From positions 1-37,863 of the forward strand of contig JACDZG010000070.1 in the NCBI GenBank assembly GCA_013426805.1: a stretch of DNA of 37,863 bases, read 5' to 3'. How positions within the stretch are numbered: position 1 is the stretch's first letter; every line of letters begins with the position of its first letter. Origin of the DNA: Chromatiaceae bacterium. Lineage in GTDB: Bacteria > Pseudomonadota > Gammaproteobacteria > Chromatiales > Chromatiaceae. The notes under the pieces were generated by a model. That model was given only the letters and a program-made list of their open reading frames with translations. It had not been told where the DNA came from and made no database searches. The translations under genes were made by a program, and so were the position numbers. Shown in pieces: positions 1 through 37,863 of this stretch.

Positions 1-86
1 CAGGTCACCGTGTTACCGTAGGGTCCGCTGTGCGGACCGTCCGCGGCCGGCCGGACCGACGATCAAGGCCAGACACAGGTTATATC

Positions 87-115
87 TTGTATCAGAAAAG
101 CACAACTTTTATATT
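87..115 (+). promoter_or_regulatory. Possible sigma-70 promoter upstream of urease genes
   Basis: An AT-rich patch stands out in otherwise GC-rich DNA. A weak -35 (TTGTAT, 87-92) and a good -10 (TATATT, 110-115) are separated by 17 bases. The -10 lies in the loop of a 6-bp inverted repeat (GCACAA 100-105 / TTGTGC 114-119) that could be an operator. The distance to ureA would give a leader of about 160 bases. This is pattern matching only. Confidence 0.3.
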
Positions 116-282
116 GTGCATCTCGGCCGACTGCGCCCCAGCACCGGTTTTTCCTCGCGCTTTGGCGCATACTTGGTGCCGGACTGCGCGGGCAAGGCGG
201 CTGGTTCGCCACGGAACGGGTCCACCCCTATCGCCCGTCTGCCCCGTCAACCCAAGTGCGCGATCCCGATCCGGAGGCGGCC

Positions 283-585
283 ATGGATCTCACCCCCAGA
301 GAGAAAGACAAGCTCCTGCTGTTCACCGCCGGCCTGGTCGCCGAGCGGCGTAAGGCACGGGGCGTCAAGCTCAATTATCCGGAGGCCGTGGCCTTCATCA
401 GTTGTGCCATCCTGGAGGGCGCCCGCGACGGCTGCTCGGTCGCCGAGTTGATGAACCATGGCCGGACCCTGCTCACGCGCGACGATGTGATGGACGGCAT
501 CCCGGAACTGATCCACGAGGTTCAGGTCGAGGCGACCTTCCCGGACGGCACCAAGTTGGTGACGGTGCATGACCCCATTGTTTGA
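283..585 (+). CDS. ureA: Urease subunit gamma (UreA)
   Basis: Smallest structural subunit of urease, the cytoplasmic nickel enzyme that hydrolyses urea to ammonia and carbamate. The 100-residue product is the normal family length and opens [14 protein letters not shown], the conserved UreA start. Further family blocks are [21 protein letters not shown] and the C-terminal [18 protein letters not shown]. An upstream in-frame ATG (256) would add nine residues, but the one at 283 has a GGAGG ribosome site (272-276) at good spacing and matches the family N-terminus. It is the first gene of a urease cluster, with ureB 49 bases downstream. No ureD lies in the 282 bases upstream, so that accessory gene must be elsewhere or outside the window. 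Confidence 0.97.
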
Positions 586-634
586 TCCGGCGCTTGAGAG
601 ACCGGAATCAACAAGTTTTCAGGAGTCCAGACCC

Positions 635-961
635 ATGATCCCAGGCGAACTGCTCCCCGCCGCCGGCACCATCGAGCTCAATGCCGGACGTCCGGTCCTG
701 ACCGTGGAGGTCGCCAATACCGGCGACCGGCCGATCCAGGTCGGCTCCCACTACCATTTTTTTGAGACCAATGCCGCGCTGCGCTTCGACCGCGCGCCGA
801 CCCGCGGCTGGCGACTGGATATCCCGGCCGGCACCGCGGTGCGTTTCGAGCCGGGCCAGAGCCGCACCGTCACGCTGGTGCCCTACGCCGGCAGCCGGCA
901 GGTCTTTGGTTTCAATGCCCGCGTGATGGGCGCACTGGCACCGGAGGGCGTCACGCCATGA
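635..961 (+). CDS. ureB: Urease subunit beta (UreB)
   Basis: Second structural subunit of the UreABC trimer. The 108-residue product starts [11 protein letters not shown] and carries the UreB core: [19 protein letters not shown], a [15 protein letters not shown] segment and [14 protein letters not shown]. The ATG at 635 is preceded by AGGAG (621-625). An upstream in-frame ATG at 569 would overlap ureA and add unrelated residues, so it is rejected. The stop codon overlaps the ureC start (ATGA at 958-961), indicating translational coupling. Confidence 0.97.
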
Positions 962-2661
962 GCCGCATCGATCGTGCCGCCTATGCCTCACTCTACGGAC
1001 CCACCGTCGGCGACCGGGTGCGCCTGGGTGACTCGGAATTGATCATCCAGGTCGAAGCGGATCGGACTCACTATGGGGATGAGGTCAGCTTCGGCGGCGG
1101 TAAGGTGATCCGCGATGGGATGGGCCAATGCCAGCGCCAGGCGGCCGAGGTGGCGGATCTGGTCATCACCAATGCGCTGATCCTTGATCACTGGGGGATC
1201 GTCAAGGCCGATATCGGCATCAAGAATGGGCGGATCGCTGGCATCGGCAAGGCCGGCAATCCGGATACTCAGGCGGGTGTCGACATCCTGATCGGCCCCG
1301 GCACCGAGATCATCGCGGGCGAGGGCCAGATCCTCACCGCCGGCGGCATCGATGCGCACATCCATTTCATCTGCCCGCAGCAGGTGGAGGAGGCGTTGAT
1401 GTCCGGGATCATGACTATGATCGGCGGCGGTACCGGGCCCGCGACCGGCACCAATGCCACCACCTGCACGCCGGGACCCTGGAATCTGCATCGCATGTTG
1501 CAGGCGGCCGAGGGGCTGCCGGTCAATCTGGGCTTTCTCGGCAAGGGCAACGGCAGCTTGCCGCTCCCGCTGGAAGAGCAGGTGCACGCCGGCGCCATGG
1601 GGCTCAAGCTCCATGAGGATTGGGGTACCACGCCGGCCGCCATCGACTGCTGTCTTGGGGTGGCCGAGCGCTACGATATCCAGGTCGCTATCCATACCGA
1701 TACCCTGAACGAGAGCGGCTTTGTCGAGGACACCATTGCCGCCTTCCAGGACCGCACCATCCACACCTATCACACCGAGGGCGCGGGCGGCGGCCATGCC
1801 CCGGATATCATCAAGGCCGCCGGCCTGCCCAATGTGTTGCCGTCATCGACCAACCCGACCCGGCCCTATACGGTCAATACGGTGGATGAGCACCTGGACA
1901 TGCTGATGGTGTGCCATCATCTGTCGCCGTCCATTCCGGAGGACGTGGCCTTTGCCGAGTCGCGGATTCGCCGGGAGACCATTGCCGCGGAGGATATCCT
2001 CCACGATCTGGGTGCCTTCAGCATGATCTCATCGGACAGCCAGGCGATGGGCCGGGTGGGGGAGGTCATCACCCGCACCTGGCAGACCGCTCACAAGATG
2101 AAGGTGCAGCGCGGTGCCCTGGCCGGCGACCCGGCGGAACATGACAATGTCCGCGTCAAGCGCTATGTCGCCAAATACACCATCAACCCGGCCATTGCCC
2201 ACGGCATCGCTCATGAGGTGGGGTCGGTCGCCGTCGGCAAGCTCGCCGATCTGGTGCTGTGGCGGCCGGCCTTCTTCGCCGCCAAGCCGAGTCTCATCAT
2301 CAAGGGCGGCCTGATCGTCGCGGCGCCCATGGGTGACCCCAACGCCTCCATTCCCACGCCGCAGCCGGTCCATTACCGGCCGATGTTCGGTGCCTTCGGC
2401 GGGGCCTTGGGGGCAACCTGTATGACCTTTCTCTCGCAAGCGGCCGGCGCGGCCGGGATCGGCCAGCAGCTTGGGTTGCAGCGCTTGATCGGTACGGTGC
2501 GGGGCACCCGCGGTCTGCGCAAGTCAGACATGGTCCACAACGACTGGCAGCCGTTGATCGAGGTCGACCCCCAGACCTATCAGGTCCGCGCGGATGGCCA
2601 GTTGCTCACCTGCGAGCCCGCCGCCGTGTTGCCTTTTGCCCAGCGCTATTTTCTGTTCTAA
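958..2661 (+). CDS. ureC: Urease subunit alpha, catalytic (UreC)
   Basis: Catalytic subunit holding the dinuclear nickel centre. It is 567 residues, full length. Residue numbers coincide with the well-studied Klebsiella enzyme: Lys217 in GLKLHEDWG is the carbamylated nickel bridge, His219 follows two residues on, Cys319-His320 sit in MVCHHLS (active-site flap and general acid), and Asp360 lies in [12 protein letters not shown]. The HIHFICPQQ block supplies the first two nickel histidines, and [15 protein letters not shown] another. All key residues are intact, so the enzyme should be functional given accessory proteins. The start overlaps ureB by four bases. Normally ureE or another accessory gene would follow; here the next 2.5 kb is foreign to urease. 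Confidence 0.98.
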
Positions 2662-2678
2662 CCGAGAGGGTGTTCGCC

Positions 2679-2819
2679 ATGTCCAAGACCTCATTCGAGT
2701 TTCCCCGCTCCAGCGTGGGACTGCGGTCTCGGCTTCTCCAGCGGCTGGAAGGCCCGCGCGGCAATGGCGGGTCGGGACCTGCCTTCACGCTGGAGCGTGG
2801 GAGCCAGAGCGCATCATGA
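2679..2819 (+). CDS. Possible small leader ORF, 46 residues, repeat-derived
   Basis: An ATG 17 bases after the ureC stop, preceded by a weak GAGAGGG, opens a 46-codon frame starting MSKTSFEFPRSSVG and ending GSQSAS. Its TGA (2817-2819) overlaps the ATG of the PtuA-like gene, so it could couple that gene's translation to ureC. The composition is low in hydrophobic residues and largely made of an inverted-repeat element (2706-2797), so it may simply be repeat DNA that happens to be open. No homology is recognised. Confidence 0.25.
   Translation: MSKTSFEFPRSSVGLRSRLLQRLEGPRGNGGSGPAFTLERGSQSAS
2706..2797. repeat. 12-bp perfect inverted repeat at left edge of defence insert
   Basis: CGCTCCAGCGTG (2706-2717) and its exact reverse complement CACGCTGGAGCG (2786-2797) are separated by 68 bases. 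The arms are followed by similar TGGGA/TGGGAG extensions. It lies between ureC and the PtuA-like gene, where operon genes normally abut, so it marks the left border of the inserted DNA. It resembles dispersed intergenic palindromic elements of sulfur-oxidising gammaproteobacteria, but that family link is from memory. Confidence 0.6.
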
Positions 2820-4213
2820 GAATCGAACGGCTGATTCTGGAAGCGGCCGGTTGCTTCGATGACCTGGATATTCAGTTCCAGCCCGGACGGGATCCCAAGA
2901 AGGCGGATATCCATTTGCTGGTGGGGCCAAATGGGAGTGGAAAGAGCACGATTCTCATGGCGATGGCGCAGGTGTTCTCCGGACTTTCGACCGGAATCGA
3001 TAAGCGGTTCTACAACCGTAGTGGGTACGCTTTGATTGAGTTTGCCGGAGGTCACATCGCGGCCGTTGCTCCGGTCGGGCGGGAGACACCACCACCCTAC
3101 ATATCGAATACCAGTGTGCCGCAAACGACATTGTTAAAGTCGCCGTATGATCATCCATACGGATCCGATACCGACTATTTAGCTTTCTACGAATATCCTG
3201 GAAAAAATGAAGATTCTATTTTTTCTAAGTATCGTATGCTAACCATGTATTATAAGCTGTTTGATACGAAGCATAAGGACACTCGTTTTTCTCATTTGGC
3301 CTTTGCCTATGGAGGCCAGCGATCCGTTGACACCTTCAGTCTAGATGGTATCATTGATCAGCAGGATACGCCTTTGGCTTCCGCATGTTTGAATCCCAAG
3401 CCGGATTTCAATAGTAAGGTGCCGCCGCTAATTCAATGGATTGCCAACACGTCCGCGAAGGCTGCATTTGCCAAGGATCAGTCAGATGAGTCCGGGCACG
3501 CCCGTTATCGCGGCGCAATCGTCAGAATCGAGCAGGTGATCAGTGAAATTACCAGCCGGAAATTTGCGTTCGTTCTTTCTTACGAGCCCATTAATGTCAA
3601 AGCCTCCATTGATGGCGAGCAATTGCCAATCGAGGTCCTTCCGGACGGGCTAAAATCATTGATCAGTTGGATTGGTGATCTGCTGATGCACATGGATCGA
3701 ATCCCTTGGATCGACGATACACCACTCCTGGATCGGCAAATCACGCTCTTTCTGGATGAGATCGAGGTCCATCTGCATCCCGCCTGGCAGCGCAAGATCC
3801 TGCCGGTCGTTCAAGACCTGTTTCCGAACGCTCAGGTCTTCGTCTCGACCCATTCTCCTTTCATCATCGCTTCCGCGGACGATGCCTGGATCTATCCGCT
3901 GTATCTGGACGAGCAAGGGCGGGGGCATGTTGGTGAAACCCTACCGAGCATGGTTGGTAATAGTTACGCGACCGTGCTGCGCGATGTACTCGGGATCGAG
4001 GCGGAGTTCGCTCCGCAAGTCGATGAGAAACTTAGGGTGTTCTATGCGCTTCGCGACAAAGCGTTACAGCGTGAGCCGGGGGCAATAGAGGAGTTGCAGG
4101 CAAAGGGACGCGAACTCGCGGGGTTTGGTGAAGAGGTGCTGGCGATCGTGCGCCCGGAGCTGCGACAGGTCGAGCGGCGTCTGGCGGGGGCAGTCGCGGA
4201 GACTGTCGGATGA
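2816..4213 (+). CDS. PtuA-like AAA/ABC-type ATPase of a Septu-like defence pair
   Basis: A 465-residue ATPase of the PtuA/OLD-like AAA_21 type. Visible motifs are Walker A GPNGSGKST (residues 37-45, Lys43), a signature-like LPDGLKSLI, Walker B LFLDEIEVHLHP with Asp314-Glu315, and the H-loop STHSPF with His346. Known PtuA proteins pair with the HNH nuclease PtuB to block phage, and the next gene is such a nuclease, overlapping by four bases (ATGA, 4210-4213). The start at 2816 (MRIERL) directly precedes the conserved ATPase fold; upstream in-frame codons translate repeat DNA. The central third (about 3130-3480) is visibly AT-richer than the urease genes around it, suggesting horizontal acquisition. 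An OLD-family or retron-associated ATPase is the main alternative, but there is no TOPRIM domain and no reverse transcriptase nearby. Confidence 0.82.
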   Translation: MRIERLILEAAGCFDDLDIQFQPGRDPKKADIHLLVGPNGSGKSTILMAMAQVFSGLSTGIDKRFYNRSGYALIEFAGGHIAAVAPVGRETPPPYISNTSVPQTTLLKSPYDHPYGSDTDYLAFYEYPGKNEDSIFSKYRMLTMYYKLFDTKHKDTRFSHLAFAYGGQRSVDTFSLDGIIDQQDTPLASACLNPKPDFNSKVPPLIQWIANTSAKAAFAKDQSDESGHARYRGAIVRIEQVISEITSRKFAFVLSYEPINVKASIDGEQLPIEVLPDGLKSLISWIGDLLMHMDRIPWIDDTPLLDRQITLFLDEIEVHLHPAWQRKILPVVQDLFPNAQVFVSTHSPFIIASADDAWIYPLYLDEQGRGHVGETLPSMVGNSYATVLRDVLGIEAEFAPQVDEKLRVFYALRDKALQREPGAIEELQAKGRELAGFGEEVLAIVRPELRQVERRLAGAVAETVG

Positions 4214-4839
4214 CTCCCTGTTGTCGGCCGGCCTGTCCCGACTGGTTAGCGGAACATTGGGAAGAGTGGGGTGCCGAGTTTGCACAGCGGCTCGCAGCGA
4301 ATGTCAGCTATTGTTTTTCGTGGAAGCAGTGGCATGGTCAGCGGGTCAACCAGCGGCTGCTGCCCCTGCTCAGTGCGATGACCGAGGGTCATTGCGCCTA
4401 TTGCGACTGGTTTCCCATGGACACGGGGACTGATCCGACCATTGATCACTTTAAACCCAAGGCGCGCTTCCCCCATCAGGTGTATTGCTGGGACAACCTG
4501 TATCTGTGCTGTCGTCACTGTCAGGAAAAGGCGGATGACGATTACACTGACCAGATTTTGCGCCCAGATGAGCCGAGCTTTCGATTTGCTGTGTTCTTCA
4601 TTTACAATTACAGCGACGGAACACTCTCGCCCAATCCTGATGCATCGGCGGTGAACCGAGAGCGTGCGCGATTGACGATCGAGATTCTCAAGCTGAACTC
4701 ACGGGGGCGACCAGCCGCGCGGAAAAGGGAGATCAATCGGTTCCGCGCTTTGGCGGCAGCCGAGCGGTCGACGTGGATTCCATTGTCACCGTTTCGATAC
4801 CTGTTATGGGATGAGATGCGTGAATCCCCATCCGTCTGA
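4210..4839 (+). CDS. PtuB-like HNH endonuclease of a Septu-like defence pair
   Basis: A 209-residue HNH-family nuclease. Two zinc-knuckle cysteine pairs frame the active site: Cys62-AY-Cys65 and Cys101-RH-Cys104. Between them lie TIDHFKPK (Asp79, His80) and WDNLYL (Asn95), giving the D/H-N-type HNH layout typical of PtuB and retron-associated HNH effectors. The gene overlaps the ATPase gene by four bases, as expected for a two-gene toxin-like unit whose nuclease is held or delivered by the ATPase. The N-terminal 60 residues are not recognised. It probably cleaves nucleic acid on phage infection; the target is unknown. All visible catalytic positions are present, so it looks intact. Confidence 0.82.
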   Translation: MTPCCRPACPDWLAEHWEEWGAEFAQRLAANVSYCFSWKQWHGQRVNQRLLPLLSAMTEGHCAYCDWFPMDTGTDPTIDHFKPKARFPHQVYCWDNLYLCCRHCQEKADDDYTDQILRPDEPSFRFAVFFIYNYSDGTLSPNPDASAVNRERARLTIEILKLNSRGRPAARKREINRFRALAAAERSTWIPLSPFRYLLWDEMRESPSV

Positions 4840-5152
4840 TCAGGCCAGAGTCAATCCGGCCCATCTCGAATCGTTGAAGGCGGCGTTGGAAGCTGAGGAC
4901 GCCGATCTGGTCTGCGCCTGGCTCTTCGGCAGCACAGCCCGCGGGGAGGCGCGCGCGGACAGTGATCTGGATGTCGGCGTCTTGTTCGAGACCGATCCGC
5001 CGCAGACGCTGGCCGGTCTGCACTTGGACTTGGCCGACGCTTTGACTGAAGCGGCCGAGCGTCCGGTGGACTTGGTGGTGCTCAACCGCGCTCCGGTCAA
5101 TCTGATCCATTTCGCGACCGTTTGGTTCCCTGATGATTCATTTCACCCGTAA
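4811..5152 (+). CDS. MntA-like minimal nucleotidyltransferase, C-terminus apparently shortened
   Basis: A 113-residue protein of the minimal nucleotidyltransferase (MNT) fold. It has LFGSTARGEARADSDLDVGV with Gly40-Ser41, Asp52 and Asp54, and a third acidic position Asp87 in PVDLVVLN. MntA-type enzymes neutralise HepT/HEPN toxins by AMPylation, but no HEPN gene lies on either side. The protein stops soon after the AP-NLIHFATV segment, where relatives usually continue for some 20-30 residues, and its last 20 bases overlap ureE. This suggests the insertion or deletion junction cut it. The ATG at 4811 overlaps the HNH gene by 29 bases; a GTG at 4820 is an alternative. It may be a third component of the defence module or a leftover antitoxin. 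Confidence 0.7.
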   Translation: MRCVNPHPSDQARVNPAHLESLKAALEAEDADLVCAWLFGSTARGEARADSDLDVGVLFETDPPQTLAGLHLDLADALTEAAERPVDLVVLNRAPVNLIHFATVWFPDDSFHP

Positions 5153-5588
5153 AATCGATCAATCGCCTGAAACGGCTCCCACCATCACCTTGACCCGCGA
5201 CCAACGACTGCGCAGCCGCTTGCGCGTAGTCCTCGACGATGGTCGGGAGGCAGGCATCCTGCTGCCGCGGGGGACGACGCTGCGCGACGGCGATGGCTTG
5301 GTGTCTGAGGATGGCCTGGTGGTGCGGGTACGTGCCGCCGCCGAGTGTCTGTCGCGGGTGGATTGCGCAGACCCGTTGGTCCTCGCCAGGGTCTGCTATC
5401 ACCTGGGCAATCGCCATGTGGCAGTGCAGATCGAGCCCGGACGGTTGTCCTATCTGCACGACCATGTCCTGGACGATCTGGTACGGGGACTGGGGTTGGC
5501 GGTTGTGGTGGACCATGGCCCCTTCGAGCCGGAAGCCGGTGCCTATGGCGGCCAGGGTCATGGGCAGGCTCACGCGCATGATCACTGA
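5133..5588 (+). CDS. ureE: Urease accessory protein UreE (nickel metallochaperone)
   Basis: UreE delivers nickel to the UreG/UreF/UreD complex during urease activation. The 151-residue product has the N-terminal beta domain (LTRDQRLRSRLRVVLDDGRE, then GILLPRGTTLRDGD), the metal-binding domain motif ARVCYHLGNRHV and YLHDHVLDDLVRGLGL, and a histidine-rich tail [10 protein letters not shown] for nickel storage. The start MIHFTRK fits the family, although it has no clear ribosome site and lies inside the end of the MntA-like gene, so translation may depend on coupling. It overlaps ureF by 11 bases. Confidence 0.95.
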   Translation: MIHFTRKIDQSPETAPTITLTRDQRLRSRLRVVLDDGREAGILLPRGTTLRDGDGLVSEDGLVVRVRAAAECLSRVDCADPLVLARVCYHLGNRHVAVQIEPGRLSYLHDHVLDDLVRGLGLAVVVDHGPFEPEAGAYGGQGHGQAHAHDH

Positions 5589-6252
5589 CCTGCCGCTGCT
5601 GCGGCTCGTTCAATTGGTGAGTCCGTCCCTGCCGATCGGTGGCTTCACCTATTCCCAGGGGATCGAATGGGCGGTGGAGGCGGGCTGGCTGAAGACCGCG
5701 GCGGACCTGGATGCCTGGCTCGCCGATCAGCTTCAGTCGAGTCTGGCGCGGGTGGACCTGCCCCTGCTGGTGCGGATGCGGACGGCGGCCGCGGCGCGGG
5801 ACCCGCGGGCCATGGGCAGTCTCATCGACCGCCTGATCGCCGCCCGTGAGACCATGGAACTGCGTCTGGAGGAGAGCAACCGCGGCCGGGCGTTGGCCGA
5901 TCTGCTGCTTGCCTGGGAGCTGGCCGGGGCACGGGAGTGGCGGCCGGTGCTGGCGCGCAGTCAGGCGGCCGGCATCGCCTTTGCCGCGGCGGCCTGGGGC
6001 ATCGCGCCGCGGTGTGCCGCTGCCGGCTACGCTTGGGCGTGGCTGGAGGGTCTGGTGTTGACGGCGGTCAAGTGTGTGCCGCTGGGTCAGACGCAGGGTC
6101 AGCAGGTTCTGGTCCGTTTGGCGGGCCTGATTCCGGGCGTTCTGGATCAGGCGCAGGCGTGCGCGGATGACGCCGTTGGCGCGTCCTGTCCGGCACTGGC
6201 CATTGCCAGCAGTGCGCATGAAACGCAATATACACGGTTGTTCCGGTCCTGA
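5578..6252 (+). CDS. ureF: Urease accessory protein UreF
   Basis: UreF joins UreD and UreG in the complex that loads nickel into the urease apoenzyme and controls UreG GTPase activity. The 224-residue helical protein begins [20 protein letters not shown] and has the family hallmark [20 protein letters not shown], with a conserved C-terminal block near [12 protein letters not shown]. The ATG at 5578 lies 11 bases inside ureE. The open frame extends much farther upstream but only as a shadow of ureE. ureG follows after seven bases. Confidence 0.95.
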
Positions 6253-6259
6253 GGTGCAA

Positions 6260-6922
6260 ATGGCTGAGTCTTCCCCCCTGCGTGTCGGTGTCGGCGGCCC
6301 CGTCGGTTCCGGCAAGACGGCGCTGCTCGATGCGCTGTGCAAAGGCCTGCGGAATCATTACGAGATCGCGGTGGTGACCAATGATATCTATACCCGCGAG
6401 GATGCCGAGTTCCTGATCCGCTCCCAGGCGCTGCCCGCGGAGCGGATCATCGGCGTGGAAACCGGCGGCTGTCCGCACACCGCCATTCGCGAAGACGCGA
6501 GCATGAACCTGGCGGCGGTAGAGGACTTGCAAGCCCGGTTTCCGCAGCTTGACGTGATCTTCATCGAGAGCGGCGGCGACAATCTGGCCGCGACCTTCAG
6601 TCCGGAGTTGGCGGACCTCACGCTCTATGTCATCGACGTGGCCGAAGGGGAGAAGATCCCGCGCAAGGGCGGGCCGGGGATCACCCGTTCGGATTTGCTG
6701 GTGATCAACAAGATCGACCTGGCGCCCTATGTGGGCGCGTCGCTGGAGGTCATGGAACGTGATACCCGGCGGATGCGCGGCGATCGGCCGTTCGTCTTCA
6801 CCAACCTGCGGGTGGGGGCGGGCGTGCCGACGATCGTCGCGTTCCTCTGCCGCGCGGGGATGTTGCCGGCCCGCCGGGAGTCCAAGGCTTCAGCCTTGGC
6901 GCCCCCTTCCGGCCAACGCTGA
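6260..6922 (+). CDS. ureG: Urease accessory GTPase UreG
   Basis: SIMIBI-class GTPase that powers nickel insertion. The 220-residue protein has the P-loop GGPVGSGKT (Lys19), the nickel-binding Cys71-Pro-His73, ESGGDN in the switch region, and the base-specificity motif NKIDL. UreG normally ends soon after a [12 protein letters not shown]-type helix (about residue 202). Here some 18 further residues ([18 protein letters not shown]) are encoded by an inverted repeat that has replaced or extended the end. The catalytic core is complete. The start MAESSPL is chosen because upstream codons lie within ureF. Confidence 0.96.
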
Positions 6923-6935
6923 GTCGCGGACTCCC
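6876..6935. repeat. Nested palindrome forming the 3' end of ureG
   Basis: Outer arms GGGAGTCC (6876-6883) and GGACTCCC (6928-6935) are exact reverse complements. Nested at the left arm is the hairpin CCAAGGCTTCAGCCTTGG (6882-6899), a perfect 8-bp stem. The element supplies the last codons of ureG and could also act as a transcription attenuator or mRNA-stabilising structure. No U-run follows. Confidence 0.65.
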
Positions 6936-6999
6936 TGGGCGAGAGATGACCTGCGCACCTGATATAGCGTTCGCACTTGATATCCAGACAGACCTTCGT

Positions 7000-7028
7000 G
7001 TAGGGGCGGGTTTGAAACCCGCCCCTAC
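7000..7028. repeat. Perfect 14-bp-stem REP-like hairpin
   Basis: GTAGGGGCGGGTTT (7000-7013) and AAACCCGCCCCTAC (7015-7028) pair perfectly around a single G. The form matches dispersed extragenic palindromes (REP type). It lies between the convergent genes ureG and the DUF2939 gene, so bidirectional termination is possible, but there is no T-tract. It shares the TAGGGGCG edge with hairpins at 36445-36536. Confidence 0.7.
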
Positions 7029-7085
7029 GTCCGGTTATCACGTTCGACAGCTATATCCGGACGGTCGGCAGGCGGTCAGCGAGAC

Positions 7086-7568
7086 TCACCGGATGATGTC
7101 GGTGATCTTCCAGTCGAAGCCTTCCAGTGTCAGGCGCACATTGGTTGCGCCCTGACCCAACTCGCCGATGCGGATCAGAAAGCGGTTGTAGGATTCGAAG
7201 AATGCGAAGTCGATTCCGCCCAGCAGGTAGGGCGGCGTCTGATTGGTCGCGGCGGTGACCGCCTTGCGCAAGGTTTCCTGGACCCAGGGCAGGGTGATGG
7301 CCTGGTCGAGTGCCGAGTCACCCAGCCGCTCCAGGTTCTGGCGGATCCAGGCCATGGCCGTGTTGGCGTCGCCGCTGGGCAGCAGTTGGTCCGCGCCCGC
7401 GCCGATGCGTGCCTTGTAATTGGCGCGGATGGCCGGCAAATCCACCAGCGCGGCCAGTTCGGTGGTATCTTCCCGACTTAAGGCGCTGTCCAGTTTGAAA
7501 ACAGTGTAGTAGGGCCAAACGCCGAAGGCGATCAGGGCAAACAGGAGCAGATAGCCGATGTACCGCAT
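7086..7568 (-). CDS. DUF2939 family membrane-anchored protein
   Basis: A 160-residue protein with one N-terminal membrane segment (residues 5-25, YLLLFALIAFGVWPYYTVFK). A soluble domain of DUF2939 type follows: LDSALSREDTTELAALVDLPAIR, a TLPWVQETLRKAV region, and a C-terminal strand-rich part ending LEGFDWKITDII. The function of the family is unknown. The domain probably sits in the periplasm, anchored to the inner membrane. It is divergent from the DUF4126 gene (150 bases apart) and convergent with the urease operon. The name is from remembered family features and is moderately secure. Confidence 0.75.
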   Translation of the reverse strand: MRYIGYLLLFALIAFGVWPYYTVFKLDSALSREDTTELAALVDLPAIRANYKARIGAGADQLLPSGDANTAMAWIRQNLERLGDSALDQAITLPWVQETLRKAVTAATNQTPPYLLGGIDFAFFESYNRFLIRIGELGQGATNVRLTLEGFDWKITDIIR

Positions 7569-7718
7569 GGTCGGATCACTCGTTCGATTGAAGGGGGCGG
7601 TATTCTAGCGCGAAGGACGCGCCAACTCGCGTACCGCGCGGTTGGCCGTGCGAGGGGACCGAGACGCCGCGGCTACCCTATAATCAAATAATCACATCCG
7701 CATCTGCGCGAGGTAGCC

Positions 7719-8417
7719 GTGGACGACGTGACCCAGAACCTTGCCTTAGCCCTCGGCGCCAGTTGGGCGAGCGGCATCAATCTCTATGCCGCGATCCTGG
7801 TGCTCGGGCTGATGGGAGCCAGTGGAGCGGTCGATTTGCCGGCCGGCCTCGCGATCCTGTCCGATCCGCTAGTGCTGTTGGCTGCCGGCGGCATGTATCT
7901 CGCCGAGTTCTTCGCCGATAAAGTCCCTGGTGTGGACAGCATCTGGGATGCCGTGCATACCTTCATCCGCATCCCGGCCGGAGCCCTGATGGCCATGGGC
8001 GCGGTGGGCGACCTGGGTCCGCTGACCCCGCTGGGAGATACGGCCGCGCTGCTGCTCGGCGGCGGTGTGGCCGCGGCCAGTCATGCCGCCAAGGCGGGGA
8101 CTCGGGTCCTGATCAATACCTCGCCGGAGCCCTTCACCAATTGGATCGCCTCGGTCACCGAGGACCTCGGGGTGATTGGCGGATTGCTGCTGGCGCTGCA
8201 ACACCCGGCGGTGTTCCTGGTCGCGTTGGCCCTGTTCTTCCTGCTCCTGATCTGGTTGTTCCCCAAGTTATGGCATGGGCTTCAGCGGGTCTGGACGGCA
8301 CTGCGCAAGCACTTCGGCGGTGATCGGGCGCTGCCATCCCCCGTGGTCGCCACGCCTGGTGCGGCTGGCGTGGTCGCGGTCGACGGCCGGCTACCGGCCG
8401 CGCCGCCCAAGGTCTGA
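7719..8417 (+). CDS. DUF4126 family integral membrane protein
   Basis: A 232-residue membrane protein matching the DUF4126 pattern: LALALGASWASGINLYAAILVLGL near the N-terminus, YLAEFFADKVPGVDSIWDAVHTFIRIPAGAL in the middle, and HAAKAGTRVLINTSPEPFTNW before a last strong membrane segment (about 165-190). Function is unknown. The start is a GTG at 7719 with a modest AGG upstream. The final 40 residues are a low-complexity Ala/Pro/Val tail. cca follows after five bases, so the two may be co-transcribed. Confidence 0.8.
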   Translation: MDDVTQNLALALGASWASGINLYAAILVLGLMGASGAVDLPAGLAILSDPLVLLAAGGMYLAEFFADKVPGVDSIWDAVHTFIRIPAGALMAMGAVGDLGPLTPLGDTAALLLGGGVAAASHAAKAGTRVLINTSPEPFTNWIASVTEDLGVIGGLLLALQHPAVFLVALALFFLLLIWLFPKLWHGLQRVWTALRKHFGGDRALPSPVVATPGAAGVVAVDGRLPAAPPKV

Positions 8418-8422
8418 TCGCG

Positions 8423-9724
8423 ATGTCCGCCGTTGCCTGCCGGTGCCCGGTGGATGCCGCCGATGGTCTCGAGGTCTATCTGGTCGGCGGCGCCGTGCGC
8501 GATCAGTTGGTCGGTCAGGTCCCGAACGAATGGGACTATGTGGTGGTCGGCGCCACCGCGGCTGACCTGACGCGGCGCGGTTTCAAGCAGGTCGGTCGGG
8601 ATTTCCCCGTCTTCCTGCATCCGCAAACCAAAGACGAGTACGCCCTGGCCAGAACCGAGCGCAAGACCGCCCCCGGCTACTGCGGCTTTGTCGTGCACGC
8701 CGACCCGTCGGTGACCCTGGAGGAGGACCTGCGTCGCCGCGACCTGACCATCAATGCGCTGGCGCGCTCGGCGGATGGCACGCTGATCGATCCCTTCGGC
8801 GGCTTGGCCGATTTGCAGGCGCGGGTGCTGCGTCACTGCTCGCCGGCGTTCACCGAGGACCCGGTACGCATTCTGCGGGTCGCCCGTTTTGCCGCCCGTT
8901 TCGCGCCGCTGGGTTTTCGGGTCGCCGACGAGACCATGGATTTGATGCGGGCCATGGTCGCCGCCGGCGAGGTGGATGCCCTGGTTCCGGAGCGGGTGTG
9001 GCAGGAATTGAGCAAGGCGTTGGGCGAGACCCGCCCCTCGCGGTTCTTCGAAGTCCTGCGCGCGTGCGGCGCGCTGGCCCGCCTGCTGCCCGAGTTGGAC
9101 TGCCTGTGGGGTGTTCCCCAACCGGAAAAATGGCACCCGGAGATCGACACCGGCGTACATGCCATGCTGGTACTCGATATGTCGGCGCAGCTCTCGCCGG
9201 ATCTCGAGGTGCGTTTCGCCGCCCTCTGCCACGATCTGGGCAAGGGCACCACCCCGGCAGCGATCTGGCCGAGTCACCACGGACACGAGGAGCGCAGCGT
9301 CACGCTGCTGGAGGCCGTGTGTGATCGTTTAAGGGTACCCAACCGCTACCGCGCCCTGGCGCGCATCACGGCCCGCTACCATGGGCTGGTGCATACGGTC
9401 GAGGTGCTGCGGTCGGCGACGATCGTCGACCTCATGGAGCGGACCGACGCCTTTCGCCGCCCCGAGCGCTTCCGTCAGCTGCTCACCGCCTGCGAGGCGG
9501 ACTTCCGCGGCCGCGCGGGCTACGCCGATCGCCCCTATCCCCAGGCCGGGGAACTGCGGCATCTCTTCGATGCGGCACTGGCGGTCGATGTCGCGGCGCT
9601 CGCCGTCGCGGCCGCGGAGCCCCGACTCATCGCCCAGCAAATCCGTCAGGCCCGCATCGCGGCCATTCGTCGGGCGCGCCTGGACCGCACCACCCTCGAA
9701 CCTGCCGGCCACCGCCAGCCATGA
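8423..9724 (+). CDS. cca: Multifunctional CCA-adding tRNA nucleotidyltransferase (Cca)
   Basis: Adds and repairs the 3'-CCA end of tRNAs in the cytoplasm. The 433-residue protein aligns along its length with the gammaproteobacterial type: YLVGGAVRDQLVG near residues 18-29, RDFPVFLHPQTKDEYALARTERK, LRRRDLTINALA, EDPVRILRVARFAARFA, KWHPEIDTGVHAMLVL, and the HD-domain motif ALCHDLGKG, which gives phosphohydrolase activity. The catalytic acid pair, usually DxD, reads Glu36-Trp-Asp38. The first ten residues are longer than usual. The stop overlaps the next start (ATGA, 9721-9724). Confidence 0.95.
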   Translation: MSAVACRCPVDAADGLEVYLVGGAVRDQLVGQVPNEWDYVVVGATAADLTRRGFKQVGRDFPVFLHPQTKDEYALARTERKTAPGYCGFVVHADPSVTLEEDLRRRDLTINALARSADGTLIDPFGGLADLQARVLRHCSPAFTEDPVRILRVARFAARFAPLGFRVADETMDLMRAMVAAGEVDALVPERVWQELSKALGETRPSRFFEVLRACGALARLLPELDCLWGVPQPEKWHPEIDTGVHAMLVLDMSAQLSPDLEVRFAALCHDLGKGTTPAAIWPSHHGHEERSVTLLEAVCDRLRVPNRYRALARITARYHGLVHTVEVLRSATIVDLMERTDAFRRPERFRQLLTACEADFRGRAGYADRPYPQAGELRHLFDAALAVDVAALAVAAAEPRLIAQQIRQARIAAIRRARLDRTTLEPAGHRQP

Positions 9725-10332
9725 ACGCCGCTGCCGAACATCCGCTGACCCCTGTGGTTTTGCTCCGCGAGGTTAAACCGCTGAGCCTGATCTTCGAGCG
9801 GCCCCTGGCCTTGTCGCCAGGCTTCTGTGACGCCGTCTGTGAGCGCTTCGAGGCGCACCCGCAGCACCAGTATGCGGGGCGGGTGGGGCAGTTGCGTACT
9901 GCTGATCCGAGCGTGAAGCGAACCACCGACCTGGTCGTCAGCAACAAACCGGATTGGCAGGATGTCGACCAGGAGTTGTTCCGCTCGCTGGCCGCTGCCA
10001 TCAACGAGTTTCGCGAGACCTTTCCCTACTTCAAGGGGCCGTTCAAGGATGAGGGCTATCAGGTTCAGCGGTATCTGCCGGGGGAGTATTACCACTGGCA
10101 CGTCGACGGCGGCAGTCATGAACTCAGCCGGCGGCAACTCGTCGCCCTGTGGTATCTCAACGATTGTCCCGGCCCCGGCGGCGAGACCGAGTTTCTTCAC
10201 CAGCAGGTGAGCGTGCGTCCGGAGCGCGGCAAGCTGGTGCTGTTCCCCCCGTTTTGGACCCACGAACACCGGGCGGCGGTCGTCCGGACCGGGGTCAAGT
10301 ACATCGCGACAACCTGGGTGGTATTTGCCTGA
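9721..10332 (+). CDS. 2-oxoglutarate/Fe(II)-dependent oxygenase (prolyl-4-hydroxylase-like)
   Basis: A 203-residue protein of the prolyl-hydroxylase superfamily. Iron ligands are visible as His127-Val-Asp129 in YYHWHVDGG and a distal His183 in THEHRA. A basic residue in GVKYIATTW occupies the 2-oxoglutarate anchor position. YQVQRYLPGEYYHWHVD, WYLNDCPGPGGETEF and LVLFPPFWTHEHR follow the order of the fold. The substrate cannot be deduced; bacterial relatives hydroxylate proteins such as EF-Tu or ribosomal proteins, or small molecules. It is coupled to cca by a four-base overlap and to the next gene by a TGATG junction, so the three form an operon. Confidence 0.85.
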   Translation: MNAAAEHPLTPVVLLREVKPLSLIFERPLALSPGFCDAVCERFEAHPQHQYAGRVGQLRTADPSVKRTTDLVVSNKPDWQDVDQELFRSLAAAINEFRETFPYFKGPFKDEGYQVQRYLPGEYYHWHVDGGSHELSRRQLVALWYLNDCPGPGGETEFLHQQVSVRPERGKLVLFPPFWTHEHRAAVVRTGVKYIATTWVVFA

Positions 10333-11747
10333 TGGCCGACATCCTACTGATCGGGGGCGGCGCAGCACAGCGGGAACGCCTTGACCGGCTGCACCAGGCG
10401 ATCGAGGCCCGCGGCTGGGTCATCGAACGGCTCGCGCCCATTGATTCCCAGCGTGACTGGTTGAAGCACTCGCGACCGCGCGTCTGCGCGGCCTCCTGTG
10501 TGATCGCGGTCTGGACTGCCGCCTCGGTACGGGATCGCTGGACGGCGGTCGGGGCCGATGTGGCACTGGAGCGGCGCACTCTGGTCTCCCTGCTGTTTGA
10601 CCCGGTGGAGTTGCCGCGCGCCTTTCGCGGCATCGACTCGGTTGATATCGTCGGGTGGGCGGGTGACTCCGAGTCGCCGCTGCTGGACGCTCTGGACGCG
10701 GCGTTGCGCGTGATGTTGGGCCCAACTGCCAAGCGGCGGCTGACGGCCCCGATCCCGATGCGGCCGGCGATGTCCACCGGGTCCGCGGCCGCGCGGTCTG
10801 TGGTTGCGCTCCACCCGGCATCCGGCCAGAAAGCCGCGGTGATGGAGCGTCTGGAGCCGGTCCGGCGACGGGCCGAGTTGCCGGTCGCGGCGGACGCATC
10901 CGCCGGGTGGATGCGCACCGATGTGTTGTTCGACGGCTTCTATCCCCTGTCGCCGCCCGTGCTCGGTACCGCGCCCGATCAGGACGAACCGGATGCGGCC
11001 GAGGCAGCGCCGCCGCCAGGGTTGCGCGTCGGCTTGCTTTCCTGCATCTTCGGGTGGGTAATCGCCTGGGTCATCGGCCTCACGGCCATGGGGTCCTATC
11101 TGCTGTCGAGCCCGTACAGTGCCGGGGCTGCCGAAATCGCGATCGAAAATCCGCTCTTCAGTGCGGTGAGCGGTGCCGTGGTTGGTTTGATTGGTGCCGG
11201 GTTCATGATCTACGCCCTATTGCTGCGGTGCGTCAGGATGTCGTCATCGCAGCTTGGATTCGTCGTTTTCGGCTGGGGTTTCGGCGGCGGCTGCGGGTTA
11301 TTGGCGGCCGCGCAGTTCGGTCTGCCGGTCGTTGGCCGGCTCTACGGGGTGTTTGGCTTCGATCTCGGTTGGGTGGTCGCGTGGGTGATCGCCGGGGCCA
11401 TGGGAAGCTTCTTTACCTGGTTTGCACTGCGACGATCCAATCCGGTCCTTGCGCCCATTCACCTCGCCGTGAGCGCGGGAGGATTCACGCTGGGCGCCGT
11501 GGGCGGTGCGATCCTGGGCTGGCTGGTGGTTGTGCTCCCGATTCTGGGCTTGGGTTGGCTGCTCGGTGACCCGACCGCCGTCGCGCCGACGGCCGACAGC
11601 CAGGCCGGTATGCTGCCGCAACTCCTCAGTTTGGGGCTGATCGGTGCGGTCGGCGGCGCGGTTTACGGCGCCGGCGGCGCGCTGGTGAACTTCAGCGCCT
11701 TGAACCGCCGCCGCCGCGCCATGTCCCGCGACGGCAGCGCTGTGTAA
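10332..11747 (+). CDS. TIR-like domain fused to a multi-pass membrane domain
   Basis: A 471-residue protein. Residues 1-130 look like a TIR_2 domain: a first strand (MADILLIGGG), helix, then SCVIAVWTAASVRDRW, a TLVSLLFDPVELPRAFRGID block and a WAGD segment followed by a helix, in the usual order. NAD-cleaving TIRs carry a catalytic Glu a few residues after the WV/RW; here that stretch reads WTAVGADVALE, with Gly at the aligned position, so activity is doubtful. Residues 140-230 are a Pro/Ala/Asp-rich linker. Residues 232-455 contain about six Gly/Ala/Val-rich membrane segments. It is the last gene of the cca operon (TGATG overlap). The membrane half is not recognised. It may be a degenerate signalling or defence protein. 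Confidence 0.6.
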   Translation: MADILLIGGGAAQRERLDRLHQAIEARGWVIERLAPIDSQRDWLKHSRPRVCAASCVIAVWTAASVRDRWTAVGADVALERRTLVSLLFDPVELPRAFRGIDSVDIVGWAGDSESPLLDALDAALRVMLGPTAKRRLTAPIPMRPAMSTGSAAARSVVALHPASGQKAAVMERLEPVRRRAELPVAADASAGWMRTDVLFDGFYPLSPPVLGTAPDQDEPDAAEAAPPPGLRVGLLSCIFGWVIAWVIGLTAMGSYLLSSPYSAGAAEIAIENPLFSAVSGAVVGLIGAGFMIYALLLRCVRMSSSQLGFVVFGWGFGGGCGLLAAAQFGLPVVGRLYGVFGFDLGWVVAWVIAGAMGSFFTWFALRRSNPVLAPIHLAVSAGGFTLGAVGGAILGWLVVVLPILGLGWLLGDPTAVAPTADSQAGMLPQLLSLGLIGAVGGAVYGAGGALVNFSALNRRRRAMSRDGSAV

Positions 11748-11757
11748 TGAACGGAGC

Positions 11758-12627
11758 CTAATCGGGCAGCAGTGCCATACAGCCTTTGGGGATGGTCGGT
11801 TCGACCTGAGGCTCGGCCTTTGTCTTCGCTGGTTTGCGCGCGTTTTCGCTGAACCACCAGGCGAGATCCGCGCCGCAGCCGTCACCCGCGGGTAGTGTCC
11901 CCTGAGGCTCGCACTGCGGACTGTCGGCCGGGCAGCGGAGGCGCAGATGAAAGTGCGCATCGTGACCCCGCCAGGGTCTGATCTTGCGCAGCCAGGCCCG
12001 TTCGCCTTGCACCTCGCGGCACAGTGCGCGTTTGATGCCGGGGTTGACGAAGATACGGTCCACCGCCGGATGGCGGGCGGCCGTCTCCAGCAGGAAGCGC
12101 TGCGGTTCGCCCCAGGCGCTGCTCGTCTCCAGTCCGCCGGGTTGCACCATGCTCTGCGGATCGGGCTGATGGTCCATCACCCGGCGCGCCGCGTCCGGCG
12201 AAGGTGCCAGGGTGAACCAGATATCCACGTCCAAACCATTCTGATGACTGCGATGCGCGGACGCCATGCGACCGCCGCGCGGTTGGCTGAGATCACCGAT
12301 CATCACCAGAGCGCCCTGTTTGCGCGCCGCGGCTTGGCCCAAGTCGGCGACCAGGCGCAGCAGGGTCTGGTGTCCGTAGTAGCGGTTGCGGTAGCGCCGG
12401 ATGCTGACAAAGCCGGGTCCCGACTCGGCAAGCGCGTCGGCACCGCCCACACAGCCGTTGGATGCCCCGCCGATGACCCGCGTCGGCCCTGGGCTGGGCG
12501 TGGTGATCGCGGCCCAGGGCGTGGCCGCGGTGGTCGGCGAGGCCCCGATCGCAAGGGCCAGAAGCGTGGCCGCCGACGCGAGCCGATGGGTCAGGGTGGC
12601 GCAATCGCGCAGGCGGTTCTGGGGCAT
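11758..12627 (-). CDS. mepA: Penicillin-insensitive murein DD-endopeptidase (MepA)
   Basis: Periplasmic LAS-family zinc peptidase that cleaves D-Ala-meso-DAP cross-links in peptidoglycan. The 289-residue protein has an N-terminal signal peptide (cleavage likely after the TTAATPWA region). The family blocks are IGGASNGCVGGADAL, RRYRNRYYGHQTLL, SAHRSHQNGLDVDIWF with the zinc His and Asp, and GHDAHFHLRLRCP with the second His pair. The C-terminal extension (about 40 residues, Lys/Glu/Pro-rich) is longer than in E. coli. It is followed after about ten bases by the convergent end of the TIR-like gene and preceded by ycgN on the same strand. Confidence 0.92.
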   Translation of the reverse strand: MPQNRLRDCATLTHRLASAATLLALAIGASPTTAATPWAAITTPSPGPTRVIGGASNGCVGGADALAESGPGFVSIRRYRNRYYGHQTLLRLVADLGQAAARKQGALVMIGDLSQPRGGRMASAHRSHQNGLDVDIWFTLAPSPDAARRVMDHQPDPQSMVQPGGLETSSAWGEPQRFLLETAARHPAVDRIFVNPGIKRALCREVQGERAWLRKIRPWRGHDAHFHLRLRCPADSPQCEPQGTLPAGDGCGADLAWWFSENARKPAKTKAEPQVEPTIPKGCMALLPD

Positions 12628-12637
12628 GGTTGGGACT

Positions 12638-13078
12638 CTACTTGATCCAATCGATGAGGTTCATCAGCGGGTCTTCGTCCTTGGCTGGCGCGATCACGCG
12701 GCCGCGGACACTGTGGCCGGCTGCCGCGACCGCGCCTGGATCGCCGGTGAGCAGTGGATGCCAGTGCGGCAACGGCCGCCCCTCGGCAAGGCGCCGATAG
12801 GCACAGGTCTCGGGTAGCCAGGTGGCCGGGTTGAGCTCCGCGGGCACCAGTCTGACGCAGTCCGGCACTTGACTGGAGCGGTTTGCATAGTCCCCGCAGC
12901 GACAGGTGTCCAGGTCGAGCAGTTGACAGGCGACGCGCGAGTAGACGATGCGCCCGGTCTCTTCTTCCTCGAACTTCTCCAAACAACACTTGGCGCACCC
13001 GTCGCACAGTGATTCCCATTGTTGCGGAGTCATCGCGGGCAGGGGTGTGGTTTCCCAGAAGGGGACGTCTTGGCTCAT
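12638..13078 (-). CDS. ycgN: YcgN family cysteine-cluster protein (UPF0260)
   Basis: A 146-residue protein with the conserved Cys set of the YcgN/YkgJ group: LCDGCAKCCLEKFEE, VACQLLDLDTCRCGDYANR, VPDCVRL, ETCAYRRLAEG and LPHWHPLLTG. It probably binds a metal or iron-sulfur cluster; the molecular role is unknown. The ATG at 13078 (MSQDVPFWETTPL) matches the family N-terminus; the open frame extends 27 codons upstream without similarity. It is followed by mepA after ten bases. Confidence 0.93.
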   Translation of the reverse strand: MSQDVPFWETTPLPAMTPQQWESLCDGCAKCCLEKFEEEETGRIVYSRVACQLLDLDTCRCGDYANRSSQVPDCVRLVPAELNPATWLPETCAYRRLAEGRPLPHWHPLLTGDPGAVAAAGHSVRGRVIAPAKDEDPLMNLIDWIK

Positions 13079-13301
13079 CGGCTCGAATCTCAGCACAGGT
13101 TCAGGCCGCATCTTGCCCCAGTTGGGGCGGAAAATGAATCTTGGGTTGCGGATACGCATCGTCCGTTGCGCGCGCTCGGGACAGACTGACAGGTTGTGGG
13201 AGCGGCACTGTCCCGCGTCCCGAGCACCCGTCCACCGTCATCGATCAGTCGAGAATCCGGTGACTCTGCTTTCCTGATTTGCATTATCCGAGGACTTTCC
13301 G

Positions 13302-15002
13302 ATGTCGTCACACCCTTTACGCATCGTCGTCATCGGCGGCTCCGCCGCCGGCCCCAAGGCCGCCGCCAAAGCGCGTCGGATGGATGAGTTCGCCGAGATC
13401 ACGCTGATCCAGCGCGAACCCGACCTGTCGATGGCTTCCTGCGGTTTTCCCTACTATGTCGGCGGCACCTTCGATGACCGCAATCTGCTGATCTGCACTC
13501 CGGCCGGGATCGTGCGGGATCCCAATTTCTTCGAGCAGGCAAAGCGCATCAATGCCCTGGTCGAGACCGAGGCGGTCGGGATCGACCGTGCCGAACAGAT
13601 CGTGACCTATCGCCACCTGCCCACCGGCGACCAGCAGACCATCGCCTACGACCGGCTGGTGATCGCCACCGGTGCCAAGCCGTTGCGTCCACCGGTTGCG
13701 GGCCTCGCGCTCAAGGGCGTTACGACGCTGCATTCGCTGGCCGATGCCGATTTTCTGCGGGCGGTGCGCGACGACAAGAAAGCCGCCAAGGCAGTCGTGG
13801 TCGGCGGCGGGCTGATCGGCTTCGAGGTCTGCGAGGCGCTGCGTCTGGCCGGAATTCATACCACGGTCATCGAGAAGACCCGCCAGATTCTGCCCTTTCT
13901 GGACCCGGATCTGTCCAAGCTGGTGGAAAACCACATCCGCGCCAATGGTCCGGACATCATCGTCGGCAACGGCGTGGCTGAATTTCTTGGCGAAGATGGG
14001 CGTCTCACCGGGGTCAAACTGGACAACGGCACCGAACTGCCCTGCGAGGTCGCCGTCGTGTCCGTGGGGGTCAGGCCCAACGTCAGCCTCGCCGAGGCGG
14101 CCGGGATCGTCCTGGGGGAGACCGGCGGTATCGCGGTCAACGACTTTATGCAGACCTCGGACCCGCTGATCTATGCGGTCGGCGACTGTGTCGAGTGCAC
14201 TTCACTGATCACCGGTGCCAAGCTGCGTGCGCCCTATGGCGACATCGCCAACCTGCAGGGGCGGGTCGCCGGCCAGAACGTCATTCAAGAGGGCAGCGCC
14301 CGCTTTCCAGGGATCACCAAGACCGGCATCTGCAAGATCTTCGATTACACGGTCGGCTTCACCGGTCTCTCGGCGCAGCGGGCCCGGGATCTGGGCTATG
14401 ACATCGAGACCGCGATCATCGCCGGGCTCGACATTCCCGGCTATATGAGCGGCAAGCTGTTGATCAGCAAAATGGTAGCCGATCGCAAGTCCGGCCGGGT
14501 CCTGGGCTTCCAGTGCATCGGCCCCGGGGATGCCAGTAAGCGGGTGGCGACCGTGGCCATGGCGCTGCGCGGCCAATTGACGGTGGCCGATCTGGTCAAT
14601 GCCGACCTGCCCTATGCCCCGCCGTACTCACTCGCCCTGGACCACGTCATCGTCGCGGCGCAGGTGCTGGAGAATAAGCTCATGGGCCGGATGCAGGGGC
14701 TGTCCGCTCGCGAAGTCAAGCAGCGCGTCGATCAGGGGGCCGATTGCTTCATCCTCGACACCCGCGGTCCGACTGAGTTCGAGGAACTGCGTCTCGGCAT
14801 TGGCGAGACCCTGATCCCGCTCGGTGCGCTGCGCGCGCGGCTCAACGAACTGCCGCAGGACAAAGACAAGGAGATCATTCTTTACTGCAAGATCTCACTG
14901 CGCGGCTACGAGGGTGCCGCCATCCTTCAGGCCCATGGCTGGCGCAACGTCAAGGTCATGGAGGGCGGCATCATGGCCTGGCCCTATCCGCGCGAGAAAT
15001 AG
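13302..15002 (+). CDS. CoA-disulfide reductase-like flavoprotein with C-terminal rhodanese
   Basis: A 566-residue fusion. Residues 1-450 are a pyridine nucleotide-disulfide oxidoreductase: FAD motif IVVIGGSAAGPKAA, the single redox Cys47 in SMASCGFPYYVGG (the CoADR/NADH-oxidase signature), the NAD(P) motif VVVGGGLIGFEV, and the second FAD motif IYAVGDCVE. Residues about 470-566 are a rhodanese domain with persulfide-carrying Cys529 in LYCKISLRGYE. Such fusions reduce CoA-disulfide, CoA-persulfide or polysulfide with NAD(P)H. In a sulfur oxidiser a role in sulfane-sulfur handling is likely but unproven. It is monocistronic, preceded by a GAGG ribosome site. NADH peroxidase is less likely, given the rhodanese and a Cys motif of CoADR type. 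Confidence 0.88.
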   Translation: MSSHPLRIVVIGGSAAGPKAAAKARRMDEFAEITLIQREPDLSMASCGFPYYVGGTFDDRNLLICTPAGIVRDPNFFEQAKRINALVETEAVGIDRAEQIVTYRHLPTGDQQTIAYDRLVIATGAKPLRPPVAGLALKGVTTLHSLADADFLRAVRDDKKAAKAVVVGGGLIGFEVCEALRLAGIHTTVIEKTRQILPFLDPDLSKLVENHIRANGPDIIVGNGVAEFLGEDGRLTGVKLDNGTELPCEVAVVSVGVRPNVSLAEAAGIVLGETGGIAVNDFMQTSDPLIYAVGDCVECTSLITGAKLRAPYGDIANLQGRVAGQNVIQEGSARFPGITKTGICKIFDYTVGFTGLSAQRARDLGYDIETAIIAGLDIPGYMSGKLLISKMVADRKSGRVLGFQCIGPGDASKRVATVAMALRGQLTVADLVNADLPYAPPYSLALDHVIVAAQVLENKLMGRMQGLSAREVKQRVDQGADCFILDTRGPTEFEELRLGIGETLIPLGALRARLNELPQDKDKEIILYCKISLRGYEGAAILQAHGWRNVKVMEGGIMAWPYPREK

Positions 15003-15086
15003 CCTTTCGCCGCGGGGCGCGGCCAAGGGGTGCGGGCTGGTCGGGTATCCGCTATAGTCGGGTCTTATTCGCCATGGATGCCCGCT

Positions 15087-16712
15087 ATGACGGAAGACCG
15101 CCAAGACCCCGAACCCCTGGAGCGCCGCCCGGAAGCGCGCGCGTTCAAGGTTGAGGATCTGCTGCCCGATCTGCGTCGTGGGCGCATCCGCATCCCACCC
15201 TTTCAACGCGGCATCAAATGGAAGTGGACCGATGCCGCGAAGTTTTTCGATAGCCTCTATCGCGGCTATCCGGTCGGCACCCTGTTGTTCTGGGAGACCA
15301 GCGCGGAGCCGGCGGAACTGCTGTTCGGCGCGTTGCGGATCAGCGCGCAGGCCCGCGGCGACGCGCTCTGGGTGGTGGATGGTCAACAGCGGCTCGTCGC
15401 GCTCGCGCGGGTGCTGTTGGCTCCGCAGCCCGACGCGGATGAGTTCGCGCTCTATTTCGATCTCGACCAGAGCACTTTTGTCCGGCCGCCGCGCAACCGT
15501 GCCGAGGACCCCTCCCGTTGGCTGCCCATGACCGCGGTGGCGGACTCCGAACGCTTGATGCAGTGGGTCTTCGCGCATGTCGCCAAGCACCCGGTTCGGC
15601 GCGAGCGCACCTTCACCCTGGGTCAGCGTATCCGGGAATACGCGATTCCCGCCTATCTCGTTCGCGCCACGCGTGAGGAGACCCTGCGCGAGATCTTCGG
15701 ACGGACCAACGCGACCGGCAGGCGACTGAAACAGACCGAGGTCTTCGATGCCTTGCACGGCGCACGCGGCCAGACCCGTCCCGCAACCATGGTGCAGATT
15801 GTCGCTGATCTGGAGGCGTTCAACTTCGGCCCCATTGAAGAGACACTGCTGTACCGGCTCTTGCGGGTCTTACGCGGCGTCGATGTGATCGAGCGGGCGA
15901 ACGACGGGTCCCTGCGTCTGTCCGCGGCGGACGCCATGGCCGCGTATCGCGAGACGGCTGAAACCGCCGAGCGCGTGATCCAGTTCCTGAAGGCCGACGT
16001 CGGCATTCCGCACTACGCGCTGCTGCCCTATAAGCAGCCCTTTGTATTACTAGGTAAATTTTTCCAGCACCATCCGCAGCCCCGGCCGCGCTCCCGCGAT
16101 CTGTTGGCGCGTTGGGTCTGGCGTGGCGCACTGAATGGCGTCCACCAGGGCAACACGGTCTCCACGCGTGCGAGCCTCGAGCGCATTGTTTCAGACAGCG
16201 AGGATACGGCTGTCCAGCGGCTGTTGGCGATGCTCGAAGCTCGGCCCGCGGTCTTGCCCGAGCCGACCAGTCCCTTTAATTTCCGTCATGCCGCCAGTAA
16301 GTTACAGACCCTGGCCCTGCTGGATCTCATGCCGCGGGACCTGGAAAGCGCGGCGCCGATCGGCCTGGATCTGCTCACTGGGCCGGGAGCGCGGGCGTTC
16401 GCGATGCCCGCGGTGGCCGCGAGCAGCCGGGGCTTGCTCACGAAGTCGGTCGTGAACCGGCTCCTTCACCCCAAACGTCCGTGCCTGCGGCGACTTCTGA
16501 TCGACGTGGCGAACCCCGTCGTGCTGGCTTCGCACGGTATCTCTGCGGACGGGATCGAGGCGCTGCGGCGGGGTGATACGGAAGGCTTTTTCGCGGCGCG
16601 AGCCGGGTTTCTGCGTGACCACTTCGAGCGTTTCTTCGCCCGTCATGCGCGCTGGGACGAGCCGGACCGGCCCGCGCTGGCGGCCTTGGTGGTCGATGAC
16701 GAGGACCTCTGA
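15087..16712 (+). CDS. DUF262 (ParB/Srx-like) protein paired with HipA kinase
   Basis: A 541-residue protein with an N-terminal DUF262 domain: IRIPPFQRGIKWKW, FFDSLYRGYPVGTLLFWE, VVDGQQRLVAL with Asp98-Gly-Gln-Gln-Arg102, and FGRTNATGRRLKQTEVFDAL. This NTPase/nicking-type fold is found in GmrS, SspE and BrxU. The C-terminal region (about 445-520) has HPKRPC followed by DVANPVVLASHGIS, which resembles a DUF1524 layout whose HNH histidine pair has been lost; this is tentative. The ATG at 15087 is chosen over earlier frame codons that lack similarity. A possible -10 (TATAGT, 15053-15058) lies just upstream with no convincing -35. Its stop directly abuts the GTG of the HipA gene, so the two are a unit. 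Confidence 0.78.
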   Translation: MTEDRQDPEPLERRPEARAFKVEDLLPDLRRGRIRIPPFQRGIKWKWTDAAKFFDSLYRGYPVGTLLFWETSAEPAELLFGALRISAQARGDALWVVDGQQRLVALARVLLAPQPDADEFALYFDLDQSTFVRPPRNRAEDPSRWLPMTAVADSERLMQWVFAHVAKHPVRRERTFTLGQRIREYAIPAYLVRATREETLREIFGRTNATGRRLKQTEVFDALHGARGQTRPATMVQIVADLEAFNFGPIEETLLYRLLRVLRGVDVIERANDGSLRLSAADAMAAYRETAETAERVIQFLKADVGIPHYALLPYKQPFVLLGKFFQHHPQPRPRSRDLLARWVWRGALNGVHQGNTVSTRASLERIVSDSEDTAVQRLLAMLEARPAVLPEPTSPFNFRHAASKLQTLALLDLMPRDLESAAPIGLDLLTGPGARAFAMPAVAASSRGLLTKSVVNRLLHPKRPCLRRLLIDVANPVVLASHGISADGIEALRRGDTEGFFAARAGFLRDHFERFFARHARWDEPDRPALAALVVDDEDL

Positions 16713-17930
16713 GTGGCTGCGTTGCTGCGTGTGCTGTTGAACGATCTGCCGGTCGGCACGCTGACCCGGGAGCGCAGCGACGGCTGCGCATTCCGGCTGC
16801 TCGAATCCTACAAACAGGCCTACCCGAGGCTCGTACTGGGCCAGGCTTTTCTTGATGATCTCGATCAGGTGCAGCGCACCCGCTCGAAAGTCCCGCCGTG
16901 GTTTTCCAACCTCCTGCCGGAAGGACCCTTACGCGCGCTGGTCGCGCAACGCGCCGGCGTCCTCGCCTCCCGCGAATTTTTTCTGCTCCGACATTTGGGG
17001 GAGGATCTGCCGGGCGCGGTAAGGATCGTCGCTGATCCGTCGGCAAGTGAGCGCGAGGAGACGGACCTGCTTGACGCGGAGCCGAGCGAAGCGGATGGCG
17101 ATTCCTGGCATTTTTCGTTGGCGGGGGTACAACTGAAATTCTCCGCCCGCCGCAGCGAGCGTGGGTTCACGATCCCCGTCAGTGGGCGTGGCGGCGACTG
17201 GATCGCCAAGCTCCCGGACAGCCGCTACCCCGGGGTGCCGGAAAATGAATACGCCAGCATGCGGTGGGCTGAGGCCTGCGGAATCCCGATCCCCGAGCTG
17301 GAACTGGTCGATGTGGCGGACATCACGGGCTTACCCGATGCGGTCGGAACCTTTCACGAACGCCGGGTGCTGGCGGTGCGGCGTTTCGATCGCCGCGCCG
17401 ATGGCAGCCGCATCCATATGGAGGACTTCGCGCAGATCCTCGGGCTCTATCCAGAGGAGAAATACAAGAAATTCAATTATGAGACCTTGGCGAGGGTGAT
17501 CTGGTCACTGGCCGGGGAGGAGGGGTTGGCGGCATTCCTGCTGCGCCTCGTTTTCATGGTGGCCTCCGGTAACGGCGATGCCCACCATAAAAACTGGACC
17601 TTGCTCTATTCGGACGGCGTTCGGGCGGAGTTGTCACCGGCCTACGATCAGGTCGCGACCATTCCCTATAAAGCGGACGATACTCTGGCACTCAATCTCG
17701 CTAAGTCAAAACGCTGGGAGGATGTGACCTTTGAATCTTTTCAGCGGATGGCCCGCAAAATCGGCGCTGATCCGGCGTGGCTGGCCGAGCGCGTGCGCAC
17801 TGCGGTGGGCCGGGTCGTCGATGCCTGGAACGCGACGGGTGCCGAGTTTGGTTATGACCGCGCCACGCGCGCGGTCCTGGTCGGACACATGAAGCGAATT
17901 CCCCTGCTGCGCGGCGACTCGCGCGCTTGA
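16713..17930 (+). CDS. HipA-type serine/threonine kinase toxin
   Basis: A 405-residue kinase of the HipA family, normal in length. The N-terminal subdomain has VLLNDLPVGTLTRE and WFSNLLPEGPLR. The kinase part starts at HFSLAGVQLKFS (135-142, Lys142), then WIAKLPDSRYPGVPENEYASM, VRRFDRR, MEDFAQILG, and the catalytic GNGDAHHKN (Asp289, Asn294) and AYDQV (Asp312, metal). HipA kinases phosphorylate targets such as Glu-tRNA synthetase and cause dormancy; they are normally held by a HipB DNA-binding antitoxin. Here no small helix-turn-helix gene is adjacent. Instead the gene abuts a DUF262 gene with zero spacing and begins with GTG. All catalytic residues are present. Confidence 0.9.
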   Translation: MAALLRVLLNDLPVGTLTRERSDGCAFRLLESYKQAYPRLVLGQAFLDDLDQVQRTRSKVPPWFSNLLPEGPLRALVAQRAGVLASREFFLLRHLGEDLPGAVRIVADPSASEREETDLLDAEPSEADGDSWHFSLAGVQLKFSARRSERGFTIPVSGRGGDWIAKLPDSRYPGVPENEYASMRWAEACGIPIPELELVDVADITGLPDAVGTFHERRVLAVRRFDRRADGSRIHMEDFAQILGLYPEEKYKKFNYETLARVIWSLAGEEGLAAFLLRLVFMVASGNGDAHHKNWTLLYSDGVRAELSPAYDQVATIPYKADDTLALNLAKSKRWEDVTFESFQRMARKIGADPAWLAERVRTAVGRVVDAWNATGAEFGYDRATRAVLVGHMKRIPLLRGDSRA

Positions 17931-17934
17931 AATC

Positions 17935-18489
17935 TCAGGTCTCTTGTCCCTCCTGCGCCTCGACCGTCGCAACGAAACCGAGCAGAGCGGCCACTCTCTC
18001 ACGTGCTGGTCCATTCAGATTGGTGCCGTAGTGAGGGTCATAGTGTTCACAGTCATCGGCCGCCAACCGATAGCCGTCAGTCGGCCTGGTCCGCTGCCCC
18101 AGGTACAAGTCGAGACCTTCTTCGACCAGGAGCAGATTCCGGTTCCGGATGATCCGCACCGGCGTTCCGCGAATGTATTGCACGGTGTTCTGGAAGGCCG
18201 CAAGACGACGGTGCAGTGTCTCGGCGGCCGTCCAGCCGGGTCTCGGCTCGGACAGGGGGCGCTCGGTCAACAGGGTGCGCGCCTGCGCGAACAAGTCTGC
18301 GGCCTCTCCCTCGGCCCCTTCGCCGCGGGCGGCAGCTCGCTCCGCGACCCAGAGCCCGAAGGCGCGCAGGCGTTTGGGGTGGTATTCGAACCATTTCTTC
18401 AGCACCGTGAGGCGCAGGACATCGGCCTGTCCGGTGCGGTCGATCTCAGCGATGATCGCGGCGAGTCGGTCTTGAACGCGTGATGGCAT
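17935..18489 (-). CDS. Unrecognised 184-residue protein
   Basis: No known domain is recognised. The protein is charged, soluble and mostly helical at first (MPSRVQDRLAAIIAEIDRTG, then LTVLKKWFEYHPKRLRAFG and WVAERAAARGEGAEGEAADL). A more beta-type second half follows (TPVRIIRNRNLLLVEEGLDL, then LAADDCEHYDPHYGTNLNGP). No signal or membrane segment is seen. The start at 18489 is set at the first Met of the conserved-looking part; the upstream frame is Arg/His-rich and unlikely to be coding. It converges with the HipA gene (four bases apart) and lies downstream of the WGR gene on the same strand. Confidence 0.65.
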   Translation of the reverse strand: MPSRVQDRLAAIIAEIDRTGQADVLRLTVLKKWFEYHPKRLRAFGLWVAERAAARGEGAEGEAADLFAQARTLLTERPLSEPRPGWTAAETLHRRLAAFQNTVQYIRGTPVRIIRNRNLLLVEEGLDLYLGQRTRPTDGYRLAADDCEHYDPHYGTNLNGPARERVAALLGFVATVEAQEGQET

Positions 18490-18702
18490 TGATTGTGTTC
18501 CTGCAAAACGGACTGACAGCGCATCCGCCCGCGCGGACCTTCCACAGTCACTGTGACCGTTTCTGTGGATAGCCTGTGCCCAAGACGGGTGCAACCTTGA
18601 TCAGCCAGTCGGTTAGCAGGGCCGGTCAATGATTGATCGCCCACGAGCCGGATCGCAGCGCGGCGCGTGCGATGCCGCCGCTTGCGTGATGAGAGCCTGG
18701 GC

Positions 18703-18927
18703 TCAGGACCCATCGACGAGCAGATAACCGCGCTGGCGGCGGCGCTTGCTGATCGCTGCGAGGCGGGCGAGGCCCGCCTCGTAGGACTGCACACCGGAGC
18801 TGTACATCCGGCCGCGGTGCGAGCCCAGGCTGCCCCAGACCGTGATCAGGGTCCAGTCGCCGAACAGGTCGCGGATCAGGTGCGCCTGGTAGTAACGGGC
18901 CTTTTCCTGGTGAATCCAGCGATACAT
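18703..18927 (-). CDS. Small WGR-domain protein
   Basis: A 74-residue protein consisting of a single WGR domain. YYQAHLIRDLFGDWTLITVW leads into the W-G-x-x-G core (VWGSLGSHRGRM), then helix SYEAGLARLAAISKRRRQRGY. WGR domains bind nucleic acid and occur in PARPs, MolR-type regulators and stand-alone bacterial proteins. The length is typical of the stand-alone form. The 213 bases between it and the next minus-strand gene hold no recognisable feature. Confidence 0.82.
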   Translation of the reverse strand: MYRWIHQEKARYYQAHLIRDLFGDWTLITVWGSLGSHRGRMYSSGVQSYEAGLARLAAISKRRRQRGYLLVDGS

Positions 18928-19154
18928 CGGGGGGTCACTTCATTGCTGTTGGCGATCGGAGACGCGGGTGATCAGGACGCTTGCCGCGGGTGTCGCGCGC
19001 CCGGCCGGCATCCGCGCTCCCGCCCCGCGTCCTGGATGGTATCATTCGACCTTCCTAAGCCTGTCATTCCGCCCTGATTCTAACTGAATCAAGGCGTCGC
19101 GGCAGTATCCTTGTGTCGTTTTCCCTGTCTGTTCCTGAATTCACGAGACCCCGC

Positions 19155-20723
19155 ATGACCGAATCCCCTCGTACTGTCCGCATCATGGATACCACGCTGC
19201 GTGACGGCGAACAGACTCAGGGGGTGTCCTTTTCCCCGGACGAGAAGACCAATATCGCCAAGGTCCTGTTGGATCTGGTGCGGGTGGACCGCATCGAGGT
19301 CGCCTCGGCCCGGGTCTCCCCTGGTGAGCTGGACGCGGTCGCCAACATTGTCGACTGGGCGGCGCGCCGCGGGCTGGCCGAGCGGGTGGAAGTGCTGGGT
19401 TTTGTCGACGGCGGGCGCAGCGTGGACTGGATCGCGCGGGCGGGCGGACGGGTGCTCAATCTGCTGGCCAAGGGCAGTGAAAAACACTGCGTGGGCCAGC
19501 TTGGCAAGACGCTGGACACGCACGCCGCGGACGTGCGCGAGACGGTCGGTCTGGCGCTGGCGCGGGGGCTGAAGGTCAACTGCTACCTGGAAGACTGGTC
19601 CAATGGCTACCAGGACAAACCGGCCTATGTCTATGGCCTGGTCGAGCGGCTGGCGGACGTGGGCATCGCGCACTTCATGCTCCCCGACACCCTGGGGGTA
19701 ATGACGCCGGAGCGGGTCTTCTGTGCCATGAGCGACATGATTCTGCGCTTTCCGGAGCTGCTGTTCGATTTCCACCCCCATAACGACTATGGACTGGGCA
19801 CCGCCAATTGCCTGGCCGCCGCCCAGGCGGGCGTCGCGACCGTGCACTGCACCGTGAATTGCCTGGGCGAGCGAGCCGGCAATGCCTCGTTGGCCGAGGT
19901 TGCCGTCAACCTGCGCGATCAGCTCGGTTTCGAGATCGGGATCGACGAGACTCATCTGGCGCGGGTCAGCGAACTGGTGGAGTATTTCTCCGGCAAACGG
20001 GTCGCCGACAACGCGCCGATCGTCGGCGCCGATGTTTTCACCCAGACCGCGGGCATTCATGCCGACGGGGACAAGAAGGGCAGCCTCTACCACACCCGGC
20101 TCTCGCCGGAGCGCTTCGCCCGGCGGCGCAAATACGCCCTGGGCAAGCTCGCGGGCAAGGCGTCCCTGGCCAAGAATCTGGAGCGCCTGGATATCAGTCT
20201 GTCCGAGGAGAACCAGCGCCGGGTGCTGGCCCGCATCGTCGAGTTGGGCGACTCCAAGAAGACCATCACCGCCGAGGATCTGCCGTTCATCATCGCCGAG
20301 GTGCTGGACAGCAAGGATTACAACCACGCGCAGTTGCTGGCCTGTAATGTCTCATCAAGCCTTGAGTTGGAGTCCACGGCCAGCATCAAGATTTGTCTGG
20401 GTGACGAGGTGATGAACGCGGCGGGGAGCGGCAACGGCGCCTTCGATGCCTTTATCAATGCGCTGACCAAGCCGTTGAAGCGGAACGGGATCACTCTGCC
20501 GGAACTCAAGGACTATGAGGTGCGTATCCCCAAGGGCGGGCGCGCCGATGCGCTGACCGAGTGCATCATCACCTGGGACACCGAGCGCGGCAGCATCAAG
20601 ACCCGCGGCGTCCATGCCAACCAGGTCTTCGCCGCCATCGCGGCCACCATGCGGATGCTCAATATCCTGATGCACGGGGCCGCGGCGGAACGCCAGTCGG
20701 AGGTGCCGGAGGCGGTGGTCTGA
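19155..20723 (+). CDS. Isopropylmalate/homocitrate/citramalate synthase family enzyme
   Basis: A 522-residue TIM-barrel acyltransferase that condenses an acyl-CoA with a 2-oxo acid. It has the catalytic IMDTTLRDGEQTQGVSFS near the start, the metal-binding FHPHNDYGLGTANCLAAAQAG, and VHCTVNCLGERAGNASLAEV, followed by the LeuA-type linker (GIHADGDKKGSLY) and a C-terminal regulatory domain with AAGSGNGAFDAF. The DRIEVASARVSPGE segment after strand two differs from classic LeuA, so the 2-oxo substrate is not certain. No leuBCD or nif genes lie near. The ATG at 19155 (MTESPRTVRIMD) is preferred over an upstream in-frame start at 19113. Confidence 0.82.
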   Translation: MTESPRTVRIMDTTLRDGEQTQGVSFSPDEKTNIAKVLLDLVRVDRIEVASARVSPGELDAVANIVDWAARRGLAERVEVLGFVDGGRSVDWIARAGGRVLNLLAKGSEKHCVGQLGKTLDTHAADVRETVGLALARGLKVNCYLEDWSNGYQDKPAYVYGLVERLADVGIAHFMLPDTLGVMTPERVFCAMSDMILRFPELLFDFHPHNDYGLGTANCLAAAQAGVATVHCTVNCLGERAGNASLAEVAVNLRDQLGFEIGIDETHLARVSELVEYFSGKRVADNAPIVGADVFTQTAGIHADGDKKGSLYHTRLSPERFARRRKYALGKLAGKASLAKNLERLDISLSEENQRRVLARIVELGDSKKTITAEDLPFIIAEVLDSKDYNHAQLLACNVSSSLELESTASIKICLGDEVMNAAGSGNGAFDAFINALTKPLKRNGITLPELKDYEVRIPKGGRADALTECIITWDTERGSIKTRGVHANQVFAAIAATMRMLNILMHGAAAERQSEVPEAVV

Positions 20724-20814
20724 ACCAGGGCGGCTGCTTCGTCGTTGAAACGTCTGGAGCGAGGGGCCGGTTTTCAGTTTGAACGGCAACCGCCTTGGGA
20801 GCGCTGGTACACGC

Positions 20815-21012
20815 ATGTTAGTTAAAGAAGAAGACGCCAAACGGTTCTTTTGTCCGGTCGTCTCCGGTGCCCAGCAGCACATTGTCTGCAAAGGTTCGCA
20901 CTGCATGGCCTGGCGCTGGGCGGCCGGTGCCGCGCGGTCCCCCCGGGCGCCTGACCATGAGCAATTAGGGTACTGCGGTTTGGCCGGTACCATCACCAAC
21001 CCGCCGGTCTGA
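20815..21012 (+). CDS. Small Cys/Trp-rich protein (CMAWRW...YCGLAG type)
   Basis: A 65-residue protein opening MLVKEEDAKRFFCPVV, with HIVCKGSHCMAWRW in the middle and LGYCGLAG near the end. Four cysteines (FFCP, VCKG, SHCMAW, YCGL) could bind a metal. This layout matches small uncharacterised proteins that I recall from bacteria and phages; their function is unknown. The coding case rests on the conserved pattern; the ribosome site is weak. It sits alone between the LeuA-like gene and convergent sirB1. Confidence 0.6.
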   Translation: MLVKEEDAKRFFCPVVSGAQQHIVCKGSHCMAWRWAAGAARSPRAPDHEQLGYCGLAGTITNPPV

Positions 21013-21098
21013 TCGACGTCTTGCCGTCGTTTCCAGCGGCCGGATTCGTCCCTCAGCGCCTGACCGTGAAAGCCAGGCCGCGCTCACCGGAGACATCC

Positions 21099-21938
21099 TC
21101 AGTGCACCCGTACTCCCGCCGCCTCCAACTCCGCGAGGACCGGCATCAGTTCCGCAATTTCCGCCGCGTCGTCGCTGACCTGGAAATAGCGGCGCAGGTC
21201 AGCCGCGGCGGCCGGGGTATAGCCCAGTTCGCGGTAGATCAGGCCGCGGTCGCGCAGGTCATCGGGCGAGTCCGGCTGCAGGGCCAGGAGTCCATCGACC
21301 GCGATCAGTGCCTGTCCCAGGTCACCGTCGCGCAGGAAGATCACCTTCAAGTTGGCCAGCATTCGCACCAGGATCTCCCTCCGGGTGGCCGGCCGCAATA
21401 GCGCCGGATTGGCCGCGACCGTCACGGCCCCGCAGCCGTAGACATCGTCCAGGCGGCGGTCCAGATCCTCCAGATCGAGTGAGGCGCCGCGGCTGAAAGG
21501 GTCCAGGACCAGCATCGCGTCCCCGGCCGCGACCCGCACCAGGAAGTGGCCCGGAAAGCCGACCCCGAAGGCCGGTATTCCAACCTGATGCGCCACTTCC
21601 ACATAGATCAGCGACAGACTGATGGGGATGCCGGTGCGCCGTTCCAGTACCTGATCCAGGAAGCTGTTGCGGGGGTCGTAGAAGTCCTCCAGATTGCCGC
21701 CGAATCCCTCCTGGTCGAACAGAAAGCGGTTGAGTGCCCGCACCCGGTACGTCAGGTCCGCATCACGCGGCACGCTGGAGACCGCGGCGATGCAGAGGCT
21801 TTCAAACCGGCGCAGCGACCGGTCGGCATCCAATGTCGGCTGGAACAGACGGCTGATCGCCAGCGCGGCGCGCGGGAGATCGATTGCCGCATCCGGGAGT
21901 TGGGCCAACCGGGTGAGTTCTGCTTGGGCTCGCTGCAT
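21099..21938 (-). CDS. sirB1: SirB1 family protein (transglutaminase-like with TPR)
   Basis: A 279-residue protein of the SirB1 family. The transglutaminase-like core is visible as YRVRALNRFLFDQEGFGGN, YDPRNSFLDQVLERRTGIPI, LSLIYVEVAHQVGIPAFGVG and FPGHFLVRV. A helical TPR-type C-terminus follows (ALIAVDGLLALQPDSPDDL, DRGLIYRELGY). The classical Cys of transglutaminases is not evident, as is common in this family. The biochemical role is unknown. A good AGGAG ribosome site (complement of 21944-21948) precedes the ATG. Confidence 0.9.
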   Translation of the reverse strand: MQRAQAELTRLAQLPDAAIDLPRAALAISRLFQPTLDADRSLRRFESLCIAAVSSVPRDADLTYRVRALNRFLFDQEGFGGNLEDFYDPRNSFLDQVLERRTGIPISLSLIYVEVAHQVGIPAFGVGFPGHFLVRVAAGDAMLVLDPFSRGASLDLEDLDRRLDDVYGCGAVTVAANPALLRPATRREILVRMLANLKVIFLRDGDLGQALIAVDGLLALQPDSPDDLRDRGLIYRELGYTPAAAADLRRYFQVSDDAAEIAELMPVLAELEAAGVRVH

Positions 21939-22285
21939 CGTGATCTCCTGGCTGCTGTGGTAAGGCGATTTCCGTCGAATCCTATACTATCCCGCTCGTC
22001 TTTTCGCCCGCCGTGCGCGTCGCTCCGACCGTCATATCGCCCTGCTATGCTCCGATCTGTGCTCGTTGACGGCAAACGAAAATCCTTCGCGATCCGCTAC
22101 AGGATTTTCCGGCATTCGCCGAAGCCCCGACAGTGCATCCGCTGAAGCGTTCCGTCAACCCATGGGCGAAACGTGTCCGGCGCGCAGTTCAGCCGCGACT
22201 GCCGCGGATGGGATACCCCAAGGCCCCGGCTCGGTATACTGTGTTCCGGTCCAAATCTCACGAACCAGACGATCCCAATTCAACC
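21939..22285. other. Intergenic region between divergent sirB1 and cysZ-J
   Basis: About 347 bases with no supported gene. Promoters for both flanking genes are expected here. On the minus strand a TATAGG-like -10 (around 21981-21986) could serve sirB1. A TTGACG at about 22065 could be a -35 facing right, but no good -10 follows. An open frame continues upstream of the cysZ-J start, yet it encodes Arg/Pro-rich sequence without similarity. Confidence 0.5.
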
Positions 22286-23476
22286 ATGTCCGTCAACCCT
22301 GTCTCCGGTGCCGGCTATCTGTTCCAGGGCATCAGGCTCATCACCCGCCCAGGCCTGCGGCGCTTCGTCATCGTGCCTTTATTGATCAACATCCTCGTGT
22401 TCTCGGCCGGTATCGCCGCCGGGGTCTCCTGGTTCGAGGGCTTCGTCACCTGGATGGACGCGCGCGTTCCCAGTTGGCTGCAGTGGCTCGACTGGATCCT
22501 CTGGCCGGTCTTCGTGCTGCTGCTCCTGGTGCTGGTGTTCTACGGGTTTGCCCTGGTAGCGAACCTGATCGCCGCACCCTTCAACAGCCTGCTGGCGGAG
22601 AAAGTCGAACTGCTGCTCACCGGACGGCCGCTGGAGCAGGGCGGTGGGGTACCGCAGATGCTGAAGGAACTGATTCCGACCCTGTGGGACGAGACCAAGA
22701 AGATCCTCTATGCCGTGCTGCTCGCCATCCCGTTCCTGCTGCTGCTGTTCGTGCCGCTGGTGGGGCCAATCCTCTGGTTCCTCTATACCGCCTGGATCAT
22801 GGCGGTGCAGTACACGGACTATCCTATGGGCAACAACGGGCTGAAATTCCGCGAGCAGCGCCGACGGCTGCGCGAGCGGCGCACCCTGAGTTTGGGGTTC
22901 GGTGCCGCGACGGTCGGCGTCAGCATGGTCCCGGTGCTCAACTTCATCGTGATGCCCAGCGCGGTGGCGGGTGCGACCGCCCTGTGGGTGCGCGAACTCA
23001 AAGGGTCGCCCAACTACCAGGGCGCGCACGAATCGCGGGTGGCGACCCGCGGCGTGTTGCTGGTCATCGATCAACTCTCCGGACACATGCGCGGCGAGTT
23101 CCTGACCGGACCCTTCAGCGGACTGCCCCTGGAGCGGGTTTCGACTCAGGACCTGATCGATCTCCTGGCGCAGTGGTATGCCGGTGACCTCGCCTCGGCC
23201 GAAGCCCTGGAAGTCTACCTGGAGCGTGAGCGCGAGCAGCCGGTGCGTCGGCCGACGCCCGCGCAGCGTGCGGATGCTCCCAAGCCGACGGCGCTCCAGC
23301 ACATGCCGCAGGAAGAGGCGAGGGCGGTCCTCGGCTTGAGCCCGGGGGCCGGCCCGGCGGAGATTCGCGCCGCCCATCGGCGGCTGGTCCAGCGACTGCA
23401 CCCGGACCGGGGCGGCTCTGATTACCTGGCGGCGAAGATCAACGAGGCGAAGGATGTGCTGCTCGGTCAATCATGA
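22286..23476 (+). CDS. CysZ/EI24-like membrane protein fused to a J domain
   Basis: A 396-residue fusion. Residues 1-240 resemble CysZ/EI24: [20 protein letters not shown], a first membrane helix ([16 protein letters not shown]), [37 protein letters not shown], and a final helix near [18 protein letters not shown]. Residues about 255-325 match the linker of membrane J-proteins ([33 protein letters not shown]). Residues 335-396 are a J domain with His-Pro-Asp at 372-374 ([20 protein letters not shown]). J domains activate Hsp70/DnaK, here apparently at the inner face of the membrane. CysZ imports sulfate. The start MSVNPVSG is set at the family N-terminus. The 3' end overlaps the sensor kinase gene by 23 bases. 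Confidence 0.82.
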
Positions 23477-26400
23477 CGAGCGAACGCCCGCGCTGCGCCC
23501 GGCACCTGCAGCGTCTGCCTGCCCGTCAATTACCGAAGCACGCTGGGCCGGACTGCTGAAAGGCCACCCCGAGATCATGCTGGTGGCGCTCAGTCTGCTG
23601 GTCAGCCTGGCGGCCTGGTGGACTGCTGCACAATGGGAAGACGCCCGGCGCCGGGCAGTCTTCCGCGAGGACGCGCAAGCCTACGCCCGCGCCCTCGAGG
23701 TGGAATTTCAGAGCCTGGTCGCCAACGTCGAGTCGGTCGCCGATTTCTACGGCGCTTCGCCGGCGGTCTCTACAAGCGAGTTTGCACAGTTCACGCGGCC
23801 ACTCCTGCGGCGCAAGCCGACCATGCAGGCGATCGAATGGCTGCCCCGGGTACCGGCGTCCGAGCGCGTCGACTTCGAAGCCCAGGTGCGGGCGGAGGGC
23901 CTGGAGGGCTTTGCGATCCGCGAATGGTCGGCCTCGGGATTGCGTCCCGCGGGCCAGCGCCCCGTGTATTTCCCCGTCCATCGGTTGGAACCCTTGACCG
24001 GAAACTCGGCGGCCCTGGGCTTCGATCTCGGGTCTGAACCGCAGCGCCGCGCGGCCCTGGAGCAGGCCTGCAAGACGGGCCGGCCGGCGGCAACACCGCC
24101 TTTGACCCTGGTTCAGGAGACCGCCGACCAGCGGGGTTTGCTCATCTTTGTGCCGCGGCCCCCGGACGACACCGGGGGCGATGCCGCGCGGGATCGGTGC
24201 CAACGCCTGCGGGGTTTCGCGTTGGGGGTCGTCCGCGGGGGCGATCTCACGGAGCAGGTCCTGGCCGCGCTGCCGCCGCACGGGATCGACCTGGTGCTGC
24301 GCGACGCTGCCCTGGAGGGGGACCAGGGACTGTTCTATGTCCATTCGTCGCGGACCCGCACCTCCGGTTCCGCCCCCGATGCTGCCCACCTCGTTCGCGA
24401 CCCGCGGGCCTATACCGCGCGGCTCGCGGTGGCGGATCGGACCTTGGCCCTGTGGGCGGTGCCGCGTCCCGGCGCCTACCCGATGGGCGCCTGGCCCGCC
24501 GTCCTGCTGGGGTTGATGCTGGCGGTCAGCCTCGTGTCGGCAACCCTGCTGTGGCAGCGGCGGCGCTCGACGCGGCAGGTGCGGGAGCGTGAGGACCTGT
24601 TCCGCCTGTTCATGGATCACAACGCCGCGGTGACCTGGGTCAAGGATGAGCACGGCCGCTACATGTATATCAACAAGTCGTACGAGCGAAGCTTCGGTAT
24701 ACGCCCGGATGACTGCCTGGGCAAGACCGACTTCGCGATCTGGCCGGCGGACCTGGCCGCCCGATTTCAGGCGCACGATCAGGCCGCGCTCGAGCAGGAC
24801 CGACCCGTGGAAACCAATCACCTCGTGCCGACCGTCGACGGCCGGCTGCGCGAGTGGCAGTCGCTCGAAGTCCCCTTTCGGGATCAAGCGGGTCGTCGTT
24901 ATCTGGGTGGTATCGTCGTGGATGTCACCGAGCATAAACAGGCGGAGCTGGAACTGCGTCGTTACCAGCAGATCGTCGACACCTCCAGCGAGATGTTGCT
25001 CTTTATCGATCCGGATCGGCGCTTGCGGTTGGCCAATCCCGCGTATGCCGCCTTTTGCCGGTCAACCCCAGGGCAATTGCAGGGTCGCCTGGTGCGAGAG
25101 GTGGTGGGCGAGGATGCCTATGCGCGGATCGGTCCCCACCTGGAATCCGCGCTGGCCGGTCAGAGCGAGCGATTCAGCAAGCACGTCACCGGGGTCGACG
25201 GCCGGTGCCGCTACCTGGATTCGGATTACCGACCCTTCTGGAGTCACGATGGGCGCGTGCTCGGCGTCGTGGTGAGTATCCACGACCTGACCGAAGTCCG
25301 GGAGGCGCACACCGCCCTGGAGGATCAGCAGGCGCGCCTGGAGGAGCTGGTGGCGATCCGTACCGCGGCACTGCAGGCCTCCGAGACCAAGCTGCGCACC
25401 ATCTACGACCTGTTGCCCATCGGGATCGCCGTCACGGATGGGACCGGTCGCATCATCGACTGCAATCGGGCCGCGGAAGTCCTGCTGGGGATCGCCCGGG
25501 ATGAACACTTCCGAACCTATGATGGCGAGGCATTGACGATCATCCGTCCGGATGGGACGTCGATGCCGCCGCAGGAGTACGCCGACGTGCGTGCCGTGGC
25601 CGAGGGGCGGGCCGTCCGCGACCTGGAAATGGGCATCGTCCGGCCGGACGGCATCCGGTGGATCTCGGTCAATGCCATGCCCTACCCGCATTCGGACTAT
25701 GGGGTGGTCATCGCCTATGTCGACATCACCGCGCGCAAACAGGCCGCGGCCGACCTGTTGCAGGCGCGGGCCTTGGCCGAACAGGCAACACGCATGAAAT
25801 CCGAGTTCCTGGCCAATATGAGCCACGAGATCCGCACGCCCATGAATGCGGTGCTGGGCTTCTGCCATCTCCTGGAGCGGCAGCCGCTCGCCGCGGAGGC
25901 GCGCGACCTGGTCCTCAAGGTGCGCAACGCCAGCCGGTCGCTGCTGACTCTGATCAACGACATCCTGGACTTCTCCAAGATCGAGGCCGGACGCTTGGAG
26001 ATTCAGTCTGCGCCCTTTCGTCTGTTCGGGATGCTCGACGATCTGGCCGCCATCATGACCGCGGCCGCCAACGGCAAGCCGCTGGAACTGATCATGACCC
26101 CTCCGCCCGCCGGGTGTTGCGATCGCCTGATCGGCGATGCGGGACGCCTCCAGCAGGTGCTGGTCAATCTGCTCGGCAATGCCATCAAGTTCACCGAACG
26201 GGGAGAAGTCGAACTGCGCATTGAACTGGTGACGGCACCGGCGCGGGACGTCCGGCTGCGGTTCACGGTGCGCGATACCGGCATCGGGATCTCCACCGAC
26301 CATCAGGCGCAGGTCTTCGCCCCCTTTAGCCAGGCCGACAGCAGTATCAGTCGCCGCTTCGGCGGCACCGGCCTGGGCTTGGCCATCAGTCGGCAATTGG

Positions 26401-28010
26401 TCGCCCTGATGGGCAGCGAGTTGCGGCTCGAGAGTGTGCTCGGCCAGGGCAGCGCCTTTTGGTTCGTGCTGTCGTTTCCGTGCGATCAACCCGCGGCATC
26501 CGTTCCGCCGGAGTTGGCGCGGCTCCAGCTGTTGGTGGCCGATGACAGCGCCGCGGCCGGCGTCGCGCTGGTGAGCACCGCCGCCGCCCTGGGCTGGACC
26601 GCCGAACTGGTGACCTCGGGCGAGAGCGCCGTGGAGCGGATCTTGACGCGGCTGGATGCGCCGGGGCGCTACGATGTCTTGCTGCTCGACCGGCAGCTGC
26701 CGGGACAGGACGGCTTGACCACCGCCCACCTGATCCGCGACGCCCTGCGCGAGCGGATCGCGGCCTCGCAACGGCCGCCCATCGTCATCATGGTCACCGC
26801 CGATTCGCGTGACGCACTGTTGGGCGAGTCCGGCCTCGCCGCGGTGGACGCCCTGCTCAGCAAGCCGGTGACGCCCTCCGCCCTCTACAACGCGATCGGC
26901 GCGGCGCTGAGCCGGCGCCGCCGACCGGGGCAGGTCCCGGCGCCGCCGGTGCCGCCGGCGGTCCAGACGCAACGCATGTTCGGGGTGCGGGTGTTGGTGG
27001 TCGATGATAGCGACATCAACCGGGAGGTGGCGCAGAGGATTCTGGAAGACGAGGGGGCCATCGTTCACCTGGCCGGTGATGGTCAGGAGACTCTGGATTG
27101 GTTGCAGGACCATCCGAACGCGGTGGACATCGTGCTGATGGACGTGCAGATGCCGCTGCTGGACGGCTACGCGGCGACCCGCCGGTTGCGTGAAGATGCG
27201 CGCTGGCGCGAATTGCCGATTCTGGCACTCACCGCCGGTGCTTTCCCGGAGTTGCGGGAAGCCGCCCTGGCTGCCGGCATGAACGATTTCATCGCCAAGC
27301 CGTTTGATGTCGACCAGATGATTGCGCTTATCCAGCACTGGACCGGCGGTCGGCCGCAGCCGGTTGCAGGTGACCTGGCCGGAGTTGCGAAGCGGCCGGA
27401 GTCGTCCGTGGCACCGACGCGGGTGGTCCCGACCGTGCCCGGTATCGACCTTGCGACGGGACTCAAGCGATGGCGCAAGATCGCCACCTATCGGACCTAT
27501 CTCGACCGGTTCGCCGCCAATTACGCCAACGCCGGACGGGAGATCGTGACCCTTTGCCGGGAGGGCGACCGCGCAGCGGCGGGGGCACTTGCCCACAAAC
27601 TGGTCGGCGTAGCGGGAAATCTGGCATTACCGCGCGCCCTGAATCTGACCCGGCAGTTAGACCAGCGGCTCAGAACGCAGGAACCGCTCGAGGAACTGGC
27701 CGCGGCCCTGCAAACGGCCATCGACGAGGTATGCGCCGGGATTGCCGTAGAGCGGGCGGTCGCGCGCCCCGCGGTTGTCGCGAGGTCTGCCGATGGCGGG
27801 TCCGCGGGCCTGCGCGCGGTGTTTGATCAACTCTTGCTCGCCCTCGATCGTAACGATCCCGTCCGTTGTGAATCCCTGCTCGCGCAGGTGTCGGGTCGGG
27901 TGGCGGATGTGCCCCTGGCCGCAGTACAGTCGCGCTTGACCGAATGTGATTTTCGCGGAGCCGAGGCCCTGATCCGCGCCTTGTTCCACGACCTGGATCA
28001 ATCAGCCTGA
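23454..28010 (+). CDS. Hybrid sensor kinase: CHASE-PAS x3-HisKA-HATPase-REC-REC-HPt
   Basis: A 1518-residue multistep phosphorelay kinase. Order: membrane helix 41-59; periplasmic CHASE-type sensor about 65-300 ([20 protein letters not shown]); second helix about 344-367; three PAS domains (about 381-500, 505-620, 650-760); HisKA with phosphorylated His791 in [11 protein letters not shown]; ATPase with [19 protein letters not shown] and [11 protein letters not shown]; receiver 1 with Asp1079 (LLLDRQLPG); receiver 2 with Asp1230 ([11 protein letters not shown]) and conserved Lys in AKPF; HPt domain with His1381 ([10 protein letters not shown]). CHASE suggests an extracellular small-molecule ligand. 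The start at 23454 overlaps the J-domain gene. A REC-HD-GYP regulator begins ten bases after the stop and is the likely output partner. Confidence 0.93.
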
Positions 28011-28020
28011 GGACCGACTC

Positions 28021-29034
28021 ATGACGCCTAGACCCCTGCTGCTCGTCGACGACGAGGTCACCAATCTGTCGATTCTGCGGGCGATTCTGGAGAATGATTA
28101 TCCCCTGATGTTGGCCCGTGATGGTGCCGAGGCCATCCGTCTGGCGCTCAAGCATTGGCCGGCGCTCATTCTGCTCGACATTCAGATGCCTGATATGGAT
28201 GGGTACGCGGTGTGTCGAGCGCTCAAGGCCGATCCGCGGACTGAAGATATTCCGGTGATATTTGTCACCGTCTTGTCGGACCCGGGAGAAGAGGAAGCCG
28301 GATTCGCCGTGGGCGCTGTCGATTACCTGACCAAACCGGTGTCCCCCGGAATCGTGCGGGCGCGGGTGCGTGCGCACCTGTCGCTGGTCCATAACAGGGA
28401 ATTGGAGAAGCGCAGCCGCGACGCGATTTTAATGCTCGCTAAAGTCGGACATTACAACGATGTCGATAGCGATCTACACAACTGGCGGATGGCAGCCGTT
28501 GCCCGCGAACTTGCCGCGGCGGTCGGTTGGTCCCAAGCGGATTGCGACCTGCTGGAACTGGCGGCACCGCTGCACGACACCGGCAAGATCGGTATCCCCA
28601 GTGCGATCTGGCGCAAACCCGGCACCTTGGACCCCGACGAATGGACGCTGATGAAGACCCACTGTGAGATCGGTTTTGAGATCCTGTCCAACAGCGACGC
28701 ACCGGTCTTTCGGTTGGCCGCCGAAATCGCGCGGTATCATCACGAATGGTGGGACGGCAGCGGCTACCCGGAAGGCCTGGTCGGAAAGGCCATTCCCGAA
28801 TCGGCGCGAATCGTCGCCGTGGCCGATGTCTTCGACACGCTCAGCATGAAGCAGCCATACCGGGACGCCTGGTCCCTGGAACAGGTCATGACGACACTGC
28901 GTGCGGACGCCGGCAGGCATTTCGACCCGTCACTGATCGCCGCCTTCGATGGCTGTCTGCCGCGCATCCTGGAGATCAAAGCCGATTGGGACAAAAGCCA
29001 GGAACTGCCGCAACAGCGATTGCCATTGCCATGA
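28021..29034 (+). CDS. Response regulator with HD-GYP c-di-GMP phosphodiesterase output
   Basis: A 337-residue protein. The receiver domain (1-120) has the acidic pocket in LLVDDE, phosphoacceptor Asp53 in LILLDIQMPDMDGYAVC, and Lys in LTKPV. The HD-GYP domain (about 140-320) has LHDTGKIGIPSAIW with His185-Asp186, MKTHCEIGFEIL, and YHHEWWDGSGYPEGL carrying the GYP triad, then ADVFDTL. Such proteins degrade cyclic di-GMP and link two-component signals to motility or biofilm state. It follows the hybrid kinase by ten bases, so the HPt of that kinase probably phosphorylates Asp53. All catalytic residues look present. Confidence 0.94.
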   Translation: MTPRPLLLVDDEVTNLSILRAILENDYPLMLARDGAEAIRLALKHWPALILLDIQMPDMDGYAVCRALKADPRTEDIPVIFVTVLSDPGEEEAGFAVGAVDYLTKPVSPGIVRARVRAHLSLVHNRELEKRSRDAILMLAKVGHYNDVDSDLHNWRMAAVARELAAAVGWSQADCDLLELAAPLHDTGKIGIPSAIWRKPGTLDPDEWTLMKTHCEIGFEILSNSDAPVFRLAAEIARYHHEWWDGSGYPEGLVGKAIPESARIVAVADVFDTLSMKQPYRDAWSLEQVMTTLRADAGRHFDPSLIAAFDGCLPRILEIKADWDKSQELPQQRLPLP

Positions 29035-29138
29035 ACAATTCGCGCGGATTCATCTCTCATTCGCAAGCCGGCACTGACCTCGGCGGGAGACCTGACCTGC
29101 CGTTACGGATTGGCCCGCACCCACCTTTGCTCCCAGGT

Positions 29139-29169
29139 GCATGTCGGTGCGACTTCAGTCGCACCGACA
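29139..29169. repeat. REP hairpin, right-pointing copy flanking the RAYT
   Basis: TGTCGGTGCGAC (29142-29153), loop TTCA, and GTCGCACCGACA (29158-29169) form a perfect 12-bp stem. The head GCATGTCGGTGCGA (29139-29152) is repeated exactly but inverted at 29680-29693 on the other side of the transposase gene. The 3' flank (CTGACCGGTATCCA and onward) is nearly identical to that of the copy at 33224-33253. Confidence 0.8.
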
Positions 29170-29199
29170 CTGACCGGTATCCAAATTGCCGGAAATCGC

Positions 29200-29691
29200 C
29201 TAAAGCCAAACCGCATCCCAATGCGGATAGTCCCCGACCCGCTCCACCACCCCTGCCCGCAGCGGATTGGCGATGATATAGCGCGCGACCTGCCGGCTGT
29301 CCTCATCCGGTCGTAGCGCATGGTCATGAAATGCCCTCTGCCACAACGGCCCCGCCCGCCCCGGCCGGGTGTTGACCCGATGCGCGGATCGTGCCTTGAA
29401 TCGCTTCATCACCGTTGACAGCGACAGGGCGCCCACGAGCTGAAATAACCAGTGCACATGATCCGGCATCACCACCCAGGCCAGGGAGGCGACAGCCTCT
29501 GCATCATGCAGGGCGCGCATCTCGGCGATCACCAGCCGGGCGCACCAGAAATCCGCGAACCAGCGTGACTGGCGATCGGCCAGCACGGTGGTGACGAAAT
29601 AGGCGTGGCTCCGTTCGGACCAGCGGCCTTTGCGTAAATCGTCATAGGGTAACGCCGAATTCTCCGGGTGCGAATCAATTCGCACCGACAT
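29200..29691 (-). CDS. REP-associated tyrosine transposase (RAYT, Y1/HUH family)
   Basis: A 163-residue single-strand nuclease of the Y1 transposase family tied to REP elements. RKGRWSERSHAYFVTTVLAD starts the fold. MPDHVHWLF holds the HUH histidine pair (His-Val-His), and ARYIIANPLRAGVVE carries the catalytic Tyr. The C-terminus YPHWDAVWL is typical. RAYTs bind and nick REP hairpins in single-stranded DNA; here identical REP heads lie on both sides in inverted orientation, as expected. The start is uncertain: the ATG at 29691 lies inside the upstream REP, so the hairpin would provide the first codons; a TTG at 29751 would overlap the lyase gene. Confidence 0.85.
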   Translation of the reverse strand: MSVRIDSHPENSALPYDDLRKGRWSERSHAYFVTTVLADRQSRWFADFWCARLVIAEMRALHDAEAVASLAWVVMPDHVHWLFQLVGALSLSTVMKRFKARSAHRVNTRPGRAGPLWQRAFHDHALRPDEDSRQVARYIIANPLRAGVVERVGDYPHWDAVWL

Positions 29692-29693
29692 GC
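29667..29693. repeat. REP hairpin at the 5' end of the RAYT gene
   Basis: GGTGCGAA (29667-29674), loop TCAA, and TTCGCACC (29679-29686) pair perfectly. The adjoining TCGCACCGACATGC (29680-29693) is the exact reverse complement of 29139-29152. It overlaps the likely start codon of the transposase (CAT complement, 29689-29691), so it may regulate its expression. Confidence 0.75.
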
Positions 29694-29731
29694 GCTGGTC
29701 TCCGGGATTTGTCGCATTGCTGATGCATCCA

Positions 29732-30904
29732 TCACCCCAAGGCCGCGGCAAGCTGCTCCAGCGCCTGCTGGATGACCGCCCGCGGGGCGCCCAGATTGAG
29801 TCGCATGTGGCCGCTGCCGCCGGTGCCGAAGAGGGTCCCCGGACTCAAGCCCAGACCGGCACGCTGGATGAAGAAGGCGTGCAGGGCGGCATCGTCCAGG
29901 TCCAGTCCCCGGCAGTCGAGCCACAGGAGATAGGTGCCCTCGGGCCGGATCGCGGTGATGCCGGGCAATCGGGCGGCGATGAAGTCCAGCGCCAGATCGC
30001 GATTGCCCGCGAGGTAACCGAGCAGGGCGTCGAGCCAGGGGCCGCCTTCACGGTAGGCGGCGGTGAAGCCGGCGACGCTGAACGGGTTGCTCGCGCTGAC
30101 ATGAAAGGTGTCGAACACCCGGCGCAGAGTGCGGCGCTGGGTCGGGTCGGGGCAGATGAGCGCGGAGAGTCCGAGACCGGGGATGTTGAAGGTCTTGCTC
30201 GGCGCCGCGGCGGTGATGACGGAGGCGGGATCATCCGTCAGTCGCGCCAGGGGGTGATGGACCTGGCCCGGAAGGCACAGGTCGTGATGGATCTCATCCG
30301 ACAGGACCACCATCCGGTGGCGACGGGTGATGTCCAGCAGGGCGGTCAGTTCGTCCGTGCGCCAGACCCGTCCAACCGGGTTGTGCGGCGAGCACAGGAT
30401 CAGCAGACGTGCGCCCGTGGCGGCGCAGTGTTCCAGATGATCCAGGTCGAACGCGTAGCCCGCGGGCGTGGGACGCAGCGGGTTCTCCACCACCCGCCGA
30501 CCGTTGGCCCGGACCACCGAGAAGAAGGGGGCATAGACCGGGGGTTGAACGATCACCGCCTCGCCGGGCTCGGTCAGGGCCTGGACGACCGCGGCGAGCG
30601 AGGGCACCACCCCCGGCGCCATGATGACCCAGTCGCGCTCGATGACCCAGTGGTGCCGCGTGCGCATCCAGTCGGCCAGAGCGTCGAAGAGCGCATCGGG
30701 AAACAGCGTGTAGCCGTAGACCGGGTGTGCCGCCCGCGCGGTCAGGGCGCGGGTGACCGCCGCCGGCGCGGGCAGATCCATATCGGCAACCCACAGGGGC
30801 AGCACGCCGGGGTCACCGAACTGCGCCGGGCGCGCGTCCCACTTGACCGCGGCTGTTCCCTCCCGGTTGATCGGTCGGTCGAAATCCAGTTCGGTCCTGT
30901 TCAT
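29732..30904 (-). CDS. PLP-dependent C-S lyase (PatB/MalY type), probable ovothiol lyase
   Basis: A 390-residue fold-type I PLP enzyme of the PatB/MalY group: VKWDARPAQFGDPGVLPLWV, ADMDLPAP, HPVYGYTL, the cofactor-contact CSPHNPVGRVW, LSDEIHHDL, and the Schiff-base Lys in AAPSKTFNIPGL, ending with MRLNLGAPRAVI. These enzymes cleave carbon-sulfur bonds of cystathionine-like substrates. The gene overlaps ovoA by four bases (30901-30904), and ovothiol synthesis needs a PLP lyase (OvoB function) to split the 5-histidylcysteine sulfoxide made by OvoA. Context therefore favours that role over cystathionine beta-lyase. The start MNRTELDFDRP fits the family; the earlier frame overlaps ovoA. Confidence 0.88.
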   Translation of the reverse strand: MNRTELDFDRPINREGTAAVKWDARPAQFGDPGVLPLWVADMDLPAPAAVTRALTARAAHPVYGYTLFPDALFDALADWMRTRHHWVIERDWVIMAPGVVPSLAAVVQALTEPGEAVIVQPPVYAPFFSVVRANGRRVVENPLRPTPAGYAFDLDHLEHCAATGARLLILCSPHNPVGRVWRTDELTALLDITRRHRMVVLSDEIHHDLCLPGQVHHPLARLTDDPASVITAAAPSKTFNIPGLGLSALICPDPTQRRTLRRVFDTFHVSASNPFSVAGFTAAYREGGPWLDALLGYLAGNRDLALDFIAARLPGITAIRPEGTYLLWLDCRGLDLDDAALHAFFIQRAGLGLSPGTLFGTGGSGHMRLNLGAPRAVIQQALEQLAAALG

Positions 30905-33039
30905 GTGCGGGGGGCATCCTCGCACTCCGCAAGACGCTCCCAAACCGTTACCTCGGAGAGGCTGTGCTGGAATTTACGGCGGGTTTCGCGGATCACGAAG
31001 GGGACCTCCAGCGGGCCTTCGATCAATCGGAAGTGGGTGCTCAGCACCGCCTTGAGTCCATCCAGCGTGGTGACGTTCTCCCCGTCGCGTTTGAAGCCGC
31101 CCAGCCATTCCTCCCGCGGGGTGTGCTCGGTGAGCCAGGTGTAGGGCGAGGCGATGAGCAGCAAGCCGCCGGGGTTGATGCGCTCGTGACACTGGGCGAG
31201 GAAGCGTGTCGGGCTGTAGAGCCGGTCGATCAGATTGGCGGCCACGAGCAAATCATAGCCGGTGAACGGAGCCTTGAGGTTACAGGCGTCGCCTTGAACG
31301 AAGGTCACCCGGCCCCGCGCCTCGGTGAGATCCAGGTCCTTCAGCCAGACCTCTCGCCAGGAGACCAGTTCGCCCTCGTCCACCAGCGTGTAGCGCAGCA
31401 CGCCCTGATCCGCCAGCTGCGCGCCCAGGCCGATGAAGCGGGCGGAGAAATCCATGCCGGTCACCTCCTCGAAGCGGCGCGCCAGTTCGAAGGTGGTGCG
31501 GCCCGTCGCACAGCCCAGATCCAGCGCGCGGCGGGCCGGACGGTCGCCGAGACAGCGCAGCGCGATGTCGGCGAGCGCCCGCGGGAAGTTGGGTACGCCG
31601 TGATACTGGGCGCCATAGTGGAACTCGGCGTATTCGGAGAGCAGGCGGTCGGTCTCGTAGTGCGAGGCCGGCGGCAGTCCGGGCGCCGCGCCGACCACCG
31701 TGCGGAAGCCGGCGTGCTGGAAGAAATGGCGGCGGAAGGCGTAGCGGGCGGACCGCAGTGACTCGTTGCCGCTGGAAATCCAGGACCCGCCCTTCATCAG
31801 ATTGTGGCGTTCGTCGAAGGTCGGGGTGGTGAAGTCATCGTAGAGCGGATGCACCCGGAATCCGGCGAACGGGTAGATCGGGGTCTCGGTCCACTGCCAT
31901 ACATTGCCCGTCACATCGCAGAACTCACCCTGCGCAAAGCGCTCCACCGGGCAGGATGAGGCCCAATGATCCAAATGCAGGTTGGCGGCGGCCGGTCGAT
32001 CCGCGGGGACCTCGGGGCAGCCGGCGACAGCATGAAGGCGATACCACTCGTCCTCGGTCGGCAGCCGCACCAGTGCGCCGGTCTGCTCCGCCTTCCACAG
32101 ACAGAATGCCTTGGCCTCGTGATAGTTGACCTCCACCGGCCAGTTCCAGGGCATCGGGACGGTTTCCAGCATCAGGCGCAGGCGCCAGCCGGCGGGCTCC
32201 GGGACCCAGAAGGTCGGGAAGCGCGCCTGACTGAATTGACGCCAGGCCAGGCCCTCGGGAGTCCACCAACCGTCGGTCTCGTAGCCGCCGGTCTCGACGA
32301 AAGCCAGGAATTCACGGTTGGAGACCAGTGTCCGCGACGCCGCGAACGCCGGGACCTCGGCCTCATGGAGCCCATATTCATTGTCCCAGCCATAGTGGCG
32401 CGCGCTCGCCTGGTCCTTCGCGAGCCGGATCGACCCGGCGGCGACCGGCACCAGCGGATTGGCCGGCGGTTCGCCCGTCTCCCGACAGGGTTCCCAGGCC
32501 GGGTCGGTGCGCAGGCAGTCCAGCGACTGCTGCCGGATCAGCACTGACGAGGTTTCCAGATGAATGCGTTCATGTTCGATGCCCATCAGGATCGGCCACC
32601 AGGGGCTGTCCCAATGGATCGGCAGCCGCAGCGGCAGCCGCTCGATCAGGCCGATCACGGCGGTGCGGACGCGCTGGCGATAGTCGCGTACGGCCTGAAC
32701 CGAAGGCCAGTCGTAGTTCGACTCGTCCAGATCGTCCCAGGACATCTCGTCCACGCCCACCGCGAACATCGACTCGAAGCGGGGCTCGATCCGCTGCTCC
32801 AGCAGGCCCGCGAGGATTAGTTTATTGATAAAGAAGGTCGCCGTGTGGCCGAAATAGAAGATCAGTGGATGGCGCAGGGCGATCGGTTTGCGATAGTAGG
32901 CCTCTGCCGTGACCAGGGTGGCAAACAGCGACTCATACCGGTCGAAGGTCGCGATGAAATAATCGCGGATTTCGCGGCGCTTGGCCTCGGGATCCGCGTC
33001 GTGCAGCAGTGGGGTGCGGGGGAAGCGTTCCGTATTCAT
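30901..33039 (-). CDS. ovoA: 5-histidylcysteine sulfoxide synthase / mercaptohistidine methyltransferase (OvoA)
   Basis: Bifunctional ovothiol A enzyme of 712 residues. The N-terminal DinB-like part has the iron ligands His65 (FGHTATFF) and the His156-ERI-His160 pair (IEHERIHLE). The formylglycine-enzyme-like sulfatase-modifying domain follows with VNYHEAKAFCLWKAEQTG, RLPTEDEW, VTGNVWQWTETP and MKGGSWISSGNE. The C-terminal methyltransferase (about 470-712) has LDLGCATGRTTFEL and continues to ASPYTWLTEHTPREEW. It couples Cys to C5 of His with oxygen, then N-methylates the mercaptohistidine. Ovothiol is a redox thiol against peroxide. The start MNTERFPRTPLLHD is at the family N-terminus. It is the first gene of a two-gene operon. 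Confidence 0.95.
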   Translation of the reverse strand: MNTERFPRTPLLHDADPEAKRREIRDYFIATFDRYESLFATLVTAEAYYRKPIALRHPLIFYFGHTATFFINKLILAGLLEQRIEPRFESMFAVGVDEMSWDDLDESNYDWPSVQAVRDYRQRVRTAVIGLIERLPLRLPIHWDSPWWPILMGIEHERIHLETSSVLIRQQSLDCLRTDPAWEPCRETGEPPANPLVPVAAGSIRLAKDQASARHYGWDNEYGLHEAEVPAFAASRTLVSNREFLAFVETGGYETDGWWTPEGLAWRQFSQARFPTFWVPEPAGWRLRLMLETVPMPWNWPVEVNYHEAKAFCLWKAEQTGALVRLPTEDEWYRLHAVAGCPEVPADRPAAANLHLDHWASSCPVERFAQGEFCDVTGNVWQWTETPIYPFAGFRVHPLYDDFTTPTFDERHNLMKGGSWISSGNESLRSARYAFRRHFFQHAGFRTVVGAAPGLPPASHYETDRLLSEYAEFHYGAQYHGVPNFPRALADIALRCLGDRPARRALDLGCATGRTTFELARRFEEVTGMDFSARFIGLGAQLADQGVLRYTLVDEGELVSWREVWLKDLDLTEARGRVTFVQGDACNLKAPFTGYDLLVAANLIDRLYSPTRFLAQCHERINPGGLLLIASPYTWLTEHTPREEWLGGFKRDGENVTTLDGLKAVLSTHFRLIEGPLEVPFVIRETRRKFQHSLSEVTVWERLAECEDAPRT

Positions 33040-33592
33040 GGCGTTGTGTGTAATCTGGTTGCCGTCGGCACCGGCGGGCACCGCCGATAGCCCGCTAATT
33101 TATGGGCCAGAGGGCGGGAAAAACAGGGATGTCCGGATCGATCGACGCTGCGGCGCCCCGCGCGCGCGCGTGATCGCGCCGGACGCCCGGCCGGTCAAGC
33201 CATCCCTAACCGGGCCGGGTGTCGTGTAGGTGCGACTTCAGTCGCACCTACACTGACCGGTATCCACATTGTCGGAAATCGCTTAGGTCTCGCAGGTTCA
33301 TCTCGGTGTCCGCTGGGGTGAACCGACAAGACGCAGTTTTCGCACCAAGTCACAAAGATCAAATATCAGAGATCGTGGATCAAAGATCAATGATTAATAA
33401 ACTGCTGTGATTCTTATAAGCCTTCGTCAACCCTGTGCATCGACCGCGCGTTTCGAATCCGCGCGCGCCGGCCCTTGTGCAGTGCAGCAACCGGACCCAT
33501 AATCATCCGAAGTTGACGAGTCGAAGACGCCGACTTAACTGCTTTCCTGATTTCAAACGACCCAACCAGCTTCTTCACCCGCGGACCGACCC
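33040..33592. other. Intergenic region between divergent ovoA and cysD
   Basis: About 550 bases without a supported gene. It holds a REP hairpin (33224-33253) with its conserved tail to about 33288, then an AT-rich stretch (33350-33420) with repeated GATCA words and a TATAAG (33415-33420) that could be a -10 for cysD; no good -35 is seen. The last 90 bases before cysD show no structure. Promoters for both operons are expected here. Confidence 0.5.
33224..33253. repeat. Distant REP hairpin copy with compensated stem change
   Basis: GTGTAGGTGCGAC (33224-33236), loop TTCA, and GTCGCACCTACAC (33241-33253) form a perfect 13-bp stem. Compared with the copy at 29142-29169, one stem pair has changed from C-G to A-T on both arms, keeping the pairing. 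The following about 35 bases (CTGACCGGTATCCACATT and on) match the other copy with few differences. Confidence 0.78.
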
Positions 33593-34477
33593 ATGCTCAC
33601 CCTAGAAGCAGAATCCATAGAAATTATCCGCGAGGCCGTGGCGACGGCCCGCAATCCCGTCATGATGTACTCCATCGGCAAAGACTCCTCGGTCATGCTG
33701 CACCTGGCACGCAAAGCTTTCTATCCCGCACCGCCGCCGTTCCCGCTGCTGCATGTCGATACCGGCTGGAAGTTCGCCGAGATGTACCAGCACCGGACCC
33801 GCATGGTGGAGGAGAGCGGGATGAAGCTCATCACCCACACCAACCCGGAGGGGGTCGCGGCGGGGGTCAATCCATTCACCCACGGCAGTAACTACCATAC
33901 CGATGTCATGAAAACCCAGGCGCTCAAGCAAGCCCTCGATGCCCTGGGCAGTGATGTGGTATTCGGCGGTGCCCGGCGCGACGAGGAAAAGAGCCGGGCC
34001 AAGGAGCGTGTCTTCTCATTCCGCGCGGCGGGTCATCGCTGGGATCCCAAAGCCCAGCGCCCGGAGCTGTGGAATCTGTATAACACCCACGTCAAACCCG
34101 GCGAGACCATCCGGGTCTTTCCGATCAGTAACTGGACCGAACTCGACATCTGGCAATACATTCACGCCGAGGGGATTCCGATCGTCCCGCTCTATTTGGC
34201 GGCGGAGCGGCCGGTGGTGCAGCGCGATGGTCAATGGATCATGGTCGATGACGACCGTTACCCCTTCGCGCCGGGTGAACAGGCGGTGATGAAGCGCGTG
34301 CGCTTCCGCACCCTTGGCTGCTGGCCGCTGACGGCCGCCGTCGAGAGCGATGCCGATACGCTGGAGGCGGTGATCGCCGAGACCTTCAATGCCCGCAGTT
34401 CGGAGCGTCAAGGCCGGTTGATCGATGCCGATACCCCCGGATCGATGGAGAAGAAGAAGCAAGAGGGTTATTTCTGA
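33593..34477 (+). CDS. cysD: Sulfate adenylyltransferase subunit 2 (CysD)
   Basis: Small, catalytic subunit of the GTP-linked ATP sulfurylase, which makes adenosine 5'-phosphosulfate from sulfate and ATP. The 294-residue protein has the PP-loop [54 protein letters not shown], and a C-terminus [20 protein letters not shown], all diagnostic. The ATG at 33593 gives the normal N-terminus ([16 protein letters not shown]). It overlaps cysNC by one base (TGATG), so the two are co-translated. In sulfur oxidisers assimilatory use is the default reading. Confidence 0.97.
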
Positions 34478-36351
34478 TGAACGACCTGCACGCCCGTGAC
34501 ATCGTTTCCTTCCTGGAAGAACAACGCAATAAGCAAACGCTGCGCTTCATCACCTGCGGCAGCGTGGATGACGGCAAGAGTACCCTGATCGGCCGTCTGC
34601 TGTTTGAGAGCAAGAGCATTTTCGATGACCAACTGGAGGCGCTCGAGAGCGACTCGCGCCAGTACGGTACCCAAGGCGAGAAGACCGACTTGGCGCTCTT
34701 GGTCGACGGCCTGCAGGCCGAGCGTGAGCAGGGCATCACCATTGATGTCGCCTACCGGTTCTTCGCGACCGACCGCCGCCGCTTTATCGTTGCCGATACG
34801 CCCGGTCACGAGCAATACACCCGTAACATGGCAACCGGCGCCTCCACGGCGGAACTGGCGGTCATCCTGATCGACGCGCGCAAGGGCGTGCTCACACAAA
34901 CCCGCCGTCACAGCCGCATCGCCGCGATGATGGGGATTCGTCATATCGTGTTGGCGGTCAATAAGATGGATCTGGTCGGTTTCGATGAGGCCGTTTATCA
35001 CCGGATCATCGCCGACTACCAGGCCTTTGCCGCCGATTTCGCGTTTCGCAGCACCCAGGCCATTCCGCTGTCGGGTCTGGACGGGGACAATGTGCTGCAT
35101 CGCAGCGCACAGACGCCTTGGTACAGCGGCCCCAGCCTCATGGAATATCTCGACACGGTGGATGTCGGCGATACCAGCGAGCGCGCGGCCTTCCGGATGC
35201 CGGTCCAGTGGGTGAATCGGCCGAATCTGGACTTCCGGGGCTTCTGCGGTCGGATCGCCGAGGGCACCCTGCATCCGGGCGATGCGGTACGCGTCTTGCC
35301 GTCCGGTGTGCAGACACGGGTGAAGGCGATTCTGGCGGGTTTCGACGCGGTCGAGACCGCCCATCCGGGCGACGCGGTGACCGTCACCCTGACGGAAGAG
35401 GTCGACGCCAGCCGCGGCGACGTGCTGGTGGCCGCCGCCGCGCCCCCGGAAGTGGCGGACCAGTTCGAGGCCAAGCTGCTGTGGATGGTCGAGCACGCCA
35501 TGACGCCGGGCCGGCAGTACCTGATGAAAACCGCCTGTAAGGAGGTGACGGCCACCATCACCGCGATCAAGTATCGGGAGGACGTGAATACCGGTGCGCA
35601 TCTCGCGGCCAAGTCGCTGGGACTCAACGAGATCGCGGTCGTCAATCTGTCCACCGGCGCGCCCCTGGTGTTCGAGCCCTATGGCGTCAACCGGGTGATG
35701 GGCGGCTTCATCCTGATCGACAAACTCACCTTCGAGACCGTCGGGGCCGGGATGATCGATTTCGCGCTGCGCCGCGCGAGCACCATCCACTGGCAGATGT
35801 TGGAGATCAACAAGACTGAGCGGGCCGCGCAGAAGCACCAGTCGGCGCGCTGCATCTGGTTCACCGGACTGTCGGGTTCCGGCAAGTCGACCATCGCCAA
35901 CCTGCTCGAAAAACGGCTGCACGCCGAGGGTAAGCACACCTATGTGCTCGACGGCGAGAACGTCCGTCACGGCTTGAACCGCGACCTGGGCTTCACCGAG
36001 GCCGACCGGGTCGAGAACGTCCGGCGCGTGGCCGAGGTGGCACGGCTGATGGCCGATGCCGGCTTGATCGTGCTGGTCAGCTTCATCTCGCCCTACACCA
36101 GCGAGCGGCGCATGGCACGCGACCTGTTCGAACCGGGTGAGTTCGTCGAGGTCTTCGTGGATACCCCGGTCGCGGAATGCGAGCGGCGCGATGCCAAGGG
36201 CCTTTACGCCCGCGCACGCCAGGGCGGCCTGGAGAACTTCACCGGCATCGACAGCCCCTATGAACGCCCGCAGGCGCCCGAGGTCCACCTGCAGACCCCC
36301 GAGATGTCTCCCGAGGACTGTGTCGAGGCGGTGCTGCGCGCGCTGACTTGA
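34477..36351 (+). CDS. cysNC: Bifunctional sulfate adenylyltransferase GTPase / APS kinase (CysNC)
   Basis: A 624-residue fusion. Residues 1-450 are the EF-Tu-like GTPase CysN: P-loop [10 protein letters not shown] (28-36), [33 protein letters not shown] and NKMDL, then beta-barrel domains. Residues about 455-624 are APS kinase: P-loop GLSGSGKST (464-472), [26 protein letters not shown] with the active-site Ser, and a C-terminal lid [10 protein letters not shown]. Together with CysD it makes APS and then PAPS in the cytoplasm. It is full length for the fused form and both P-loops are intact. No reductase (cysH) or transporter follows in the window. Confidence 0.96.
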
Positions 36352-36861
36352 AAGGACCCCGGGCGGTCTAACGATGATTTTCGGGAAAAGATGGACCGAC
36401 GCGTAGGGGCGACATGGAGGAGCGACATGGAGGGGCGACATGGAGGGGCGACTTTAGTCGCCCCTTCCAGTTCGCCCCGGCCGCTGCGCTCGGCCGCCCC
36501 TCGAACCGACCTATAGGGGGCGACTAAAGTCGCCCCTACAGCCCCCTACAGCCCCCTACAGCCCCCTGAGGATCGCACAATAGACAGGAGGTCGAGGTTT
36601 CAGCCGAACGCGCCGCCGCCCGCTACAGCGTCGGCCTCCGGTTGCGTCGCCCCGCTCACCGCTTCCATCGGATTCAGTCGAGGCGGCCTTGATCGTCGAT
36701 ACCGAGCAGCGCGATCTCACTGCCAAAGGCAGAACGGCAAGACTCGAGGTGCGTTTCAGCGACGGCCGTCAAGGTTATCGCGCGGGATTCCGCTAGCTTG
36801 ACATCGAACACAAGTACCGGCGCAATCGTGCCCGGCGGTGCCGCATGCCTCGAGAAATCAC
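36352..36861. other. Gene-free stretch with repeats and a possible coding remnant
   Basis: About 510 bases between cysNC and a broken oxidase gene. Positions 36403-36568 hold hairpins and tandem repeats (listed separately). From about 36675 to 36796 a plus-strand frame without a proper start reads SVEAALIVDTEQRDLTAKG and continues to a TAG. It looks like the tail of a lost gene, but no family is recognised. Confidence 0.45.
36403..36568. repeat. Cluster of REP-type hairpins and short tandem repeats
   Basis: Four parts are visible. (1) A 13-bp tandem unit GGGGCGACATGGA, about three copies (36406-36444). (2) Hairpin GGGGCGACTTTAGTCGCCCC (36445-36464), perfect 8-bp stem. (3) Hairpin GGGGCGACTAAAGTCGCCCC (36517-36536), the same stem with a complementary loop, so the two hairpins are inverted copies. 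(4) A 10-bp tandem unit GCCCCCTACA, about three copies (36541-36567). The tandem units look derived from the hairpin arms. Confidence 0.75.
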
Positions 36862-37232
36862 ATGAAGACCGATCAGACCGACGACACCGATCTTACCCGC
36901 CGCCGCCTGCTCCTGGCTGCCGCCGTGCTCGCCGCGGGGGCGCGCTGGCCGGCATTGGCGGGGGCGACCGAGTCCGATGCGGCAGCCGGCGCCTTCCTGC
37001 CGGCGGGGAGCGCACAGGGTCAAGATGTGCTGGTGCTGGGCGTCGGCATTGCGGGGCTGGTGACCGCCTACGAGCTGCACCGGGCCGGGTGTCGCGTGCG
37101 GGTGCTGGAAGCGCGCGAGCGGGTGGGCGGGTGTTGCTGGACGCTACGCCGGGGCGACCGCTTCATCGAGCTGGGCGGGGCCGAGCAGGAGTGCCGGTTC
37201 GCGCCGGGCGATTATCTCAATGCGGCTGCCAA
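36862..37232 (+). pseudogene. Truncated Tat-exported flavin amine oxidase (5' fragment)
   Basis: The ATG at 36862 starts a Tat-type signal (DLTRRRLLLAAAVLAAGARW). An FAD-binding Rossmann motif VLVLGVGIAGLVTAYELHRAG follows, then VLEARERVGG and an amine-oxidase block ending RFAPGDYLNAA. Flavin monoamine oxidases run to about 450-550 residues, but similarity stops near residue 122. The frame then reads Arg/Pro-rich sequence that is the complement of a minus-strand coding remnant. The gene has therefore been cut by a rearrangement and should be inactive. Confidence 0.8.
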
Positions 37233-37450
37233 CCCGTCAAGGCGCGCCGCAGGCTGGCGTGGCGCGGGTCGCGCAAGCGGGCGGTCAGCCGCTCCGCCGC
37301 GGGGCCGTCCGCCGCCAGTTCTTCCAGCCGCACCAACTCGGCCGCGACACTGGTCGCCTGCGCCAGCGTCGCTTTCTCGACACGGCCCTCGTCGATCAGA
37401 TGTAGCACCGGGCCACGGCCCTCGAGATTCTGGAATCCCTGCTGCGTTAC
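37217..37450 (-). pseudogene. Minus-strand C-terminal coding remnant, family unknown
   Basis: A minus-strand frame reads GFQNLEGRGPVLHLIDEGRV, then a helical, Ala/Glu-rich stretch (LVRLEELAADGPAAERLTAR) and ends LTGWQPH at 37217. It has protein-like composition but no proper start; a GTG at 37408 is the only candidate. It abuts the truncated oxidase and looks like the 3' end of another gene moved here. The parent family is not recognised. Confidence 0.4.
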
Positions 37451-37552
37451 TCTGTCCTACTGGATTTCTGGTGGGCGTCGGTTTGCGCCCCACGGACGAA
37501 CGACGGCGCTCCGCCAAGCCCGATCGTATCGGGGTTGATCGGAGAAATTGCT

Positions 37553-37685
37553 ATGGCTCCAGAAGACTGATTACGACTGATCGAGCAAGGTGAAAACTCG
37601 GGCGGCGCATTTAAACGGGACGCGCTGCGACCAGAGCAACTGGCGCGGGAACTTGTTGCCTTTGCCAATTTTCAAGGAGGTCGGA
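37553..37685 (+). pseudogene. Broken AlbA_2-domain gene (5' fragment with stop codon)
   Basis: An ATG at 37553 has a GGAGA ribosome site eight bases upstream and reads MAPED, then TGA (37568-37570), then LRLIEQGENSGGAFKRD and RPEQLARELVAFANFQGGR. The latter is the start of an AlbA_2 (Schlafen-type ATP-binding) domain as found in transcriptional regulators. The TGA could be a mutated TGG. The domain is then interrupted at about 37685 by non-coding sequence, so the gene is doubly broken. Confidence 0.65.
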
Positions 37686-37863
37686 GTGACAAGAAGCGTA
37701 GCGAAACCCAAGGTGGAAGCCGCGAGGCCAAGCTGAAAGCAGGGCGACGCGGCGACACGACCGTAGGAACACGAACAGGCAGTGAGGCCGGGTGTGGGCG
37801 ATGAGCGTGCTAGCAGCCTGTCGGACTTTAGGCGACTTCCGAATAAGACGCTATCAAGAATCA
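37686..37863 (+). mobile_element. Probable 5' end of a group II intron, runs off the window
   Basis: The sequence starting GTGACAAG directly interrupts the AlbA_2 fragment. It is rich in short GA/GC stems and conserved-looking words (GAAACCCAAGGTGG, GTGAGGCCGGGT, GGCGATGAGCG, CAAGAATCA at the very end), which fit domain I of a bacterial group II intron with its GUG-type 5' end. No coding frame is convincing in this part. The reverse transcriptase/maturase would lie beyond 37863. Confidence 0.55.

Follow-up and report, generated by a model that had tools for sequence, protein, structure and literature searches.

A Predicted Septu Defense Pair in a Recurrent Cargo Site within the Urease Operon of Chromatiaceae

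Introduction

As a rule, defense genes cluster either in islands or in the intervals between core genes. In the Septu system, ATP bound by the ATPase PtuA restrains the HNH protein PtuB. Homologous PtuAB effectors occur in retron I-A (Ec78/Eco7), and MntA–HepT forms the type VII toxin–antitoxin system. In one published Septu system, immunity is lost when PtuA residue K43 or D316 is mutated (PMC13096335). Core-gene defense hotspots are described in Pseudomonas aeruginosa (PMC10250203), where related genomes hold varied defense genes at a single conserved junction. The locus described here resembles those hotspots in these respects but differs from them in that its junction lies within a single metabolic operon, and we found no paper on this operon-internal cargo site. 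The window, that is, the whole stretch of DNA analyzed, comprises 37,863 nucleotides from a Chromatiaceae bacterium (contig JACDZG010000070.1).

Results and Discussion

Identity of the Septu Pair

As originally predicted, a PtuA-type ATPase gene and a PtuB-type HNH gene, both fully open, lie between ureC and ureE on the same strand, and ureA–C and ureE–G are intact, all six matching Pfam families over almost their full length (table 1). Four-base overlaps had been proposed; the one between ptuA and ptuB is the sole such overlap, and ptuA is separated from ureC by a 154-base spacer. A third open reading frame, absent from that prediction and representing a truncated mntA, shares 29 bases with ptuB and 20 with ureE. 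The arrangement is unlikely to be an assembly chimera because an independent assembly of another genus shows the identical gene order.

Table 1. Features of the urease operon and its cargo, in window coordinates
Feature	Position	Strand	Supporting match
ureA (urease gamma)	283..585	+	PF00547 E=2.1e-47
ureB (urease beta)	569..961	+	PF00699 E=1.9e-44
ureC (urease alpha), 3' end is left border of cargo slot	958..2661	+	TIGR01792 970.6 bits, cut-off 680
Leader after ureC stop, to ATGTCC	2662..2684	+	alignable with uma2 leader of sisters G002, G006
Dispersed palindromic repeat, ~110 bases, in ureC–ptuA spacer	about 2699..2809	+	38 matches in own genome, query place included
ptuA, Septu ATPase, 465 aa	2816..4213	+	PADLOC PDLC00281 (PtuA1 model) E=9.7e-120
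ptuB, Septu HNH protein, 209 aa	4210..4839	+	PADLOC PDLC00351 (PtuB1 model) E=3.4e-57
mntA, truncated (type VII antitoxin adenylyltransferase)	4811..5152	+	NF047752 64.4 bits, cut-off 60
hepT 3'-end scar of deletion joining mntA to hepT, borders approximate	5108..5133	+	alignment with G002, G006
ureE (urease accessory), right border of slot	5133..5588	+	NF009751 190.6 bits, cut-off 144
ureF	5578..6252	+	PF01730 E=1.2e-31
ureG	6260..6922	+	TIGR00101 352.8 bits, cut-off 204.2

Profile searches with PADLOC models and the catalytic motifs both point to Septu, in agreement with the identity first proposed. PtuA has all the residues named at that stage, namely Walker A GPNGSGKST at 37–45, Walker B D314–E315, and H346; set against the K43 and D316 required for immunity in the published Septu (PMC13096335), the window protein has K43 and D314. 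PtuB scores 58.3 bits with TIGR02646 (cut-off 52.15), and its H80, N96, C62, and C65 show no variation across the three-sequence alignment. NCBIfam equivalog models remain under their cut-offs (PtuA 119.3 of 500, PtuB 67 of 150), and Pfam HNH falls slightly short on PtuB (19.9 of 21.4). The best-scoring solved chain by sequence for PtuA is from entry 8ee4, named PtuA, which we take to be a Septu PtuA. AlphaFold models of the single proteins, made from three-sequence alignments, were of unusably low quality (pLDDT 45.4 for PtuB and 41.6 for PtuA). The locus shares with Septu the gene pair, its order, the ATPase and HNH motifs, and the best PADLOC models, and differs in its place inside a urease operon beside a truncated mntA and in about 100 PtuA alignment columns (76–175) that are just 10–32% identical among three relatives compared.

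Membership in retron I-A was considered for the homologous effectors, with NF041760 and NF041761 below and TIGR02646 above cut-off, but no reverse transcriptase occurs among the ten gene products of positions 283–7568 examined. It was rejected on the flanking genes of that interval, which are urease genes, mntA, and DUF2939, where a retron I-A would have a reverse transcriptase and an msr-msd RNA beside PtuAB; the sole Rfam match at gathering score within the window is antisense in ureC. Judged by sequence, the window pair is an ordinary Septu pair, predicted to act against phages, in an operon-internal cargo site.

The Same Junction in Relatives

Of 77 urease clusters examined, 2 have PtuAB at this place, those of the window and of Thiohalocapsa sp. 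ML1, which share the order ureC-ptuA-ptuB-mntA-ureE; in ML1, each of ptuA, ptuB, and mntA overlaps the next gene, up to ureE, by 1, 1, and 4 bases, respectively. With this count, the pair is not a regular urease-cluster member carried here by all relatives. The placement, originally called unusual for Septu, is rare but not a one-off, being one case of a recurrent cargo slot beside mntA–hepT, and a reading of it as unique was dropped once locus L060 was found. The overlapping genes as far as ureE and the location within the operon would suit a PtuAB that has become a urease-related factor instead of a defense system, a reading we regard as extremely unlikely given that the other 75 clusters, including those of the closest relatives with complete urease genes, lack the pair and that the Septu catalytic residues are retained.

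Two genomes of the same genus that are not the closest sisters (G001 and G004) have an empty site, with ureC and ureE 4–6 bases apart, stop codon included. Sister G006 has Uma2, mntA, and hepT at the slot, and sister G002 has Uma2, mntA, and a deleted hepT. Another genus (G028) shows matches to mad2–mad7 (MADS) models between ureC and ureE, the best model for its mad2-like gene being a type II methyltransferase. Septu, MADS, mntA–hepT, and Uma2 at this place make it a defense hotspot in the sense of unrelated systems sharing one junction. Two further members of the window genus (G005 and G007) have ureABC apart from ureEFG, with PDC-M21A/B or NsnA/B/C after ureC; because ureE is elsewhere, these genes are neighbors of ureC and not ureC–ureE inserts. 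The operon strand carries mntA–hepT, Septu, Uma2 (in the two sister genomes), MADS, and PDC-M21 but not the Nsn genes, which face ureC from the opposite strand in G007.

Gaps of more than 500 bases separate ureC from ureE in 17 of 59 clusters and 7 of 24 genera, compared with 2/72, 3/76, 1/58, and 3/54 clusters at the other four urease junctions. These cases are not independent, since the genera are related. Nor is the slot reserved for defense, as five of the 17 long gaps (genera g23 and g70) hold instead a single homologous reverse-strand open reading frame, the tested copy of which had no Pfam match. After ureC, 8 of the 10 clusters from genus g24 carry an argS-like gene.

Across the class, ureC was found in 82 of 369 genomes, 78 of which were searched for ureE (76 with a match); two genomes of the same family (G000 and G015) and two with partial ureC (G247 and G405) were left out. 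In 67 genomes, the two genes share a contig and strand and lie no more than 10 kb apart, seven of these genomes having a gap above 500 bases. None of these seven gaps matched MntA, HepT, or PtuAB, and one (L150) gave a weak Uma2 match.

The Resident mntA–hepT Pair

Within the family, four genera carry an mntA–hepT pair directly upstream of ureE. Of 22 chosen genomes, 14 contain a single match to the window MntA, which in 13 of them is directly upstream of ureE, and MntA distances agree with those of ureC (r=0.917 over 55 pairs); HepT and ureE distances correlate weakly (r=0.48 over 36 pairs, broken copies included). In G006, both genes are adjacent, on the same strand, and above the cut-offs of 60 (NF047752 94.6 and NF047751 116.3 bits). 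The window MntA is 88–90% identical to that of G006 over about 87 residues and exceeds the NF047752 cut-off, but it covers profile positions 3–71 of 106 only. Its C-terminal part is lost, the frame continuing over the hepT scar into the start of ureE, and the toxin is gone: tblastn found no HepT match in the window, where the short 3' scar alone remains of the decayed hepT.

Both PtuAB carriers lack hepT and keep mntA; an open and complete hepT is found in neither, compared with 9 of the 12 other mntA genomes (one-sided p about 0.11). Conceivably, Septu took over MntA after the loss of HepT, with the nucleotidyltransferase silencing PtuAB or its target, but we consider this very unlikely; if true, ptuA-ptuB-mntA would be a three-gene system with expression tied to urease. 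MntA as a general Septu partner was not supported, the two other PtuAB pairs examined (L058 and L059) having no mntA match beside them.

The truncated mntA also has a branch about three times those of its sisters (0.087 vs. 0.029 and 0.031), and its dN/dS is 0.18–0.27 for pairs that include the window and 0.13 when the sisters are compared with each other, albeit over few sites. Such a neighborhood would fit a PtuAB that is itself a silent, decaying passenger heading for loss like the window hepT; with both ptu frames fully open and the tested motifs intact, we find this improbable.

Origin of the Pair

We consider it probable that the Septu pair entered a recurrent cargo slot in the Chromatiaceae urease operon, between ureC and an older resident mntA–hepT. 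Clear similarity to G002 and G006 stops beyond position 2684 in the alignment, and GC content is 46% in ptuA against 63–72% across most of the urease genes. Cargo may have arrived by recombination between shared flanks, with ureC on one side and mntA/ureE on the other.

PtuA relatives were found at E 1e-30 in the window's own genome alone among 96 sampled family genomes, and at E 1e-60 in 2 of 369 class genomes, the one besides the window being G283 (37% along part of the protein). None of 72,556 plasmid records matched at E 1e-40; 3 of 50,697 phage records matched at E 1e-10 (23–34% identity), all with query coverage below 80%; and among viral contigs, the 131 stretches that fit a pattern encode no relatives. 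The history of PtuA is not simply that of its host, because the window protein is 65.9% identical to a copy from a metagenome-assembled genome (MAG), whose 10-kb contig has no urease gene, and 55.9% identical to the ML1 copy.

This similarity pattern, the low GC of ptuA, and the absence of the pair from the sister genomes would be explained if related Septu pairs had inserted twice, independently, beside mntA in two genera. That reading is a serious possibility, if short of probable, as it needs two entries at one junction with matching order and orientation and no mobile element was noticed at the borders of the pair. PtuAB could instead be an ancient, vertically inherited member of the slot that predates the split of the window genus from Thiohalocapsa and has mostly been lost since. 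In keeping with this, both carriers share order, strand, and the neighbor mntA, MntA follows the urease tree, and PtuB is 66.5% identical between window and ML1, near ureF (62%) and ureE (70%). Presence in two clusters only, Uma2 at the slot of the closest sisters, and the greater similarity of PtuA to the MAG copy than to that of ML1 make vertical inheritance rather unlikely.

Expression and Predicted Function

Expression of the cargo would most likely occur at least partly via read-through from ureABC. No forward-strand terminator-like site was found in positions 1–7100 and the genes overlap, so coexpression of the Septu genes with urease is plausible. A promoter scan gave three sites compared with 1.8 expected. 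Positions 2655–2815 fold at -75.6 kcal/mol (z -2.04), and the spacer palindrome could damp read-through. The nitrogen or urea control envisaged in the original prediction is unsupported, and sigma-54 control was dropped, a sigma-54-like consensus scan of the window at up to three mismatches giving 117 matches, fewer than the 150 expected by chance.

Cargo on the operon strand may be tolerated since transcription can continue into ureEFG. By analogy with other Septu members, infection would trigger the HNH site of PtuB to cut nucleic acid, probably within a PtuA–PtuB oligomer; targets in those members are tRNA-Tyr in some and nicked DNA in another.

Implications

Defense or toxin–antitoxin cargo recurs at one junction in a metabolic operon, with the genes on either side remaining intact. 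This pattern suggests that a metabolic operon can offer a site into which immunity genes are swapped. Two questions are thereby opened to testing: can immunity genes make use of a nutrient operon's promoter, and does a resident toxin–antitoxin pair mark or stabilize the cargo site? The ureC–ureE junction is also a place to seek unknown defense genes in purple sulfur bacteria.

The Septu Pair of the Window

The original prediction that a PtuA/PtuB pair lies between ureC and ureE was borne out by profile matches to both proteins (see table), and Walker A 37-45, D314-E315, and H346 of PtuA were all found at the positions predicted. In sequence searches of solved structures, the top-scoring chains were named PtuA (8ee4 and others, some retron-derived) for the first protein and TIGR02646/PtuB for the second. 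The NCBIfam equivalog models of retron Ec78 PtuA and PtuB match the window proteins below cut-off, and the broader model TIGR02646 matches PtuB above it. The window Septu pair thus extends an already known family by one more member.

Urease operon and inserted genes in the window
Gene	Position	Strand	Profile match
ureA	283-585	+	
ureB	569-961	+	
ureC	958-2661	+	
ptuA	2816-4213	+	PADLOC PtuA1, E=9.7e-120
ptuB	4210-4839	+	PADLOC PtuB1, E=3.4e-57
mntA (MntA-type nucleotidyltransferase ORF)	4811-5152	+	NF047752, 64.4 bits vs cut-off 60
ureE	5133-5588	+	
ureF	5578-6252	+	
ureG	6260-6922	+	

The 7.6 Mb genome containing the window has a second Septu-like PtuAB pair (L058; G000:C178:50195-52073, - strand), in which PtuA is ~37-40% identical and the flanks gave no mntA match. 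Antisense to ureC (1109-1391, - strand) is a 111.6-bit Rfam match to RF02514 (5' ureB sRNA), for which conserved coding sequence alone may account. A 16-base inverted-repeat-like sequence, TGCGACTTCAGTCGCA, occurs twice in the window (29148-29163 and 33231-33246).

The Junction in Close Relatives

A third gene, absent from the original prediction, encodes an MntA-type nucleotidyltransferase. The closest sister genomes, G002 and G006 (ureC 98% and 97% identical to the window), have Uma2, mntA, and hepT at this junction without PtuAB, the hepT of G002 carrying an internal deletion. Comparison with these sisters shows that the 3' part of mntA and nearly all of hepT are deleted in the window, a short hepT scar continuing into the start of ureE. 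The ureC-ptuA spacer includes a dispersed repeat, and of the sisters' Uma2 gene the leader alone remains.

The order ureC-ptuA-ptuB-mntA-ureE recurs in Thiohalocapsa sp. ML1, which belongs to a different genus (identity to the window: PtuA 55.9%, PtuB 66.5%, MntA 67%); no hepT was found at the ML1 locus. A GTTGTC-type short tandem repeat lies directly upstream of mntA in G006 (L040 3398-3473), and short repeats are present in the ML1 ureC-ptuA spacer (L060) too.

Among other same-genus genomes, ureC and ureE are spaced by 4-6 bases including the stop codon in G001 and G004, and ureEFG are located away from ureC in G005 and G007. Downstream of ureC are PDC-M21A/B on the same strand in G005 (L043 3961-5366) and NsnA/B/C on the opposite strand in G007 (L044 6602-9891). 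Both have a flavodoxin-like gene (named by eye) between ureF and ureG.

The Resident mntA-hepT Pair

A search with the G006-type MntA (E up to 1e-12) of 22 selected genomes from four genera gave a single match in each of 14. In 13 of the 14 the gene is found a short way upstream of ureE, and this holds even for G005 and G007, where ureABC is elsewhere; in G086, ~0.7 kb separates hepT from ureE. In G004, the lone exception, the contig with ureC-ureE is not the one that carries mntA and hepT together with an hldE-like gene. An hldE-like gene (named by eye) precedes mntA in G004, G005, and G007 (L174, L175, and L176).

Full-length open hepT is present in nine of the 14 (G004, G006, G007, G086, G107, G130, G134, G199, and G201) and is deleted, shortened, or unmatched in five (G000, the window's own genome, G002, G005, G194, and G197); G093 and G195 have a hepT scar without an mntA match. 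No intact hepT without mntA was seen among the loci examined, as would be expected with HepT being a toxin. MntA distances follow those of ureC (r=0.917, 55 pairs), with weaker agreement between HepT and ureE (r=0.48 over 36 pairs, some of them with partial copies). MntA looks to be evolving under purifying selection, judging from dN/dS of 0.08-0.21 across five Thiohalocapsa-genus genomes, and its rate on the window branch is ~3x that of the sisters.

Generality of the Slot

Of 210 family genomes searched, ureC was found in 92 and ureE in 83. The survey comprised 77 clusters, one per genome, from 26 genera, 15 of the 92 being left out as their ureC was partial or distant only. Only two of these 77 clusters gave PtuAB matches, so it is not the case that all relatives carry the pair at this place. 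By raw counts ignoring kinship, inserts >500 bases occupy ureC-ureE in 17 of the 59 clusters with both genes in the fetched stretch (7/24 genera) and the other four urease junctions in 2/72, 3/76, 1/58, and 3/54. Eleven of the 17 contain mntA (two with PtuAB too), one a single long ORF (G137), and five a reverse-strand ORF, these being homologous to one another and without known family. The latter (L074-L078, genera g70 and g23; 5/5) are - strand ORFs of ~200 aa; the L075 copy has a CVYCGYGNQ motif and no match in a Pfam search.

Counted additionally is G028, where ureC and ureE are 20 kb apart and the genes between them include matches to the MADS-system models mad2 through mad7 (L082, 906-14215), a type II methyltransferase model outscoring mad2 for the mad2-like gene. 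A further ORF in the insert, of 655 aa, shows weak resemblance to a model from a pAgo system. The G137 ORF, from the same genus, is similar and shares weak PADLOC matches with one ORF of this insert.

A further 18 clusters lack ureE in the fetched stretch, ten of them from genus g24, in which an argS-like gene follows ureC in 8/10. Among class genomes outside the family, the ureC-ureE gap exceeds 500 bases in 7/67 (raw counts, kinship ignored), with no MntA, HepT, or PtuAB match in any of the seven. A BrnT-like ORF lies between ureB and ureC in G097 (L109 1798-2100; 25.3 bits, below the Pfam cut-off of 34.5).

As far as our searches go, a urease-operon cargo slot with resident mntA-hepT is undescribed: no literature joining Septu with urease was found in a search mostly outside subscription journals, and the listed titles and abstract openings of urease literature on defense island, HepT, or toxin-antitoxin held no description of it.

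Predicted Function and Expression

According to two papers (PMC13096335, PMC11555353), mutation of the Walker residues of PtuA or of H-N-H in PtuB in other members abolishes defense, tRNA-Tyr is the cleaved target in one Septu and one retron, and a different Septu is reported to act on nicked DNA. As the window proteins retain the required residues, nuclease-type defense is the best reading of their predicted role. In an alignment of three relatives, ~100 columns of PtuA are strongly variable and both ends conserved, a pattern that would be expected if this region senses or binds something that changes.

No forward terminator-like site was found in a scan of window 1-7100, and gene overlaps are continuous from ptuA through ureF (ureE-ureF judged from coordinates). 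This arrangement makes it plausible that ptuA and ptuB would be expressed by read-through from ureABC.
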